Origin: Gemmatimonadota bacterium
GTDB taxonomy: Bacteria > JAAXHH01
Length of the DNA stretch: 64,000 bases
Direction of reading: 5' to 3'
Assembly: GCA_009835325.1 (NCBI GenBank)
Contig: VXWP01000039.1
Coordinates: 58,586-122,585 of the forward strand
Within the stretch, counting starts at the first letter, position 1; the number at the start of each line of letters is the position of its first letter. This document shows positions 1 to 64,000 of the stretch, one piece after another. A program made the position numbers and the translations under genes. Under the pieces are notes generated by a model. The model saw only the letters and a program-made list of their open reading frames with translations, was not told where the DNA came from and did no database searches.

Positions 1-1164
1 TTGCACGGCCGCATCGCGGTCGGCATTCTCATCGTTCAGGACCTGGCTGCCGTGGCTTTTATCGCGATCTCGGTGGGCATGTGGCCATCCCTTTGGGCGT
101 TGCTCGTCCTGCTCCTCATACCGGCGCGTCCGCTGCTGTTGTTCGTGCTGCAGAAAGTCGGCCATGGCGAGCTTCTGGTGCTGAGCGGACTGCTGCTGTC
201 CCTGGGCGGCGCGGAAGTCTTTGAACTGGTCGGACTGAAGGGCGACCTGGGCGCACTCGCCCTCGGCGCGCTGATCGCCAACCATGCGAAAGCCAATGAA
301 ATGGCGAAGACCATGATCGGATTCAAGGACCTGTTCCTGCTCGCCTTCTTTTTGTCCATTGGACTCTCAGGTCCGCTGACGCTGGACGCGGTGCTCATCG
401 GCGCAGCCGTCACGCCGCTTGTTTTCCTGAAATCGGCCCTGTTCTTCGGCCTTTTGACGGCGTTCAAGCTGCGTGCGCGCACCTCGCTGCTCGCGACGCT
501 GAACCTGACCAACTTCAGCGAGTTCGGACTCATTGTGGCGGCCATCGGGGTAGCCAATGGCTGGATCGACGGCCTCTGGCTGATCGTCATCGCGATCTCC
601 CTGGCGCTGTCCTGTGTCATCTCCGCGGCGCTGAACGTCGCCGCCCACCAGATCTATGCCCGGCACCGGGCGTTGTGGGACCGGCTTCAAAAGTCCGAGC
701 GTCTTCCCGACGACCAGCCGCTCGATACCGGTGGAGCAACGATCGCCATCATCGGCATGGGCCGCGTGGGCACCGCGGCCTATGACAACATGCATCAGGA
801 GTTTGGAGACACCGTCGTAGGCGTAGACCTCGATCAGGTCAAGGTGCAACGGCAGCAGTCGAGTGGCCGCCACGTACTGCTCGGCGATCCCACTGATGCG
901 GACTTCTGGGATCGCGTTCAGGCCGCCCACACCCTCGAACTGGTTCTGCTGGCGTTGCCGAACCTGGCGTCCAACCTCGCCGTCCTCGACCAGCTCAAGT
1001 CTTCTTCGTCCTACTGCCGGGTCGCCGCCACGGCGAGGTTCCCCGATGAGATCGAGGTGCTCAAAGCGGCTGGCGCGTCGAGCGTGTACAACCTCTACGC
1101 GGAGGCCGGCTCGGGATTCGCTGCGCACGTGGCGGCGCAGACGCCATCGAAGGCGGGTACGTAA
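1..1164 (+). CDS. KefB-type monovalent cation:proton antiporter, 3' part only
   Basis: This is the C-terminal 387 residues of an integral-membrane antiporter; the 5' end lies outside the window. Residues 1-215 are a run of hydrophobic helices starting in the middle of the Na+/H+ exchanger domain (GRIAVGILIVQDLAAV is the typical mid-domain helix). A cytoplasmic RCK/TrkA-N nucleotide-binding domain follows from about residue 240, with the Rossmann signature GMGRVG and an acidic strand end (GVDLD). The protein ends about 130 residues after that motif, so no RCK_C domain is present. Members of this family exchange K+ or Na+ for H+ and are gated by the bound nucleotide. No partner gene is visible in the window. 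Family assignment is firm; the ion is not known. Confidence 0.88.
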   Translation: MHGRIAVGILIVQDLAAVAFIAISVGMWPSLWALLVLLLIPARPLLLFVLQKVGHGELLVLSGLLLSLGGAEVFELVGLKGDLGALALGALIANHAKANEMAKTMIGFKDLFLLAFFLSIGLSGPLTLDAVLIGAAVTPLVFLKSALFFGLLTAFKLRARTSLLATLNLTNFSEFGLIVAAIGVANGWIDGLWLIVIAISLALSCVISAALNVAAHQIYARHRALWDRLQKSERLPDDQPLDTGGATIAIIGMGRVGTAAYDNMHQEFGDTVVGVDLDQVKVQRQQSSGRHVLLGDPTDADFWDRVQAAHTLELVLLALPNLASNLAVLDQLKSSSSYCRVAATARFPDEIEVLKAAGASSVYNLYAEAGSGFAAHVAAQTPSKAGT

Positions 1165-1333
1165 TCTAGCTGAACGATACGCAACGAACTTCCCACCCAC
1201 TAAACTTCATGGTGAAAACAGTTTGAATTTTGAACTTCGTGTGGTAAATTTGGCCGATCTGCGCCCGTTAGCATCCATGATTCACTTGGGATGTCTCCAG
1301 TCATTCAGTCAAATCCACTAAGGGAATTCAAAT

Positions 1334-4036
1334 ATGCGTTGCGACCATGATACCAGGGGCAAATCAGCTTCACCCTCCTCCGCCGGTAACGGTATTGCAC
1401 GATACACAAAAAAGGCCATCCAATGGAGTCCGATCCGACTCTTCTGCTTACTCGCGCTTCTTGTGGTGACCTCCTGCGGCAAGGACAGCCCCACCGGGCC
1501 GGCCGGACCAGCCAACGTCGTCGTGACGCCGCAATCAGTGAAGCTGACCGCGATCGGCCAGTCCGTGCAGCTCGACGCGCAGGTGCAATACGAGGCCGGC
1601 GCGACATCGTCCGGACACACGGTGGTCTGGTCGAGCCGGAATCCGTCCGTGGCATCCGTGACCAGCGGAGGGCTCGTCACCGCGCTCAGCAACGGTACGG
1701 CCGATATCACGGCCACCGCGGGACAGAAACAGGGCAGGTCCACGATTACCGTATCCCAGGCTGCGCGAACGATAACGGTTGAGCCGTCGTCGGTAACGCT
1801 GACCATGGCCGACGAAACCGCGACGCTGAAGGCCTCGGTGCTGGACGAAAACGGCCAGGCCGTCGATGGCGCGGTAGTGAAATGGTCGATCAACGACGAA
1901 GCCGTGGCAACGGTAAGCGACGATGGCCTGGTCACGGCGATCAGAAGCGGCAGCGCGGTCGTGACCGCCGCCTCGGGCGAGGTTTCCGCCAGGGTTACCG
2001 TCACCGTTTCCATCGATGTCAGCGATCGTACCACGCTGACCGATTTCTACCACGCGATGGACGGTGCAAACTGGAATGAGCGCGATAACTGGTTGAGTGA
2101 AGAACCCCTGACCGAGTGGCACGGTATCACGACCGACGCCAACGGAAGGGTGATCCGGCTGGAACTGCGCTCGAACAACCTGTCGGGCGGGCTGCCCGGG
2201 AATCTCGTCAATCTCATCCTGCTGAGGGAACTGGATCTGGCGGGCAACCAGGTATCCGGCGCCATCCCGGCCGAGCTCACCCAGTTCGACGAACTGAGGA
2301 TCCTCGATCTGGGCGCCAATGAGATGTCGGGATCCGTGCCTGATGAGCTTGCCTTGCTTGCCAACCTGGAGATACTGAACCTGGGGAACAACAGCCTTAC
2401 CGGGTCCATCCCCGCTGAACTGGGACAGATGACCACCCTGACACGGTTGGACATTGGCGGCAACGACCTGACCGGTACGATTCCGCCGGAACTGGGCCGG
2501 CTTTCCAGTCTGAAGCACCTGGAACTGAACCAAAACGAACTGGATGGATCGATTCCTGCCGAACTGGGCGACTTGTCTCAGCTGAAGTTCCTGCACCTGG
2601 ACACGAACAAACTGACCGGCCCGATCCCGCCGGAACTGGGTAATCTGGAAAGCCTGGAGTTTTTGAACCTCTGGCGGAACAAGATTACAGGAGAGATTCC
2701 GGTTGAATTGAGCCAACTGGAAAACCTGGAACGCATGGATCTGGATGAAAATCAGTTGTCCGGACCGATCCCCGCCGACCTGGGACAGTTCCACAATCTC
2801 GAGATACTCTACCTCAATTCCAACAAACTGACGGGCGAGATCCCGACAGTCCTTGGGGAACAACCCAAGCTTCGTCTGTTGAGTCTCTATGGAAACGAGC
2901 TGACCGGCCCGGTACCGGTCGAATTGAGTCAACTCCCCAATCTCGAGATTCTTTATCTCCATAACAACGAACTGACCGGACCCATTCCATCCGAGTTTGG
3001 ACGGCTCCAGGATCTCGAAGCGTTGTACCTCCAAGGCAACGAACTGTCCGGGGCCGTTCCGTCCGAACTGGGGCAACTCGACGACCTGGAAATTTTGTAT
3101 CTCCATGGAAACCAACTCACCGGGATGATTCCCGAAACGTTTTCGGGCCTTTCAGACGTCACCCAGTTCTTCTTTCACGACAATGAAGGGCTGTGCTTAC
3201 CGAGCGTTCCGGCTTTGCTGGCCTGGGTTGACGGCCTGGACGAATGGATGGGGTCGCGGTGCGACGAAGCCGGATTCGCCGAAGGCCTCCTCATGGTGGG
3301 CGAAGGCGCCGACCGACTGTACAGACTGAACCCGAACACGGGGGAAGCCAAACCCGTCGGTGAAGCCGAGCGGTTCGACGTCGACGAGTACCAGCCCTAT
3401 GGCCTGACCGCGCACAACGGCGTGTTGTACATGACGGGCGGATGGAACGCGGTGCTGTACACCCTGGATCCGGAAACGGGCGTGGCCACGCAGGTCGGCG
3501 ACGCCGTGGAATTCGGGGTGGGCGAATCCCAGCCCATGGGCCTGGCGTCCCACAACGGCAGGCTGTACATGGCCGGCGGGACGAATGCCGGGCTCTACGC
3601 GCTGGATACCGTGACGGGAGAGGCCACCCCGGTCGGTAGCGCGGTTGAGTTCGGCGTCGGAGAAACCCAGCCCTTCGGTCTTGCGTCTCACATGGGCGGC
3701 TTGTTCATGGTCGGTTACAACTCGGCCCGGCTGTACGAATTGAATCCCGCAACGGGGACGGCATCGCCCGTGGGCGACGCGGGCGACTTCGGCGTCGGTG
3801 AAGACCTGCCGACCGGGCTGACGTCACACCGGGGCGTGTTGTACATGGCTGGCGGGTGGACGGCGAAACTGTACACGCTGGACGCAGACACGGGGATCGC
3901 ATCACCGATTGGGAGTGTCGACGAGGAGGTCAACCAGTTCGGCATCGATGAAGACGCTCCGACCGGGCTGGCTTCGCTGATGCGGGAAGTGTCGGCACGG
4001 AAGGTTGTGCCTGTGGTGAGGGTGGTGAAGGAGTAA
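1334..4036 (+). CDS. Surface lipoprotein: two Big_2 domains, about 14 LRRs and five propeller-like repeats
   Basis: Predicted 900-residue exported lipoprotein. The N-terminus is extended and basic, followed by a hydrophobic stretch and lipobox (VTSC, Cys about 48). Two Ig-like Big_2 domains follow (about 58-138 and 146-225). Next comes an LRR cap (DGANWNERDNW) and about 14 leucine-rich repeats of 24 residues, each ending in a variant of LTGxIPxELGxL, like plant receptor LRRs. From about residue 650 to the end are five roughly 46-residue repeats with LYxLxPxTGxAxPVG and a distal GLxxHxGxLYM, resembling propeller blades. A purine-rich AGGGA sits just upstream of the ATG. The modules point to an adhesive or ligand-binding surface protein; the ligand is unknown. 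Confidence 0.88.
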   Translation: MRCDHDTRGKSASPSSAGNGIARYTKKAIQWSPIRLFCLLALLVVTSCGKDSPTGPAGPANVVVTPQSVKLTAIGQSVQLDAQVQYEAGATSSGHTVVWSSRNPSVASVTSGGLVTALSNGTADITATAGQKQGRSTITVSQAARTITVEPSSVTLTMADETATLKASVLDENGQAVDGAVVKWSINDEAVATVSDDGLVTAIRSGSAVVTAASGEVSARVTVTVSIDVSDRTTLTDFYHAMDGANWNERDNWLSEEPLTEWHGITTDANGRVIRLELRSNNLSGGLPGNLVNLILLRELDLAGNQVSGAIPAELTQFDELRILDLGANEMSGSVPDELALLANLEILNLGNNSLTGSIPAELGQMTTLTRLDIGGNDLTGTIPPELGRLSSLKHLELNQNELDGSIPAELGDLSQLKFLHLDTNKLTGPIPPELGNLESLEFLNLWRNKITGEIPVELSQLENLERMDLDENQLSGPIPADLGQFHNLEILYLNSNKLTGEIPTVLGEQPKLRLLSLYGNELTGPVPVELSQLPNLEILYLHNNELTGPIPSEFGRLQDLEALYLQGNELSGAVPSELGQLDDLEILYLHGNQLTGMIPETFSGLSDVTQFFFHDNEGLCLPSVPALLAWVDGLDEWMGSRCDEAGFAEGLLMVGEGADRLYRLNPNTGEAKPVGEAERFDVDEYQPYGLTAHNGVLYMTGGWNAVLYTLDPETGVATQVGDAVEFGVGESQPMGLASHNGRLYMAGGTNAGLYALDTVTGEATPVGSAVEFGVGETQPFGLASHMGGLFMVGYNSARLYELNPATGTASPVGDAGDFGVGEDLPTGLTSHRGVLYMAGGWTAKLYTLDADTGIASPIGSVDEEVNQFGIDEDAPTGLASLMREVSARKVVPVVRVVKE

Positions 4037-4071
4037 CACAGGCGTCCGCGAACGGATCAAAGGTCTGGCCG

Positions 4072-4785
4072 ATGAGGAGAAAGTGGATCTGGTGGGCAGG
4101 CGGCGCTGTGCTGGCAGTGCTCGTTTCATTCATCACTGTCATGTACTGGTTCGATCCGGCGCGGCGCACGACTGAGCCTGAATTCTCCGGATTGAGCAGA
4201 ACCGTTACCGGAAATATGCTTATCTCACAAAGCGATCCGCCGGTGCGGATGACATTTGACGAGCGATTCCGGCACATCGGAGGGCAGAAGTTCGTGCTCT
4301 ATGGCACCGCCGACGTCGAGCAACACTTCTTTGTCGAAGAACATCCGGACGGCACACTGAAGAGTTTTGTCTGGATCCAGTTCGAAGGCTTCCTGCCCGA
4401 TAACGACTACACCTACGACTATTCAAGTTCTCCTTTGCGGCAGCAGATCGGACCGTTCGATTTCTTTACCGATACCGCGGCCGGAGCATCAAATCGTTTT
4501 TTGCGGCTCGGCTGGCCTGGAACCGACGGTTATCTCGCCCGCAAGTTCGCGGCAGACAAAGGCTATACCATGCCGGCCGACTACGCCTACGCGCGGCTTG
4601 TGCACATTCCGGACGACGCAAGCCGCAAAGAACTGCTGATCATCTTCATGGAAGACCTGGCACCAACGGGTTGGACCGGCGAGTCACTGCGCGAAGGTGG
4701 GGAGCACGAAGGGCGCTGGCCCGAGATCGAGGCCGCTCATCTTGACAGGATCAAGCGCGTGATGTCGTTATCTTCGCCCGGGTAA
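4072..4785 (+). CDS. Membrane-anchored protein of unknown function
   Basis: 237 residues; not recognised. One N-terminal membrane helix (about 6-26, after MRRK) is followed by a soluble domain that should lie outside the cytoplasmic membrane. The soluble part is rich in aromatic residues and has a mid-protein stretch with several Phe and Asp (QFEGFLPDNDYTYDY), but no motif I can tie to a family. It begins 35 nt after the LRR lipoprotein gene in the same direction, so the two could be cotranscribed. Coding character is good: one long frame, GC-rich third positions and AAAGG upstream of the start. Confidence 0.7.
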   Translation: MRRKWIWWAGGAVLAVLVSFITVMYWFDPARRTTEPEFSGLSRTVTGNMLISQSDPPVRMTFDERFRHIGGQKFVLYGTADVEQHFFVEEHPDGTLKSFVWIQFEGFLPDNDYTYDYSSSPLRQQIGPFDFFTDTAAGASNRFLRLGWPGTDGYLARKFAADKGYTMPADYAYARLVHIPDDASRKELLIIFMEDLAPTGWTGESLREGGEHEGRWPEIEAAHLDRIKRVMSLSSPG

Positions 4786-4865
4786 CACGAAATACCGCGG
4801 TCTCGGCCCGGCTCACGCTGCAATATAGCAGTATTTGATCGCTTGAACCTGGAGGATTACCACTA

Positions 4866-5168
4866 ATGGCTGCCACCGGAATCAATGTCAAAATGACTCC
4901 GTCCCATCCGGGTGACTTCATTCGTTCGGAAATCATCGAGGAATTGGACCTCAGCGTCACGAAAGCAGCCGAGATTCTACACGTTCGTCGAGCTACGCTT
5001 TCTGCATTATTAAACTGCAACGCGTCGTTGTCGGCGGAGATGGCCTTGCGAGTCGAGAAGGCCTTCGACGTCAACATGGACATGCTTCTGCGGATGCAAG
5101 CATGGTACGATGCTGCCCGGATGCGTGCTCGCGCAGGAGAGATTGAAGTACTGCGCTATGAGCACTAA
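4866..5168 (+). CDS. higA: HigA-family antitoxin/transcriptional regulator, apparently without its toxin
   Basis: 100 residues with the HigA signature: HPGDFIRSEIIEELDLS followed by a helix-turn-helix (TKAAEILHVRRATLSALLN) and an ALRVEKAFDVN segment typical of VapI/HigA antitoxins. HigA normally binds HigB, an RNase of the RelE superfamily, and represses the operon. HigB is normally encoded immediately upstream, but only 80 bases separate this gene from the previous one. The stop of a short upstream frame (TAA 4864-4866) overlaps the ATG, and the Shine-Dalgarno GGAGG lies at about 4851, an arrangement seen in higBA operons. It probably survives as a solitary regulator or antitoxin. Confidence 0.88.
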   Translation: MAATGINVKMTPSHPGDFIRSEIIEELDLSVTKAAEILHVRRATLSALLNCNASLSAEMALRVEKAFDVNMDMLLRMQAWYDAARMRARAGEIEVLRYEH

Positions 5169-5271
5169 TCGGTGTGACGCAGGTTTTCTAATGTGTCGAC
5201 GAATGTTCTAACACTACGAGAGGGAGTGCCTGTCCAGGAATGTTGGGGCAAGGGATATGAGGGGAGTCAAG

Positions 5272-5343
5272 CTCCTCGGGTTGGATTCGAACCAACAACC
5301 TAGTGGTTAACAGCCACCCGCTCTGCCATTGAGCTACCGAGGA
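5272..5343 (-). tRNA. tRNA-Asn (anticodon GTT)
   Basis: Read on the minus strand, the acceptor arm TCCTCGG (5343-5337) pairs with CCGAGGA (5279-5273), with G as discriminator. The D stem is GCTC/GAGC. The anticodon stem-loop is GGTGG-CTGTTAA-CCACT, giving anticodon GTT, and the T arm contains GGTTCGAATCC. The CCA end is not encoded. All four arms are visible, so the call is firm. Length is 72 nt. Confidence 0.96.
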
Positions 5344-5407
5344 AAATGGCGTTTACAACAGCAACGGAATATAGAGCGTAGACGCCTTTGTGTCAAGTGG
5401 TTTGTGG

Positions 5408-6307
5408 TTAATCATCCGCGTCCAGAATCTCACGTAACGTCGCCTCACTGAAGGTTCCCCGGGCCAACTCGGCTACGGGTCCGGTCAGCGTCAGATTGAA
5501 CTCCTCCTCCACATCAACAACCAGTGCCCCGCCTTGCGATTCCACCGTCACGGGAGACGTCACCAGGCCTAGACGCACCGCCGCGCTTGCAGCCGCGCAA
5601 GCCGAAGATCCGGATGAAGGTGTTTCGCCGACACCGCGTTCCCAGATCAGGATGCGAATCTTGCTGGGACCGGTGGGTTCGGCTAGTTGAACGTTTATTC
5701 GATTGGGGAAGATCGGGTGGGTCTCTAGCGCTGGACACAGCCTAAGCAGGTCGTCGCGACTCCACTTCCGGTCCTGGGAACGAAACACCACGCAATGAGG
5801 ATTGCCAACGCTCACGCCGGTGAAAGTCAGCGTTTCCCCGGTGACCCTGATCGGTTGCTCGATCAGTTCGTCGACTTCGAGGGTACACGGCAGCGCTTCT
5901 GGTCTGAACGTTGCCTTGCCAATGTGCACGGTCGCGCCGCATACCGGACCGGAGGCATCTTCTGCACCGCATTGGTCATGCTGCGTTTCGACGCGTACCG
6001 TGCCGCCACGTGTCTCCGCCGTGAACGACTTCTTGCGCGTCCTGCCCTTGGAGTGCAGGTAAAGGGCGAAAATCCGCAGTCCGTTGCCCGAGGTTTCGGC
6101 CTCGCTTCCGTCGGGGTTCCAGATCCGCAGGCCGAAGTCCGCCGAACCAGAATCTTCAAGGACCAGGATTCCGTCGCTACCAATACCTTTTTGACGATCA
6201 CAAATCCTGGCGATGCGCGCGGGGGTCAACGCAAAGGTCAGATCATCCGGATCCAGTACGATGTATTCATTGCCGAGGCCGTGGCCTTTGAAGTAGCTGT
6301 TCGCCAT
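5408..6307 (-). CDS. dapF: Diaminopimelate epimerase-like protein with Ser at both catalytic Cys positions
   Basis: 299 residues from the ATG at 6307; a GTG at 6316, 3 nt after the upstream stop, is an alternative start. The DapF fold is clear: FKGHGLGNEY at the N-terminus, RQKGIGSDG, WNPDGSEAETSGNG, VGNPHCV and WERGVGETPSSGSSAC. DapF interconverts LL- and meso-diaminopimelate for lysine and peptidoglycan using two cysteines. Here the first (canonical MCGNG) is Ser73 (TCG) and the second (canonical ACGTG) is Ser232 (TCC). This is either a DapF lineage that works differently or an isomerase for another substrate. It follows the outer-membrane barrel gene in the same direction with a gap of about 12 nt. 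Confidence 0.85.
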   Translation of the reverse strand: MANSYFKGHGLGNEYIVLDPDDLTFALTPARIARICDRQKGIGSDGILVLEDSGSADFGLRIWNPDGSEAETSGNGLRIFALYLHSKGRTRKKSFTAETRGGTVRVETQHDQCGAEDASGPVCGATVHIGKATFRPEALPCTLEVDELIEQPIRVTGETLTFTGVSVGNPHCVVFRSQDRKWSRDDLLRLCPALETHPIFPNRINVQLAEPTGPSKIRILIWERGVGETPSSGSSACAAASAAVRLGLVTSPVTVESQGGALVVDVEEEFNLTLTGPVAELARGTFSEATLREILDADD

Positions 6308-6319
6308 GCTCCGCACACA

Positions 6320-7276
6320 TCAGAAACTGTACATCATGTTCAGGCTGACGCCGACCATCGAAAGCTCGTCGGTCGAAATGCCGTACATAACGTCGAATCC
6401 CCGGCCCACGGACGAGGCGTGGCTGCGGAGCTGCGTCCACGGTTTTTCGTCGTTGAATTCACTGAACTTCGACCAGCGAACCTTTGCCCCTATGCCCAGA
6501 TTGGCGCTGAGCGCGTAGTCCACGCCCACGACGGCCTGGTAGGCGGTGAGCAGATCGTTCATCTTGTGCCGGCCCACGGTCGTGGTCCCGGCGAGCCGCG
6601 CTTTTCGCTCCGGATGGAGGAAGGTCGAGATCGCGGCCGGGTCGTCATTGCGCTTGAATCTTCCGTAGTAGTCGAGCGAAGTGCTGGAAAGCCCCACGCC
6701 GACCCCGATGTAGGGCGTGTAAGGCGAGTTGCTCTTGAACTCGTAATACACGTTGGCAAAAACACTGTGCGAAAGCAGGTCTTCGAGCCCGCCATCCAGG
6801 GTTTCGAGCTCCTGCCGTTGTTTCTCCTGGGTCACCGCATCCAGGATCTGATCTTCGCCTTCGCCGCGTGTATAGGTCGTGGTTCGGTAGAGATATTCAC
6901 CCTCGAACCGCAGGCCGTTCCAGGTGTATCCCAGGGCCAGCACACTCTGCACGCCATCGCCCGCTCCGACTTCGTGCGTCCACTCCGCGGGCGGCGGCGC
7001 GCTCGCGCATTCATCCGGACGCGTCTCCGCGAGTCCCGGGTTGGAAAGCTTGTCGCATCGTGTGCCCCAGTCGTTGTCATAGGCGTTGAGGGTCAGGCCC
7101 GGGGCTACCGCGAAGCCCAGGTTGGTCCGCAGGTACCAGTTGTTCTGCGACAAGGCCTGCGCCGATGCCGAGGTGGAGGTCTGTGTGGAGGTCGATGTAG
7201 TTGCCTGTGCCGATGCCCGTCCGGAGACGGCCGCGACGACCAGGCACAGGGTCAATACCCCGATTCTGTGTTTCAT
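6320..7276 (-). CDS. Outer-membrane beta-barrel protein
   Basis: 318 residues. It has a cleavable signal peptide (MKHRIGVLTLCLVVAAVSGRASAQ), a Thr/Ser-rich linker (TTSTSTQTSTSTSA region), then alternating amphipathic strands. YIGVGVGLSS is typical of small OMP_b-brl/P44-like barrels, and the chain ends NMMYSF with the C-terminal Phe that directs barrel assembly. A strong Shine-Dalgarno (AAGGAGATCACATC before the ATG) supports the start. Function (porin, adhesin or structural) cannot be told. The dapF-like gene follows closely, but a functional link is not obvious. Confidence 0.85.
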   Translation of the reverse strand: MKHRIGVLTLCLVVAAVSGRASAQATTSTSTQTSTSASAQALSQNNWYLRTNLGFAVAPGLTLNAYDNDWGTRCDKLSNPGLAETRPDECASAPPPAEWTHEVGAGDGVQSVLALGYTWNGLRFEGEYLYRTTTYTRGEGEDQILDAVTQEKQRQELETLDGGLEDLLSHSVFANVYYEFKSNSPYTPYIGVGVGLSSTSLDYYGRFKRNDDPAAISTFLHPERKARLAGTTTVGRHKMNDLLTAYQAVVGVDYALSANLGIGAKVRWSKFSEFNDEKPWTQLRSHASSVGRGFDVMYGISTDELSMVGVSLNMMYSF

Positions 7277-7308
7277 GATGTGATCTCCTTACGATAAGGT
7301 TACCATCG

Positions 7309-8478
7309 TTACGCCGCGGTCGGCGCATCCAGGCCGCTTCCCGTTTCCTTGACCACGAGATCCACCACGGCCCGGAGGGCTTCCGCTTCCGTATCGCCTT
7401 CGAGGCGGCGCAGACGATAGTGGTCGATCTGGCGGTCCGACCCGGTACCGTACCGGATGAGGTCGAGAATGTGACGCAGTTGGTCCTCGCATTCCAGGGC
7501 GCGCGCGTCTTCGGACAGGGTTTCGACCAGGGCTTCGGCGTACTCGTCGATATCCAGGCGGCCCGAACCCTCCGTATCCCCCAGGAACGCGACCACGCCG
7601 TACCGCTGGGCGAGCCAGCAGTTCTCCTTGATCAGCTCCGTCGGCGGTTCCGGCGGAAGGCGCCCTTCCAGGTCGAGACGCATCAGGTGCCGCACGAGAC
7701 AGGTATAGAGTGCCACGACGCACATGGCGTCGTCCACGGTCTGGCAGATGTCGCAGATGCGCAGTTCCAGGGTGGGAAATGCGCGGGAGGGCCGGATGTC
7801 CCACCAGAGCTCGCTGCTGTCCTTGATGAACTCCATCCGCTGGTAGTCTTCGACCAGTTTCTCGAATTCCTCCCATGAGTGCAGCGGTCCGGGCAGCCCC
7901 GTGCGCGGCATGCTGCCGAAGAGGGTCAGCCGGTAAGACTTGAAGCCGGTCTCACGTCCGCTGCTAAAAGGCGAGGACGCCGAGAGCGCGTGGAGCAGGG
8001 GCAGGTAGCGGCGCATGGCCGTCATCACCCGGACGCGGCTGCCGCCGTCGCCGAAACCTGCGTGGATGTGCATCCCGCCCACGAGCAGCTCCCGCACGGC
8101 CTGCTGGTAGGTCATGGCGAACTGTTCGTAGCGGCGGCCCGCCGTGACGACCTGGTTGTGCCAGGCCGCGAAGGGATGGGTGGAGGCGGCCAGCACCGCG
8201 GCGCCGTGCTGCGCGGCCGCGTCGATGACGAAACGGCGGGTCTCGATGAGGGCGGAATGGACGTCCGCCACGGACGTGCAGACCCGGGTGGTGGTCTCGA
8301 TCTGGGACCGGAGGAACTCGGCCACGACTTTGTGGTCGCCGCGGTTCTTCTCACATTCCTCGAAGATGCGCGGATCGGGATCGGGCAGCAGGTCGCGCGT
8401 ATCCGGGTCGACCAGGAAGAACTCTTCCTCGACGCCGAGGGTGATGGAGAGGGGATCTGAGGTGCTGCCTTTTGCCAT
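7309..8478 (-). CDS. GCS2-family carboxylate-amine ligase (YbdK/EgtA-like)
   Basis: 389 residues from the ATG at 8478, which has GGGAGAAACC directly upstream; a longer frame to 8535 lacks a good ribosome site. Family signs are ITLGVEEEFFLVDP at the N-terminus, EFLRSQIETTT, a central HIHAGFGD, and an ELWWDIRPSRAFPTLELRICD block near residue 240. These belong to the glutamate-cysteine ligase type 2 family, which joins a carboxylate to an amine with ATP. YbdK has weak gamma-glutamylcysteine synthetase activity, and EgtA relatives feed ergothioneine synthesis. No glutathione or ergothioneine gene is nearby, so the real substrate is open. Length is normal for the family. Confidence 0.88.
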   Translation of the reverse strand: MAKGSTSDPLSITLGVEEEFFLVDPDTRDLLPDPDPRIFEECEKNRGDHKVVAEFLRSQIETTTRVCTSVADVHSALIETRRFVIDAAAQHGAAVLAASTHPFAAWHNQVVTAGRRYEQFAMTYQQAVRELLVGGMHIHAGFGDGGSRVRVMTAMRRYLPLLHALSASSPFSSGRETGFKSYRLTLFGSMPRTGLPGPLHSWEEFEKLVEDYQRMEFIKDSSELWWDIRPSRAFPTLELRICDICQTVDDAMCVVALYTCLVRHLMRLDLEGRLPPEPPTELIKENCWLAQRYGVVAFLGDTEGSGRLDIDEYAEALVETLSEDARALECEDQLRHILDLIRYGTGSDRQIDHYRLRRLEGDTEAEALRAVVDLVVKETGSGLDAPTAA

Positions 8479-8618
8479 GGTTTCTCCCGGGCTGGATTCC
8501 GGGAAGATTTTACACGGCGGGCAAGACATAGTCAACCGGTATCGAGTAACGCGTTCCTGACCTCTTGCCAGTCCACAGTACTGTCTGCGGGGTCGTGCAG
8601 ACGACGCTGTCTATCAAG

Positions 8619-8647
8619 TTGACACCTAATGACTTATGGGCTAACTT
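8619..8647 (+). promoter_or_regulatory. Candidate sigma-70 promoter for the nucleotidyltransferase pair
   Basis: TTGACA at 8619-8624 is a perfect -35 box. A 17-nt spacer leads to TAACTT at 8642-8647, a 4/6 match to the -10 consensus. It lies 34 bases upstream of the ATG at 8681 and is the only such pairing in the 200-base gap. Confidence 0.45.
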
Positions 8648-8680
8648 GAACAGACTCACTCGGTCTCACGGGAATACCCC

Positions 8681-8875
8681 ATGATAGAGAAAACCATTAA
8701 AAAACGACCCCTGGACGACAAATCCGCTACAGCGGATGATCTTGCCTACTGGATGAGTAAGACACCTGAAGAGCGGGTCGCCGCGGTCGAATACCTCCGA
8801 AACCAGTTCTATGGCAATAAAGGCAGACCCCGATTTCAGCGCGTTGCTCGCTTTGTTAAACGCTCATCGCGTTGA
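8681..8875 (+). CDS. Small basic protein paired with a nucleotidyltransferase (antitoxin-like)
   Basis: 64 residues: an acidic/basic N-terminus, then LAYWMSKTPEERVAAVEYLRNQFYG and a basic tail RFQRVARFVKRSS. Short proteins of this pattern commonly precede DUF6036-type nucleotidyltransferases, and the tail matches that family's usual ending. Its last 65 bases overlap the next gene in another frame, so the two are translationally linked. The pairing suggests a toxin-antitoxin or regulatory couple, but which partner would be the toxin is not known. It would act in the cytoplasm. Confidence 0.72.
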   Translation: MIEKTIKKRPLDDKSATADDLAYWMSKTPEERVAAVEYLRNQFYGNKGRPRFQRVARFVKRSSR

Positions 8876-9284
8876 GTACATGATCGTCGGTGGACATGCT
8901 TTGGCCCTTCACGGTTCGCCACGGTTCACCGGGGATCTGGATATATATTACAAAGCGGACACAGTGAACGCCGAGCGCATGGCCACAGTAATTGCGGAGT
9001 TCGGTTTTGGTGATCTGGGATTAACCGCGGATGATTTCCTGACTGCCGAATCGGTTCTGCAATTGGGTGTGCCTCCACGGCGGTTGGATTTCTTAAACTC
9101 ACTGACGGGCGTTTCGTGGAACGAAGCGCACACTGGGCGAGTGAAGGGTACATATGGTGATATCCAGGTTCATTACATCGGTCGTGACCAACTCATCAAG
9201 AACAAGCGGGCAACGGGGAGGCAACGGGACCTGGCGGACCTGGAGATGCTTGAAGGAACCTCAAGTGGTCTCGAAGGGGAGTAA
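8811..9284 (+). CDS. DUF6036-type nucleotidyltransferase
   Basis: 157 residues with the minimal nucleotidyltransferase core: YMIVGGHALALHG, then PRFTGDLDIYY, which supplies the two acidic metal ligands (DLD), and a third segment RRLDFLNSL. The start at 8811 is chosen because DFSALLALLNAHRVEYMIVGG is the family's normal N-terminus; it forces a 65-base overlap with the small gene upstream. Relatives include AbiEii/MNT-like toxins or antitoxins that modify tRNA or partner proteins with nucleotides. The pair is somewhat AT-richer than its surroundings and sits between unrelated housekeeping genes, compatible with acquisition. Confidence 0.82.
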   Translation: MAIKADPDFSALLALLNAHRVEYMIVGGHALALHGSPRFTGDLDIYYKADTVNAERMATVIAEFGFGDLGLTADDFLTAESVLQLGVPPRRLDFLNSLTGVSWNEAHTGRVKGTYGDIQVHYIGRDQLIKNKRATGRQRDLADLEMLEGTSSGLEGE

Positions 9285-9308
9285 CGTATTCCAATAAAGG
9301 AAACCACC

Positions 9309-9872
9309 ATGCGACGTTTATTCTTCCTGCTGGCGATGCCCTGTATGCTGGCGATACCCTTTCTGACGGCCGGCAAAGCTCAAGCCCAGGTTTCACTTGA
9401 AATCGAGGGGCATGCGACTTTCGCCCTGGAAGAACTGAGCAGGTTGGCGGACGGACAAGGGGTCGGCGGTCTGCTGACGGTTGTCTATCCGGTCCGGCCC
9501 TCAAGTATGTTCAATATCATCGGCAAAGCAGGCTTCAATCAATACGGCACCAAGTCTGGCGAGGTTGAGCGACGCGAAATCGTGAGAATCGTCGACTCGG
9601 TGTACCAGGGCATTCCGATCACCGCGGGCGCCAGGTTGTATTACGATCAGGACCGGTTATTCTACACCGAAGGACATTTGGGCCTGGAAATCAAGCGGGG
9701 TGACCTGGACCCATTCGACGATAAAGACCAGACTTTAACGATCCATCCAGTGCTGGCCATAGGCGCCGGTTTCTCCGTCTCCCCGAGACTGGCCCTGGTC
9801 GCATCGCTCGGCTTGAGCACGGATTTGTGGAGATATGCGAATCTGGGGGTCTCGGTTCGTTTCAGGGATTGA
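9309..9872 (+). CDS. Exported, probable outer-membrane barrel protein
   Basis: 187 residues; not assigned to a named family. A clear signal peptide (MRRLFFLLAMPCMLAIPFLTAGKAQAQ) is followed by alternating strands rich in Tyr, Gly and Val, such as ITAGARLYYDQDRLFYTEGHLGLEIKRG and LAIGAGFSVSPRLALVASLGLS, ending NLGVSVRFRD. This pattern suits a small eight-stranded barrel, though the last residue is Asp rather than Phe. AAAGGAAACCACC precedes the ATG. A bidirectional terminator lies about 80 bases downstream. Confidence 0.75.
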   Translation: MRRLFFLLAMPCMLAIPFLTAGKAQAQVSLEIEGHATFALEELSRLADGQGVGGLLTVVYPVRPSSMFNIIGKAGFNQYGTKSGEVERREIVRIVDSVYQGIPITAGARLYYDQDRLFYTEGHLGLEIKRGDLDPFDDKDQTLTIHPVLAIGAGFSVSPRLALVASLGLSTDLWRYANLGVSVRFRD

Positions 9873-9951
9873 TTGACCGGCGAGATTCCTGCACGCAGTT
9901 AGGGTAGCACGCCGCAGGCTTTCGTGCGCACCAATTGATTGAACATATAAA

Positions 9952-9988
9952 AACGCGGGACTCACCTCGAGCCCCGCGTTTCTGTTTT
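9952..9988. terminator. Bidirectional intrinsic terminator between converging genes
   Basis: AACGCGGG (9952-9959) and CCCGCGTT (9973-9980) form an 8-bp stem with a 13-nt loop. It is flanked by T-rich sequence on the right (TCTGTTTT) and A-rich sequence on the left (TATAAAA), so it can stop transcription from both the barrel gene and dnaK. Confidence 0.85.
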
Positions 9989-10058
9989 CAGAAAGAGACG
10001 CAGATACCAGCGGCTCCGCTCCATTCGTCTATGGCCGCCTGCCGCGCCCTCCCTCCCC

Positions 10059-12026
10059 TCAATTCACCACCTCGTAATCCGCGTCGATGGCGCCGTCTTT
10101 CTTCTTCTTCTGCGCCTGCGGATCGCCCTCCGGCTGAGCACCCGGCGGCGGACCCTGCGGACCGTCCTGCGGCCCCTCGGGACCGGCCGCGCCCGCCTGC
10201 GCAGCCTGGGCGGCGGCCTGTTCGGCCTGGGCCTGCTGGTAGAGGACTTCCGCGAGCTTCTGGGAAGCCTGGGTCAGCTTCTCGGTGGCCGCCTTGATGG
10301 CCGCCGGATCGCTGCCCTCCAGGGCCGTCTTCAACTCGGCTAGGGCCGCATCGATGGCGCCGCGGTCCTCTGCGGAAAGCTTGTCGCCGTGTTCTTCCAG
10401 CGACTTCTCCGTCGAGTACACGAGCTGGTCGGCCTGGTTGCGGGCTTCCACCTCTTCCTTCTTCTTCGAATCCTCGTCGGCGTGGGCCTCGGCGTCCTTG
10501 ACCATCTTGTCGATCTCGGCGTCCGACAGGCCGCTGGACGCCTCGATGCGGATCTGCTGCTCCTTGCCCGTGCCCATGTCCTTGGCCGAGACGTGGAGTA
10601 TGCCGTTCGCGTCGATGTCGAAGGTCACCTCGATCTGGGGCATGCCCCTGGGCGCCGGCGGGATGCCGTCCAGGTGGAACTTGCCCAGGGTCCGGTTGTA
10701 GAGGGCCATGTCGCGCTCGCCCTGGAGGACGTGCACCTCTACCGACGGCTGGTTGTCCGCCGCAGTAGAGAAGACCTGGCTCTTCTTCGTGGGGATCGTC
10801 GTGTTCCGGTCGATGAGCCGCGTGAAGACGCCGCCCAGGGTCTCGATGCCCAGCGACAGCGGCGTGACGTCGAGCAGTAGCACGTCCTTCACGTCACCCG
10901 AGAGCACCGCACCCTGGATCGCCGCGCCGATGGCCACGACTTCGTCCGGGTTCACGCCCCGGTTGGGCTCCTTGCCGAAGAGTTCCTTGACGATTTCCTG
11001 CACCTTGGGCATGCGCGTCGAGCCGCCCACGAGGACCACTTCGTCGATATCCGAAGCCGAGAGGCCCGCGTCGGAGATCGCCTGCCGGCACGGCGCTACC
11101 ACCCGCTGGACGAGCGGGTCCACGAGCTGCTCGAGCTGGGCCCGCGTCATGGTGCGGTTCAGGTGCTTGGGACCGGAGGCGTCCGCCGTGATGAAGGGCA
11201 GGGCCACTTCGGTCTGTCCCGCGGTCGAAAGCTCGCACTTGGCCTTCTCGGCTGCTTCCTTCAGTCTCTGCAGGGCCATGGCGTCGTTGCGGAGGTCGAT
11301 GCCGGCCTCCTTCTGGAACTCCTCCGCCAGGAAGTCCACCAGGGCATCGTCCAGGTCGTCCCCGCCCAGGTGGGTGTCCCCGTTGGTCGCCATAACCTCG
11401 AAGACGCCGTCACCGATCTCGAGGATCGAAATGTCGAAGGTGCCGCCGCCGAGGTCGAAGACCGCGATCTTCTCGTTGCTCTTCTTGTCGAGCCCGTAGG
11501 CCAGTGACGCGGCCGTCGGCTCGTTGATGATGCGCTTGACGTCCAGGCCGGCGATGCGTCCGGCGTCCTTGGTGGCCTGACGCTGGCTGTCGTTGAAATA
11601 GGCCGGTACGGTAATCACGGCCTCCGTGACGGTCTCGCCCAGATAGTCCTCGGCCGTCTGCTTCATCTTCTGCAGGACCGCCGCGGAGATCTCCGGGGGC
11701 GAGTACGTCTTGTCGCTGATCTGTATGCTGACCTGGCCGTTCGACCCTTCCACCACGCTGTAGGGCATGCGGGTGCGCTCGTCGGGCACCTCTTCGAAGC
11801 GGCGTCCCATGAACCGCTTGACGGAGTAAACCGTCGCGTCCGGGTTGGTGACTGCCTGGCGCTTGGCCGTCGCGCCGACGAGCCGCTCGCCGTCCTTCGA
11901 AAAGCCCACGACGGAGGAGGTGGTCCGGCTGCCTTCCGCGTTCGGCACCACGGTCGGTTCGCCGCCCTCCACCACCGCCACGCAGGAGTTGGTCGTGCCC
12001 AGGTCGATTCCAATGATCTTGCCCAT
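10059..12026 (-). CDS. dnaK: Molecular chaperone DnaK (Hsp70)
   Basis: 655 residues, normal for DnaK. The N-terminal ATPase starts [16 protein letters not shown] and has the phosphate-binding signature [12 protein letters not shown] and the adenosine motif [13 protein letters not shown]. The interdomain linker ([18 protein letters not shown]) leads into the peptide-binding domain. The tail is a long Gln/Ala/Pro/Gly-rich stretch ending DADYEVVN. It folds cytoplasmic client proteins with DnaJ and GrpE, which are not encoded nearby. An AGGAG lies upstream of the ATG. Hsp20 is encoded 211 nt upstream on the same strand. I saw no CIRCE element in the gap. Confidence 0.98.
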
Positions 12027-12130
12027 GTGTTTCGCTCCTTAGAAACGGGTAAAGCCCGCCTCCGCATGGAGACGAGCCGTGCCCGCTTGCTTGATGAGGC
12101 AGGTGCTCCCGCCCCGGGTTTTAACGGAAC

Positions 12131-12180
12131 TGCTTGGACCTGCTTGGATCTGCTTGGACCTGCTTGGACCCGCTTGGACC
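12131..12180. repeat. Five tandem 10-bp repeats between hsp20 and dnaK
   Basis: Five head-to-tail copies of TGCTTGGACC, with single-base changes in unit 2 (GGATC end) and unit 5 (first base C). They are followed by GGTCC, which makes an inverted GGACC/GGTCC junction. They lie in the 211-nt gap upstream of dnaK, on the side from which dnaK is transcribed. Confidence 0.9.
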
Positions 12181-12237
12181 GGTCCAGTCCCCCGGTTGGA
12201 GGACCGGTCGGGTTCGTCCATTTCCGGCCACGCGGCC

Positions 12238-12660
12238 TCAGGCCACGGTGATCGGAATCTGCCTGGGCTGCGACTCCTTCGATTTCCGCAGCGTGAGGGT
12301 CATGACGCCGTCCTTGTACGTGGCGTCGATCGACTCGGTATCCACCGCGTCCGGCACCGGAAACGCGTGCTCGAACTTTCCGCGGGGCTGCTGCTCCGCG
12401 TCGCCGTTGAGACCGAAGGGACTCTTGCGCTCGCCGCTGATGGTGAGCACGCCCTTCTCCAGGCTGATCGACACATCCTCCGAAGCTACGCCCGGAAGGT
12501 CGACCGCGACCAGGTAGGCATCCTCGGTCTCGTGGGTGTCCACGCGAGGCGACCAGCGTGCCTGGAATCCGGACCTGAGCGGGAACGGCCGGAACAAGCC
12601 GTCGAGTTCGGTCCGCAGGTCATGCAGGTTCGCCAGCGGGAAAATGGTTGTCGCTCTCAT
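12238..12660 (-). CDS. Small heat-shock protein, Hsp20/alpha-crystallin family
   Basis: 140 residues from the ATG at 12660, chosen because AAAGGAGGAGCATC sits directly upstream; the frame is open further but without a ribosome site. The alpha-crystallin domain is intact: VDTHETEDAYLVAVDLPGVASEDVSISLEKGVLTISGERK, and the C-terminal IPITVA carries the I-x-I/V motif that links subunits into oligomers. It holds unfolding proteins for refolding by DnaK, whose gene follows on the same strand. Together with the sigma factor upstream and divergent, this forms a stress block. Confidence 0.94.
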   Translation of the reverse strand: MRATTIFPLANLHDLRTELDGLFRPFPLRSGFQARWSPRVDTHETEDAYLVAVDLPGVASEDVSISLEKGVLTISGERKSPFGLNGDAEQQPRGKFEHAFPVPDAVDTESIDATYKDGVMTLTLRKSKESQPRQIPITVA

Positions 12661-13048
12661 GATGCTCCTCCTTTTAAGGTAACCAACTGACCTCTTCACA
12701 ATCTCTCTACAATCTCTTTGCCGCCTTTCGGAACCGAATGGCCATCCCCGGCGTACATTAGTTTAGAAACGCGGGTGATGCGGCAGTTCCGTCATCTGCA
12801 ACATAGTTAGCGCAAAGAGCGTGCCAGTTCGAAAGGATGCATCCTAAAGAAAGTAAGGGGAACACCGTAAGTCGTTGAATTTGATCCGGTTAGTTTGAAT
12901 AAAAAAAGCGCAAGATTTGTATGATGAAAACTGACTAATCTGAGTAAGAGCAAATTGAATATGCCAAATTGGCAGAACATGACAAAATGGCATATCGCGA
13001 CTGCCAACAATAAAATGCGCAACTGGGCTGGCAGGGAGGTGATTTGGA
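12661..13048. other. 388-base AT-rich gap upstream of hsp20 and the sigma gene
   Basis: This divergent intergenic stretch must hold the promoters of hsp20 (leftward) and the sigma gene (rightward). The half nearest the sigma gene is distinctly AT-rich. It contains a perfect odd palindrome TGCCAA-A-TTGGCA at 12962-12974 and further TGGCA/TGCCA half-sites to about 13010. A TTGAAT (12895) and TATGAT (12920) pair has a 19-nt spacer, which is long for a promoter. I see no coding frame. Confidence 0.5.
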
Positions 13049-13915
13049 ATGAAACTGACCACAAAGGTTCAGGTCAGGGATGACGAGTCGCTCGACTTGT
13101 ACCTGAAAGAGATCGGCGATACGGAACTGCTCACGCCCGAGGATGAGGAGGAACTGGCCCGCCGCATCCGGGACGGCGATGAGAAGGCGCTGGAGACCAT
13201 GATTCACGCGAACCTGCGTTTCGTCGTCGTGGTCGCCAAGCAGTACCAGAACCAGGGCCTTGCCCTTTCCGATCTGATCAGCGAGGGGAATATCGGCCTG
13301 ATGAAAGCCGCGCGCCGTTTCGACGAGAAGAAGGGGTTCAAGTTTATCTCCTACGCCGTCTGGTGGATCCGTCAGGCAATCCTCCACGCGCTGGCCGAGC
13401 AGGCCCGGCTGATTCGGCTGCCCGTCAACAAGATCGAGGAACTGCGCCGGATCGAGCGTTCCATCAAGAAGCGTGAAGCCGAAATGGCCCAGGCCGGGGA
13501 AACCTCCAGTGACGGAGGCGACGAGGGCGAAGAGCGGAGTTACGGCAAGGGACGTCATCCCGCCCTGCCGGAATGGGCGAGCACGCCGCTTTCGCTGGAC
13601 GCGCCGGTGGGCGATCAGGATGCCTACACCCTGATGGACCGGCTCCGGGACCAGGACAGCAAGATGCCTGACGATGCACTGCAGGAAGAGCTGCTGCGGA
13701 CGGAAGTGAGGCGTGCGGTTTCGAACCTGACCGATCGCGAGAGCGAGGTGTTGAACCTGTACTTCGGCCTGAACTCGGACCGGGCGTACACGCTGGAAGA
13801 GATCGGGGTGCGTTTTGGCCTGACGCGGGAACGGATCCGCCAGATCAAGCAGAAGGCCATCAACAAGCTGCGCCATACCCGCCACGGCAGCCGGCTGGCC
13901 GCCTACGCGGATTAA
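13049..13915 (+). CDS. Primary-type sigma-70 factor with a degenerate region 3
   Basis: 288 residues, preceded by GGGAGGTGATTTGGA. Region 1.2 (LDLYLKEIGDTELLTPEDEEELA), region 2 with the core-binding and -10-reading helices (ANLRFVVVVAKQYQNQGL, GFKFISYAVWWIRQAI) and region 4 (YTLEEIGVRFGLTRERIRQIKQKAINKLR) are all strong. Between about residues 150 and 190 the usual region 3 helices are replaced by a Gly/Glu/Ser-rich stretch. Region 1.1 is absent, as in the short RpoD proteins of FCB bacteria. It directs RNA polymerase to promoters, either as the main sigma or as a group 2 sigma. Its place beside hsp20/dnaK suggests stress expression, but that is inference. Confidence 0.92.
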   Translation: MKLTTKVQVRDDESLDLYLKEIGDTELLTPEDEEELARRIRDGDEKALETMIHANLRFVVVVAKQYQNQGLALSDLISEGNIGLMKAARRFDEKKGFKFISYAVWWIRQAILHALAEQARLIRLPVNKIEELRRIERSIKKREAEMAQAGETSSDGGDEGEERSYGKGRHPALPEWASTPLSLDAPVGDQDAYTLMDRLRDQDSKMPDDALQEELLRTEVRRAVSNLTDRESEVLNLYFGLNSDRAYTLEEIGVRFGLTRERIRQIKQKAINKLRHTRHGSRLAAYAD

Positions 13916-14064
13916 GTGGAGCCGGCTAAAACTGCGGCGTCGCGTGAACTCTTGAACGGACTAGACATGATCCGTCTGCCATTGCCCCGGCAGGAGTTCA
14001 CCGGCGCCTTTTTTGTTGGTTATTCCGACGTAACAGGTATTGGTCTTCTTGGTAGACTGCAGTG

Positions 14065-15114
14065 TTATGTGGGAGAATCGGACTGGATGATTTGTATTTC
14101 CAGGTCTGGGTATCTTGATGTCAGAGACTCAGCAGCGTTTATTGCGCCTTCTGTTGTCCACTGATTGGTTAAAGCGTATGTTTTTCCATCTACTTCGAAC
14201 AACTCACCTTTGTCAATAAAGAACCGTCTCGGTCTGTCTTTAGTTATATTTCGCAGTTCACGCCTGAATTCTACCGAACTGACGCTTCTTTCGATTACGT
14301 GAAACGGGTTTGGCTTCACCTTTTCAATTGAAGAAACCACCTCTTCAATAGGCTTTCCCTTTGAAATCACGTATCGTGTGATATGATGTATCATCTTACG
14401 ACTGCTTAGGTTTGGCTGTTGATTTCCTTCCGTTGTAACCTCAAAACGTACCGTATCCCTCGACCTCTTTCTCGCCTCCCGCTCTTTCATCGTTTTCTCT
14501 CGAATCCTCACCTGATATTCCTCTGCTTCCGGCAAAGGAATGAGCGTCTGGATATCAAGAAACAAGCCGTCTTGACTTAGGTACGGATTCATTCTAACAC
14601 AACGAATATCCAAACCGAAATTGTTTAACCACATGACAGAAGTACAAAGTTCTTTGGAGAATTCCGCTGACGCCAGAACGATTTTAACATCCTGAGCGAA
14701 TTCATCTTTAGGTTCTTCCCAACCCAGAAACTCCAATAGACTTTCTTCAGGATTGATCTCACTTTCGTTCTTTCTCAGGTAAGAACCATACGTATCCACA
14801 AGCTTATCGAATGTCAGTGTAGAAATCATCGCTGCATATCTCAGTGCCTGTAGATCCATGTAACCGCCATCGGTGGTACGTTTGAGTTCGATCACAACCA
14901 GATCCGCGTTTTTGTCGATGCCCAGAAGATCAATTCTATTCTTTCTGTCCTCCCAGTCGCCGAATTCCTCACTCACGATCAGAGTGTCAGGTGAAATTGC
15001 ATCGATTTGAGACTTCAACATCTGCTGCAAATCGAACTCTCTCAGCCCCTGATTCTCAAATGTAGTCTCATCAAGTCGAACGATTTGTTGGTCCTGTACT
15101 TTGTAAAGTGGCAT
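14065..15114 (-). CDS. PD-(D/E)XK nuclease candidate (DUF91/NucS-like)
   Basis: 349 residues in an AT-richer patch unlike its neighbours, suggesting horizontal origin. The N-terminal third has the nuclease core: RIDLLGIDKNADLVVIELKR gives Asp62 and the E76-x-K78 pair, with an upstream Glu (EEFGDWEDRKN) and a following Gln/Arg helix (YMDLQALRYAAMIS). The C-terminal 180 residues are not recognised. Relatives cut branched, mismatched or foreign DNA. No methyltransferase or helicase lies next to it, so a stand-alone defence or repair nuclease is possible. The 96-nt gap to the upstream thioredoxin-like gene does not demand cotranscription. Confidence 0.75.
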   Translation of the reverse strand: MPLYKVQDQQIVRLDETTFENQGLREFDLQQMLKSQIDAISPDTLIVSEEFGDWEDRKNRIDLLGIDKNADLVVIELKRTTDGGYMDLQALRYAAMISTLTFDKLVDTYGSYLRKNESEINPEESLLEFLGWEEPKDEFAQDVKIVLASAEFSKELCTSVMWLNNFGLDIRCVRMNPYLSQDGLFLDIQTLIPLPEAEEYQVRIREKTMKEREARKRSRDTVRFEVTTEGNQQPNLSSRKMIHHITRYVISKGKPIEEVVSSIEKVKPNPFHVIERSVSSVEFRRELRNITKDRPRRFFIDKGELFEVDGKTYALTNQWTTEGAINAAESLTSRYPDLEIQIIQSDSPT

Positions 15115-15210
15115 GGAAACCTTTAAGTTGAGGAATCGAAACCATACGGTGGGTCCGAGTCATGATTCCCGGAACACATTGTAAATTGAATTAAGAATCC
15201 AATGCAGTGT

Positions 15211-15819
15211 TTATTTCTCGCTGCGCTTCTCCCGCTCCATGTACATGTCGAAGTCCATCTTCTCATACCATCCGCCTTCGACGAATCGCAACATGGGCGC
15301 GAAGAGATCGGGACCGTAGTATCCCTTGACGGGCAGGAGGGGACGGCCATCCGAGGTGAGAAACCACGTGGTGGGATAGCTGCCCACCTGGAACATCAGG
15401 GCCACCTGGTATTCCGTCAGGGTCTGGCCCTGGATGGTCAGCGGTTGGGAGGATTCCGCGTTCAGCTTTACCGGGATGAAGGATTTGCTCAGTTGCTTCA
15501 GGACGGCCTCGTCGCGGTAGGTCTTCTCGTTCATCCTTCTGCAGTTTGGACACCAGTCGGTGTAGAAGTTGACGATGATGAGCTTGCCGGACTCCTTTGC
15601 CAGCGCCAGGGCCTTGTCGAGCCGTTGCCAGTCGGGTTCGGCCGGCTTCTTCTCATTGACTTCGCCAGCCGTGGCGACCGGAACGCCAATGGTCGCACCG
15701 GCACCGATCGCCATGCAGAACATGACCACGAGGAAGGCCGCAAGGGCGGCACCTGGCCGTCCTCCTGTGTAACTTCTCACGGACCGCGTTTCGATAACTA
15801 CTGATTGCCTGGACGGCAT
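15211..15819 (-). CDS. Exported thioredoxin-fold protein (CPNC active site)
   Basis: 202 residues. A long N-terminal region with a hydrophobic helix (about 24-48, AALAAFLVVMFCMAIGAGATIG) serves as signal or anchor. It is followed by a thioredoxin-like domain with IIVNFYTDWCPNCRRM and the cis-Pro segment VGSYPTTWFL. A WCxxC site followed by RM resembles the DsbD gamma domain and thioredoxin_7 family, so it likely passes electrons to, or reduces, periplasmic thiols. The start could lie further in, since the first 22 residues are not hydrophobic. No cytochrome or DsbD gene is adjacent. Confidence 0.83.
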   Translation of the reverse strand: MPSRQSVVIETRSVRSYTGGRPGAALAAFLVVMFCMAIGAGATIGVPVATAGEVNEKKPAEPDWQRLDKALALAKESGKLIIVNFYTDWCPNCRRMNEKTYRDEAVLKQLSKSFIPVKLNAESSQPLTIQGQTLTEYQVALMFQVGSYPTTWFLTSDGRPLLPVKGYYGPDLFAPMLRFVEGGWYEKMDFDMYMEREKRSEK

Positions 15820-16097
15820 AGATCGGAATCCCGGATGGGTAGGTAGTAATCGTCTTGTTTTCTTAAATCATCTTTCCGCTTAACCTACCGTTTCCACGCC
15901 GAAAGTCAAGCCGAAACCCCTCCGCCGCGCCGACGAGATAGGCCTTGTCATCCCCCTCTATTCCCTCCATATTGTAGGGATTCGGCAGACTTCAATTAGT
16001 GCGAAACGCCATTCAGTTGCAGCGTAATGAACGCACTTCCGAAACCCCGGTGCAGCCGTCAATTCCGGTGCACGGCGGTTTCTGCGGGACGACCTCC

Positions 16098-17411
16098 ATG
16101 ACCAAGCTCGAAACATCCTATCGGCAGGCCTTCGGCCAGTCGGCCGCGCTGTACGAGCGCGCGCTCGAGCGGTTCCCCAACGGGGTGACCCACGACGGCC
16201 GGTTCATGCGCCCCTTCCCGGTATACATCGACCGCGCCCACGGGTCGCGCAAGTGGTCGGTGGAAGGCCGGGAGATCATCGACTACTGGATGGGGCACGG
16301 ATCCCTGATCCTGGGGCACAGTCACCCGGTGATCGTCGAAGCGATCGCGGAGCAGGCAGCCAGGGGCACCCACTACGGCGCCTGCCACGCACTCGAGATC
16401 GAATGGGCGGACATGATCCGGCAGCTCATGCCCTCCGCGGAGACGGTCCGCTTCGTTTCTTCCGGCACGGAAGCCACGCTCATGGCCATCCGGCTGGCGC
16501 GGACCTTCACGGGACGGCGCAAGGTCATCAAGTTCCGGGGGCATTACCACGGCTGGCATGACCAGGTGCTGGACGGGGTCGGACCGGGGAACAAACAACC
16601 CATGCCGGGCGTGTTGCGGGAGGTGTTCGATACGCTGATCAGCCTGCCGGAGGTCAACCTGGACCGCGTGGCGGACATCCTCAGGCGCGACAACGACGTC
16701 GCCTGCCTCATCCTGGAACCGACGGGCGCCATGTTCGGCGGCGTGGAACTGTCCGACGACATCGTCCCGGGCCTGCGGGAGCTCACCGAGCGGCACGGCG
16801 TGATCTTCGTCATGGACGAGGTGGTCACGGGGTTCCGGTGTGCACCGGGCGGTGCGCAGGAGCATTACGGGATCCGGCCGGACCTGAGTACGCTGGCCAA
16901 GATCGTGGCCGCGGGCTTGAATGGCGGCGCCCTGGTGGGTCGCGCGGACATCATGGAACTGCTGGAACTTCGCGACGACGCGGAGTGGCAGACCGACAAG
17001 AAGATGCTGCACTACGGGACCTTCAACGCGAACCCCCTTTCCGCGGCTGCGGGCATCGCCATGCTCCGGCGCATCGCCGACGGCCGCGACATCGCCGTGG
17101 CCAACGAACTGGCGGCGGAGCTGCGCAAGCGCATGACGGAGGTGCTGGCCGCCAACGGGCTGGACGACTGGCGGGTCTACGGCTCCTTCTCCGGGTTCAA
17201 GATCCTGTCGGCGGGAACGGCCACCGCTGACCGCCGGGGCGACGCTGACCTGCTCCACGCCATACGCCAGGCTTTGCTCCTGAACGGCGTGGACTGCATG
17301 GGGGTCGACGGCCTCACTTCTTCGGTCCATACCACCGAGGACGTGGAACGCACGGCCGAGGCCTTTGACGGTGCGATTTCGCTGCTTAAGCGGGACGGGA
17401 TAATCCCATGA
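16098..17411 (+). CDS. PLP-dependent class III aminotransferase, GSA-aminomutase-like
   Basis: 437 residues from the ATG at 16098; a GTG at 15999 would add 33 atypical residues. It aligns with glutamate-1-semialdehyde aminomutase relatives: FPNGVTHDGR at the N-terminus, the IDYWMGHGSLILGHSHP block, SSGTEATLMAIRLAR (PLP phosphate contact), VIFVMDEVVTGFR (Asp to the PLP nitrogen) and Lys268 in TLAKIVAAGLNGGAL as the Schiff-base lysine. True HemL has a GG(G/A)LPVGA segment after that Lys; here AAGLNGGAL differs, and no heme gene is nearby. So it may be a 2,1-aminomutase or omega-transaminase for another substrate. Confidence 0.85.
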   Translation: MTKLETSYRQAFGQSAALYERALERFPNGVTHDGRFMRPFPVYIDRAHGSRKWSVEGREIIDYWMGHGSLILGHSHPVIVEAIAEQAARGTHYGACHALEIEWADMIRQLMPSAETVRFVSSGTEATLMAIRLARTFTGRRKVIKFRGHYHGWHDQVLDGVGPGNKQPMPGVLREVFDTLISLPEVNLDRVADILRRDNDVACLILEPTGAMFGGVELSDDIVPGLRELTERHGVIFVMDEVVTGFRCAPGGAQEHYGIRPDLSTLAKIVAAGLNGGALVGRADIMELLELRDDAEWQTDKKMLHYGTFNANPLSAAAGIAMLRRIADGRDIAVANELAAELRKRMTEVLAANGLDDWRVYGSFSGFKILSAGTATADRRGDADLLHAIRQALLLNGVDCMGVDGLTSSVHTTEDVERTAEAFDGAISLLKRDGIIP

Positions 17412-17514
17412 CAGTGGGGATAATCCCTTGACAGCAGGGGGGCCGGCGCGTAGGTTGCGCCGGTGTTAAACAAGCCGTTTTAATCCAACGATTCGATCAA
17501 GGAGAACAGACATC

Positions 17515-18033
17515 ATGGCGACTGAAAGAGCCGGTGCGGCGACCTTTCAAGGCAATGGATTGACCCTGTTGGGCGACGAGGTGAAGGTGGGAGACGCGGC
17601 GCCGGACTTTTCCGTGCTGGCGGACGACCTTTCCGCCGTCACGCTGGCGAATTACGCAGGAAAAGTGAAGGTCATCTGTCTCGTACCGTCTCTCGACACA
17701 CCAGTCTGCGACACCGAAATCCGCCGGTTCAACCAGGAAGCCGCGGGCCTCGGCGACAACGTGGCGGTGCTGGCGGTAAGCACGGACCTGCCCTTCGCCC
17801 AGAAGCGCTGGTGCGGCGATGCGGGCGCCGACAACGTGACGGCGCTGTCCGACCACCGCGACACTTCCCTGGGCGTGGCCTATGGCGCCGTGATCAAGGA
17901 ACTGCGCCTGCTGGCGCGCGCCGTCTTCGTCATCGACGCTTCCGACACCGTGCGGTACGCGGAGTACGTGACGGAAATCACCGAGGAACCGGATTACGAC
18001 GCCGCCCTGGCGGCCGCCCGCGCCGCCGTCTGA
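17515..18033 (+). CDS. tpx: Thiol peroxidase, atypical 2-Cys peroxiredoxin
   Basis: 172 residues. The peroxidatic cysteine is Cys65 in the Tpx signature SLDTPVCDTEIRRF and the resolving cysteine is Cys100 (QKRWCG), spaced as in E. coli Tpx. LALAVSTDLPFA-type and RAVFVIDASDTV segments complete the fold. It reduces lipid and hydrogen peroxides with electrons from thioredoxin in the cytoplasm or periplasm; no signal peptide is present. AAGGAG precedes the ATG. The MBL-fold gene follows by 16 nt in the same direction, so the two are probably cotranscribed. Confidence 0.95.
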   Translation: MATERAGAATFQGNGLTLLGDEVKVGDAAPDFSVLADDLSAVTLANYAGKVKVICLVPSLDTPVCDTEIRRFNQEAAGLGDNVAVLAVSTDLPFAQKRWCGDAGADNVTALSDHRDTSLGVAYGAVIKELRLLARAVFVIDASDTVRYAEYVTEITEEPDYDAALAAARAAV

Positions 18034-18049
18034 TCGAGGTACTCTAGCC

Positions 18050-18736
18050 ATGGCCAAACTCACCTATCACGCCCACGCCAGTTACTCGCTGACGGACGGC
18101 AGCCATGACCTGCTGTTCGATCCCTTCATCACGGGCAATCCACTGGCGACGATTTCAGCGGACGACCTGAATCCCGACTACATCCTGCTGACCCACGGAC
18201 ACGGCGACCATATCGGCGACGCTGTGCCCATCGCCCGGCGCAGCGGGGCGACGATCATCGCCTCCTTCGAACTCGCCAACTACTGCGAGGCCCAGGGCGC
18301 CGAGACGCACGACCTGGGGATCGGCGGTGCGTACACCTTCCCCTTCGGACGGGTGAAGCTCACGCAGGCGACTCACAGTTCGTCGATCACCGCGGACGAC
18401 GGGGCCATCGTGTACCTGGGAAATCCAGCGGGGATCATTGTGCGTTTCGAGGGGAAGACGATCTACAACACGGGCGATACGGGGCTCTTCGGCGACATGG
18501 CCCTGATCGGCCGCCTGGAGAAGCCGGACGTCGTGATCATGCCCATCGGAGACAACTACACCATGGGGATCGACGACGCCGTGGAGGCGGTGCGGATGAT
18601 CGGCGCCGGCACCGTGATCCCGGTCCATTACAACACCTTCCCGGTGATCGAGCAGGACCCGGCTGAGTTCGTCGACAAGGTGGGCGACCTGGCCCGCTGC
18701 GTCGTGCTGAAGCCGGGCGAGTCGGTCGAGTTATAG
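18050..18736 (+). CDS. Metallo-beta-lactamase-fold hydrolase, UPF0173 family
   Basis: 228 residues with the UPF0173 pattern. It begins LTYHAHASYSL, then carries the metal-binding HxHxDH motif in ILLTHGHGDHIGD and later ligands in ATHSSSI, NTGDTGLF and VIPVHYNTFPVI. Members are zinc- or manganese-dependent hydrolases, related to UlaG-type lactonases, with unknown substrates. It follows tpx by 16 nt; a shared operon is likely but gives no hint of the substrate. Length is typical. Confidence 0.9.
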   Translation: MAKLTYHAHASYSLTDGSHDLLFDPFITGNPLATISADDLNPDYILLTHGHGDHIGDAVPIARRSGATIIASFELANYCEAQGAETHDLGIGGAYTFPFGRVKLTQATHSSSITADDGAIVYLGNPAGIIVRFEGKTIYNTGDTGLFGDMALIGRLEKPDVVIMPIGDNYTMGIDDAVEAVRMIGAGTVIPVHYNTFPVIEQDPAEFVDKVGDLARCVVLKPGESVEL

Positions 18737-18742
18737 GCCCTT

Positions 18743-19579
18743 TCACACCATCCGTCGCAGCCGCACGGCCATCATGGGCGGTGTTTCCCTGAAGTTCGCC
18801 CAGGACAACTCGCGGTCGGCTTCCACGCTTTCGTCGAAGGCGCGTTCCTCCAGGCCGTCCAGTACGAACCCTGCTTCGAAACAGGCGGCCAGCAGTGCGG
18901 ACAGGGGCCGGTGAAAGATGAGGTTGGGCACGGGCTGGCCCACGATGGCCAGTCCCTCGAAGGGCTGCGGCGTCAAATAGCGGTCGATCTTGATTCCGAC
19001 TTTCTGGATCATTCTCCCATCCTGGTCTACCTGTTCCGCGTAGCGTACGGCGTAGGGCGCCTGGAAGCACGGGTGCGTCAGGCTGAAGACGAAAACACCA
19101 CTCGGCTTCAGAAGGCCGTGCACGGCGCCGAACATCGGTCCGACCTCGGCCATGTCCATGACGGCCATGTTGGATACGGCCGCATCGAAGCTATTCCTCC
19201 CCAGTCCTTCCAACTCCTTCGTATCCGTCACGTCGATCACGCGGTAGTCGATCTCGCCCGCGGGTTCGTTTTCTGATGCACCGGTCCCATGGCCTTCCGA
19301 ATGTTTCCGCGCCTTATCGATCATCCCGGCGCTTCCATCGATCGCGGTGACCCGTGCGCCCAGTCCGGCGAGAAAACGCGAGAAGTTCCCGTTTCCGCAG
19401 GCGATGTCGAGCACGTTGTCGCCAGACTTCACGTCCAGCAGCCGTTCCATGGCCGGCCGCACCAGCAGGTTGTGGAAATCGTTGCTGTGTTCGCCCATGT
19501 AGTCGTCCCAGAATCCGGCGTTCAGGTTCCATCTACTCTGCGCGTCGCCTGCCAGTTCCGGCCAGTCTGACGTGGGCAT
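18743..19579 (-). CDS. SAM-dependent methyltransferase, class I
   Basis: 278 residues from the ATG at 19579, which has AAAGGAGCCAAC upstream; the frame is open another 95 codons, but those overlap the dioxygenase gene. Motif I is VLDIACGNGNFSRFLAGLGARVTAIDGS, followed by FDAAVSNMAVMDM (motif IV) and a VFSLTHPCF strand, as in UbiE/methyltransferase-11 enzymes. Its target is unknown. It lies 10 nt after the PhyH-type dioxygenase gene, so the two likely act in one small-molecule modification step. Confidence 0.88.
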   Translation of the reverse strand: MPTSDWPELAGDAQSRWNLNAGFWDDYMGEHSNDFHNLLVRPAMERLLDVKSGDNVLDIACGNGNFSRFLAGLGARVTAIDGSAGMIDKARKHSEGHGTGASENEPAGEIDYRVIDVTDTKELEGLGRNSFDAAVSNMAVMDMAEVGPMFGAVHGLLKPSGVFVFSLTHPCFQAPYAVRYAEQVDQDGRMIQKVGIKIDRYLTPQPFEGLAIVGQPVPNLIFHRPLSALLAACFEAGFVLDGLEERAFDESVEADRELSWANFRETPPMMAVRLRRMV

Positions 19580-19589
19580 GTTGGCTCCT

Positions 19590-20417
19590 TTACTCAAACA
19601 CCCGCATGGGTGGATCTTCCACTTGCAGGCCGTGTTCCGCCGCCCAAGCGCGCAGGGGCACGTCGTCACCCTCCCAGGGCCGGCAGAAGAGCTGCGCCGT
19701 GATCGGATCCATGGTCTCGAGCACATCATCGGGCGGCGTCGGATGTTGCTGGGCCCACCAGCGGTAGGCGTAACTGATGAGCAGGACCTTTGTGGTGTTC
19801 CCGGTGAAATTGACCCCGGGCGTGTGGTAGATGCTCGTGCTGAAGATGTAGGCGTCTCCCGCATTGAGGGCCGGCTCGACGAACTTCGGCGGGTCCAGTG
19901 AATCCTTTTTGAACCGCAGGGCCTCGTTCAGTCTGTGGCTGCCGGGCACGAGCATGGTCGCACCCGCGTCCGGCGACGGAAAGTCGGTCAGGCAATAGCC
20001 GACGCGGACCGCCACCGTCCCTCGTATGGGATGATCCGGCCTGAAGTTATTCAGGTCGCGGTGCCAGTTCCTGAAGGACCGGCCGTCGCCGTCGGGATAG
20101 ATCGGCTCGTCGGAGGCCGGCTGGGGATACTTGTAGATGAGATGCCCCCGCATCATATGGATGTCATGGGAGAGCAGTTGCACCACGAGGGGTACCGTGC
20201 GGCTGTTCGTGGTGAGTTCCACCAAGGCGTCCGCTTCGTACAGATCTATGTACCGGTTGGCGTAGTAGTTGTGGATCGGTCCGGCGGTCTCCATGAACCG
20301 GTCGCCGACGGCCATAACACGGTTGCGCAGGTCGTCGTCGAGGGCGTTCTTGACAATCAGGTAACCGTGTTCCCGGAAGTGATCCCGCTGCTCGGAAGTT
20401 AGGGGTGTGAACTCCAT
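19590..20417 (-). CDS. Phytanoyl-CoA dioxygenase (PhyH)-family Fe(II)/2-oxoglutarate enzyme
   Basis: 275 residues from the ATG at 20417 (AAGGAAACAAC upstream). The start TSEQRDHFREHGYLIVKNALDDDL is the usual PhyH N-terminus. The iron ligands are the His-x-Asp of NWHRDLNNF and a distal His, probably in IYHTPGVNFTGN, followed by a basic/polar 2-oxoglutarate contact. GATMLVPGSHRLNEAL is the signature just after the iron site. It hydroxylates or halogen-modifies a small molecule; the substrate is unknown. It heads a two-gene unit with the methyltransferase downstream. Confidence 0.87.
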   Translation of the reverse strand: MEFTPLTSEQRDHFREHGYLIVKNALDDDLRNRVMAVGDRFMETAGPIHNYYANRYIDLYEADALVELTTNSRTVPLVVQLLSHDIHMMRGHLIYKYPQPASDEPIYPDGDGRSFRNWHRDLNNFRPDHPIRGTVAVRVGYCLTDFPSPDAGATMLVPGSHRLNEALRFKKDSLDPPKFVEPALNAGDAYIFSTSIYHTPGVNFTGNTTKVLLISYAYRWWAQQHPTPPDDVLETMDPITAQLFCRPWEGDDVPLRAWAAEHGLQVEDPPMRVFE

Positions 20418-20622
20418 GTTGTTTCCTTGAAAGATGTCGGAGGAATACAGGTGGCAAGGGCAAATATAGAAGCCGGCACGCGGATCGTCAATATCCAGCG
20501 TCCCACGACGCTCCACACCAGGCTGCGCTATTTCGATAAGCGCCAGGCGTTTTTTCCACATTCCATCGCATTTTACAAGGATTTAACCTCCGGGTAATAT
20601 GCCTGTAACAGATGGGGACTAT

Positions 20623-20657
20623 ATTGGAAACTCAGTTTCAAAATGACCGTTTCCAAT
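20623..20657 (+). promoter_or_regulatory. Nested inverted repeats upstream of amtB
   Basis: ATTGGAAAC (20623-20631) and GTTTCCAAT (20649-20657) are perfect 9-bp inverted arms. Inside them lies a second palindrome, GAAACT-C-AGTTTC (20627-20639). The element ends 25 bases before the amtB ATG. It could be a repressor/activator site or an mRNA hairpin; no NtrC or sigma-54 (-24/-12) consensus is visible. Confidence 0.5.
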
Positions 20658-20682
20658 CCATCACAACAGGGAGGTTTTCCGT

Positions 20683-21984
20683 ATGTCCCTTAGCGGCATA
20701 TTACGTATCGCTGCATGCCTGGCGCTTGCGGTTCCCGGCGCGGCTTTCGCGCAGGAAGAGGCTGCGGCCCCGGCGGCTGTGCTGAATTCCGGGGATACCG
20801 CCTGGATGCTCGTCAGCTGCGCCCTGGTGCTGCTCATGCTGCCCGGCCTGGCCATGTTCTACGGCGGGCTCACGCGCACCCGGAACGTACTGGGCACCAT
20901 GATGCACAGTTTCGCGGCCATGGGCATCATGGGCGTGCAATGGGTGATCTTTGGATTCGCCCTGGCCTTCGGCGCAAGCGCGATCATACCGGGCGTCCTC
21001 GGCTGGAGCTCCGACTACTTCCTGCTGGGCGGCGTCGATCCCGGAACCCTCTGGGACGGAACGAACATCCCCACGTACCTGTTCGCCATGTTCCAGGGCA
21101 TGTTCGCCATCATCACCCCTGCCCTGATCGCCGGGGCCATCGCCGAACGCGTGAAGTTCGGCGCCTACTGCCTGCTGATCCTGCTCTGGGGTTTCGTGGT
21201 GTACGAACCCCTGTGCTACATGGTGTGGAACGCGGACGGCATGCTCTTCAAGGACGGCGCCATTGACTTCGCCGGCGGCACGGTGGTGCACATATCTTCC
21301 GGCGTGGCGGGCCTGGTGGCCGCCATGGTGCTCGGTCCCCGGCTCGGTTATCCCGGACGGGCCATGAAGCCCAACAACCTGACCATGACCCTTATCGGCG
21401 CGGGCCTGCTCTGGATCGGCTGGTTCGGCTTCAACGCCGGTTCCGCCGTGTCCGCGGGTGAAACGGCCGTCCAGGCCCTGACGGTGACCCAGATCTCCGC
21501 CGCCGCGGGCGCCGTGGGCTGGATCGTTACGGAGCTGATCCACCATGGCAGGGCCTCAAGCCTCGGAATCGTTTCTGGCATCCTGGCCGGTCTGGTCGCC
21601 ATTACGCCGGCCGCGGGCAGCGTGACTCCGGCCTGGGCCCTGGTCTTCGGTTTCGGCGCGGCGGTGGTCTGCTTCCTGATGGTGCAGCTCAAGGGCAAGC
21701 TGGGTTACGACGATACGCTCGACGTCTTCGCCATCCACGGCATCGGCGGCATGTTCGGCGCCCTGCTCGTCGGCCTGGTCGCCACAGACGTCGGCGGCTG
21801 GTCGCAGTTCCTGATCCAGATCAAGGGCGTGGTCATCGCCATCGCGCTGTCGGCCGTCGGTACGGGCGTCCTCGTGTGGTTGATCGACCGGACGATCGGG
21901 CTTCGCGCCACGGACGAGGATCAGCTGGTCGGCCTGGACCACTCCCAGCACGGGGAGGACGGTTACGGACTGACTCACCTGTAG
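20683..21984 (+). CDS. amtB: Ammonium transporter AmtB
   Basis: 433 residues: a cleavable signal peptide (to about residue 22), then 11 membrane helices of the Amt/Mep/Rh fold. Recognisable blocks are DTAWMLVSCALVLLMLPGLAMFYGGL, FAMFQGMFAIITPALIAGAIAERVKF and the pore twin histidines in GGTVVHISSGVAGL and FAIHGIGGMFG. It conducts ammonium into the cell and is plugged by the PII protein encoded next. GGGAGG precedes the ATG. The order amtB-glnK is reversed from the common glnK-amtB. Confidence 0.97.
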   Translation: MSLSGILRIAACLALAVPGAAFAQEEAAAPAAVLNSGDTAWMLVSCALVLLMLPGLAMFYGGLTRTRNVLGTMMHSFAAMGIMGVQWVIFGFALAFGASAIIPGVLGWSSDYFLLGGVDPGTLWDGTNIPTYLFAMFQGMFAIITPALIAGAIAERVKFGAYCLLILLWGFVVYEPLCYMVWNADGMLFKDGAIDFAGGTVVHISSGVAGLVAAMVLGPRLGYPGRAMKPNNLTMTLIGAGLLWIGWFGFNAGSAVSAGETAVQALTVTQISAAAGAVGWIVTELIHHGRASSLGIVSGILAGLVAITPAAGSVTPAWALVFGFGAAVVCFLMVQLKGKLGYDDTLDVFAIHGIGGMFGALLVGLVATDVGGWSQFLIQIKGVVIAIALSAVGTGVLVWLIDRTIGLRATDEDQLVGLDHSQHGEDGYGLTHL

Positions 21985-22061
21985 TCGACCACGCTGAGGT
22001 CACGGGCCGGGAACAGGCCCGAATCTATCATCAGACCATTACTTCAGGAGTCGTCAGACCT

Positions 22062-22406
22062 ATGAAACTAATCGTAGCCATCATCAGACCGGAGAAGCTC
22101 GACGACGTCCGGAACGCGCTCGACGAGAAAGGCATCCCCGGCATGACCCTCTCCAGGGTGTCGGGGCATGGCCGCACCGCCCATCGCACGGGACTTTACC
22201 GGGGACAGGAGATCGACATCCCCCTCGCGGCCAAGATCCGCATGGAAATCGCCGTCACCAACGATCAGAAGGACGAGATCGTGGACGTGATCTGGAAGGC
22301 CGCCAGGTCGGGCGGCGACCGGACGGGAGACGGCAAGATATTCGTGGTGCCCGTCGAAGAAAGCGTCCGCATCAGCAGCGGGGAACGCGGTGAGGACGCG
22401 GTGTAG
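22062..22406 (+). CDS. glnK: PII nitrogen-regulatory protein (GlnK/GlnB type) lacking Tyr51
   Basis: 114 residues from the ATG at 22062 (CAGGAG upstream). PII marks are MKLIVAIIRPEKLDDVRNAL, GMTLSRVSGHGR and TGDGKIFVVPVEESVRI. PII trimers sense ATP/ADP and 2-oxoglutarate and block AmtB through the T-loop. In an ungapped alignment to E. coli GlnB, Tyr46, Arg47 and Lys58 are kept. Residue 51 is Ile instead of the uridylylated Tyr, and residue 39 is Thr instead of the Gln that helps bind Mg-ATP-2-oxoglutarate. It is therefore unlikely to be controlled by GlnD. It lies 77 nt after amtB, and a terminator follows. Confidence 0.95.
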   Translation: MKLIVAIIRPEKLDDVRNALDEKGIPGMTLSRVSGHGRTAHRTGLYRGQEIDIPLAAKIRMEIAVTNDQKDEIVDVIWKAARSGGDRTGDGKIFVVPVEESVRISSGERGEDAV

Positions 22407-22458
22407 GGAACTGGTGTATAAACCGTGTGGAGGAGTGATGTAGGGAATCTGTTGTGAG

Positions 22459-22503
22459 ACCGCCGGTCCGGTGGCGTCATCGGGCCGGCGGTTTTCTTTC
22501 TTT
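22459..22503 (+). terminator. Intrinsic terminator of the amtB-glnK unit
   Basis: ACCGCCGG (22459-22466) pairs with CCGGCGGT (22485-22492). The stem is GC-rich and can extend by two more pairs, with an 18-nt loop. The run TTTCTTTCTTT follows immediately. Confidence 0.85.
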
Positions 22504-22561
22504 GACAACGGCCGACGCCTTCTCCTGGCTTCGGGCCGGTGGTTTCCAGCCGGAGGCCGAC

Positions 22562-23113
22562 TCAACCCCCCTGGTCCACGAACCGTACGTGTGTGTTCGG
22601 TTGGTAGACCTCGCCTTCCGTGTACGGCCGTTCTTCTTCATCCGTCCTTATGATATACAATTCCAACTTTCGGTCCTCACAGTCGCCGAACAGCAACAGG
22701 GAATTCCTGTACGGATCACCCACCAGGAAATCACGATAGACCCACGTCCCCCCCGGTTCGATGGGGTCGAATATGTACTGGTAACCTTCCTCCTCCGCCA
22801 CGGCGGCGCTCCAGCCAGTAAATCCGTCACTGCGTGAATTACACTGGAAATCCAGCAAGACCATGATGATGGGCTGATCCATCTGATTGCGAAAACCCCA
22901 GTCCACGAATGGGAATCCATCGAGGCTCCTTTTGGTAATGGTAAGTACTACCTCGATCGGCGGGTCATCATTCGCACCCACGGTCGGAATAGGGTTCGGC
23001 GGCGGGTGGCTCGCTGTTATGGGCGACCGGACTGGATCAGGCTCCGCTGGATTGCTGCAAGACAAGGCAAAGGACGTGAGCAAGACGAGAAGCCACGGCA
23101 ACAGTATCGACAT
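22562..23113 (-). CDS. Lipoprotein of unknown function
   Basis: 183 residues from the ATG at 23113; the longer frame would run into the dioxygenase gene. A hydrophobic signal (MSILLPWLLVLLTSFALSC) ends in a lipobox with Cys19. A Pro-rich linker (SHPPPNPIPTVG) leads into a domain of about 135 residues with strands such as IEVVLTITKRSLDG and IIMVLLDFQCNSRS. It reads like a small Ig/intracellular proteinase inhibitor (BsuPI)-type domain, but the match is weak, so no function is given. It follows the PhyH gene by 43 nt in the same direction. Confidence 0.75.
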   Translation of the reverse strand: MSILLPWLLVLLTSFALSCSNPAEPDPVRSPITASHPPPNPIPTVGANDDPPIEVVLTITKRSLDGFPFVDWGFRNQMDQPIIMVLLDFQCNSRSDGFTGWSAAVAEEEGYQYIFDPIEPGGTWVYRDFLVGDPYRNSLLLFGDCEDRKLELYIIRTDEEERPYTEGEVYQPNTHVRFVDQGG

Positions 23114-23156
23114 GCTGATTTCCCGGTTTTTATCAGAAATTTCGGACGTAAAGGCC

Positions 23157-23945
23157 CTACAGCGCATCCGCCCGCGTCCTGAGATTTTCAATACCCGCCG
23201 TCATGGCCCGCAGGCGCGGGCTTTCCGACTGCATGATCCGCTCATGGGGCTCCAGGATGTAGGGACTGAACCGCTTGATGGACGCCAGGTGGGCGTCCGT
23301 TGTGGGACGGGCCGCGTACTTGAGGGCGACATAGCGTCTCCGCCCGGCCTTGCCGTAGACGGCGTGGTAGAGGCACTGGTTGAAAACGACCGCGTCTCCA
23401 GGATCCGTCTCAACGGGATGACAGGGGACCTCGTTGCCCGGAGATCCGAAGAACGCGGGATCGTCGAGTCCGTGCCGCTGCTGGAACGGTGCGAGTTCCT
23501 CGTGGAAGGGAGACCGGTGTGATCCGGGTATGACGCGCAGCGCCCCCGCTTCCTTCCGCATCGGATCCAGGTACATCATGATCTTGATGCGCAGGTAGCC
23601 GAGTTCCTGCGGCCCGGGCCGGTCCGCGTGCCAGTGGTGGTAGGGCCGCCGGGTCATGGTGCCCTGTACGCCTTCCGACCCCGACCAGATCATGTCCTGG
23701 CCGAGCAGCTGCACCATGGGCGTATAGATACGGTCGTCCTCGATCATGGGCAGGGCGGCCGGGTGCAATTCGAGGAACGGCGCGATGGACACGTGCTCGT
23801 CCTCCGCGGGCTGATGTCCCAGTTCCGCCGTCCATATCACGTCCGCCAGGCGTCCCAGTTCCTCGGTTTCCTCCACATTCAATACCTTCCTGAGCACGAT
23901 AAACCCGAATACTCTGAAATGATGGATCTGGTCTTCTGTCAGCAT
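23157..23945 (-). CDS. Second PhyH-family Fe(II)/2-oxoglutarate dioxygenase
   Basis: 262 residues. The N-terminus LTEDQIHHFRVFGFIVLRKVLN is typical of PhyH enzymes. The iron-binding HxD is in HHWHADRPG, and the distal His is in NQCLYHAVYGKAGRRRYVALKY, which also carries the Arg expected to grip 2-oxoglutarate. GALRVIPGSHRSPFH matches the conserved post-HxD block. It is only distantly like the PhyH protein at 19590-20417, so this is not a recent duplication. Substrate unknown. Confidence 0.87.
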   Translation of the reverse strand: MLTEDQIHHFRVFGFIVLRKVLNVEETEELGRLADVIWTAELGHQPAEDEHVSIAPFLELHPAALPMIEDDRIYTPMVQLLGQDMIWSGSEGVQGTMTRRPYHHWHADRPGPQELGYLRIKIMMYLDPMRKEAGALRVIPGSHRSPFHEELAPFQQRHGLDDPAFFGSPGNEVPCHPVETDPGDAVVFNQCLYHAVYGKAGRRRYVALKYAARPTTDAHLASIKRFSPYILEPHERIMQSESPRLRAMTAGIENLRTRADAL

Positions 23946-24095
23946 GGCGGGATCCCTGCTGAATGGTGGTTTACGTGGCCGCGTGATGTCGAGCCGAGTG
24001 AAGCGGCAAGAAGGTCTTGAACAATAGCCATATCCTTAATAACATGGGTCATAATCAGCCGCAAGGCTAAATCAGTGAGACAAGCAACTCGCGTG

Positions 24096-24226
24096 GTGCG
24101 GCCTGCCAATGTGCGGGTCTGCCCATGTACGAATTGCCCTTGCGCGGACTACCTATGTACGACGCGGCTTGCCTTGCACGGTGGGGCCCGCCCATGCGCG
24201 GCGCGGCCAACCTGTGCCGCCCGCCC
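24096..24226. repeat. Degenerate tandem repeat upstream of the MORN-repeat gene
   Basis: About six diverged units of roughly 17-24 bases share a core like CTGCCNATGNRCGG (for example CCTGCCAATGTGCGG, TCTGCCCATGTACG, ACTACCTATGTACG, CCCGCCCATGCGCGG). They fill the gap between the divergent PhyH gene and the MORN gene. The minus strand reads as a short open frame (SYMGRP-like), probably a by-product of the repeat. Confidence 0.5.
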
Positions 24227-24240
24227 ATCATCAGGATCAA

Positions 24241-24699
24241 ATGACCATGGCCCTTACCGAAGGCAAGACCGTAAACGGCAAGAAGGACGGCTACTGGATC
24301 ACCTATTACGCCAACGGTAACAAGCGCAGCGAAGGCAACTACCGGATGGGCGTGAAGGACGGGAACTGGATCCAGTACTTCAGCAACGGTAACAAGAAGA
24401 GCGAAGGACGGTTCAAAAACGGCCTCAACGAAGGCTGGTACACCTGTTGGCACGAGAACGGGACCAAACAGTGGGAAGGCGACTACGGTCCTCACGTGGG
24501 CAAATCCTACGACGGCAAGAAAGAAGGCCGTTGGTTCTGCTACTCGGCGAAGGACGGCGAGACCGTGTGGCGCACCATCGAATACAAGCACGGCACGCGT
24601 ACGCGTCCCGATGTACACCCCCTCGGACCGTGTTTAATGTGCGGAGATCCCATCCACGATCCCGATACGGATCTTTGCCCGGCGTGCAACCGCCCGTGA
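24241..24699 (+). CDS. MORN_2-repeat protein with C-terminal zinc ribbon
   Basis: 152 residues. Four or five toxin_YwqK/MORN_2-type repeats fill residues 5-110: KKDGYWITYYANGNKRSEGNY, KDGNWIQYFSNGNKKSEGRF, NEGWYTCWHENGTKQWEGDY and KKEGRWFCYS. The tail CLMCGDPI-x7-CPAC is a four-cysteine zinc ribbon. MORN_2 proteins often serve as immunity or surface-interaction proteins, but here no toxin gene is adjacent. The stop codon overlaps a GTG start of the ABC substrate-binding gene (GTGA), so the two are translationally coupled. A role beside the transporter is possible but unproven. Confidence 0.8.
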   Translation: MTMALTEGKTVNGKKDGYWITYYANGNKRSEGNYRMGVKDGNWIQYFSNGNKKSEGRFKNGLNEGWYTCWHENGTKQWEGDYGPHVGKSYDGKKEGRWFCYSAKDGETVWRTIEYKHGTRTRPDVHPLGPCLMCGDPIHDPDTDLCPACNRP

Positions 24700-26075
24700 A
24701 ACCCCGGATGACGCGCCGCGCATTCCTCCAGTCGTCTACCGCTGCGGGCCTGGGCCTGATGGCCGGCTGTAATCCGGCGCCGTCGCCCGGCGTCATCTTC
24801 AAGGGCTGGGTCTACGAACCCGACCTGGTCCGGGAGAACCTCGACTACTTCGAACGGCAGACCGGCATCCGGGTGGACTATAACGCCGTATCGGGAAACT
24901 ACCACGACAAGATGGTGGCGCTGCACGTGGGCGGAGCGCCCATGGAATGCTGCTACGTCCGCGACGACGACTTCGCCGAATGGGTCGAGGCCGGCTGGCT
25001 GCGTCCCTGCGACGACCTCCTGGACGCGGATCCCGATACGTCGGCGACGACCGCGGATCTCTTCCCCTACAACCTCTCGTCCATGACCTACGGCGGCAAA
25101 CGCTACGGGCTGCCGTACTACACCGACTTCAACATCTGGATCTACAACGCGCCTATGCTCGAGGCGGCGGGATTCGACGCCCCGGCCCGCACGCTGGACG
25201 AGTTGACCGAGCAGGCTGTCAAGGTCCGGGAGGCGCGGGTCCGCACGCCGGCCGGGGACATCATCGAGTACCCGATCATGCTCAACTTCCGGCAGAGCGT
25301 GCTCGGATTCCTCGACTGGTGGACGCTGAACTACGCCAGCGAGGCGACGCTGTTCGACGATGACCTTAACCCCACCTTCCCGGATGACGAGGACCGCCGG
25401 GCCGAGACCATCCTGCAGTGGCTGACGGACGGAATCCACCGTCACCGCATCATCTCCCCTTCGTCGCTCACCGCGGGACAGATGCGCGACCACGTCGCCA
25501 GCGGCCGCCAGGTCTACGGCATACTCAACAAGTACGACCTGGAATACGTGAACAACCGACGGAACTCGGTGGCCGCGGACGATGAGCTGAAGCGGCGGGG
25601 CTCGGATGCGCTGCACGCGAAGGTGTACCGGATGGCGCCGGTGCCGTCGATCTCGGCGGAACAGCACGGCACCCTGGGATGGACGCGCATGTACTGCCTG
25701 ACGTCGAGATGCCGGGAAGACCGGATGCAGGACGCCTGGGCGCTGATGAAGTTCCTGGGCGCGAGGGACGCGGAAGGAGAGTACTACACGGCGCGGCGCT
25801 GGTTCCGCCTGCGGGGACTGGGTTTCGCCTACCGGTCGCTGCTGGACGATCAGGACATCATCGCCCAGACGGAACAGTGGGGCGAGATCGACAAGGTCCG
25901 GGAGCAGTCCCGCCACGTCCGGCCGCGGGAGAACATCAAGGCGCCGTGGTTCCCCGACTTCAAGATCTACTACCAGCCGGAGATCCAGAAGATCCTCCTG
26001 GGGCAGCAGTCGGCCCGCGACGGACTCGGCAAAATCGCGCGGCGCTGCCGCCAGCTGATCGCGGATTGGAGTTGA
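24696..26075 (+). CDS. ABC importer substrate-binding lipoprotein, family 1 (sugar-type)
   Basis: 459 residues from the GTG at 24696, which overlaps the preceding stop; an ATG at 24708 would give 455. The N-terminus has a twin-arginine-like signal (TRRAFLQSS) ending in a lipobox (LMAGC), so export through Tat and lipid anchoring are likely. The rest is a type I periplasmic-binding fold: GWVYEPDLVRENLDYFERQTGIRVDYNAVSG at the start, then GLPYYTDFNIWIYNAPMLEAAGFD and a C-terminal QPEIQKILLGQQSA segment. It should deliver a sugar, glycoside or polyol to the permeases encoded next. The substrate cannot be read from the sequence. Confidence 0.88.
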   Translation: MKPRMTRRAFLQSSTAAGLGLMAGCNPAPSPGVIFKGWVYEPDLVRENLDYFERQTGIRVDYNAVSGNYHDKMVALHVGGAPMECCYVRDDDFAEWVEAGWLRPCDDLLDADPDTSATTADLFPYNLSSMTYGGKRYGLPYYTDFNIWIYNAPMLEAAGFDAPARTLDELTEQAVKVREARVRTPAGDIIEYPIMLNFRQSVLGFLDWWTLNYASEATLFDDDLNPTFPDDEDRRAETILQWLTDGIHRHRIISPSSLTAGQMRDHVASGRQVYGILNKYDLEYVNNRRNSVAADDELKRRGSDALHAKVYRMAPVPSISAEQHGTLGWTRMYCLTSRCREDRMQDAWALMKFLGARDAEGEYYTARRWFRLRGLGFAYRSLLDDQDIIAQTEQWGEIDKVREQSRHVRPRENIKAPWFPDFKIYYQPEIQKILLGQQSARDGLGKIARRCRQLIADWS

Positions 26076-26085
26076 ACACGCCGAT

Positions 26086-27015
26086 ATGACCGTACTGAGA
26101 CCCTCCTTTTTCATGACGCGGACGCGGGACTTCCTACCCCTGCTGCTGAACCTGCCGGCGGTGATCCTGCTCCTCGCCTTCATCGCCTATCCCATCGGCA
26201 TCTCCTTCTGGATGAGCCTGCACCGGTACAACCTGCGGCGACCCGACCAGGTGTACTTCCACGGCCTGGAGAACTACGCGACCATCCTCGCGAGCCCCGA
26301 GTTCTGGAACGCGCTGTGGATCTCGCTGTACTTCACCTTCATGGCGGTCCTATTGGTCATCGTGATCGCCATGGCCATCGCCCTGCTGCTCCACGAGTCC
26401 TTCCGCGGCCGCGGCGTCGTGCGTGCCTTGCTGCTCATTCCCTGGGCCATTCCGGGTGTGGTCAACGGCCTGATGTGGGTCGGCCTTCTCGGCGATTACG
26501 GTGCCTTCAACGCAATGCTGGAGGACACGGTCGCGACTGTCAACTACCTGTTTGGTATCAACATTGTATATACCGGCATGGCCTCGCCCTTCGTCGCGCT
26601 GAACGCCGCCATCGGCGCCCACGTGTGGCGGAGCGTGCCCTTCGCCTGCATCATCTTCCTGGCGGCCATCCAGGCCATTCCGACGGAACAGTACCGGGCC
26701 GCCCGGGTGGACGGCGCCACGTCGTGGAACCGCTTCCGGTTCATCACCCTGCCCTGGCTGTACCACGCCGTGCTCGTCGTCGCCATCTTCGAAACCATGA
26801 ACGGCTTCCGGGCCTTCGACCTGATCTACGCGCTCACGGGCGGCGGTCCCGGCGACGCGACCCACGTGATCGCCTGGCAGACCTACAAGGAGGCCTTCGC
26901 CCGGCTCGACTTCGGCGGGGCCAACGCCTATTCGTACCTGATCACGCTGATTACCATGACGCTGGCCATCATCTACATCCGGCTGCTGTACCGCCGCGGA
27001 CTCGTCCAGGGATAG
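26086..27015 (+). CDS. ABC sugar permease, MalF/UgpA type
   Basis: 309 residues with six membrane helices. The conserved cytoplasmic loop is RAARVDGATSWNRFRFITLPWLYH, the EAA motif that docks on the ATPase. LLIPWAIPGVVNGLMWVGLLGDYGAFN precedes it, and the C-terminal ALTGGGPGDATHVIAWQTYKEAF is typical of MalF-like subunits. It starts 10 nt after the binding-protein gene and pairs with the next permease to form the translocation channel. Confidence 0.94.
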   Translation: MTVLRPSFFMTRTRDFLPLLLNLPAVILLLAFIAYPIGISFWMSLHRYNLRRPDQVYFHGLENYATILASPEFWNALWISLYFTFMAVLLVIVIAMAIALLLHESFRGRGVVRALLLIPWAIPGVVNGLMWVGLLGDYGAFNAMLEDTVATVNYLFGINIVYTGMASPFVALNAAIGAHVWRSVPFACIIFLAAIQAIPTEQYRAARVDGATSWNRFRFITLPWLYHAVLVVAIFETMNGFRAFDLIYALTGGGPGDATHVIAWQTYKEAFARLDFGGANAYSYLITLITMTLAIIYIRLLYRRGLVQG

Positions 27016-27024
27016 GGGACTATC

Positions 27025-27870
27025 ATGTGGCGACGCGCCTCGCTCTACATCTATGCCCTGGCGGCCGTGATCTACCTGACTTTGCCCTTCGCCTGGGTGG
27101 CGGCCGTCAGCCTCATGCCCGAACGGGAGGTGACGCAGCAGCGCTGGTGGCCCGATGAGCCCACCATCGGCAACTACAGCCTCTATTTCGACGTGGAGGG
27201 ACGGACGGCGGACGTGGGCGCCGCCATCGCCCGGCAGTTCCCCCGGGCCATCGTCAACAGCCTGATCATCGGCACCGCGGTGATGCTCCTCAACCTGACC
27301 TGCGGTTCCCTGGCGGCCTACGCCCTGTCGCGCCTGCCGTTCCGGGGCAACCTGCTGCTCCTGCTGTTCTATCTCGGTTCGCGGAGCGTGCCCGGCGTGG
27401 CCATCATGATCCCCATGTACCTGCTGATGCGGAGCTACGGACTCCTCGACACGCACCTGTCGGTGATCCTGTCCCACACGACCTTCACCCTGCCCTTCAC
27501 TATCTGGATCCTGAAGGGCTATTTCCAGACCGTGCCCCTGGACCTGGAACGGGCCGCACGGGTCGACGGCTGCACGCCGCTGGGCGCGCTGCTGCGGGTG
27601 TTTCTGCCGGTAACGACGCCGGGACTGGTCGCCGTGGGCATCTTCGCCTTCATCGCGTCCTGGGGCGAGTTTCTCTTCGCCCTGCTCTTCACCACCACCA
27701 TCGCCTCCCGTCCGGTCACGGTACTGGCGTCGGATTTCGCCCAGGAACTGCAGGTGCCCTTCACCGTCATCGCCGCGGGCGGCGTGCTGGTCATCCTCCT
27801 ACCCCTGGTCCTGTCCTTCCTCTTCCAGCGGCTCATCATCCAGGGCATCGGCGGTTCGGTGACGGGGTAG
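27025..27870 (+). CDS. ABC sugar permease, MalG/UgpE type
   Basis: 281 residues, six membrane helices. The EAA loop reads LERAARVDGCTPLGALLRVFLPVTTPGL, and the N-terminal loop contains QQRWWPDEPTIGNYSLYF as in MalG-family subunits. RSVPGVAIMIPMYLLMRSYGLLDTH is the usual helix 3 region. It lies 9 nt after the MalF-type gene. The two permeases and the ATPase downstream make a standard importer. Confidence 0.94.
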   Translation: MWRRASLYIYALAAVIYLTLPFAWVAAVSLMPEREVTQQRWWPDEPTIGNYSLYFDVEGRTADVGAAIARQFPRAIVNSLIIGTAVMLLNLTCGSLAAYALSRLPFRGNLLLLLFYLGSRSVPGVAIMIPMYLLMRSYGLLDTHLSVILSHTTFTLPFTIWILKGYFQTVPLDLERAARVDGCTPLGALLRVFLPVTTPGLVAVGIFAFIASWGEFLFALLFTTTIASRPVTVLASDFAQELQVPFTVIAAGGVLVILLPLVLSFLFQRLIIQGIGGSVTG

Positions 27871-27942
27871 GCAAGCGATAGGATAGTCAGATGGTCAGAA
27901 GATCCCGCGGCCGGTTCATCGTTTAGTTGAGGAGCAAATCCA

Positions 27943-29124
27943 TTGGCTCGAGTCCGGTTAAACAACCTTACGAAACACTTCGGCGATGTGGTGGCCGTGG
28001 ACGACGTCACGCTCGACATCGCCGATCGCGAGTTCCTGACGCTCCTGGGTCCCTCGGGCTGTGGCAAGACCACCCTGCTCAACATGATCGCCGGGCTCGA
28101 ATCCCCCACGGCGGGCGAGGTATGGTTCGACGACCGGAACGTGACGGCCGTGCCGCCCGAACGGCGGGACATCGCCATGGTATTCCAGACCTACGCCCTC
28201 TATCCCCACATGAGCGTCTTCGACAACGTCGCCTTTGGTCTCAAGATGCGCGGCGTGCCCGCGGAGGATCGAAAACGACTCGTGCTGGAAGCGTCAAAGA
28301 CCATGGAGATCGAACACCTGCTGGACCGCAAGCCCCGGGCGCTCAGCGGCGGCCAGCGGCAGCGGGTCGCCCTGGCCCGCGCCATCGTACGCGATCCGGG
28401 CGTGTTCCTCCTCGACGAACCGCTTTCCAATCTGGACGCACAGCTTCGCGTGGTGATGCGCACGGAACTCAAGCGGCTCCACGGCGAGCTGGAAATGACC
28501 TTCGTCTACGTCACCCACGACCAGGCCGAATCGCTCATCCTCTCCGACCGTATCGTGGTCATGAAGGAGGGGCAGATCCAGCAGATCGGCACCCCCGAGT
28601 CCATTTACGACAACCCCGCCAACACCTTCGTGGCGGGTTTCGTGGGGAGCCCGCCCATCAACCTGCTCAAGGGCACGCTGGAACAATCGGCCGGTGGCGT
28701 CTGGCGGGTAGTCGGCGAGGGGTACGCTTGTGATGTGGCTGCGTCGATGGTAGAGCGCATGGAACCGCCGGAAGGGCAGGAGGTATTTCTGGGTGTTCGG
28801 GCCGAGGACATCGGGGTAGAACCGGCTCCGGCATCACCGGGATCGACCAGTAAGGCACCAGATTCCGCGACTGCGGTAGCCTCGGCGCCGGACTCCGGGT
28901 CAAATAACTCCCGGCCTCCAGTCCGGGCAACGGTCGTCGTGCGCGAACCCATGGGCAGCGACCTTTACCTGACGGTTGATGTCGGAGGCACCAACGTCAA
29001 GGTGCGCACCCGGCCGGACGTTCGTTTCGACCGGGGCGACAGCGTGGATCTCTCTTTTGACCCTGGGAAGATACATCTGTTCGACGGGGAGAATGGAGAG
29101 GCGCTGACCACATCAAAATTATGA
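27943..29124 (+). CDS. ABC importer ATPase, MalK/UgpC/MsmX type
   Basis: 393 residues from a TTG start with GAGGAG upstream. Walker A is [10 protein letters not shown]-loop [14 protein letters not shown], signature [15 protein letters not shown], Walker [13 protein letters not shown] and H-loop VTHDQ. The C-terminal OB/TOBE domains bind the permease and regulators. Between the two TOBE parts (about residues 300-325) is a Ser/Ala/Pro-rich insertion not normal for the family. It energises the importer encoded by the three genes upstream. The gene ends where base composition drops into the AT-rich island. Confidence 0.95.
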
Positions 29125-29251
29125 TCTCATACTAACTGTATAGCAGAGTTCTTGATCCTGCAGGTTTCTCTTTAAAAAAACAATTGGTGTTTACAAATGT
29201 CGTAATTTATACGAAAGGGAAACATGTAGTAACGAACTGGTGGAGATGTGT

Positions 29252-29653
29252 TCACAACCCAGATTGGCTGCAACTTCGCATGTACTGAAAACTACTGAAA
29301 CAGTTATCTACGTCGTAGGGTGAACCATCAGAACGAATCTCTCCTTCTCGATCAAAACATAACGGACCATCGAAGTTACACTCAACAAATGACCCATCTG
29401 GGTTCAACCATATCCATGTAAAACCATCGCCACCTTTTGATTTCAACTTGCCTTCATCGCCAATAATCTCCCATGCATCCCTAAGGTCGGGAGCGCCAGC
29501 GTGACCAGCAGGTCTTAACATAAGATATTCTTCATATGTGACGATTCGAACGCTGGTCGGAAATTGTGACGGTGAATCGTTGCACTGTACACCGAATACC
29601 ATTGCCGAGACTACGACGAACATAGTTTTAGTACATAAAACGGGATTCGTCAT
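29252..29653 (-). CDS. Small lipoprotein of unknown function, last gene of the methyltransferase operon
   Basis: 133 residues, unrecognised. The N-terminal hydrophobic segment (MFVVVSAMVFGVQC) ends in a lipobox-like Cys24. The mature part has a segment WTWIWLNPDGSFVECNFDG-like in style and four further Cys, perhaps disulphide-bonded. Its ATG overlaps the stop of the small basic gene upstream (ATGA), which places it in the same operon as the methyltransferase-HNH gene. AT-rich, like the rest of the island. Confidence 0.65.
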   Translation of the reverse strand: MTNPVLCTKTMFVVVSAMVFGVQCNDSPSQFPTSVRIVTYEEYLMLRPAGHAGAPDLRDAWEIIGDEGKLKSKGGDGFTWIWLNPDGSFVECNFDGPLCFDREGEIRSDGSPYDVDNCFSSFQYMRSCSQSGL

Positions 29654-29847
29654 TTATCCCTATTCTTCTTTCGCATAAACTCCCATTGCTTCTGTGGTGG
29701 CGTTTTCGCATCAGCGCGTGCCAAATCTTCCGGGGAAGCAGCAATTGGCGGTGGTAGTGGATATATTACGGGCCTTCCACGCGTACGCGTAGGAGATGTA
29801 CTACCGACGATTTCTTTTTCCTTTGCCTTGCGTTTGCGCTTCACCAA
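29650..29847 (-). CDS. Small highly basic protein downstream of the methyltransferase
   Basis: 65 residues from a TTG or, one codon on, GTG start; 12 nt after the methyltransferase stop. The N-terminus is Lys/Arg-rich (KRKRKAKEKE), the middle Pro-rich (RPVIYPLPPPIAASP) and the end basic. It is probably disordered and could bind nucleic acid. There is no family match. The tight overlap at both ends argues that it is translated. Confidence is limited by its size. Confidence 0.5.
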   Translation of the reverse strand: MVKRKRKAKEKEIVGSTSPTRTRGRPVIYPLPPPIAASPEDLARADAKTPPQKQWEFMRKKNRDK

Positions 29848-29859
29848 AAAGTATCTGCC

Positions 29860-31152
29860 TTAGTACGGTTCATCAACGGACATTTGAGCATTCATAACGG
29901 ATACTCCATCTGAAGGGTAGTGTGGAAACCCCGGTTTGTAATACGGTTTACTGGTGGAATCACTACCCAGTTTCCACAACAGATACTCCATGCCGAACGA
30001 CCCCTTAACGCTGTTGCAGTACCCACATAACAGTTGCAGATTGGAGAGGTGGTCCGTGCCACCCACGCTACGGGCGATGATGTGATCCACCGTCAAGTTG
30101 TTGATCTTAAAGTGTTCCCTGCATCCGTTGCAATTCCCTTCCTGTTCGCCGTACAGGGCCGTTTTGTTCTCCTTGCAGTTGTACTTAGGCAGTTTGCCAA
30201 GATCGGTACGTTTAGGGATATCGAAACGTTGTGTAAGTGAGTAGAAAAGGCCCCCTGCGTCCTGAATCCGTTCCCTTACGAGTTCGTAAGCCTTCGGGGA
30301 AATGTCTATCCCCACCCATTGCCTGTTCAGGTTGTGAGCTGCTACACAGGCCGTAGCGCAACCGCAGAACGGATCCAACACAACATCCCCTTCATTGCTA
30401 CTGGCCTTTATAATTCGTTCCAGTAAGGCAAGGGGTTTCTGTGTTGGGTAACCTGTGCGTTCCTTCGATTGGGAATTAAGTACGGGAATAAACCAAACAT
30501 CCCCTGCCCTTACACCTTTAGGATCAATGTCAGTAACGTAAACATCCCCATCCTTGATTCTGGTATGGTAATGCTGCTTTCGTTCCAAAGAACGTTCAGT
30601 GTACGGGTCGTAGAGGACATTGTATTGGTAATAGTCGTTCTTGGTGTAGAAAAGAATAACGTCATGCAATCGTTGAAAACGTTTCGCCTTCCCGGTCCAC
30701 CTTCGATAGTGCCAAATCACTTCGTTTCTTAATCTGTACCGTCCAAAAATCGAATCCATAATCAGCTTTAAATAATGACTCATGGTGGGATCACAATGTA
30801 GGTATATTGACCCTGTATCCTTCAAAACGCGGTGCATTTCCAACAACCTGGGGGCCATGTAGATAAGGTAAGCCTTATCGGAGTCCGTCAACGTAGCATT
30901 TATGATCCTCGTAAGAACAGGATGGTTTTTCTCGAAATCCAGAAGCCACGCAAGGTCTATATCACTAAGTGTCCAAGTGTCCTTGAATTCGGCTCCGGCC
31001 GCCTTGCTCCCAATCGGTGCGGCGTAGTCGTGGTTCGAATTGAACGGAGGATCGAGGTAGATCAAGTCCACGGAATCGGAATTCATGCCGCGAAGGACTG
31101 GTAAATTGTCCGATGTCCACATGGTTTCATTGACCCAGTTAGACGTTGCCAT
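29860..31152 (-). CDS. DNA methyltransferase (N6-adenine/N4-cytosine, beta type) fused to an HNH nuclease
   Basis: 430 residues from the ATG at 31152, which has AGGGG 9 nt upstream; an ATG at 31161 overlaps that ribosome site. The methyltransferase part has the catalytic DPPF (about residue 34) in LIYLDPPFNSN, and the SAM-binding VLDPFCGCATACVAA near residue 265, the beta-class order. Residues 335-400 hold an HNH domain: a CNGC zinc knuckle, VDHIIARSVGGTDHLSNLQLLC and GYCNSVKG. Free methyltransferases modify a DNA site; the attached HNH could nick or cut. This may be a compact restriction-modification enzyme or a mobile-element methylase. It sits in a leftward four-gene operon divergent to the Mre11/SMC/OLD genes. 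Confidence 0.9.
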   Translation of the reverse strand: MATSNWVNETMWTSDNLPVLRGMNSDSVDLIYLDPPFNSNHDYAAPIGSKAAGAEFKDTWTLSDIDLAWLLDFEKNHPVLTRIINATLTDSDKAYLIYMAPRLLEMHRVLKDTGSIYLHCDPTMSHYLKLIMDSIFGRYRLRNEVIWHYRRWTGKAKRFQRLHDVILFYTKNDYYQYNVLYDPYTERSLERKQHYHTRIKDGDVYVTDIDPKGVRAGDVWFIPVLNSQSKERTGYPTQKPLALLERIIKASSNEGDVVLDPFCGCATACVAAHNLNRQWVGIDISPKAYELVRERIQDAGGLFYSLTQRFDIPKRTDLGKLPKYNCKENKTALYGEQEGNCNGCREHFKINNLTVDHIIARSVGGTDHLSNLQLLCGYCNSVKGSFGMEYLLWKLGSDSTSKPYYKPGFPHYPSDGVSVMNAQMSVDEPY

Positions 31153-31176
31153 AACTAACATCCCCTATTGGGCTGC

Positions 31177-31752
31177 TTATTTCTTAGGATCGTCACAATT
31201 TTGAGACGAGATAAACTCTTTCCATTGCCTACTAAGTACGGACACTTCACTTAACACGTTACTTAATTTGCCTTCTACTGCACTTAAACTGATTTCTATT
31301 GTTTTAACGATATCTTGGTATGGCGATAGACGTGTTAGTTCTTCATCATAAGAATCTGTTTCAATAACATCTTCGCCGCACAGGCGTTTTTTACCATGAT
31401 GATACCTATACTTCACTTTATATGATTCTCCGCTTGTTTTCTCCTTTAATGTCCACACCGTTCCCCACATAGACTCCCTATATTCTCCAGGTGCCAAAGA
31501 TGACAGTAACCCGGTTGACAATGGGCCTCTAATATCCGGAATCGGATATTCCATCTCGAAAGATATATCTGTCGCCACGTCTTTCCCTATGTTGTGTATT
31601 CGCAATTTCAACAAACCAGGACGAAGGTGATCGTGATGAGTATACACAATGATTCTGGGACGTGTTTGTGACTTGAACGTCCGCCATGCAATCACCGCGA
31701 TTGATATCGTTACCAAAACCATTAGCCCATTTACAATGGTGCCCACGTCCAC
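31177..31752 (-). CDS. Membrane-anchored protein of unknown function, first gene of the methyltransferase operon
   Basis: 191 residues from a GTG with AAGGGG upstream. One N-terminal membrane helix (VGTIVNGLMVLVTISIAVIAW) is followed by a beta-rich domain with LKLRIHNIGKDVATDISFEMEYPI, the pattern of an Ig-like domain seen in membrane-bound hypothetical proteins. A C-terminal predicted coiled coil or helix follows (VEGKLSNVLSEVSVL). Its upstream sequence resembles that of the methyltransferase gene (both contain AGGGGATGTTA), and the gap between them is 24 nt. Function unknown; AT-rich. Confidence 0.7.
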   Translation of the reverse strand: MDVGTIVNGLMVLVTISIAVIAWRTFKSQTRPRIIVYTHHDHLRPGLLKLRIHNIGKDVATDISFEMEYPIPDIRGPLSTGLLSSLAPGEYRESMWGTVWTLKEKTSGESYKVKYRYHHGKKRLCGEDVIETDSYDEELTRLSPYQDIVKTIEISLSAVEGKLSNVLSEVSVLSRQWKEFISSQNCDDPKK

Positions 31753-31826
31753 AATAACATCCCCTTAGATTGGATAGCTCATAGCCTACAGACTTTGACT
31801 CATTTCATTATTGTTTCTGTGGTCTC

Positions 31827-32165
31827 TTATTCAACCAAATCATTACACTTTAGTTTCTTGCCTTCAAGTCCCAAAACGATAGAACACATCTGATCCATCA
31901 CGTATCTGTGCATGTGCTTGCCACTCATTTTGTGATACGTTCCATGATAACCGCGATTGAATACCGACCGCTGCGTTTCAGACGCTTTGGTGGTTGCTTA
32001 GGTTTCGCTTACGTACTCACCCTGCGAGTGCTTTAGTTTTACCGCCTCGTGACTATAACCCGTCACGCAGTATACGCTTTCGCTTCATCTGTGTAAACCG
32101 TCAAACGGAACTTGATTACCGAAGGCATTCTGGTTTTATTACCGTAGTTTGCTTCAAAATGCATC
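31827..32165 (-). pseudogene. Decayed IS1595-family (ISXO2-like) transposase, C-terminal part
   Basis: Reading the minus strand in two frames recovers pieces of an ISXO2-like DDE transposase in the right order. They are VYTDEAKAYTA near 32085-32105; then, after a stop and frameshift, HEAVKLKHSQGEYVSET, a stop, and SETQRSVFNRGYHGTYHKMS; then GKHMHRYV joined directly to MDQMCSIVLGLEGKKLKCNDLVE and a stop at 31827. In intact relatives about 20 residues (the EFAGRHN region) separate the last two blocks, so there is also an internal deletion. The N-terminal zinc ribbon and first catalytic Asp are gone. I found no terminal inverted repeats. It lies exactly between the two divergent operons of the island. 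Confidence 0.85.
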
Positions 32166-32213
32166 AATTTTCAATATTGTGAAGATTACGTTTGATATAG
32201 GAAACAGTTGTCT

Positions 32214-33353
32214 ATGGTAAGGTTTATTCATACCTCCGACTGGCAGATAGGTAAGGTATTTCGGTTTTTGGATGACACCACGATGGGGTTACTCCAGGAA
32301 GCGCGTTTACAAGCAATTAATCGCATAGGAGAGCAAGCTCATAATTGCGAGGTCGAAGACGTTCTAGTAGCCGGTGATATCTACGACATGGAGGAACTTA
32401 CACCTCAATCGGTTAATCGACCACTTGAACGGATGCGAACCTTCTCGAACGTTGTATGGCATCTTATACCTGGAAACCACGATCCACATCGTCCAAATGG
32501 TCTATGGGATCGACTTTTACACAGGGGCCTGCCTGACAATGTGCGAGTCTACATAAAGCGAGAGCCAGTGATTCTAAAGGACAACGATTTGGCGCTTTTG
32601 CCTGCACCACTGCATTACCGGCATGAACTCGATGATATTACTGCCTACATGGATCATGTTGAACTTGCGGATGGCGTCGTGAGGATTGGGCTTGCTCACG
32701 GAACAGTTACTGATTTCGGATCCAGTAGTGGGAGAGCACCTAACTTCATTACGCCAGACCGTATACGAAGCGCAGACCTCGATTATCTCGCACTCGGAGA
32801 TTGGCACGGTCAGTTAAAGATCAATGAGAGGTGTTGGTACAGTGGAACCCCAGAAGTTGATGCATTTCATACAGAAAACGGCGGTCAAGCATTACTAGTC
32901 AAAATCGAGGGACGTGGTGCTACCCCAGTAGTGGAACCGTTTCCAACCGGATACTATACGTGGGAGCGAGTTACGGAACAAATCAATTGCGGTGAAGACA
33001 TTGACTACCTTGAAACCAGACTACGTGGTCTAGCTGAAGCACTAGATCGAGTATTGATTCACCTCGAAATAGAGGGTGCAGTGTCGTTAGAAGACCGCCA
33101 GCGTTTTCAGAATCAAATAACCGACGGCGTTACAGCCGCTTTCTGTTATATGAGAATTGATGATGACCATCTGTACTCTAAGCCAACAGAAAGGGATCTT
33201 GATCAAATCGATCGAGGAGGTTTCGTGCGTGCTGCTGCGGAAGAGTTGAAGCAGCGAGCAGAAGACGATAGTGACGAGGAACAAGCAATCGCCGCTCAGG
33301 CTCTACATCGGCTATTTATAGAACATATGAAGTTACAGGCGGGCCAACAGTGA
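32214..33353 (+). CDS. Mre11/SbcD-like metallophosphoesterase nuclease
   Basis: 379 residues from the ATG at 32214 (AGGAAA upstream). The phosphoesterase motifs are in order: TSDWQIGK (Asp9; the usual DxH has Gln11 here), VLVAGDIYDM, LIPGNHDPH, IGLAHGT and YLALGDWHG. Mre11/SbcD proteins cut DNA ends and hairpins together with a Rad50/SbcC ATPase. The next gene encodes such an ATPase and overlaps this one by 4 nt. The C-terminal 130 residues should form the capping and ATPase-binding part. AT-rich composition and the island setting suggest a mobile defence role rather than the housekeeping SbcCD. Confidence 0.9.
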   Translation: MVRFIHTSDWQIGKVFRFLDDTTMGLLQEARLQAINRIGEQAHNCEVEDVLVAGDIYDMEELTPQSVNRPLERMRTFSNVVWHLIPGNHDPHRPNGLWDRLLHRGLPDNVRVYIKREPVILKDNDLALLPAPLHYRHELDDITAYMDHVELADGVVRIGLAHGTVTDFGSSSGRAPNFITPDRIRSADLDYLALGDWHGQLKINERCWYSGTPEVDAFHTENGGQALLVKIEGRGATPVVEPFPTGYYTWERVTEQINCGEDIDYLETRLRGLAEALDRVLIHLEIEGAVSLEDRQRFQNQITDGVTAAFCYMRIDDDHLYSKPTERDLDQIDRGGFVRAAAEELKQRAEDDSDEEQAIAAQALHRLFIEHMKLQAGQQ

Positions 33354-36061
33354 GAATCCGCTCTCTGGCTTTCAATCAGTTTAAAAAATTCACTACTCCA
33401 ACACGTTTGGACGGTATCCAAGACGGACTCAACGTCGTAGTAGGGCCTAATGAAATCGGTAAGTCTACTTTACTTGATGCCTTCCAAGCTGTTCTCTTCC
33501 AAAGACATACCTCCAAGGCCAGTCCTATTAAGGCTTATCAGAACGACCGGAACCAAACCGCTCCCGTGGTCGAACTGACATTCGAACTGGAACATGACGT
33601 TTATCGCATCACTAAGCGTTTTGTGAAGAAGCCCTACGCCAAGTTAACCTGTCCAGACGGTCGGATACTGGAAGGCGACAATGCAGAAGCTTCACTCCGT
33701 AGTCTACTAGGTTTCTACGAGTCAGGGAATACAGGAGCGAAACCAGAGACGATGGGTATGTGGAATATACTCTGGGTAAAACAAGGCTGGTCTTTCCGTA
33801 CTCTCGATGTACCTGATAGCGCACGTACAAATCTTCACAGTGCACTAGAATCTGAAGTTGGCAATGTACTGGGAGGACGACGAGGCCGGGCTTTACCGCA
33901 ATCAATCGAAAAACAACTAGCGGCGCTGATTACACCAAATACTGGCCGCCCTCGTGGCAAATACAAAGAATCGAATGAACGAATCGAAACTTTGCGTAGT
34001 GAACATGAAAGCTTGCAGGCACGTCGCCAGGAACTCACAGATACACTAAACAAACTAGAGGACTCCGAAACCACTTTGGAACGTTTGTCTTCTAGTGAAT
34101 TCATTGATCAAGAAAAACAGGAGCTCGAAGACACACAGATAAGGTTTAGTGAACTTTCAGATTTGGAATCCAATATAGATACTGCACGCATGGAACTAGA
34201 ACTCCGTAAACAGAAACTCGAACAGGTTAACCGGAAGTCAGTTGAACGAGACGAGTTAAATACCGAAATCGAAATACTCCAAGAAAAACAAAGTAAGTCT
34301 AGGCAACGATTAGTAGAATTGGGGGAGAAGGTTAAAGAAGCCCAGGCACATCATCTGGAGTCTAGGACCAGTATTGAGAAACTAGAAGCGGTAGTATCCA
34401 AAGCTGAAGAATCCGTATCACGTTGTCGTCGAATACTGGTTGCCGTTGAGAACCGAATTCAAATAAACAAGCTTGAGCAGCAGTACCGAAAAGCTTTAGC
34501 ATCTGAAGTATACCAGCGGGAGGCCCTTGCATCTGCTGCGGCCATTCTTGTGACAGACGAGGTGATGGCTGGTATACTTGAAGCCGACAAAGAACACGAA
34601 AGAGTAAAGAACAGTCTAGATGCCTCTGCGACGATAGTCTCATTCGAGATGGAATCAGACGCGTTTACCGAGATAGAAGTTGATGGGAAACCAGTGACCA
34701 GTGATCAGTCGACTATTCGAATAGTAAAACCCACTGCTGTCACCATTCCGGGTCGTGGTCGCATCTTAATCGAACCAGGCATTAAGGATCGTGACAAACT
34801 GCTCGGTCAACTGTTGGAGGCTAACAACAAGTTGAGAATGGTTCTTGAAGCAGCAGGAGCCGAAACCGTCAGCGACGCGGAGGATCAGCATGTCAGACGG
34901 CAGACACTACTTCAAGATGCCGAGTTTGCCAGCCAACAAGTCGAATTGTATGCCCCAGCCACTGATGAACATCCAGCGGGAGCACAGTCTCTATCCGATT
35001 ACATTGATGGAATACGACAGGCTCTCGGGCGAGAGTTGGACCTGCTTCAAATGGATGAATTGCCGACACTTCAAAGTGCCAGAGACTCACTGCATGACGC
35101 ACAACTGCAGGCTGAAAACGCACGAGAGGATATCAGTACAGCACGTGCTTCGATGGTTGGTCCAGTCGAGAATATGAACTCCCTAACTTCCGAGCGTGAT
35201 ACCCTCCAGGGTGGTCATAACGAAAACAAAAACCGACTCTTAAATCTGGAGGAGAATCTAAAACAGTTGGAAAGTGAGCAATCGGATGAAGAACTACATT
35301 CTGCTATTGAAAAAGCAATAAACGATGTTTCGGTACAGGAAATACTTATCGTCGAACTCGAAGGACAAAGAACAGACGAGACTTTGCCACAGTTGGAAGC
35401 ACGCATAACTCGACTGGAAAAAGCCACCCAAGACAGGAACGAAAAACGTTCCGACCTTAAAATTGAGATTGCTCGTTTGAAATCACAAATTGAAGTGGTA
35501 GAGGGAGTTGGCCTCGACGAAGTAATCGGTGTTAAAACCAGTGAGTTAGAAAGTGCCGAGGCCGAACAAAGTCGAATGCGAAACGAAGTGAAGATACTCG
35601 ATCTGTTGCTATCGACCTTGCGAAAATCCGAGAGGGATGCAATGGAAAGATATCTCTCTCCTGTCCTCAAGCGTGTCCAGCCATATCTGCAACTGTTGTT
35701 CCCAGGCGCCAATTTAGAGATAGACCAGAATCTTAAAATACAAGGTGTAGAGAGGGTTGACGGGTATGTTGAAAACTTTCATCAACTGAGTATGGGTACA
35801 CAAGAACAAGTGGCGGTTTTGGTCCGTCTTGCATTTGCCGAAATGCTCGCCGAACAAGGTTATCCAGCTACTGTAATCCTCGACGATGCCCTTGTTTTTT
35901 CGGATGATCGTAGGATGAGCCGTATGTTTGATATTCTTAACATAGCATCCCGAACAGTTCAGGTAATCATTCTCACTTGCCGGGAACAACTTTTTGAGCG
36001 ACTTGGCGGTCATCAGCTAAGATTAAGTGACACTGACATTGACAATCTTGAGACAGCATAA
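33350..36061 (+). CDS. Rad50/SbcC/YhaN-like SMC ATPase
   Basis: 903 residues from a GTG that overlaps the upstream stop (GTGA). Walker A is VVGPNEIGKST (about 31-40); the ABC signature LSMGTQEQVAV and Walker B ATVILDDALVF lie in the last 100 residues, as in split-head SMC proteins. Long coiled coils occupy roughly 205-370 and 540-760. The centre (about 385-520) has a beta-rich segment (TEIEVDGKPV...VTIPGRGRILIEPG) instead of a CxxC zinc hook. It should form the ATP-driven clamp that feeds DNA to the Mre11-like nuclease. It is not a normal SbcC (about 1000 residues with a zinc hook) and looks nearest to YhaN-type proteins. Confidence 0.9.
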   Translation: MRIRSLAFNQFKKFTTPTRLDGIQDGLNVVVGPNEIGKSTLLDAFQAVLFQRHTSKASPIKAYQNDRNQTAPVVELTFELEHDVYRITKRFVKKPYAKLTCPDGRILEGDNAEASLRSLLGFYESGNTGAKPETMGMWNILWVKQGWSFRTLDVPDSARTNLHSALESEVGNVLGGRRGRALPQSIEKQLAALITPNTGRPRGKYKESNERIETLRSEHESLQARRQELTDTLNKLEDSETTLERLSSSEFIDQEKQELEDTQIRFSELSDLESNIDTARMELELRKQKLEQVNRKSVERDELNTEIEILQEKQSKSRQRLVELGEKVKEAQAHHLESRTSIEKLEAVVSKAEESVSRCRRILVAVENRIQINKLEQQYRKALASEVYQREALASAAAILVTDEVMAGILEADKEHERVKNSLDASATIVSFEMESDAFTEIEVDGKPVTSDQSTIRIVKPTAVTIPGRGRILIEPGIKDRDKLLGQLLEANNKLRMVLEAAGAETVSDAEDQHVRRQTLLQDAEFASQQVELYAPATDEHPAGAQSLSDYIDGIRQALGRELDLLQMDELPTLQSARDSLHDAQLQAENAREDISTARASMVGPVENMNSLTSERDTLQGGHNENKNRLLNLEENLKQLESEQSDEELHSAIEKAINDVSVQEILIVELEGQRTDETLPQLEARITRLEKATQDRNEKRSDLKIEIARLKSQIEVVEGVGLDEVIGVKTSELESAEAEQSRMRNEVKILDLLLSTLRKSERDAMERYLSPVLKRVQPYLQLLFPGANLEIDQNLKIQGVERVDGYVENFHQLSMGTQEQVAVLVRLAFAEMLAEQGYPATVILDDALVFSDDRRMSRMFDILNIASRTVQVIILTCREQLFERLGGHQLRLSDTDIDNLETA

Positions 36062-36078
36062 AGGAATAAACTGGACAC

Positions 36079-38013
36079 ATGAAAATAAAGTCTGTTCGAA
36101 TTCGGAATTTCAGATCGTTTGATGACATAACAATACCATTTAACAACTACGCGTGTTTCGTTGGACCAAATGGTGCTGGGAAATCCACAGTTTTAACTGC
36201 ATTGAACGTGTTTTTTAGAGAATATGAAAATCACCCAACTGACCTTAGCCAATTGGATATAGAGGACTTTCACTGCCGAAATACCGATAATCCAATCAGG
36301 ATTACAGTCACGTTCACCGAACTTAATGAGGAGGCTCAGGAGGATTTTTCGGACTATTATCGACAAGGATTACTTGTTGTCTCGGCCGTAGCGACATTCG
36401 ACGAAGACTCCCAAAAAGCGGAGGTGAAACAGTTCGGCGAACGGCTCGGAATGTCCGATTTCGCTCCATTTTTCAGGGCACTAGATAACGGTGAAAAGGT
36501 AGCAGTTTTGAAGGAGATCTATAGCAACATTCGAACTACTTACACGGACCTTCCGGCCCCCGGTACAAAAGAAACAATGAAAAGTGAACTTCGATCTTAC
36601 GAGAACAGCCACCCAGATGACTGTGAGCTCATTCCAAGCGAAGATCAGTTTTATGGGTTTTCAAGAGGGTCTAACCGACTTGCCAAACATATACAGTGGG
36701 TCTATGTACCTGCTGTTAAGGACGCAACTTCAGAACAAATAGAAGCTAAAAACACAGCATTGGGTAAGTTACTTTCGCGTACCGTACGTTTAAGGACGGA
36801 TTTCGATCAGTCAGTTAGGTCTTTGCGCATGCAGATGCAAGAACAATATCAAGTGTTGCTGGATGAAAACCAGCACGTACTCGATGAAGTGTCTGACTCA
36901 CTACAGAATCGCCTTACTGAATGGGCACATCCAGGAGCCAAGTTGAGTCTACAGTGGCAACAAGATCCTGATAGGTCTGTTAGAGTTGAAGAACCTTGGG
37001 CACATATTCTAGCTGGTGAAGGGGAGTTTGAAGGGGAGCTATCTCGCTTTGGGCACGGACTGCAACGGTCGTATTTACTAGCATTACTACAGGAACTGGC
37101 AGGAACGGACGTATCGGCAGCTCCCACTTTGATTCTAGCTTGTGAGGAACCGGAACTTTATCAACATCCACCTCAAGCTCGGTATCTTGCTGACGTGCTT
37201 AAAAGGTTAAGCAGCGACAACACCCAGATCATCATTACGACACACAACCCACTGTTTGTTTCGGGAGAAGGATTTGAGGATGTGCGGATGATCCGGAAAG
37301 CTTCGAATAGTCTAGCATCATCGGTCTCATATATGTCTTACGTGGACATTTCAGATGTGATTTCAGAAGTTCTTGAAACAAGACCACAAGCGCCTGAAGG
37401 AGCACTAGCGAAAATAAACCAAGCATTGCAGCCAGGACTTAATGAGATGTTTTTTACTCGTCGACTGGTTTTAGTTGAAGGCTTGGAGGATGTTGCTTAC
37501 ATACTTTCCTACATCAACTTACTTGATCGGTCCGAAGAGATTCGAAGAATCGGATGTCATATAGTATCAACGCAAGGTAAAAGTGAATTGTTGCAACCAT
37601 TCGTTATTGCAAAGCATATGAGTATTCCAACCTATCTCGTTTTTGACTCAGACGCTGATAAGCCAGACCGAAGCGGGAGTCGTTCTAAACATGAGAAAGA
37701 CAACAAAGCCCTTCTAAAGCTCGCTGATATACCGAACCCCAATGCGTTTCCAGATGAAACTTTCTGGAGCAGTGGGGTTACAATGTGGCATTCAGATATC
37801 GGAACTACTGTTCAATCGGAAATCGGTATAAGTGATTGGGCGGGATTCTCAGAGCAGGCTGATATACGTTTTGGCCAAGTTGGTGGTCTTAAGAAAAACA
37901 CATTACATATTGGTACAAGCCTTTCAATCGCTTGGGACGCTGGTAAACAATCAGAGAGTTTAATCCAACTTTGTGATGTTATATTGAATTCGGAGAACTA
38001 CATTGGAGCTTAG
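36079..38013 (+). CDS. OLD-family ATP-dependent nuclease (ABC ATPase plus TOPRIM)
   Basis: 644 residues, 17 nt after the SMC gene. The N-terminal ABC-type ATPase begins KIKSVRIRNFRSFDDITIPF with Walker A GPNGAGKST (29-37), and has a signature-like LSRFGHGLQRSYLLALL and Walker B TLILACEEPELYQHPP. An H-loop follows (IIITTHNPLFVSGE). The C-terminal TOPRIM domain has LVEGLEDVAYIL, STQGKSELLQPFVIAK and YLVFDSDADK, the metal-binding acidic residues of OLD nucleases such as P2 Old and Gabija GajA. No UvrD-like GajB follows; instead the partners are the Mre11- and SMC-like proteins. Three nuclease/ATPase genes in one operon point to DNA defence. Confidence 0.92.
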   Translation: MKIKSVRIRNFRSFDDITIPFNNYACFVGPNGAGKSTVLTALNVFFREYENHPTDLSQLDIEDFHCRNTDNPIRITVTFTELNEEAQEDFSDYYRQGLLVVSAVATFDEDSQKAEVKQFGERLGMSDFAPFFRALDNGEKVAVLKEIYSNIRTTYTDLPAPGTKETMKSELRSYENSHPDDCELIPSEDQFYGFSRGSNRLAKHIQWVYVPAVKDATSEQIEAKNTALGKLLSRTVRLRTDFDQSVRSLRMQMQEQYQVLLDENQHVLDEVSDSLQNRLTEWAHPGAKLSLQWQQDPDRSVRVEEPWAHILAGEGEFEGELSRFGHGLQRSYLLALLQELAGTDVSAAPTLILACEEPELYQHPPQARYLADVLKRLSSDNTQIIITTHNPLFVSGEGFEDVRMIRKASNSLASSVSYMSYVDISDVISEVLETRPQAPEGALAKINQALQPGLNEMFFTRRLVLVEGLEDVAYILSYINLLDRSEEIRRIGCHIVSTQGKSELLQPFVIAKHMSIPTYLVFDSDADKPDRSGSRSKHEKDNKALLKLADIPNPNAFPDETFWSSGVTMWHSDIGTTVQSEIGISDWAGFSEQADIRFGQVGGLKKNTLHIGTSLSIAWDAGKQSESLIQLCDVILNSENYIGA

Positions 38014-38116
38014 TTCAGTAGTCAGGTGTTTTGAGCAAAAACGAGATTTCGGTAGTGAGATCGTATCTCTTATGTGAGTTGCATCCCAGTCTTTTGGAAG
38101 CCGTTTCTATCGATCC

Positions 38117-38944
38117 TCAGTACTGCTGCTCATCCGGCGCATTTGGCTGCCCCGGATGCGATCCACCCGCGTTCTTGGCCGTGTTCCCGCCGTCCAGCGG
38201 CATGAGCGCTCCGGTGACCCAGCTTGAGGCGTCGGAGGCGAGGAAGATGGCCAGTCCCTGGATGTCTTCCGATTTTCCCAGGCGGCCGATGGGGATACCC
38301 CGCAGGTAGGTGTCGCCCAGCTTGGCGTCGGCGTCGATGCGCTTGCTCAGGCCTTCGTTCATGATCTGGGCGCATACGATGGCGTTGACGCGTACGCCCT
38401 TGCTGCTCCACTCCGTGCTCATCTCCCGCGTCATCTGGGCCACGCCGCCCATGGCGATGCTGTAGGACATGTGGCCGCGGCCGAGGGCCGACAGCCCGGC
38501 GATGGACACGATGTTGATGATGCTGCCCCGACCGGCCTCGATCATGCGCTTCGCGCCTTCCTGGCAGCAGACGTACCTTCCGACGACCAGCGTGTTCAGG
38601 GTCTGGATGAGCCCGGCTTCGGTAATTTCCAGGGGCAGTTGATTGATTCCCCCCTCTCCGGCGATATTGGCCAGTACGTCGATACGTCCGTAGGTTTCGT
38701 CCAGCCGTGCGAACATCTTGCGGATCTGCGCTCCGTTGGAGACGTCGCATACCACCGGCTCCGCTCGCCGGCCCCGGCGTTCGATCTCCCTGACCGTTTC
38801 CTGCATGCCCTCTTCATTGACATCGGCCAGCATGAGATCCGCGCCCGACTCGGCATAGGCGATGGACGTCGCCTTGCCCATGCCGGCGGCCGCGCCGGAG
38901 ACCAGGGCCACGCGTCCGCTCAGGTCGAATAATGGATGAGACAT
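38117..38944 (-). CDS. SDR-family oxidoreductase missing the catalytic lysine
   Basis: 275 residues from the ATG at 38944 with GGAGTGGCC upstream. The Rossmann motif is VSGAAAGMG, with Asp41 after the second strand favouring NAD(H), and the NAG equivalent is NIAGEGG. Ser147 and Tyr161 are present, but the residue four after Tyr is Met165 (ATG codon) instead of the catalytic Lys of YxxxK. Family members are dehydrogenases or reductases with about 250 residues; the Lys loss could abolish or alter activity. GC-rich like the core genome, it marks the right end of the AT-rich island and converges on the OLD gene. Confidence 0.88.
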   Translation of the reverse strand: MSHPLFDLSGRVALVSGAAAGMGKATSIAYAESGADLMLADVNEEGMQETVREIERRGRRAEPVVCDVSNGAQIRKMFARLDETYGRIDVLANIAGEGGINQLPLEITEAGLIQTLNTLVVGRYVCCQEGAKRMIEAGRGSIINIVSIAGLSALGRGHMSYSIAMGGVAQMTREMSTEWSSKGVRVNAIVCAQIMNEGLSKRIDADAKLGDTYLRGIPIGRLGKSEDIQGLAIFLASDASSWVTGALMPLDGGNTAKNAGGSHPGQPNAPDEQQY

Positions 38945-39297
38945 GGCCACTCCTGTTCGTGCCGGGTCCGAAATAAAACACCAGGTCGCTGTGTATTACT
39001 TAACCCCACTAGGATCTTTGTTCTTGGTTACAAAGACAAGGAGGAAGAAGGCGTTATTAGCGTGGTAGATTCAGTTTGAAGAGAATAGTAGATCCAATTC
39101 AATGCACAGGCATCGCAGTCTATCAAACACCTCAATTTGGATCCGCAGAGAAACTGACGAAAAACTGTAGCGATTTCGTCGAGTTCCAATTCGGTCTACT
39201 GATTCTTTCGATTACCGGGATGCACCCTCACATCAACTCCCTTGACGATCCAATCAACATACTTCAGCAGGCTAAGTTGATTGGAACTGTTTCGAAA
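38945..39297. other. 353-base AT-rich gap without a convincing gene
   Basis: Base composition falls abruptly after the SDR start. A short rightward frame (39076-39345) has no recognisable protein, no good ribosome site and runs into the 3' end of the membrane-protein gene. On the minus strand a broken reading (DWIVKGVDVRVHPGN and TELELDEIATVFRQFL) continues past the membrane-protein stop, perhaps an old coding remnant. No repeats or terminators stand out. Confidence 0.4.
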
Positions 39298-40146
39298 TCA
39301 AACCTGTTGTTCAAGCAGCACATCTATATCACGCTTGGTTCTTAATCTTATTAAATCTGCCCAGTTGTTTTTTCTAAACTCCCTCACATTCAAAAACCTC
39401 AGCCCAAATTTACAGACGATCTTTCTCATTGTGTACCGTCTGACCTTCTTGTCAATAAATTCGTTTATATCAAGCGCACTGAATAAGTGCGTATAGGTTT
39501 GATAGGTAACGACTAAGTGCATGAGAGGGATAAGTGATATCGAAAGAACAATCGGTACTAACACTATGCGGGCTGTTTCAAGCGATGCTAGAGTTTTGAA
39601 ATCGTAGAAAGCACTATATATTGCCGATCCAGCAATTACAAAACCCATGGAGGCTAACATCCAGCCTGTCACGGTCTCGGCTGACTTGTACTCTTCATTG
39701 GTTTTGGCAACTGCATTAGCTAGTCCAATGGTAATAAGAAAGAACTGTAATAGTAGCTCAATAAACACCGAAAAGGTATATGTTGAAACTAGATACTCAA
39801 GAATAACAATAGCTTTAACACTGTCAGTAACTAGAGTTCTGGCTGGACTCGTTATTGTATTCGAATCTTTAGCGATTTTAAACGTTTGCACTATACCTGC
39901 AAAGAAAAACCACATAACTGTCTCCTTTTGCAGGTCTATAGTCCAAATCCCCGAAACATACAATAACACTAGAATTACAGAGACATAACCAAGTAGGATT
40001 GCAACGAACTTAAACAATACCGGATTTTGGAATGGGATTTTCAGTATATTCCATAGGCACTTTCGTAAGTCTTTATGAAGCATTGCCAGTCCGATAACAA
40101 ATAACGTCCAGATGACTGCTGCAAATTCCCTATTGTTTAAATCCAT
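39298..40146 (-). CDS. Multi-spanning membrane protein of unknown function
   Basis: 282 residues from the ATG at 40146 (GAGAAG upstream; a GTG 12 nt earlier is possible). About six to seven hydrophobic helices are visible, for example EFAAVIWTLFVIGLAML, FVAILLGYVSVILVLLYVSG, FSVFIELLLQFFLITIGLA and IVLVPIVLSISLIPLMHL. The C-terminal 70 residues are basic and soluble (KKVRRYTMRKIVCKFGLRFL). No family is recognised. AT-rich composition matches the island at 29-38 kb, from which the GC-rich SDR gene separates it, so it may belong to the same accessory region. Confidence 0.72.
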   Translation of the reverse strand: MDLNNREFAAVIWTLFVIGLAMLHKDLRKCLWNILKIPFQNPVLFKFVAILLGYVSVILVLLYVSGIWTIDLQKETVMWFFFAGIVQTFKIAKDSNTITSPARTLVTDSVKAIVILEYLVSTYTFSVFIELLLQFFLITIGLANAVAKTNEEYKSAETVTGWMLASMGFVIAGSAIYSAFYDFKTLASLETARIVLVPIVLSISLIPLMHLVVTYQTYTHLFSALDINEFIDKKVRRYTMRKIVCKFGLRFLNVREFRKNNWADLIRLRTKRDIDVLLEQQV

Positions 40147-40372
40147 GCTACTTCTCACAAATGACTTAATTGGTTACCTGAAAACCTTCCAAATTTCAAG
40201 TCAGTAGACACGTTTTAGTTACCAGACTGCAGCACTTGAAATACCCTCTGTTCCGGTGCGAGGTACCGGTCAATCCCCTTTGCATTTGAGGCTGCTTCGG
40301 CATATATTATAAGGGTCTTTTCGCCTATTTATCCAGTCGTATTTACGACTAAGTATCTCGACGGACTTGCGA

Positions 40373-42355
40373 ATGCCTCCCTTCACCGTCGTTTCCGATT
40401 ACGAACCCCGGGGTGACCAGCCCAGGGCGATCGAGGAACTCGTCCAGGGTGTGCACCGGGGGGACAGGCACCAGTGTCTCCTCGGCATAACGGGCAGCGG
40501 CAAGACCTACACCATGGCCCAGGTCATTGCCGAGCTGCAGAAGCCGACCCTGGTCATCTCGCCGAACAAGACCCTGGCCGCCCAGCTTTACGGCGAGTTC
40601 AAGGGGTTCTTCCCGAAGAACGCCGTCGAATACTTCATCAGCTACTACGACTACTACCAGCCGGAAGCGTACATGCCTGTGACGGATACCTATATCGAGA
40701 AGGATTCGTCCGTCAACGAGGACCTGGACAAGCTCCGGCTGCGGGCGACGAGCGCGCTGCTGGAACGGCGGGACGTGGTGATCGTCGCCTCCGTATCCTC
40801 CATCTACAGCCTGGGATCCCCCGACGAGTGGAAGGAGTTCATCCTCCTCGTGGACCGGGGCGAGGCGTACGAGCGGGATATGATCATGCGCAAGCTGATC
40901 GACATGCACTACAACCGGAACGATTACGACTTCGCGCGGGGCACATTCCGCGTGCGGGGCGACACCCTCGACATCCTGCCCGCGGACCAGGAGAAGGGCA
41001 TACGCATCGAGATGTTCGGCGACGAAGTCGACCGCATTACCGAGTTCGATCCCCTTACGGGCGAGGTGCTGGCCGAACGGGACCGCATCGCCGTCTACCC
41101 GGCACGTCACTTCGTCACTACGGCGCCGCGCCTGGACCAGGCCATGAAGGCCATCGAGGAGGAACTTGACGAGCGGCTTCGGGTGCTCTATGACGAGAAC
41201 AAGCTGCTCGAGGCCCAGCGGCTGGAACAGCGCACGCGCTTCGATCTGGAGATGATGCGGGAGATCGGGTTCTGCGCCGGCATCGAGAACTACTCCATGC
41301 ACCTGTCGGGGCGGTCCCCGGGCGAGCGTCCCTTCTGCCTCTTCGACTTCTTCCCCAACGATTTCCTGCTGGTCATCGACGAGTCCCACGTCTCCCTGCC
41401 CCAGCTCCGGGCCATGTACAACGGCGACCGGTCGCGGAAGACCACGCTGGTGGAGCACGGATTCCGGCTGCCGTCGGCGCTGGACAACCGTCCGTTGACC
41501 TTCGAGGAATTCGAGACGATGGTCAACCAGGTGATCTACGTATCGGCCACGCCGGCCGACTACGAACTGAGCCAGTGTCAGGGCGTTGTGGTCGAGCAGA
41601 TCATCCGGCCCACGGGGCTGATGGACCCCGAGATCAGCGTGCAGCCCGTGGAAAACCAGATGGATGATCTCCTGACCCGGATCCGGGAGCGCGCGGACCG
41701 GCAGGAGCGGGTGCTCGTGACGACGCTGACCAAGCGGATGGCGGAAGACCTGACCGATTATCTCAGGCAGCTGAACGTGCGGGTGCGCTATCTCCATTCC
41801 ACCATCGATTCCATCGAGCGCGTCGAGATCCTGCGCGACCTGCGTCTCGGCAAGTTCGACGTCCTCGTGGGCATCAACCTGCTCCGCGAGGGGCTCGACC
41901 TGCCCGAAGTCTCCCTGGTCGCCATCCTGGACGCGGACAAGGAGGGGTTCCTGCGGTCGGAACGCTCGCTGATCCAGACGGCGGGGCGGGCGGCGCGGAA
42001 CGTGCGCGGCGAGGTGATCTTCTACGCCGACAACATCACCGACTCCATGCGGCGGGCCATGGAGGAGACGAACCGCCGGCGGGTGCTGCAGCAGGAGTAC
42101 AACGAACTGAACGGGATCGAGCCCGAGACCGTGTACAAGTCCATCGAGGAGATCATCCAGACCACGGCCGTGGCCGACGTGAAAGCCGTGGACGACGACA
42201 TGCCGATCCTGAACACCATCGCGAAGATGGACCAGAGCACCGTCGTGGAGGAACTCAAATCCGCCATGTACGAGGCCGCCGCCAACCTGGAGTTCGAGAA
42301 GGCGGCCAGGCTGCGCGACGAGATCAACCGGCTGGAGTCCCAACCCACGAAATGA
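40373..42355 (+). CDS. uvrB: UvrABC excision nuclease subunit B
   Basis: 660 residues from the ATG at 40373 (a TTG two codons earlier is possible). Helicase motif I is [15 protein letters not shown]. The DNA-gripping beta-hairpin is in [21 protein letters not shown]. Later motifs include [43 protein letters not shown] and [10 protein letters not shown]. The C-terminal UVR domain ([16 protein letters not shown]) contacts UvrC. It loads at damaged DNA with UvrA and recruits UvrC in nucleotide excision repair. Length and motifs are all standard. Neither uvrA nor uvrC is in the window. Confidence 0.98.
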
Positions 42356-42442
42356 GACGGGCCGTTGCCTGCCGGGTCGGTTCGTTCCCCGTATCGCCGG
42401 TGACAAACCTTTTCGGGCCGGCCGCGGTCCGTCCACCTGCCC

Positions 42443-43165
42443 ATGCTCCTACCTCTCCAGGCTGAAAGCCCGTCCTATGGCCGGCCCGTGATCACCTACG
42501 GGCTGCTCGCGGCCAACGTGGCCGTCTTCCTGTTCCAGTTCGTCCTGGGACCGGTGGGCGAGCAGATCTTCATCTTCAAGACCGCGGCCATTCCCTTAGA
42601 ACTGACCCATTTCGTCGACCGGAACGAGATTCCCATTCCGGGCACCTCCCTGCTCTACCCGGACGCTCTAGTGCCCTTCCCCCTGACCCTGTTCACGGCC
42701 ATGTTCGTCCACGGGGGTTTCATGCACCTCGCCGGCAACATGCTGTACCTGTGGATCTTCGGCAACAGCGTGGAAAGCGCCATGGGGGCGGGCCGCTACC
42801 TGCTCTTCTACCTCCTGACCGGCCTGTGCGCCACCATGGTGCACGTGGTATCCGAGCCCGATTCCGCCATCCCGATGATCGGCGCCAGCGGGGCGATCGC
42901 AGGCATCCTGGGCGCCTACTTCATCCTGTATCCCAAGGCCTACATCAAGACCTTCGTCCTGCTGTTCATCTTCATCCAGATCATCCACGTGCCCGCCATC
43001 ATCGTACTCGGGATCTGGTTCCTGCGACAGATCCTGGGCATCGGTAGCGACGGCGTGGCCTGGTACGCCCACATCGGGGGATTCCTCGTCGGCATGGTCC
43101 TCGTACGGCGCTTCCTGCAGCGGCGGCCCCGAACGATTCATATCCGTCCGGGGGGCGAGTGGTGA
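42443..43165 (+). CDS. Rhomboid-family intramembrane serine protease
   Basis: 240 residues with six membrane helices. The catalytic serine is Ser149 in IGASGAIAGILGAY and the catalytic histidine is His210 in WYAHIGGFLVG. The GNMLYLWIFGNSVE loop and FTAMFVHGGFMHLAGN are the conserved oxyanion-side segments. Rhomboids cut membrane proteins within the bilayer; the substrate is unknown. The stop overlaps a GTG start of the YqeC-like gene (GTGA), so the two are translationally coupled, though no functional link is established. Confidence 0.94.
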   Translation: MLLPLQAESPSYGRPVITYGLLAANVAVFLFQFVLGPVGEQIFIFKTAAIPLELTHFVDRNEIPIPGTSLLYPDALVPFPLTLFTAMFVHGGFMHLAGNMLYLWIFGNSVESAMGAGRYLLFYLLTGLCATMVHVVSEPDSAIPMIGASGAIAGILGAYFILYPKAYIKTFVLLFIFIQIIHVPAIIVLGIWFLRQILGIGSDGVAWYAHIGGFLVGMVLVRRFLQRRPRTIHIRPGGEW

Positions 43166-43941
43166 GCGGACCGGCGGCGGAAACGCCCTTCCTCGACACG
43201 CTTGGGATTCGCCGGGGAGACGCCGTAGCCATCGTCGGCAGCGGCGGCAAGGCCACGCTGATGTACCGGCTGGCCGGCGAGGCCGTCGATCGTGGAGACG
43301 TCGTCATCACGTCCTCCACCACGCACCTGCATCCGCCGACGTCGAAGCAGACGCGCGGATTCTACGTGACCGCCGAAACGCCGGGCTGGCCGCAGTTGAT
43401 TCCCCCTGAACTGAAAACGCGCCGACACGTGACCGTCCTCGGCGCCCGGCCCCGGCCGGACAAGCTCAAGGGGCTGGACGCGGAGGAGTTGGAAAAGTTG
43501 CGGGAGGTCTGCGCGCCCGACCTGCTGCTCATGAAGGCCGACGGCGCCCGGGCCCGGCTGTTCAAGGCGCCCGGGGACCATGAGCCCGTGGTGCCGGCGG
43601 GGACGACACGGGGCGTGGTCGTCGCCACCCTTAGGGCCGTCGGCATCCCGCTGGACGAGCGGCAGGTGCACCGGCCGGAGCGCGTGGGCCGTCTGACCGG
43701 GTTGAGACAGGACGAACCGGTAACACCCGAAGTCATCGCTGGCGTCGTAAGTCATCCCGAGGCGTACCGGCGAGCTTTTCCGGAATCCGTACCCCTTTCC
43801 TTGTACCTCTCCTGCGCAGGTGACGAGGATAGCATGGACCTGGCCCGGCGAATCGTCGCGGCCGTGCCCGACTCGGTATTCGAAGGCGTCTACTGCGGGG
43901 ACATACAGCGGTCGCAGGCGGTGGTGAATCGGCTGGCCTGA
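43162..43941 (+). CDS. yqeC: YqeC-like putative selenium-dependent hydroxylase accessory protein
   Basis: 259 residues. The family pattern is an N-terminal P-loop (VAIVGSGGKATLMYRLA), TSSTTHLHPP, and LLMKADGARARLFKAPGDHEPVVP with ERVGRLTG further on. YqeC is genetically linked to selenium-dependent molybdenum hydroxylases and may insert or activate the cofactor. In this protein residue 31 is Ala, where the P-loop Lys is normally followed by Thr or Ser, which may weaken nucleotide binding. No SelD, molybdenum hydroxylase or mobA gene is adjacent; a rhomboid gene overlaps upstream. Confidence 0.82.
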   Translation: MSGPAAETPFLDTLGIRRGDAVAIVGSGGKATLMYRLAGEAVDRGDVVITSSTTHLHPPTSKQTRGFYVTAETPGWPQLIPPELKTRRHVTVLGARPRPDKLKGLDAEELEKLREVCAPDLLLMKADGARARLFKAPGDHEPVVPAGTTRGVVVATLRAVGIPLDERQVHRPERVGRLTGLRQDEPVTPEVIAGVVSHPEAYRRAFPESVPLSLYLSCAGDEDSMDLARRIVAAVPDSVFEGVYCGDIQRSQAVVNRLA

Positions 43942-44165
43942 CCCTGGGTTGAGGGCCCCGGCGGAACCGTGTCCGCACCGCCTTGCGCGACCCCGTGCAG
44001 CCGTGTCCTTGCCGCCTTGTACGACCCGACGTTCCGCCAAATCCGCGTTGACACTGTACGCCCGCCGTGGTACTTTCTAGCCACGTCCCGGGGCTTTCCG
44101 GATTCGGTGAAACGGAGCGTCGCGGCGAAGGTTACGCGGGATTACCAGGTTTACAAAGGAACGTA

Positions 44166-45224
44166 ATGAAGACGGGTCTGGGTCTACGCTTTACGACATT
44201 GGTGCTGTGCGCGGCCGTTTCAGCGTGCACGGTCATCATCGCCTTGGGTTGCGGCAGCGGCGATTCGAACCGGCGCGTCGTGACGGTCTATTCGCCCCAC
44301 GGCAAGCCGATCCTGCCCGAGTTCGAGAAGCTCTTCGAGGCCGCTCATCCCGATGTGGACGTCCGGTGGCTCGACATGGGCTCGCAGGACGTGCTGGACC
44401 GGGTGCGGTCGGAGCGGACCAATCCCCAGGGCGACGTCTGGTGGGGCGCGCCGGCGACCAACTTCATCCAGGCCGCCGACGAGGGCCTGCTGAGTCCCTA
44501 CCGGCCGACCTGGGCGGACGCCCTGCTTCCCGAGTTCAGGGACGAGGAAGACCGGTGGTACGGCACGGCGCAGTTGATACCGGTCATCGCCTTCAACAAT
44601 CTCGAGTTGACGAAGGAGACGGCGCCCGGGGACTGGGACGAACTCCTCGACCCCCGGTGGCGGGACCTGATCGTGATCCGGTACCCGCTCGCGTCCGGCA
44701 CGATGCGGACGGTCTACTCGGGGATGATCTGGCGCACGTACCGGGACACCCGGGTTCCCGACGCGGGGTACGCGTGGCTCACGCGGCTCGATGCCAACAC
44801 GAAGGACTACGCCGCCGATCCGAACATGATGTTTCAGAAGCTCGCCCGGAAGGAAGGACTGGTGTCTATCTGGCTGATGAGCGACATCATGATGCAGGTG
44901 GACCGGTACGGCTATCCCTTCGATTTCGTGGTGCCGAGGAGTGGCGCGCCCGTGCTGACTGACGGCATCGCGCTGATCGCCAACGGCAAGAACCCCGACG
45001 ACGCCCGGCTCTTCTACGAATTTGTCACCAATGTGGATCACACCGTCCTGCAGGCCGCGGAGTACTACCGGATCCCGACCCGGGGCGATATCCCGAAAGA
45101 CCGCCTGCCCGCGTGGATGGCCGATCTTTCCGTCGCCCCCTTCGACATCGACTGGAAGGTCTTCTCCGAACAGTCCAGCACCTGGATGAAGTACTGGGAC
45201 GACAACATCAAGGACCGGGGTTAG
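44166..45224 (+). CDS. ABC importer substrate-binding lipoprotein, Fe3+/spermidine-type family
   Basis: 352 residues from the ATG at 44166 (AAAGGAACGTA upstream). The signal sequence ends in a lipobox-like LGCGSG. The mature part follows the type II periplasmic-binding fold of AfuA/ThiB-like proteins: VVTVYSPHGKPILPEFEKLFEAAHPDVDVRWLDMGS, GDVWWGAPATNFIQAADEGLL, PVIAFNNLELTKETAPGDWDELLDPRW and PVLTDGIALIANGKNPDDARLFYEF. Such proteins bind ferric iron, thiamine, putrescine or phosphonates; the ligand here is not evident. It heads a three-gene operon with an ATPase and a fused permease. Confidence 0.88.
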   Translation: MKTGLGLRFTTLVLCAAVSACTVIIALGCGSGDSNRRVVTVYSPHGKPILPEFEKLFEAAHPDVDVRWLDMGSQDVLDRVRSERTNPQGDVWWGAPATNFIQAADEGLLSPYRPTWADALLPEFRDEEDRWYGTAQLIPVIAFNNLELTKETAPGDWDELLDPRWRDLIVIRYPLASGTMRTVYSGMIWRTYRDTRVPDAGYAWLTRLDANTKDYAADPNMMFQKLARKEGLVSIWLMSDIMMQVDRYGYPFDFVVPRSGAPVLTDGIALIANGKNPDDARLFYEFVTNVDHTVLQAAEYYRIPTRGDIPKDRLPAWMADLSVAPFDIDWKVFSEQSSTWMKYWDDNIKDRG

Positions 45225-45316
45225 CTCTTTTCGCCTGCCGTTGCGGCCGGTTCTGATCCGCGGCCCGTTTTGATCTAAGCTTCATACTGATCCGCGCCCT
45301 ATTCTGATCTCCGCCC

Positions 45317-46384
45317 ATGGCCCAGGTCACCCTCAATCGCCTCACCAAGCACTTCGATGACACCCCGGTCGTGAAAGGCATCAGCCTGACGGTGGCCGAC
45401 GGCGAGTTCTTCAGTCTCCTGGGACCGAGCGGTTGCGGCAAGACGACCATCCTCCGCATGATCGCCGGGTTCATCTTCCCCACCTCCGGCACCGTGCTCT
45501 TCGACGACCAGGACGTCACCCACGTGCCCGCCAACCGGCGGAACACCGGGATGGTGTTTCAGAACTACGCCCTCTTTCCCCACATGACCGTCTTCGAGAA
45601 CGTGGCCTTCGGCCTGCGAACGCGGAAGGTGGCTGCAACCGAGACCAGGGATCGCGTGGCGCGGGCCCTCGACCTGGTGGGACTGGCCGGGCTGGAACAG
45701 CGTCCCGTGCCCCAGTTGTCCGGCGGACAGCAGCAGCGGGTGGCCCTCGCGCGGGCCGTGGTCATCGAACCCGACCTGCTGCTCCTCGATGAGCCGCTGT
45801 CCAACCTGGACGCCAAGCTGCGGGAAGAAACCCGGGACCAGATCCGGGAGCTGCAGACCAAGCTGGGTATCACGGCCATCTACGTCACCCACGACCAGGA
45901 GGAGGCGCTGGCCGTTTCCGACCGGATCGCGGTCATGGAGGAGGGTGTGTGCCGGCAGCTGGACCGCCCCGACGCGATCTACCGCAGGCCGGCCAACCGG
46001 TTCGTGGCCGCCTTCATGGGCAACATGAACCTCTGGGAGGGGGTGCTGGATAAGGACGGGGGCAGGACGGTTTTCCGCCACGCGAGCGGACTGGCCGTTG
46101 TGTTGTCCGAGGACTCCGACCCGGCGGCTGGCCCCGGCGGCCCCGTGTACTTGGCCCTCCATCCCCAGGCCGCGAAGTTGACCGACGAGGATACGGAAGG
46201 CACGGTGAGCGGCGTCGTGACTACCCGGCGTTTCAAAGGTGCTACGGTCGAGTTCACCGTCGATGCCGGAGGCGTCTCCATACAGGTCGTGGAGTACGCG
46301 GAAGGCCCGATGGCCGCGCGTCAGCCCGGCGATGCCGTGCGCGTCCGCATTCCCGGCGACCAGGCGATCATCCTGAGAGATTGA
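45317..46384 (+). CDS. ABC importer ATPase, PotA/FbpC type
   Basis: 355 residues. Walker A is [10 protein letters not shown]-loop FQNYALFPHMTV, signature [15 protein letters not shown], Walker [13 protein letters not shown] and H-loop VTHDQEEALA. A TOBE domain occupies the last 100 residues (GTVSGVVTTRRFKGATVEFTV). It powers the importer formed with the upstream binding protein and downstream permease. Its stop overlaps a possible TTG start of the permease gene. Confidence 0.94.
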   Translation: MAQVTLNRLTKHFDDTPVVKGISLTVADGEFFSLLGPSGCGKTTILRMIAGFIFPTSGTVLFDDQDVTHVPANRRNTGMVFQNYALFPHMTVFENVAFGLRTRKVAATETRDRVARALDLVGLAGLEQRPVPQLSGGQQQRVALARAVVIEPDLLLLDEPLSNLDAKLREETRDQIRELQTKLGITAIYVTHDQEEALAVSDRIAVMEEGVCRQLDRPDAIYRRPANRFVAAFMGNMNLWEGVLDKDGGRTVFRHASGLAVVLSEDSDPAAGPGGPVYLALHPQAAKLTDEDTEGTVSGVVTTRRFKGATVEFTVDAGGVSIQVVEYAEGPMAARQPGDAVRVRIPGDQAIILRD

Positions 46385-46392
46385 ACCGGACC

Positions 46393-48087
46393 ATGAACCT
46401 GTACGCTTTTCTCCGGCAACCCCGAACCCTCGTCTTCATCCCCCTGGGATTCATCCTGCTCGGCTACATCGTCTATCCCGCGGCGCTCGTCTTGTGGGAG
46501 AGCCTGTTCCGGGAAGGGCAGTTCGGCTTCGGCAACTACGGGGAGTTCTTCGATCCGGACAGCCCGTCCTATATGGAAGGCCTCTTCAACAGCGTCATGG
46601 TCTCCGTGGGCAGCGTGCTGCTGTCGGCCCTCATCGGCGTCCCCCTGGCCCTCATCTTCACCCACTACGACTTTCCCGGCCGGTCCGTGTTTTCCGCGCT
46701 GGCCATCCTGCCCATCGTCCTCCCGCCGCTGGTGGGCGTGCTCGCCTTCCTGTTTCTCTACAGCGAAAGCGGTATGGTCCCGCGCCTCATCCAGGCGGCC
46801 CTGGGGCTCGAGCGGCCGCCCTTTTCGTTGAACGGTGTGTGGGCCGTGCTGCTCGTGCACGGCTACACCATGTACGTCTTCTTCTACCTCTTCACCTCGG
46901 CGGCGCTTCGGGGCATCGATCCCGCGGTCATGGAGGCGGCCCGCAATCTGGGCGCGTCGTCGTGGTTCAGCTTCCGGACCGTCACCCTGCCCCTGCTCAC
47001 GCCCGCCATGGTGGGGGCGACGCTCCTGGTCTTCATGACGTCCATGAATTCCTTCAGCGCACCCTTCATCTTCGCGGGCGGATTCCGCTTCCTGAGCCTC
47101 AACATCTACACGTCCAAATTGAACGGCGACATGGCCATGGCCGTCACGCAGACCGTGGTCCTCTCCGCCTTCTCCATCGCCTTCCTGTTCTGGATGCGCC
47201 GTTACGAGGGGCGGCGGCAGTACGCCATGAGCACCAAGGGCACGGCAACGGTCCGGCGCGAAATCCGGGGACGCTGGGCGCGCCTGCTCGCGGGCACCGC
47301 GGGAATCGCCATGGTGGTGGTGCTCCTGCTGCCCCATCTGACTATCCTCCTGCTGTCCTTCGTCCAGGACGGCACGTGGACCCACCAGATCCTGCCCCAG
47401 GTCTATACGTCGGAAAACTACGGTCGCCTCTTCCAGGACCCCACCTTCTGGGAACCGATCCGGAACAGCCTCAACATGGCGGTGGTTTCCACGGCGGCCG
47501 ACGTGGCGATCGGCGTCACCGCGGCCTACCTGGTCGTCAAGGGCACGTTCCGGGGCCGCAAGCTGCTCGATGCCCTCGTGATGGTGCCGTGGGCCCTGCC
47601 CGGCACGGTGGTGGCCATCAACCTGATCGTCGCCTTCAGCCAGGGCACGCCCTTCAGCTTCGGACAGGTGCTGGTGGGTTCCTTCTGGCTCCTGCCCATC
47701 GCGTACTTCGTCCGCCATCTGCCCATCGTGTTCCGGGCGTCCGCGGCGGCCTTCAGGCAGCTGGACGACTCCCTCGAGGAAGCGGCGCGCAACCTCGGCG
47801 CGGGGTGGTTCTACGCCTTCCGCCGCGTCACCCTGCCCCTCATCGGTCCGGGCGTGCTCGCCGGTACGCTGCTGGCCTTCGTCACGGCCCTGGGTGAATT
47901 CGTGGCCTCCATCCTGCTCTACGTCTACGACAACCGGCCCATCGCCATGGAGATCCTGTCCCACCTGCGCCAGTTCAACATCGGCAGCGCCGCGGCCTAC
48001 GCCGTCCTGCTGCTGCTCCTCGTGTCTGTCGTACTGCTGGGCTCCAACTACTTCTCCCGCGGCACGGCGCAGCGCAGCCTGTCATAG
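46393..48087 (+). CDS. ABC importer permease with two fused channel halves (FbpB-like)
   Basis: 564 residues from the ATG at 46393; a TTG at 46381 overlapping the ATPase stop would add four. About twelve membrane helices form two binding-protein-dependent transport domains. Each has an EAA loop: MEAARNLGASSWFSFRTVTLPLL near residue 180 and EEAARNLGAGWFYAFRRVTLPLI near 460. A fused permease is characteristic of iron(III) and thiamine importers (FbpB, ThiP), which supports that substrate class for the operon. Confidence 0.93.
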   Translation: MNLYAFLRQPRTLVFIPLGFILLGYIVYPAALVLWESLFREGQFGFGNYGEFFDPDSPSYMEGLFNSVMVSVGSVLLSALIGVPLALIFTHYDFPGRSVFSALAILPIVLPPLVGVLAFLFLYSESGMVPRLIQAALGLERPPFSLNGVWAVLLVHGYTMYVFFYLFTSAALRGIDPAVMEAARNLGASSWFSFRTVTLPLLTPAMVGATLLVFMTSMNSFSAPFIFAGGFRFLSLNIYTSKLNGDMAMAVTQTVVLSAFSIAFLFWMRRYEGRRQYAMSTKGTATVRREIRGRWARLLAGTAGIAMVVVLLLPHLTILLLSFVQDGTWTHQILPQVYTSENYGRLFQDPTFWEPIRNSLNMAVVSTAADVAIGVTAAYLVVKGTFRGRKLLDALVMVPWALPGTVVAINLIVAFSQGTPFSFGQVLVGSFWLLPIAYFVRHLPIVFRASAAAFRQLDDSLEEAARNLGAGWFYAFRRVTLPLIGPGVLAGTLLAFVTALGEFVASILLYVYDNRPIAMEILSHLRQFNIGSAAAYAVLLLLLVSVVLLGSNYFSRGTAQRSLS

Positions 48088-48143
48088 ACCCGCGGATGCA
48101 AGCGTCTTCCTCCACCCAGGCCACCCGGAGTCATACGTAACCC

Positions 48144-49286
48144 GTGCTCAAGCGTTCCGACTACTTCCTGTTCACTTCCGCATTTGTCATGGATTTCTGC
48201 ACGGGCCTGGTATCCTTCGCCGTGCCGCTCAGAGCCTTGGACCTGGGCGCTTCCGTGGTGGAACTCGGATTCATAGGCACCGCGGGTTCCCTCAGCTTCA
48301 CCCTGGCCTGCACCTTCACGGGCAAACTGGCCGACCGCTTCGACCGGCGCCGGATCCTGGCCATCGCCTCCGGCTTGACCGCGCTGGTGTTCGGCATGCT
48401 CTTTCTGGCGGTGAACTACTGGATGCTGCTCGCGGGCACGGCCATGGGCTGGGGACTGTTGGCCCTCTTCTGGCCGTCGGTGCAGGCGATGCTGGCCGAG
48501 GGCCGCAGCCGGACCCAGTTGGTCAAGACCCTCGGCACGTTCAACATGTTCTGGACCATGGGATTCATGCTGGGCCCGTTGGCGGGGGGCTATCTCTACC
48601 TCGTGGGTCCATCCGTGCCCTTTGCCACCGGCACGATCGGCATGGTCCTGCTCACGCTGGCGATCACGTTTCTGCGTATCCGGTCCGTCACAACGCAGGA
48701 TGAGGATCCGGCAGAGGAGGCACAGGGACGCTCGCGCGAGGACACGGCGCGCTTCCGCTGGATCGCCTGGACGGCCAATTTCACGGCATTCTTCATGATC
48801 GGCATGCTCAACAACCAGTTCCCCAAGCTCGCCAGCGAGCTCCTCATCCGGCCCGATACGCTCGGCATACTGCTCGCCATTCCGCGGCTTCTGCAGATGA
48901 CGGTCTTCCTCATCGCGCGGTACACGACCTGGTGGCAGTTCCGCCTCAGGCCCCTCGTCATTCCCCAGATTGCCGCCGTTGCCGGCATGATCGTCGTCGC
49001 GACGCAGGATGCCACCGTGGTGCTGGCCTTCGCCTTCGGAACCGTCGGGTTGCTGGTCGGCGCCGCTTTTTCTGCCAGCCAGTTCTATTCCTTTTTCCAG
49101 GAGGAACGCAAAGGGGAAAAGGGCGCGCGCAACGAGATGATCGTCGGCATGGGCATGGTATCCGGACCGCTGGTCGGCGGCCTGCTGGCGCAGCTCATCG
49201 GACTGCGCATGCCCTACGTGCTTTGCTGCATCGTGCTGATCGCGGGAATGATCGTCGAGTACCGGTGGTACCGGAAGCGGGATTAG
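48144..49286 (+). CDS. Major facilitator superfamily transporter
   Basis: 380 residues from a GTG start. About 12 hydrophobic helices; the loop between helices 2 and 3 is GKLADRFDRRRIL, the MFS signature. A charged central loop (RSVTTQDEDPAEEAQGRSRED) divides the halves. It resembles drug or metabolite exporters of the MFS_1 family; substrate unknown. It starts 57 nt after the ABC permease and may be part of the same transcript. Confidence 0.87.
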   Translation: MLKRSDYFLFTSAFVMDFCTGLVSFAVPLRALDLGASVVELGFIGTAGSLSFTLACTFTGKLADRFDRRRILAIASGLTALVFGMLFLAVNYWMLLAGTAMGWGLLALFWPSVQAMLAEGRSRTQLVKTLGTFNMFWTMGFMLGPLAGGYLYLVGPSVPFATGTIGMVLLTLAITFLRIRSVTTQDEDPAEEAQGRSREDTARFRWIAWTANFTAFFMIGMLNNQFPKLASELLIRPDTLGILLAIPRLLQMTVFLIARYTTWWQFRLRPLVIPQIAAVAGMIVVATQDATVVLAFAFGTVGLLVGAAFSASQFYSFFQEERKGEKGARNEMIVGMGMVSGPLVGGLLAQLIGLRMPYVLCCIVLIAGMIVEYRWYRKRD

Positions 49287-49291
49287 GGATC

Positions 49292-49319
49292 GGGATCAGG
49301 GGCTTGGGATCAGGGGCTT
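49292..49319. repeat. Two tandem 14-bp repeats
   Basis: GGGATCAGGGGCTT occurs twice head to tail, followed by the partial unit GGGATTG and preceded by GGGATC. It lies just after the MFS stop codon. No function is evident; a slippage-prone microsatellite is likely. Confidence 0.85.
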
Positions 49320-49439
49320 GGGATTGTTCGAACGCGGCAATCACGATCCCTGAAAATAAAATGCCGAGATGTCTTCGCTCAAATCTGACTAATCCGTAAA
49401 CAGTCCGATTTACCGCATTCAACCGATGCAGGAGACGCC

Positions 49440-49841
49440 GTGTCCTATTATCCCATAGATACCCACGCCACGGTCCGTGAATTCGAAGCCGCGGGCATCG
49501 AGACGAGGCAGGCGGAAGCCATCGTCAAGGCGATGACGTGGAGCCGGAACGACCTGGTGACGAAGACAGATCTCGCGGGATTCGCGACCAAAGAGGATCT
49601 GGCCGGGTTCGCGACGAAGGAAGACCTGGAGCGATTCGCGACGAAGGAAGACTTTGAACTGTGCGCCACGAAAGAGGACCTGGAACGATACGCCACGAAG
49701 GAAGATCTTGTTGTTTTAAGGGCCGAAATGGCTGCGATGAAATCGGACCTTGAAAAGCAGATCAGCGGCGCCGTCATCAAGATGATGATATGTATGATCA
49801 GCATGTCCGCGCTGATCGTCGGAATGATGAAATACCTTTGA
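49440..49841 (+). CDS. Nonapeptide-repeat coiled-coil protein with C-terminal membrane helix
   Basis: 133 residues from a GTG start. The N-terminus YPIDTHATVREFEAAGIETRQAEAIVKAM resembles DUF1640/CCDC90-like proteins. Residues 41-95 hold six tandem nonapeptides of the form TKEDLxxFA, encoded by 27-bp repeats. The end (about 113-131) is one membrane helix (IKMMICMISMSALIVGMM). The repeats should form an extended helical rod tethered to the membrane. DUF1640 proteins relate to mitochondrial uniporter regulators, but the bacterial role is unknown. Confidence 0.82.
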   Translation: MSYYPIDTHATVREFEAAGIETRQAEAIVKAMTWSRNDLVTKTDLAGFATKEDLAGFATKEDLERFATKEDFELCATKEDLERYATKEDLVVLRAEMAAMKSDLEKQISGAVIKMMICMISMSALIVGMMKYL

Positions 49842-49884
49842 CCACCCACGAGCACCTAGGCGTAGAACGACGGTAAAACGCCTG

Positions 49885-50340
49885 TTACCCTTCGGCGATC
49901 CGCTTGATCTCGTCCAGCCCTTTGGGCCAGGTCTCGTTGAAGTACTCCACGTAGTCGTTGAACGTGTCCGTTTCAACGGTCAAGTGGGTACCGCCTTCCA
50001 CGTCCTTCAGCGTGTAGTTCTCGAACGCCGGCGTCCATGATTTCACCTCGTCGCTATCCGTATCCTCCACGCCATTGACAATATACCCGAGATGCCGTAT
50101 GGACATGAACTCGTGGGTCCGGTTTGCGTCGATCATGCTGATCATGCCGTCGTTGCCCGCATTCAGGAACCGTATTTCACTGCCTTCGCTCCAGTCCCCG
50201 ACAAAGTAGGACCCTTCGGCGAAAAGACTCGTCCACCTTCGAAAAGATTCGTCCTCGAACAGGGCCTGCCACACCTTGTCCCTCGAAGCGTTTATCGTAA
50301 TCGAGTAGCGGAGTTTTTCAGTGGCGTTCTGATCTGACAT
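49885..50340 (-). CDS. SRPBCC (AHSA1/START-like) domain protein
   Basis: 151 residues. The start LRYSITINASRDKVWQALFEDESFRRWTSLF is the first strand and helix of an AHSA1-type helix-grip fold. GGTHLTVETDTFNDYVEYFNETWPKGLDEIKRIAEG is the final strand and long helix. The pocket can hold a hydrophobic ligand; the function is not known. It is a single-gene unit between the coiled-coil protein gene (convergent) and gltX. Confidence 0.88.
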   Translation of the reverse strand: MSDQNATEKLRYSITINASRDKVWQALFEDESFRRWTSLFAEGSYFVGDWSEGSEIRFLNAGNDGMISMIDANRTHEFMSIRHLGYIVNGVEDTDSDEVKSWTPAFENYTLKDVEGGTHLTVETDTFNDYVEYFNETWPKGLDEIKRIAEG

Positions 50341-50445
50341 TGTTTTACCCCTTCTCCAAGTCTGTTTTCTCTCCGGGTTTTTACCCTTTTACTTTCCAAG
50401 TTTGGTTTCGTCAACTTCTTCACGCTTCGTATAGCGTCATGGGCA

Positions 50446-51954
50446 CTATCCTTCGCCAATCGCCGCCTGTTCGACCACTTCCGGAAGACGCACCAATGCC
50501 TTCTCCAAACGGTCGACACACGCCGCTTTCCCCAGGACGGCGATAAGATGGAACAGGGACGGACCGGCCATTTCGCCGGTCAGCGCCACGCGGCAAGGAT
50601 GGATGAACTGGGCCGCCTTCAATCCTTCCCGTTCCGATAGGTTCCGGACGACCTCCTCCACTGCTTCCGTGTCGAACGCTGCAAGCGCGGCGAATTCGTC
50701 GCGTAGCCAGCTGATCCGCGCAACAACGCCATCCGGATCCTTCGACCAGTGCTTCCGGACGGCCTTTGGATTATACCCGAAGTCGTCCGTGAAGAAGAAC
50801 CTGCCCTGGACCGCGAAATCGGCCAGCGTGCGGCACCGTTCCCGCAGCAAGCCGACGACCTCCAGGACGTAGTCGTGATCTACGGGTCGACCGCCTACCA
50901 GCCCGTCGTCCTGTCCGCACGGTTCTTCGTCACCGATGAGTCCTGCGCGTACCAGAAACGGCTTCGCCAGCGTCCACAGTTCCTCGTTGGACAGGGCCAT
51001 GATGTGCTGGCCGTTGAGCCACTCGAATTTGCGCAGGTCGAAGACGGTGTCCCGCTTGTGGACCTGGTCCAGGGAGAACCGCTCCATGAGCTCGGCGCGG
51101 GTGAAGAACTCCTGGTCGTCGCCGGTCTGCCACCCGAGCAACGAGAGGAAGTTGACCACGGCGTCGGACAGGTAGCCGGCGTCGCGGTATTCGGAGACGG
51201 ACACGGCGCCGTGACGCTTCGATAGCTTCTTCTTGTCCTCCCCCAGGATGCTGGGAAGATGGGCGAACTCGGGCAGCTCGGCACCCAGGGCGCGGAACAG
51301 GTGGATATGCTTGGTGGTATTGGTGACGTGGTCGATGCCTCGGATGACGTGAGACACGTTCATGTCCACGTCGTCGGCCACCACGGCCAGGTGGTACAGG
51401 GGCGTGCCGTTGGACCGTACGATGACGAAATCGTCGATGGTCTCGTTCTCCACCGCGATCTCACCCAGGATCCGGTCCTGGAATACGGTTTTCCCCTCGG
51501 GGATCTTGAGCCGGATGACCGGCTTGCGGCCCTCTGCCTCCAGGGCTTCGGCCTCGGCATCCGTGAGGTCCGCATAGCGGCGGTCGTTCCGCCAGGACCG
51601 GCCCTCGGCGAGGGCTTCCTTCTTTTTCGCTTCCAGCTCTTCGGGCAGATAGTAGCACCGGTAGGCTTTGCCGCTATCGACCAGGGCCCGGGCCCTGGCG
51701 ACATGCCGGTCGAACCGCTGGGACTGATAGACTACCTCTTCGTCCCAGTCCACGCCCATCCACTCCAACACCTCGAATATGGCATCGACCCACTCGGATC
51801 GGGAGCGGGCGGTGTCGGTGTCTTCGATGCGCAGGAGGAAACGGCCCTTCTCCCTGCGGGCGAAGAGCCAGTTGAACAGGCCCGTGTGGGCGCTGCCGAT
51901 GTGGAGAAGTCCGGTGGGACTGGGGGCGAAGCGAACGCGTACGGGCCGGGACAT
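50446..51954 (-). CDS. gltX: Glutamyl-tRNA synthetase
   Basis: 502 residues. The class I catalytic signature is RFAPSPTGLLHIGSAHTGLFNWLFAR (most GluRS have HIGGART) and the second signature is KKLSKRHGAVSV. FLLRIEDTDTARS and VIRGIDHVTNTTKHIHLFRALG are the usual amino-acid and tRNA contact regions; the C-terminal helical domain binds the anticodon. It charges tRNA-Glu, and possibly tRNA-Gln if GatCAB is used. The ATG is 7 nt from the stop of the membrane-protein gene upstream. Confidence 0.96.
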   Translation of the reverse strand: MSRPVRVRFAPSPTGLLHIGSAHTGLFNWLFARREKGRFLLRIEDTDTARSRSEWVDAIFEVLEWMGVDWDEEVVYQSQRFDRHVARARALVDSGKAYRCYYLPEELEAKKKEALAEGRSWRNDRRYADLTDAEAEALEAEGRKPVIRLKIPEGKTVFQDRILGEIAVENETIDDFVIVRSNGTPLYHLAVVADDVDMNVSHVIRGIDHVTNTTKHIHLFRALGAELPEFAHLPSILGEDKKKLSKRHGAVSVSEYRDAGYLSDAVVNFLSLLGWQTGDDQEFFTRAELMERFSLDQVHKRDTVFDLRKFEWLNGQHIMALSNEELWTLAKPFLVRAGLIGDEEPCGQDDGLVGGRPVDHDYVLEVVGLLRERCRTLADFAVQGRFFFTDDFGYNPKAVRKHWSKDPDGVVARISWLRDEFAALAAFDTEAVEEVVRNLSEREGLKAAQFIHPCRVALTGEMAGPSLFHLIAVLGKAACVDRLEKALVRLPEVVEQAAIGEG

Positions 51955-51960
51955 GGGTCG

Positions 51961-52413
51961 TCAGGATGCCTGCGGATCCGAACCGCCGGCGTCTGTCGCC
52001 GAGGTCGAAGCATCGGTGGCGGGAGGCGTGGCAGTGGGCGTGGCGTCCGCCGGTGCGGGTGTTGCCGCTGGCACGACGGAAGGCGGCGGCTCCAGGGTCA
52101 TGGTCACCCCACCTATCGCGCCTGCCAACAGGTTGTACAACCAGGTGGCCAGCGAGACCACCAGGGCACCGAGCACGGCGTACAGGATGGTAATCACGAT
52201 CCAGGCTATGACCGCGATGAAGCCCGTGGCCCCCACGATGTAACCCATCTCGTCGGGCATGCCTTCGGACATCCCCACCATGCCCATGAAACTCGCCATC
52301 AACGTGATCATCACGGCGTATAGCGCTCCGACCACGAAACCCACGGCGCCGGCGATGAGGAAGGTGATCTTGCACGCGGACCATGGGTCGATACGCTTTA
52401 GCTGGTACCTCAT
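51961..52413 (-). CDS. Small membrane protein, DUF3566-like
   Basis: 150 residues from the ATG at 52413, which has GGGAGCACCACC upstream. It begins MRYQLKRIDPWSACKITFLI, then has two or three membrane helices (GAVGFVVGALYAVMITLMASF; GYIVGATGFIAVIAWIVITILYAVLGALV) and WLYNLLAGAIGGVTMTL. The juxtaposed Ser/Lys start and YN-x-Gly end match DUF3566 proteins. The last 45 residues are a low-complexity Ala/Pro/Thr tail. It is cotranscribed with gltX (6-nt gap). Function unknown. Confidence 0.78.
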   Translation of the reverse strand: MRYQLKRIDPWSACKITFLIAGAVGFVVGALYAVMITLMASFMGMVGMSEGMPDEMGYIVGATGFIAVIAWIVITILYAVLGALVVSLATWLYNLLAGAIGGVTMTLEPPPSVVPAATPAPADATPTATPPATDASTSATDAGGSDPQAS

Positions 52414-52525
52414 AGGTGGTGCTCCCGTTGGCATTACGTGGATGGGGCTCCCGGGGTTCCGGTTCGGTCCGGAACCCGGTGGCGTCCGCCATGCTGCCGA
52501 TGAAGAACAGCGAATTGACTACGAA

Positions 52526-52613
52526 CGGAGAGGGAGGGATTCGAACCCTCGGTAGGTTTTTGACCCACAATCGCTTAGCAGGCGATCCGATTCAGCCACT
52601 CTCGCACCTCTCC
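52526..52613 (-). tRNA. tRNA-Ser (anticodon GCT)
   Basis: On the minus strand, GGAGAGG (52613-52607) pairs with CCTCTCC (52533-52527), with G as discriminator. The anticodon arm is TCGC-CTGCTAA-GCGA, giving GCT. A long variable arm and a T arm with GGTTCGAATCC mark it as a class II (Ser) tRNA. CCA is not encoded. Length is 88 nt. Confidence 0.96.
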
Positions 52614-52636
52614 CAAGAGATTTCCGCGTCGCTGGA

Positions 52637-52723
52637 CGGTGGGGGTGGGATTCGAACCCACGGTACCCGCAAAGGTACAACGGTTTTCAAGACCGTCTCT
52701 TTCGGCCACTCAGACACCCCACC
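52637..52723 (-). tRNA. tRNA-Ser (anticodon TGA)
   Basis: GGTGGGG (52723-52717) pairs with CCCCACC (52644-52638), with G as discriminator. The anticodon arm is ACGGT-CTTGAAA-ACCGT, giving TGA. A long variable arm and GGTTCGAATCC T arm are present. CCA is not encoded. It lies 23 nt upstream of the GCT-type tRNA-Ser, so the two are probably one transcript. Confidence 0.96.
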
Positions 52724-52891
52724 TGACAGGCGGCAATATAGGCTGATCTAGCGACGGGTGTCAATCTAAAACAGCGGTCGGAACCGCCTTTGATGCCCCG
52801 GAAGGAACGTCCTTCGGCTCCCCGGAGCGCTTGACCTGGTTTACAGGCTCATTTAGTATATATTTTAAACCATTAACTGGAGACAAGTACC

Positions 52892-54301
52892 ATGAAACAG
52901 CGAATCTGGCGGCTCACCGGCTACGTGCTGTTCTCCCTGTTCATCGGAACGTACACGGCTTCCCACTTTGCATCGCCATATGAATCTACGAACGAGGACG
53001 GCTCATACCCTGTGGATGGCACGAAATCGGTGGATGGCAAGCACTCGGGGAATGCCGCGCCGGGGAATGCCACGCCGGGGAATGCCGCGCCGGGTGATGC
53101 CGTGCCGGGCGATGAGGACTGTTATGCGGAGATCGCGTCCATCGACTATGGGGACGGGAGCGAGAAGCTCGAGAACAACCGGTTCCGCCATGTCTTCCAG
53201 TACATCGATACGTATCCCTACTTTCGTCGAATCAGCGACGTGTACGTGGGCATCGAGACGGTCCGGTACTTTCCAAATTCGACCCGGCCGAACCGGTCCT
53301 ACTGGAGAATCGTGGACGGAAGAAAGGGCGTCGGCGCCGAGGGACACTACTCGTTCATCCAGGACTTCCGCGGTGAAGCGAACGTCCTGGGCGTCGCCGT
53401 CGGTGTGAATGTGGCCGACGAGTTTGCGTTCTTCTTCTACGACCGGGACAGCGATACAAACGCCAGTCATTATGCGCACGGCGCGAGGGAGGGCCTGCTC
53501 GACGTGATGACGACCATTGAGGACAAGGCGGAGTTCATCATCGTGGAGAAGGCGTCGAGCTGGCGCATCGGTACCAATACGAAGCTGCGAGCGTGGAGCT
53601 CGCGTTTCGTGGATTCGGACGGCGATTGGAACGAAGGGATTTACTCGAACAAGCTGTTCAGGACGTTGTACTTCATCAAAAGCCAGGTGACCGTTGCGGG
53701 CGTCGAGCGTGAAGTGAACAGGATCTGCAGGCTCGCCTGGTCTCCCTTGGCCGTGACGAATTCAGACAAACTGGTACCGGCCATCGAGGCGGAACTGTTG
53801 CGCCGGGCTGATAGGATACACGCGTTGCGGATCGTCAACAACGAAGTGCCGGCATCGCGGGCGGAATGGAGGTCCGCTTTCAACAGCTTAAGACCCGAGA
53901 CGTTCATTCGTGTGCTGACGGTCCCGAGGAGTCATTCCGGTGACTTTGGCGTGAGCACTGAAGTCGGTGAAATCACGATCACCTTTACGCGTGATCCTTA
54001 CAGCGACCAGATCCACTACCGCCCTGAAAAGGTGTGGAGGCTGGATGGAGCACAGCACAATTCCGGATTGTATCACTTCGACATTCAGGGACGTCTGTCC
54101 GTCAACGGACGGGACCTGGGATGGATCATCGACGCCAGGATCGGTACCTACTGGCGGTGCTGCGACGAGAACACCTACAATCTGAAGCACCAGAAGTTCG
54201 GGATGCAATGGAGGAATGTCGACAGGGATGACTACCGTATGCAATGCGGGTCCGAGGAGTGCAAGGTGTACATCAGGAAGGGGATCCTGCGGTTTCGCTG
54301 A
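52892..54301 (+). CDS. Exported protein with N-terminal pentapeptide repeats, unknown function
   Basis: 469 residues. A signal peptide or anchor (MKQRIWRLTGYVLFSLFIGTYTASHF) is followed by a short acidic stretch and four GNAAP/GDAVP-type pentapeptides (residues 53-72), encoded by perfect-phase 15-bp repeats at 53048-53107. The remaining 390 residues form one or two unrecognised domains rich in aromatic residues, with paired Cys (TYWRCCDEN, RMQCGSEECKVYI) likely forming disulphides outside the cytoplasm. The stop at 54301 lies 6 bases from the left copy of the permease 3'-end repeat. Confidence 0.75.
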   Translation: MKQRIWRLTGYVLFSLFIGTYTASHFASPYESTNEDGSYPVDGTKSVDGKHSGNAAPGNATPGNAAPGDAVPGDEDCYAEIASIDYGDGSEKLENNRFRHVFQYIDTYPYFRRISDVYVGIETVRYFPNSTRPNRSYWRIVDGRKGVGAEGHYSFIQDFRGEANVLGVAVGVNVADEFAFFFYDRDSDTNASHYAHGAREGLLDVMTTIEDKAEFIIVEKASSWRIGTNTKLRAWSSRFVDSDGDWNEGIYSNKLFRTLYFIKSQVTVAGVEREVNRICRLAWSPLAVTNSDKLVPAIEAELLRRADRIHALRIVNNEVPASRAEWRSAFNSLRPETFIRVLTVPRSHSGDFGVSTEVGEITITFTRDPYSDQIHYRPEKVWRLDGAQHNSGLYHFDIQGRLSVNGRDLGWIIDARIGTYWRCCDENTYNLKHQKFGMQWRNVDRDDYRMQCGSEECKVYIRKGILRFR

Positions 54302-54306
54302 GCCCT

Positions 54307-54397
54307 CCTACACCCGTACCGTCAGCCCATCGTGGAGGGCCGTGCGGTAGGCTTTGAGGGCGGGAACGAAGCCCATCAGGAAACCGGCCGTCACCAC
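54307..54397. repeat. Left 91-bp direct repeat (displaced 3' end of the FtsX-like permease gene)
   Basis: It matches 58664-58754 at 89 of 91 positions, in the same orientation. On the minus strand it encodes the final 29 residues of the permease (VVTAGFLMGFVPALKAYRTA and on to VRV) and its TAG stop, with no upstream coding sequence. The match stops abruptly at 54398, where AT-richer cassette sequence begins. Confidence 0.95.
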
Positions 54398-54578
54398 TCA
54401 ACTTATTCTATGTTTAACTTAGTACCGGTTATAGTTGTTGAACAATAGTATCATCCGTGTGCATCCGGGTACGGTTACAATCGTCATAGAACAGACCTTT
54501 GGCCCTAGGTTCACCACAGCATCGGACACCTGAACGAGTGAACTACGCACACCTTGCAACGTTTGATTGCGCAAAGGT

Positions 54579-54595
54579 AGGGTAATCGTTACCCT
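54579..54595 (-). terminator. Hairpin just downstream of the TPR gene
   Basis: AGGGTAA and TTACCCT form a perfect 7-bp stem with a 3-nt loop, 10 bases beyond the stop of the TPR gene. No T-run follows on the minus strand, so intrinsic termination is uncertain. The remaining 180 bases up to the left repeat show no gene. Confidence 0.4.
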
Positions 54596-54604
54596 CAGTT
54601 CTGG

Positions 54605-55393
54605 TTAGTTGTTGCCCATCCGCTTCTCCAACGCCGGCACAAGCTGATATCGGACCCATCCTCCGTCTGGATTGATCTCCAGAGCCTTTTCGTAGTATGC
54701 CTTCGCGGCGTCGTTATCATCCAATTCAACGGCGACCTGACCCAGCCACGCATAGGCTTCGTAGCGACCCCAACTTGGATGTACTTCGGATACGGGTTGG
54801 TAGGTCTCGAATCGATCCACGGATCTCAGGAGCAGTTCGCGGGCTTCCTTGGAACTTCCTCCGAACATCGGTGGAGTTTCCAGGGCAGATATACCCGACA
54901 GCAATAGAACCCTCGGGTTATCGGGATCGGATTTCACGGCCCTGTCCATTGCGTTCTTCGAACGCGGACCTAGAATCATACCCTTCCATGGCGAAAGGGC
55001 AATCTTCATGCCATAAAGAGATGATTGGAGCGCATGGGCTTCTGCGAAGTTTTCCTTCAGTTCAATGCTAGTTGCTAATTGATCGATGCCGGCGTCAAGG
55101 TGTCTGTTGGCCAAGTCTGTATCGCTTTCGTAGTAGTGCTGCGACAGATATCGGTCAGCCAAGGCGATATAGTAGTGTATTAGCCACGGCTTCTCGGCCA
55201 TGGGTAGAATCCGCTCGAAGGTGGCCCGGGCTTCGGCTAGTTTTCCGGTTTCAAATAAACTGTTCGCCTTATGCATCTGGGTTCGTACTTGAATCAACAA
55301 TGAATCTGGATGGCCGGTAGTTGCAGGGCTTTGTGCCGACAATACGGCAGGAAAGAACGCCCATGTCACAAACACAATATACAGTCGCTTCAT
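54605..55393 (-). CDS. Exported TPR-repeat protein
   Basis: 262 residues. A signal peptide (MKRLYIVFVTWAFFPAVLSAQ) is followed by helical pairs. Clear TPR units are MHKANSLFETGKLAEARATFERILPMA near residue 40 and VAVELDDNDAAKAYYEKALEINPDGGWVRYQL at the end, with weaker ones between. TPRs mediate protein contact in the periplasm. It starts 13 nt after the TonB-receptor gene and closes a four-gene operon, so it probably serves that receptor. Confidence 0.85.
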   Translation of the reverse strand: MKRLYIVFVTWAFFPAVLSAQSPATTGHPDSLLIQVRTQMHKANSLFETGKLAEARATFERILPMAEKPWLIHYYIALADRYLSQHYYESDTDLANRHLDAGIDQLATSIELKENFAEAHALQSSLYGMKIALSPWKGMILGPRSKNAMDRAVKSDPDNPRVLLLSGISALETPPMFGGSSKEARELLLRSVDRFETYQPVSEVHPSWGRYEAYAWLGQVAVELDDNDAAKAYYEKALEINPDGGWVRYQLVPALEKRMGNN

Positions 55394-55406
55394 GATGACC
55401 TCGCAT

Positions 55407-57572
55407 TTACAGGTTGATGGACAGTCCGAAGTAAACGGTTCTCAAAGTCGAAGACCTGACTGTGCTACGTCTCAGGAAGTCGCGTGAGTAGATATAATCC
55501 AGGATATTCTCGCGTCCGAGCACGTTAGCGACCGATAGATAGAATACATCCGGCTTGGAACCGAGAAACCGGTGTAAAAAGGTCAGGTTTAAATCCAACC
55601 TTCGATAGGATGGCAGGCGTTGATCGTGATAGGTGTGCGGACCGCTGGTGTATGGTTTTCCTGTAGCGTATCTGTAGCTCAACCCCAGCCGAAAATTCAG
55701 GGCAATCGCCATATCTGCAACAAGGTTTAGGTTGTTAGTTATGTCGAACCTGGTCGAAGCAAGATGCGGTGCTTCTTCCCACAGTCGTTGCGTCTTGATG
55801 TAGCTGTAGGAGATTCTACCACTCAACCTGTTCCAATCGCGTTTCATAAAAACGTCCACACCTTGACTGTATCCGTGGCCGCCGTTGAGGTTACGCGGGT
55901 TCATGTCGTTCAGCGGTAATCGCGTATAGATTTTCCGGTAGACTTCCAGCCGATACATGGAGTCTTCGTTCTGGAAGTTCAGGCCGGTGATGTAGTGCGT
56001 AGATTTCATCGCCTTCAATAGACTTTGTTCCACGAGTTTAGTTTGGCGGGATGGGTTGTGGAATTGGTGGTATGTTCCAATTGAGATAAGGGCATTCCAG
56101 CCGGCACTAAGCGGAAGCGTAATACGGAAACGTGGATCGAGCGCACGCTCGTTCGTGGACATTATCTGTTCGTGGCGAAGTCCGCCGGCGAATCCTATCC
56201 TTCCTGCCCACTTACCGTTTAATCCCACGAAGGAGGCCAGTCTCGTCGACCGGTAACCAGTATCCAGATGCGATACATCCAAACGTGGATTCAATTCGGC
56301 TGACGTAGGGTCAACCGGAATCTGGCCACTAAGGTAGTGTCGGTGTTCATAGGATTCGAACCCCGCATGCACGCGCACATGCTTCCAAACATACTCGCCT
56401 CTGAGTCGTAATTGGTAGAGCCTGTCCTCCGAGTCAAGATCCAGCATTCCAATCTGTTTTCGGTGTCCGTAATCGGTGAATGCGACGTTTCCGGTGAACA
56501 TTAACCTTTCGCCCGCAAGTTGCCTCCATCTCAGATTCATGAAGTTCTGACGGCTGTTTCCTTTGTAATGTAAGGGATCGCCCGGTTGTACGATTTCGAC
56601 ACCAATATCGTCACTGTCCCTGAAGTAAAACAGCTTGAAGGTACCTCCAGGCGCATACCGGTAGGTCCAGTTTAAATTAAAGTCGTATGATACCGGATAT
56701 TTAGAAAACACCTGACTTGTTCCATTGAACCGATAGAGATAATGGGTATCGCCATAGTTACCGGATACCGACAATCCCAGAACCTCGTGAACTACAGGAA
56801 TCTCTAATTGCGCTGAATAAGAAGCGAGTCCCAACCCCATCCTTATCCCGAATCGTTCAGGCATGTCCCTGCTTTGCATACTGAGCACGCCCGAGAGTGC
56901 GTTCCCGTATTCCACCCCGTACCCGCCGCTCGAAAAGTATGTTCCCTTTAGCAAGAACGGCGATACTGTCCCCGTAAATCCGCCGTTCGGTGACTCGAAT
57001 CTGTAGGGGTGATACAGATAAGCTCCGTCCAGGACAACGGCGGTTTCTGATACGTCGCCTCCTCTCACATAGAGGCCGGCATCGTCACCTACCTGTTGCA
57101 CTCCAGGGAAAGTCTGGATTGTGCGAAAGACATCGGCGTAACTGCCTGCTGTTGTCACTATCTCCAGAGGGGTCAGCGTAACACCGGTTTCTTCATCACC
57201 ATTTAGCGCATGGTCTGTTACCGTAATACTCCGGTGTTCCAACAGGACGGGTTTCAGCCTGACGTCGATAACAAGGGATTGACTGCCCACCTTTCTTACC
57301 TTCCGCTTTTGGTTTTCATATCCGATGTGCGAAAAAACAAAGGTGTAGCCTTCTTTTGTCCTCGGGGCGGAAATTTGATAGAATCCTTGTTCATCTGTAA
57401 ATGCACCAATCATTGTACCATGCAGATATACATTTACGGAGGGTAAGGGCGTTCCCTTATCGGAATAGACCCTGCCTCGCACACTTACCTGTGGATCTTG
57501 ACCGGAAACATAGCCCGCGAATGATAGAAGGAAGACAATAAAGAGTGTACGTATGATTGACGGACTAATCAT
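55407..57572 (-). CDS. TonB-dependent outer-membrane receptor with carboxypeptidase-like N-domain
   Basis: 721 residues from the ATG at 57572, which overlaps the regulator stop by 8 nt (ATGATTAG). A signal peptide precedes a CarboxypepD_reg-like domain (VSVRGRVYSDKGTPLPSVNVYLHGT...FTDEQGFYQIS), then the plug (ETGVTLTPLEIVTTAGSYADVFRTIQTFPGVQQVGDDAGLYVRGGD) and a long beta-barrel ending YFGLSINL. This build is usual in Bacteroidota-like bacteria. It should import a bound nutrient or metal complex with TonB energy. Its ligand and any SusD partner are not seen; the TPR protein follows. Confidence 0.92.
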   Translation of the reverse strand: MISPSIIRTLFIVFLLSFAGYVSGQDPQVSVRGRVYSDKGTPLPSVNVYLHGTMIGAFTDEQGFYQISAPRTKEGYTFVFSHIGYENQKRKVRKVGSQSLVIDVRLKPVLLEHRSITVTDHALNGDEETGVTLTPLEIVTTAGSYADVFRTIQTFPGVQQVGDDAGLYVRGGDVSETAVVLDGAYLYHPYRFESPNGGFTGTVSPFLLKGTYFSSGGYGVEYGNALSGVLSMQSRDMPERFGIRMGLGLASYSAQLEIPVVHEVLGLSVSGNYGDTHYLYRFNGTSQVFSKYPVSYDFNLNWTYRYAPGGTFKLFYFRDSDDIGVEIVQPGDPLHYKGNSRQNFMNLRWRQLAGERLMFTGNVAFTDYGHRKQIGMLDLDSEDRLYQLRLRGEYVWKHVRVHAGFESYEHRHYLSGQIPVDPTSAELNPRLDVSHLDTGYRSTRLASFVGLNGKWAGRIGFAGGLRHEQIMSTNERALDPRFRITLPLSAGWNALISIGTYHQFHNPSRQTKLVEQSLLKAMKSTHYITGLNFQNEDSMYRLEVYRKIYTRLPLNDMNPRNLNGGHGYSQGVDVFMKRDWNRLSGRISYSYIKTQRLWEEAPHLASTRFDITNNLNLVADMAIALNFRLGLSYRYATGKPYTSGPHTYHDQRLPSYRRLDLNLTFLHRFLGSKPDVFYLSVANVLGRENILDYIYSRDFLRRSTVRSSTLRTVYFGLSINL

Positions 57573-57894
57573 TGGCACGGCTGAGCAATTTCATCAGGTT
57601 AGACACGTGTATTTTGAGGCGACGCTTACCCTCTTCGGTGAGCTGGTACCAGGTCACAGGACGCCGATCACGGAACGTCTTTTCGATTGACAGGTAACCG
57701 GCATCCTCGAGTTTGCGAAGGTGTGTTCCTATGCTACCGTCGTTCTCGTCTAGTACCTGTTTCAGCCTGCTAAAAGACATCATTTCGTGCTTCGAAAGCA
57801 GGACACAGATGGCAAGGCGTACACGGTGCTCTAGGAGACCCGCGAGCACTTCAAGTTCCTGCACGGAGGAAACGTCGGGATCAGATGGAGGCAT
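57565..57894 (-). CDS. Winged-helix transcriptional regulator (HTH_34/PadR-MarR-like)
   Basis: 109 residues. LEVLAGLLEHRVRLAICVLLSKHEMMSFSRLKQVLDENDGSIGTHLRKLEDAGYLSIEKTFRDRRPVTWYQLTEEGKRRL is a complete winged-helix domain with recognition helix and wing. It overlaps the upstream membrane-protein gene by 14 nt and the receptor gene by 8 nt, so it is cotranscribed with both. It probably represses its own operon; a palindrome over the promoter -10 (58489-58507) is a candidate site. Confidence 0.88.
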   Translation of the reverse strand: MPPSDPDVSSVQELEVLAGLLEHRVRLAICVLLSKHEMMSFSRLKQVLDENDGSIGTHLRKLEDAGYLSIEKTFRDRRPVTWYQLTEEGKRRLKIHVSNLMKLLSRAND

Positions 57895-58450
57895 CTGATT
57901 TTCCCTTACCGAGAAATGCTACCACTAAGAGGGCTCCTGAAATGACAACACCCGAGGCGGTTGAGCCATATCCCGGTAGGTAAAGGATGACGGGAAAACA
58001 GATCCCTATTACAATGCCGACCGGTACAAGCCGTCGATCCAGGTGTAAGCCAGCATAAAAATAGGACAGGGCGAGTAGAAGCACTGAGAAAGCGCCTATG
58101 CCAGAGCCGGTTAACTTCCCACCTGCGACCAACAACCCACCGAGCACGCCCGCCACCACAAAAGCCAGCCAGTGTTTTACCCAACGCATCCCTCTTTCTT
58201 TATCCACCTGGCCGATGCGTGCGCTAGCCCGTGAACCGAGCCACATGGACAGGAGAAATCCGACTGGAGTTGCGACTAGCCAGTACCACCTAATCCAACT
58301 TTTGTCTTCGACGAAATCAGATATGGGATAACCGAGTAATATGATGACCGCCCAAAGTACATAAATTGAGCTGAAAGGAACGCTTTCCGATCGGTCCGTC
58401 GCGGCACGTACGTAAGCCACGTCTTCCTTGAGTTTATCGATGTCCGTCAT
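57881..58450 (-). CDS. Integral membrane protein of unknown function, first gene of the cassette
   Basis: 189 residues. The N-terminus (MTDIDKLKEDVAYVRAATDRSE) is helical and soluble. About five to six membrane helices follow (SIYVLWAVIILLGYPISDF; WYWLVATPVGFLLSMWLGS; WLAFVVAGVLGGLLVAG; FSVLLLALSYFYAGL; PVGIVIGICFPVILYLPGYG; GVVISGALLVVAFLG). Proteins like this often precede HTH_34 regulators, where they may sense a membrane signal; that role is inferred from context. A strong promoter lies 47-75 bases upstream. Confidence 0.82.
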   Translation of the reverse strand: MTDIDKLKEDVAYVRAATDRSESVPFSSIYVLWAVIILLGYPISDFVEDKSWIRWYWLVATPVGFLLSMWLGSRASARIGQVDKERGMRWVKHWLAFVVAGVLGGLLVAGGKLTGSGIGAFSVLLLALSYFYAGLHLDRRLVPVGIVIGICFPVILYLPGYGSTASGVVISGALLVVAFLGKGKSDASI

Positions 58451-58488
58451 GATGTTCTCCCTAACAACGAGTACTATAACTAAAAGAT

Positions 58489-58525
58489 TACTCTGAAATA
58501 TAGAGTATAATTCCGTTTATGTCAA
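58489..58525 (-). promoter_or_regulatory. Strong sigma-70 promoter with overlapping palindromic operator
   Basis: On the minus strand, TTGACA (58525-58520), 17 nt, then TATATT (58502-58497): near-consensus. The palindrome TACTCT-N7-AGAGTA (58489-58507) overlaps the -10 box, where a repressor would block polymerase. It drives the four-gene cassette starting at 58450; the regulator encoded second is the natural candidate to bind it. Confidence 0.8.
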
Positions 58526-58581
58526 CAGAAAAACGAAGTACACTGAGTTTTATAAGGAAATGAGAGGAATTCGAGGTTGTC

Positions 58582-58605
58582 GCCGACCAGCTGTGGCTGG
58601 TCGGC
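58582..58605. other. Perfect 10-bp hairpin near the right end of the cassette
   Basis: GCCGACCAGC (58582-58591), TGTG, GCTGGTCGGC (58596-58605). No T-run follows on either strand, so it is not a classical terminator. It lies 60 bases inside the right 91-bp repeat and could be a recombination-related structure or terminator for the permease operon. Confidence 0.5.
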
Positions 58606-58663
58606 TGAAGCACTGGCCAAACCCAGCATCGAACCTGGTTGCCGGCTTCGAGCTGAGCGCCTA

Positions 58664-58754
58664 CCTACACCCGCACCGTCAGTCCATCGTGGAGGGCCGT
58701 GCGGTAGGCTTTGAGGGCGGGAACGAAGCCCATCAGGAAACCGGCCGTCACCAC
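58664..58754. repeat. Right 91-bp direct repeat (3' end of the intact permease gene)
   Basis: Second copy of 54307-54397, with two mismatches. It is continuous with the permease coding sequence and supplies its stop (TAG, 58667-58665). The pair brackets 4266 bases of AT-richer cassette. Confidence 0.95.
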
Positions 58755-60443
58755 GGCGCCCATGAAGAGCAGCTCGACGGAACCGGGGGGCCGGATCGGG
58801 ATGAAGAGCCCTACCTGTGCTTCGACGATAGACTGTCCGACTGAGAGCAGAACATACACCAGGCCAAGTCCGGCGAGCGCTCCCGCCGCGGCCAGGCAGG
58901 CCGATTCGAGCACCAGCAGGGCAACGATCCGGTTGGGACCGGCTCCGACGGCGCGAAGGATCGCCATCTCCCGGCGGCGCTCGTTGAGCGACGTGTAGAG
59001 CGAGACCAGCATGCCCAGCAGCCCCACCATTACGACGAAGATGGTCACCAGCCGCAGGCCGGTCTCGGCGTAACCCAGGCTCCGCCACATCTCGTTCAGG
59101 GCGACTCCAGGGATCACGGCCATCATCGGCTCGTCCTCGAAGTCGTTGATCTCGCGTTGCAGCATGAGCACGTCCCGGCGGTCGGTCGTGCCCACGAAGA
59201 ACGAGGTCACCTGGGTGACTTCGACATCTTCAATCGAGAGATTCGCTTCGCCGTGTGCGTGTCCGTCGTCGGCGGCAGCCACTTCGGACTCGTCGTCATG
59301 CGTGTGTCCGTCGTCCGCAGCAGCTGCCTCCGTCTCTTCCTCGTGGTCGTGTTCGTCTTCTGCCGGAACCGCCTCGGCCTCCTCCTCGTGGGTGTGTCCG
59401 ACGTCCGCGGGGGCCGCCTGCGCTTCTTCCTCGTGGGCATGGCCGTCGTCTGCCGAAGCCGCCGCCGTCTCCTCCTCGTGTGCGTGTCCGTCGTCTATCG
59501 GGGTCGCCTCGGTCTCCTCCTCGTGGGCGTGCCCATCGTCAACAGGGGCCTCCTCCTCGTGTGCGTGCCCATCGTCGGCCGGGGCCGCTTCCATCTCTTC
59601 ATCATGGGCGTGCCCATCGTCAACAGGGGCCTCCTCCTCGTGTGCATGCCCGTCGTCCGCGGCAGCCGCCTCAGGCTCCGCCTCGTGTGCGTGTCCGTCT
59701 TCTGCCGGGGCCGACTCTTCCGCTTCCTCGTGCACATGACCATCGTCCGTCGGGGCCTCCGCCTCATCGTGGGCGTGCCCGTCGTCCGATGCCGACGACG
59801 TACCTTCCTCCAGGTGGATGGCCTCCATGCCCTCGAGGGTCACGTAGAGGGCGCGGTCCACGGGGGTGAACGTCTTGGCGAGGACGCCCACGACCGTGAA
59901 AGGCATGTGGTCGTGGACCAGGAAACCCACCTCGCCGATCCCATGGGTCACCGCGATCTCGTCGCCCAGCGAGTAGTTCAGCTCGGACGCCACGTCCGCG
60001 CCCAGGGTCACGTCGTACAAGCCTTCGCTCGCCCGGCCTTCAGCCAGTGCGATTTCCTGGCCGCCGCGGTAGCGATAGCGGTGATAGAAATCGTCATTCG
60101 TTCCGATGACCCGGAATCCGCGGTGGCTATCCCCCAGGCTGTAGGGGATGGTCCATTCGACGGCCGGGTGATCCGCCCACTGCCGGTAGGCCTCCCACGA
60201 GACGTTCTCCGTCGGTGCGCCCATACCGAAGACCGAATACAGCAGCAGCTGGATCGTGCCGCCCTTGGTACCCACGATCAGGTCGGTCTGGCTGATGGTG
60301 TTGGAGAAGCTCTCGCGCATGCCCACGCGCACGTTCTCGACGCCGATAAGGAGGGCGACGCTGAGGGCGATGGAGCCCACGGTGAGCGAGGTGCTGAAGG
60401 CGCGGTTGCGGAGCGATTTTAGCGCGAGGTCCAAAACCAGCAT
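58665..60443 (-). CDS. FtsX/MacB-type ABC permease with 13 His-x-His repeats in its periplasmic domain
   Basis: 592 residues from the ATG at 60443, overlapping the ATPase stop by one base (TAATG). Helix 1 is RAFSTSLTVGSIALSVALLIG; a MacB_PCD-like periplasmic domain follows, and three C-terminal helices form the FtsX domain (LRLVTIFVVMVGLLGMLVSL; LVLESACLAAAGALAGLGLVYVLLS; VELLFMGAVVTAGFLMGFV). Inside the periplasmic domain, about residues 217-402, are 13 units of 12-15 residues with the core DDGHAHEEE. Without them the protein would be about 405 residues, the family norm. The repeats should bind many divalent metal ions. With the ATPase and DUF3299 gene it forms a likely zinc- or other metal-related transporter or effector of outer-membrane trafficking. 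Confidence 0.92.
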   Translation of the reverse strand: MLVLDLALKSLRNRAFSTSLTVGSIALSVALLIGVENVRVGMRESFSNTISQTDLIVGTKGGTIQLLLYSVFGMGAPTENVSWEAYRQWADHPAVEWTIPYSLGDSHRGFRVIGTNDDFYHRYRYRGGQEIALAEGRASEGLYDVTLGADVASELNYSLGDEIAVTHGIGEVGFLVHDHMPFTVVGVLAKTFTPVDRALYVTLEGMEAIHLEEGTSSASDDGHAHDEAEAPTDDGHVHEEAEESAPAEDGHAHEAEPEAAAADDGHAHEEEAPVDDGHAHDEEMEAAPADDGHAHEEEAPVDDGHAHEEETEATPIDDGHAHEEETAAASADDGHAHEEEAQAAPADVGHTHEEEAEAVPAEDEHDHEEETEAAAADDGHTHDDESEVAAADDGHAHGEANLSIEDVEVTQVTSFFVGTTDRRDVLMLQREINDFEDEPMMAVIPGVALNEMWRSLGYAETGLRLVTIFVVMVGLLGMLVSLYTSLNERRREMAILRAVGAGPNRIVALLVLESACLAAAGALAGLGLVYVLLSVGQSIVEAQVGLFIPIRPPGSVELLFMGAVVTAGFLMGFVPALKAYRTALHDGLTVRV

Positions 60444-61126
60444 TAAAGCACCGCCTTGTTGACGTCGGGGAGCGAGATGGTGCGGGAGAACATGCCCTCC
60501 AGGGCGCGGTCGTGACTTACGAACACCAGCGTTGCGCCGGCACGCTCGCACTCCTGGAAGAGCAGCTCGAGGAAGTCCTCGCGGCGGTCAAAGTCCAGGG
60601 AGGAGGTCGGCTCATCGGCGACGATGAGCTCCGGCGCCCCGATGAGCGCGCGGCACGCCGCCACCCGCTGTTGCTGGCCCACCGAGAGTTCGGTCACCGG
60701 CTTACTCAGCAGATCGCCGATGTGGAGATGACCGGCCAGCAGCGCGGCGGATTCCTTCACGCCCGCGCCGTCCAGCCGGCCCCGGCGTCCCGCGTGCATG
60801 CGCACAGGCAGGGTGATGTTGTCGATCACCGAGAGGTAGGGGATGAGGTTGAACATCTGGAAGACATATCCGATGTGCTCCGCCCGGAAGGCATCCCGCT
60901 GTGGGCCTGAAAGTGAGGCGAGGTCCTCGTCCAGCACCATTACCTCGCCCTCGTTCGCTTCCAGGACCCCCGCAAGCACGCCGAGCAGCGTGGTCTTGCC
61001 GCTGCCGCTTGGGCCGAACAGGAACGCGCGCGTCCCCCGCTCGAGGGTCAACTCGGGGATGTCCAGCACCCAGGGGCCTTCGCCGTAGCGGAAGCGCAGG
61101 TTCCGGATATCGATGGCAAGACTCAT
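60443..61126 (-). CDS. LolD/MacB-type ABC ATPase
   Basis: 227 residues. Walker A is FGPSGSGKTT, signature LSVGQQQRVAACRAL, Walker B LIVADEPTSSLD and H-loop VFVSHD. Size and the IGYVFQMFNLIPYLSV Q-loop place it in the LolD/FtsE/MacB branch, which drives mechanotransmission rather than substrate import. It is translationally coupled to the permease gene downstream and follows the DUF3299 gene by 118 nt on the same strand. Confidence 0.94.
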   Translation of the reverse strand: MSLAIDIRNLRFRYGEGPWVLDIPELTLERGTRAFLFGPSGSGKTTLLGVLAGVLEANEGEVMVLDEDLASLSGPQRDAFRAEHIGYVFQMFNLIPYLSVIDNITLPVRMHAGRRGRLDGAGVKESAALLAGHLHIGDLLSKPVTELSVGQQQRVAACRALIGAPELIVADEPTSSLDFDRREDFLELLFQECERAGATLVFVSHDRALEGMFSRTISLPDVNKAVL

Positions 61127-61244
61127 TTGTAGCCTATCCCTGCGAAACGTCCTTCAAAAAAAACCGCGCGTCCCGATAAAATCAAGTGCGCGCTGAGTGC
61201 ATGCTGGAGACTGCGTCGTGCCTAGCAGGCATCCGCGTCACGGA

Positions 61245-61784
61245 TCAGTACTCGTACGGATAGACCCGCTTGCCGGTGATGGTGAAGCCGACGTAGCCGT
61301 ACACGCTCTTGGTCATCTCGATCTTGAGTTTGCCTTCGACCCACACCGGGTTCCACCCGTTCAAAAACGCCCATTTGTCCTTTTCCATTTCGATGTAGAT
61401 GAGCTGGTTGGGCGGGGGAGGCGGCGTGTGTATGCAGGCGCCGACATAGGGAACAAGGAGGAACTCCGTCACCGAGGACGCCCAGTCTTCAAGTGGAACC
61501 GCAAATCCGGGGACCTTGACGACTTTACCGTCGAGTTCCGCCAACTCCTCGCCCGGCTTGCCGGTGCGGTAATTCAGGCTGGCCAGGAGGTGCCAGCCCA
61601 CCTTGATGGGCTCGCCGGCCGGTACGACCGACGGTACGTCCGGTGGTGCATACGCCGGTGCGTCGACAGGATGATCAGGAGCGGGCTTCGGTTCGGCCTT
61701 CGGGGATTCGCGCACAACGCTGAGGGACACCATGACCAGCAGGGCGGCGGAAACAAAAAGTAGTTTGTGGGTGACGCCGATCAT
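61245..61784 (-). CDS. DUF3299 exported protein
   Basis: 179 residues from the ATG at 61784 (CGGAG upstream). An N-terminal hydrophobic helix (HKLLFVSAALLVMVSLSVV) is a signal or anchor, followed by a Pro-rich linker. The domain is DUF3299: VVKVPGFAVPLED, then VTEFLLVPYVGACIHTPPPPPNQLIYIEM, then the closing GFTITGKRVYPY. From memory, DUF3299 genes commonly sit with FtsX-like permease and LolD-like ATPase genes in zinc-responsive clusters, which fits the metal-binding repeats next door. It is the first gene of the operon and has its own promoter. Confidence 0.9.
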   Translation of the reverse strand: MIGVTHKLLFVSAALLVMVSLSVVRESPKAEPKPAPDHPVDAPAYAPPDVPSVVPAGEPIKVGWHLLASLNYRTGKPGEELAELDGKVVKVPGFAVPLEDWASSVTEFLLVPYVGACIHTPPPPPNQLIYIEMEKDKWAFLNGWNPVWVEGKLKIEMTKSVYGYVGFTITGKRVYPYEY

Positions 61785-61817
61785 CGAAAAACTCCGTTTG
61801 TCAGGTCGTCTGTTCAA

Positions 61818-61847
61818 TATATATAGCATACAGCCATCTATTGGCAA
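61818..61847 (-). promoter_or_regulatory. Candidate promoter of the DUF3299-ATPase-permease operon
   Basis: On the minus strand, TTGCCA (61847-61842) then an AT run with TATATA at 16- to 18-nt spacing. It lies about 35 bases before the ATG at 61784, in the divergent gap shared with the DUF4382 gene. The CAATATA heptamer occurs twice here. No convincing Zur palindrome was recognised. Confidence 0.45.
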
Positions 61848-61887
61848 TATAAACGTAAATGCTCCCTTGACGCGTTAACTGCCTGCA

Positions 61888-62736
61888 ATGAAAACACGAG
61901 CCTGTCGTTTCCATCTGATCCTTCTCCTGGCATTCGCGACCTTTGGTTGCGACAAACCGACGTCCAGCGTCTTCAGCGAACTGCAGATCCGGCTGGCGGC
62001 GCAATCACCGAACCAGCGTCACGTCGGATCCGTCGTCGTGCGATTCTCAGATATGGCCGTACGCTCCGCCGCGAACAGCGAGTACGGAACCCCTGGCGCC
62101 GTGCCCCACACGATCGACCTGGCCGAACTTGGAGGGAGCGAAACCCGTATCGTGGAGGTCTTTTCCGTGGCCGAAGGCAGATACGACGCGGCACGGCTCA
62201 AACTCGACGGCGTAACCGTGACGCTGACGAATGGTTCGCAGTTCAGCGAGGTGTTCTCGCCACCGCTCAGCGTGGAGATCGTCGTCCAGGGATCTACCCC
62301 CGTAGTCGTCGAGCGAAATCGAAAAGCCGATGCGGTTATCGATTTCGACCCGATGCGATCGATCACCCTCGAGGGGGGGACCCGGCGACCCCACGACATC
62401 ACCGGCTTCAGGTTCCGGCCCAGGGCCCGGTTGGTCGACCTGGCGAGTTCGGGACAGGTCTCCGGAACCGTCAAGCACGATAACGGCACGCCCGCGGTCC
62501 TCCGGGACGACGTGCCCCTGCCCGGATACCCCGTTACCCTTTTTCAACCCGGCGGGACGGATTCGGTGACGGTCCGGTCCAATGACGCGGGCCGGTACTC
62601 CGCTTTCTTCATGCCGGCCGGTTCTTACGGCCTGTACGTTCCGCAGACTGAAGCAACCGAAGCCTGGTCATCGGAAAACGTCGAGGTGACGACCGCCAGT
62701 ACCACCCGCCAGGACATCCTCCTCGCCAGGCGCTGA
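61888..62736 (+). CDS. DUF4382 lipoprotein with carboxypeptidase-regulatory-like C-terminus
   Basis: 282 residues. The signal ends LLLAFATFGC, a lipobox with Cys20. The DUF4382 domain (about 35-180) runs from VVVRFSDMAVRSA through ETRIVEVFSVAEGRYDAARLKLDGVTVTLTNG to ADAVIDFDPMRSITLEGG. The last 80 residues (SGQVSGTVKHDNGTP...YPVTLF...DAGRYSAFFMPAGSYGLYVPQTEAT) form a carboxypeptidase-regulatory-like fold. It would sit on the cell surface or outer membrane; function unknown. It is divergent from the DUF3299 operon. Confidence 0.87.
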   Translation: MKTRACRFHLILLLAFATFGCDKPTSSVFSELQIRLAAQSPNQRHVGSVVVRFSDMAVRSAANSEYGTPGAVPHTIDLAELGGSETRIVEVFSVAEGRYDAARLKLDGVTVTLTNGSQFSEVFSPPLSVEIVVQGSTPVVVERNRKADAVIDFDPMRSITLEGGTRRPHDITGFRFRPRARLVDLASSGQVSGTVKHDNGTPAVLRDDVPLPGYPVTLFQPGGTDSVTVRSNDAGRYSAFFMPAGSYGLYVPQTEATEAWSSENVEVTTASTTRQDILLARR

Positions 62737-62900
62737 CGTCGCGGCCGGGCGCCTGATCTCGCGGGAAATGAAGCCTTGACGGTACCCGGACCGGCCTGCA
62801 CATTGATTTCCTGTTTTTTCAGCAATGAATCCGGCCCGAATACGAACGATTCCGATGCCGCGGCCCGGTGCGATTGCCACCGCGTGGGAAGGGGCGTTTA

Positions 62901-63917
62901 ATGGCATTTTACATGTACCTGTCCATCACCGGCGAGGGTAAAATCGCCCTTTACGAAATGGACCCGGACAGCGGCGGACTGACCTTCAGGGAAGATGTCG
63001 CCGCGGGTGCCGGCGTGATGCCCCTGGTTGCGGATGGCGGCCTTGAACGACTATACGCCGGACTGCGCGGCGAGCCGTCGGTACAGACCTACAGCCTGGA
63101 TCGCGGAACGGGCTGCATCACGCTGCTGGGCACCACGCCTTTCGACTGGGACACGACATACATGTCCCTGGACAACACCGGCCGATTCCTGCTTTCGGCT
63201 TCCAACGGGCACGCCGTGGCGGGCGTCCATGCCATCGGTGACGACGGCATTGTCCAGAAGGCGCCGGTAGCCCGGCAAAAGACGGCGCGAGGCGCCCACT
63301 ACATCCAGACCGACCGGTCGAACCGATTCGCCTTCGTGCCTCACGTGTCCGAATCGAACACGATCTGCCAGTTCAAGTTCGACGAGCATACCGGCAGGCT
63401 GATACCGAACGATCCGCCCCGGGTGGAGCAGCCCCCGGATACTGAGCCGCGGCATTATTGCCACCATCCCACGCTGGATGTGCTATACGTCGACAATGAG
63501 AAGGCATGCAGCGTGACGGCCTACCGTTTCGATCCGGACCGGGGGACGCTGGAGGCGATGCAGACGGTGTCGACGCTACCCGCGGATTTCACCGGCGAGA
63601 ACACCTGCGCGCAGTTCCATATCCATCCGACCGGCCGGTTCGTATACGTGAGCAACCGGGGCCATGACAGCATTGCCGGATTCGCGATCGAACCGGACTC
63701 CGGGCTGCTGCGTGCCATCGGGCAGACGCCGACCGAGAAGACGCCCCGCGCCTTCAACCTGGACCCGCAGGGCCGGTTTCTCTACGCCGCGGGCCAGGCA
63801 GACGGAAGACTGGCGTCCTACCGAATCGACCAGGTCACGGGCGCGCTTGCGCCGCTCGACGTGTACGACGTGGGACCTTCGCCGGCCTGGGTGATGGTCC
63901 TGGACATGGATGCGTAA
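62901..63917 (+). CDS. Lactonase, 6-phosphogluconolactonase-type seven-bladed beta-propeller
   Basis: 338 residues from the ATG at 62901 with GGAAGGGG upstream. Repeated blade signatures include IALYEMDPDSGGLTF, VQTYSLDRGTGCITLLG, ICQFKFDEHTGRLI, VTAYRFDPDRGTLEAMQ and IAGFAIEPDSGLL. HPTGRFVYVSNRGHDSIAGF and LDPQGRFLYAAGQADGRLASY are the family consensus. Members hydrolyse 6-phosphogluconolactone (Pgl) or other lactones in the cytoplasm. No pentose-phosphate gene is adjacent; an amidohydrolase gene follows by 19 nt, so another lactone is possible. Confidence 0.88.
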   Translation: MAFYMYLSITGEGKIALYEMDPDSGGLTFREDVAAGAGVMPLVADGGLERLYAGLRGEPSVQTYSLDRGTGCITLLGTTPFDWDTTYMSLDNTGRFLLSASNGHAVAGVHAIGDDGIVQKAPVARQKTARGAHYIQTDRSNRFAFVPHVSESNTICQFKFDEHTGRLIPNDPPRVEQPPDTEPRHYCHHPTLDVLYVDNEKACSVTAYRFDPDRGTLEAMQTVSTLPADFTGENTCAQFHIHPTGRFVYVSNRGHDSIAGFAIEPDSGLLRAIGQTPTEKTPRAFNLDPQGRFLYAAGQADGRLASYRIDQVTGALAPLDVYDVGPSPAWVMVLDMDA

Positions 63918-63936
63918 GGACGGACGGGAGTACACC

Positions 63937-64000
63937 ATGGCTTCCACCTTCGATCTACTCGTAACCGACGGCCTGGTCGTCAACCACGATGGCGTGACTG
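63937..64000 (+). CDS. Amidohydrolase (dihydroorotase/hydantoinase-like), 5' end only
   Basis: Only the first 21 codons are inside the window: MASTFDLLVTDGLVVNHDGV. The pattern FDLLVxDGLVVxxDG is the usual first strand pair of metal-dependent amidohydrolases such as allantoinase, dihydropyrimidinase and dihydroorotase. The metal-binding HxH lies beyond the end, so the exact enzyme cannot be named. ACGGGAG precedes the ATG, and the lactonase gene is 19 nt upstream. Confidence 0.7.
   Translation, partial: MASTFDLLVTDGLVVNHDGVT

Follow-up and report, generated by a model that had tools for sequence, protein, structure and literature searches.

The window, which is the whole stretch of 64,000 nucleotides of DNA analysed, contains genes for an Mre11-like protein, a Rad50-like ATPase, and an OLD nuclease, arranged as a tight array on the same strand (+). 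The locus raises the question of whether these genes form a dedicated three-gene defence system, as an earlier note suggested, or were brought together from parts that also exist apart. It is of interest because the mobile Mre11/Rad50-like pair is repeatedly found near OLD, Gabija, and SIR2-HerA systems. The array seems to have been put together locally from known parts and does not resemble a new system of fixed composition.

Organization of the Three-Gene Array

All three ORFs were found where the earlier note had put them. The first (32214..33353, + strand, 379 aa) encodes an Mre11/SbcD-like metallophosphoesterase with a Pfam Metallophos match (1.3e-7) and PDB matches to SbcD/Mre11; it starts with ATG, and a TTG located 6 nt upstream is a possible alternative start. 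The second (33350..36061, + strand, 903 aa) starts with GTG, overlaps the first by 4 nt (GTGA), and encodes a Rad50/SbcC/YhaN-like ATPase, which matches Pfam SMC_N (7.9e-13), together with AAA_15/AAA_27, and Rad50 structures in the PDB. The third (36079..38013, + strand, 644 aa) starts with ATG, is separated from the Rad50-like stop by a gap of 17 nt (AGGAATAAACTGGACAC), and encodes a Class 1-type OLD nuclease composed of an ABC ATPase and a TOPRIM domain (Pfam AAA_15, 3e-49; OLD-like TOPRIM, 6.2e-10; PADLOC Old, 7.4e-52). The frames are long and uninterrupted, and the motif scan found the Walker A, signature, and TOPRIM motifs intact. Given the 4-nt overlap and the 17-nt gap, the genes are probably carried on one transcript. 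A scan of the locus for sigma-70 promoters gave fewer matches than were obtained with shuffled sequence. The overlapping or near-touching genes in an AT-rich island described in the earlier note agree with the ORF positions and the GC content, and the family names given there (SbcD/Mre11, Rad50/YhaN, and OLD) are supported by Pfam, NCBIfam, and PADLOC matches.

AT-Rich Island and Its Insertion Site

The array is the right-hand part of a laterally acquired AT-rich island, which reaches further left than 32214–38013 and occupies about 9 kb (approximately 29110..38114), with an ABC-transporter ATPase gene on one side and an SDR gene on the other, as determined by blastn against sister genomes and by GC content. 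The island is absent at this site in all nine same-genus sister genomes examined by blastn. Homology with the sisters ends at about 29092–29109 and returns at about 38109–38121, and in two of them the flanking ABC-transporter and SDR genes are only about 45 and 77 bp apart. The GC content is 44–48% in the three genes and 41–48% in the island genes overall, whereas it is 63–65% in the flanking ABC, SDR, and uvrB genes. The SDR gene, which lies downstream of the OLD gene, is a host gene and is found in the sisters too. The insertion, its base composition, and its absence in the sisters show that the island was acquired from outside the host's lineage. The best relatives of the Mre11-like protein are alphaproteobacterial, and the 15 remaining genomes from the host's phylum yielded none. 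The island ends have no convincing flanking or terminal repeat or att site, and there is no integrase among the island ORFs.

Besides the three genes, the island contains a methyltransferase-HNH gene and two small ORFs. The former (29860..31161, − strand) is divergent from the array and encodes an N6/N4 DNA methyltransferase with a C-terminal HNH domain (Pfam N6_N4_Mtase, 3e-52; HNH, 7.2e-13). It could be a compact restriction-modification-like gene; its function is not tied to the array, with which it shares only the insert. An ORF of 191 aa (31177..31752, − strand) has no family match in Pfam, PADLOC, or NCBIfam.

At the same insertion site, a nucleotidyltransferase-domain protein (L073/G010, 3012–3737) is encoded in one sister genome, and a DUF4268 protein (L077/G006, 2100–3113) in another sister. 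Since the sisters carry different small genes there, the site is variable, which suggests an accessory-gene hotspot. A second AT-rich insert is located at 38954–40274, between the SDR gene and uvrB; it is missing in 9/9 sisters compared and contains an ORF of 286 aa (39298–40158) without a family match.

Features of the Mre11-like and Rad50-like Proteins

Judging by its sequence, the Mre11-like protein has a calcineurin-like phosphoesterase domain of the SbcD/Mre11 kind; its score against the SbcD profile TIGR00619 (NCBIfam) is 40.4 bits, which is under the cut-off of 77.65. Its metal-ligand motifs are altered: DxH is replaced by DWQ, and GHxH by GDWH. When the protein was aligned with 16 relatives, the HTSDWHLG sequence of E. 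coli SbcD was matched by HTSDWQIG both in the window protein and in the majority of the relatives (the H persists in some), and ALGHIH corresponded to ALGDWH, the GDWH being present in 16/16 relatives. Nuclease catalysis by this protein is possible; because the metal ligands are changed, such activity is not assured.

In the AlphaFold2 model of the Rad50-like protein (mean pLDDT 84, pTM 0.43), the ABC head is split by a long antiparallel coiled coil, and Rad50 heads are among the fold matches. The pTM value probably reflects the flexibility of the coiled coil. A motif scan found no zinc-hook CxxC in the 903 aa of this protein; where the hook is missing, a small beta domain is predicted in the coiled-coil region (about residues 426–475), the beta segment of the model spanning 428–474. 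The Walker B motif reads LDD instead of LDE in all 21 sequences aligned.

The Pair as a Separate Travelling Unit

A scan of genome contigs revealed relatives of the Mre11-like protein at 58 loci, mainly in Alphaproteobacteria. The Rad50-like gene stands alongside in 55 of the 57 loci examined, and the other two are cut short at a contig end. A relative of the window OLD was found at none of the 57 loci within the flanks retrieved, and the nearest pairs have other neighbours; the claim of a dedicated three-gene system is therefore not supported. The outcome that the earlier note named as refuting it, a triple without conservation in other genomes, was largely what was observed.

In the phylogenetic tree, the window Mre11-like protein belongs to a clade of six (SH-aLRT 99). 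The neighbours of the pair in this clade are OLD (the window), Gabija (L002), SIR2-HerA on the opposite strand (L003), and an AAA_13 ATPase (L061, a Maritalea plasmid); no neighbour system was seen for L004 and the degraded L005. The fused Mre11-SMC frame of L005 was considered as a new fusion and rejected: its SMC Walker A has been lost through an internal deletion, which makes it a degraded copy. L002 and L003 share 90% DNA identity over the pair only (2357–6242 of L002); the match is lost about 60 bp past the Rad50-like stop and is followed by Gabija in L002 and by SIR2-HerA in L003. Thus, the pair moves independently of the downstream genes, as the identity ends just after it.

A Gabija operon lies 69 bp after a closely related pair in Boseongicola. 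Similar neighbourhoods can be noted elsewhere. In Sphingomonas NY01, about 1.9 kb separate Gabija from the pair. SIR2-HerA follows the pair in Methylocystis as well, a different HerA gene follows it in Polymorphobacter, and DUF3320 proteins are encoded upstream of it in Rhizobium and Mesorhizobium. On the Sphingomonas plasmid pISP0 (L066, 4586–20601), the pair is located within a cluster of RecB-like nuclease, DEAD helicase, helicase, and N-6 methylase genes, which resembles DISARM-type systems. Only one good relative accompanied by the ATPase was found in the scan of viral contigs (L097, 39%), the rest being weak, and a viral origin of the pair was rejected.

At 31 loci, OLD/GajA/HerA genes made up 6/113 of the genes located up to 2.5 kb away from the pair and 0/108 of those more than 4.5 kb away (Fisher p = 0.03), in a small and partly hand-chosen sample with rough ORF calls and with other defence genes present in the far set. 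This comparison lends weak support to a defence setting of the pair. Since the GroEL-bait survey of 240 genomes recovered none from Alphaproteobacteria, and the best hit belonged to a phylum with only two genomes there, the neighbour frequencies are based on collections of contigs and plasmids.

Many copies of the pair have no such company. Several plasmid copies stand alone among metabolic genes, and in about 30 Acetobacteraceae genomes (L013–L058) the pair occurs alone and in synteny at a conserved chromosomal site next to FUSC/HlyD-type efflux genes. For these reasons, the pair might be no more than an enzyme of DNA repair. It would then be an accessory substitute for SbcCD, and OLD would be an unrelated chance neighbour in an insertion hotspot. 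The host genome, in which no SbcD-family match besides the island gene was found, and the other genes that the sisters hold at this site fit such an explanation, and the locus would be an ordinary composite island. We consider it unlikely, given that the OLD gene is on the same strand at a spacing of 17 nt, that OLD/GajA/HerA genes recur near the pair, and that a clade scattered over plasmids and islands would be unusual for a core repair enzyme. The earlier note would have taken a constant association with core repair genes as a sign of repair; what was observed is that mobile copies often adjoin defence genes and the Acetobacteraceae copies adjoin efflux genes.

OLD Nuclease and Its Relatives

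The OLD protein combines an N-terminal ABC ATPase with a C-terminal TOPRIM domain, and its motifs (GPNGAGKST, CEEPEL, LVEGLED, and DSD) are intact. A tblastn search of phages revealed a match with P2 Old. The nearest PDB structure to the predicted fold is the Thermus scotoductus OLD (6p74), followed by GajA. Neither a UvrD-type helicase nor a reverse transcriptase was found beside OLD among the island ORFs scanned. The closest relatives, with full-length identity of 45–49%, are encoded in six viral contigs; none of the six has an Mre11/Rad50 pair beside OLD in the DNA seen, the upstream sequence being short in several. Thus, the pair and OLD exist elsewhere as independent modules.

The best two plasmid matches to the window OLD, in Roseibium (32%) and Paracoccus (31%), both adjoin Mre11/Rad50-type pairs. 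In Paracoccus, the order is opposite to that in the window, with OLD first and the pair after a gap of 33 nt. In Roseibium, OLD follows a pair of another, larger family. No Mre11/Rad50-type pair is annotated near the next-best plasmid matches inspected. Of the co-occurrence suggested in the earlier note, the exact triple was not recovered elsewhere, and the looser adjacency of OLD and a pair was. Among the observations, this adjacency speaks most strongly for a functional link, if any, between OLD and such pairs. The array on the Roseibium aggregatum plasmid (L063, 3866–13343) consists of the larger YhaN-type pair followed by the OLD gene and an nSTAND3 protein gene and is possibly a multi-gene defence cluster.

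Taken together with the tight same-strand layout in the window, these two cases could point to a dedicated three-protein machine similar to Lamassu, in which the SMC-like ATPase and the Mre11-like protein would sense DNA ends and directly release the OLD effector within one complex. Variation of the effectors next to an SMC-like sensor is reminiscent of Lamassu (PMC10586767), and Lamassu LmuB is among the SMC-like proteins retrieved in the fold search. Such a machine nevertheless seems improbable: the triple is not conserved and its gene order varies, the Roseibium pair is of a different family, near-identical pairs adjoin unrelated, self-sufficient systems, and OLD relatives exist without any pair.

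Proposed Functioning of the Locus

We somewhat favour the interpretation that the locus is a composite defence island of two modules with independent existence elsewhere, namely a mobile end-processing pair and a Class 1 (P2 Old-type) nuclease. A defence role, as the earlier note suggested, is supported and probable. Judging from the protein families, the hookless SMC-like ATPase would clamp DNA ends in an ATP-dependent manner and feed them to the metal-dependent phosphoesterase. Most likely, incoming linear DNA would be attacked at its ends by the pair, with OLD as a second-line nuclease whose substrate would be DNA or tRNA. There is no need for the two modules to be joined in one complex.

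For OLD-family enzymes, the proposed stimulus is a block in DNA-end processing; in the case of P2 Old and Gabija, RecBCD inhibition has been reported as the trigger. Cells that are recBC- are killed by P2 Old (PMC10568477), Gabija is active on DNA that is free of RecBCD (PMC12407980), and, according to a statement in PMC13261556, inhibition of RecBC leads to tRNA cleavage by P2 Old. By analogy with P2 Old and Gabija (PMC10568477, PMC12407980, PMC12904381), the window OLD may be released when a phage protein blocks DNA-end processing, and a guard-like coupling, with OLD firing on such a block, is plausible. Against the guard link stands E. coli YbjD, also a Class 1 OLD, whose toxicity does not involve RecBC (PMC13261556). 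Since the mobile pair is found beside OLD and beside Gabija, independently of each, it would provide a natural case for asking whether guards can watch enzymes besides RecBCD.

The killing of recBC- E. coli by P2 Old could also mean that the pair is a safety partner, whose processing of host DNA ends would allow a new host to tolerate a guard-type OLD that is lethal when end processing is poor. The presence of the pair and OLD within one insert and the lack of another SbcD-family gene in the host would be in line with this; the AddAB-like genes of the host could already fill the role, however, and the phage OLD relatives travel without a pair, so we regard a safety function as very unlikely. 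A broader proposal is that the hookless pair is a portable accessory module, repeatedly recruited by unrelated DNA-directed or suicidal systems (OLD, Gabija, SIR2-HerA, AAA_13, and DUF3320 helicases), which would give DNA-end sensing or processing to the adjoining effector. We put it forward tentatively and consider it rather unlikely in this general form.

Comparison with Known Systems

Assignment of the locus to a known named defence system was rejected, since PADLOC matches are only at the level of the ATPase or of OLD/GajA. It is an arrangement of known protein kinds, and no system with such a composition was found in the literature searched, which does not extend to subscription papers or to most preprints.

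Class 1 OLD nucleases are defined as isolated genes. Like P2 Old and the Thermus scotoductus OLD, the window protein has an ABC ATPase and a TOPRIM domain, has no neighbouring helicase or RT, and has its nearest relatives in phages. Unlike them, it is not isolated; its gene begins 17 nt after the Rad50-like gene and shares the island with the methyltransferase-HNH gene. With SbcCD/YhaON of the Mre11-Rad50 type, the pair shares the order of phosphoesterase then ATPase, the overlap of the genes, and the ABC head with a long coiled coil, but it differs in its score below the SbcD cut-off, the DWQ/GDWH ligands, the small beta domain in place of the zinc hook, and its mobility. Gabija (GajA-GajB), a Class 2 OLD system, is similar in that GajA is an OLD-family nuclease and that it lies next to or near related pairs elsewhere; in contrast, the window island has no UvrD/PcrA/Rep-like helicase (GajB), and its OLD is 27% identical to GajA.

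A single gene pair beside several immune systems has a parallel in the nuclease-protease pairs recurrently gained by unrelated antiviral systems (PMC12799240), although the protein families are different and activation of the nuclease was demonstrated by assay in that work. In Lamassu (LmuA-LmuC-LmuB), as here, an SMC/Rad50-like protein occurs with varying effectors. PADLOC gave only a partial LmuB match for the island proteins (7.8e-12) and no LmuA or LmuC. The window locus differs from Lamassu in having an Mre11-like subunit and in that the neighbours of the pair are complete systems, not swapped domains. The setting of the pair resembles the proposed kinship of Rad50-like repair machines with SMC-like immune systems, such as Lamassu.
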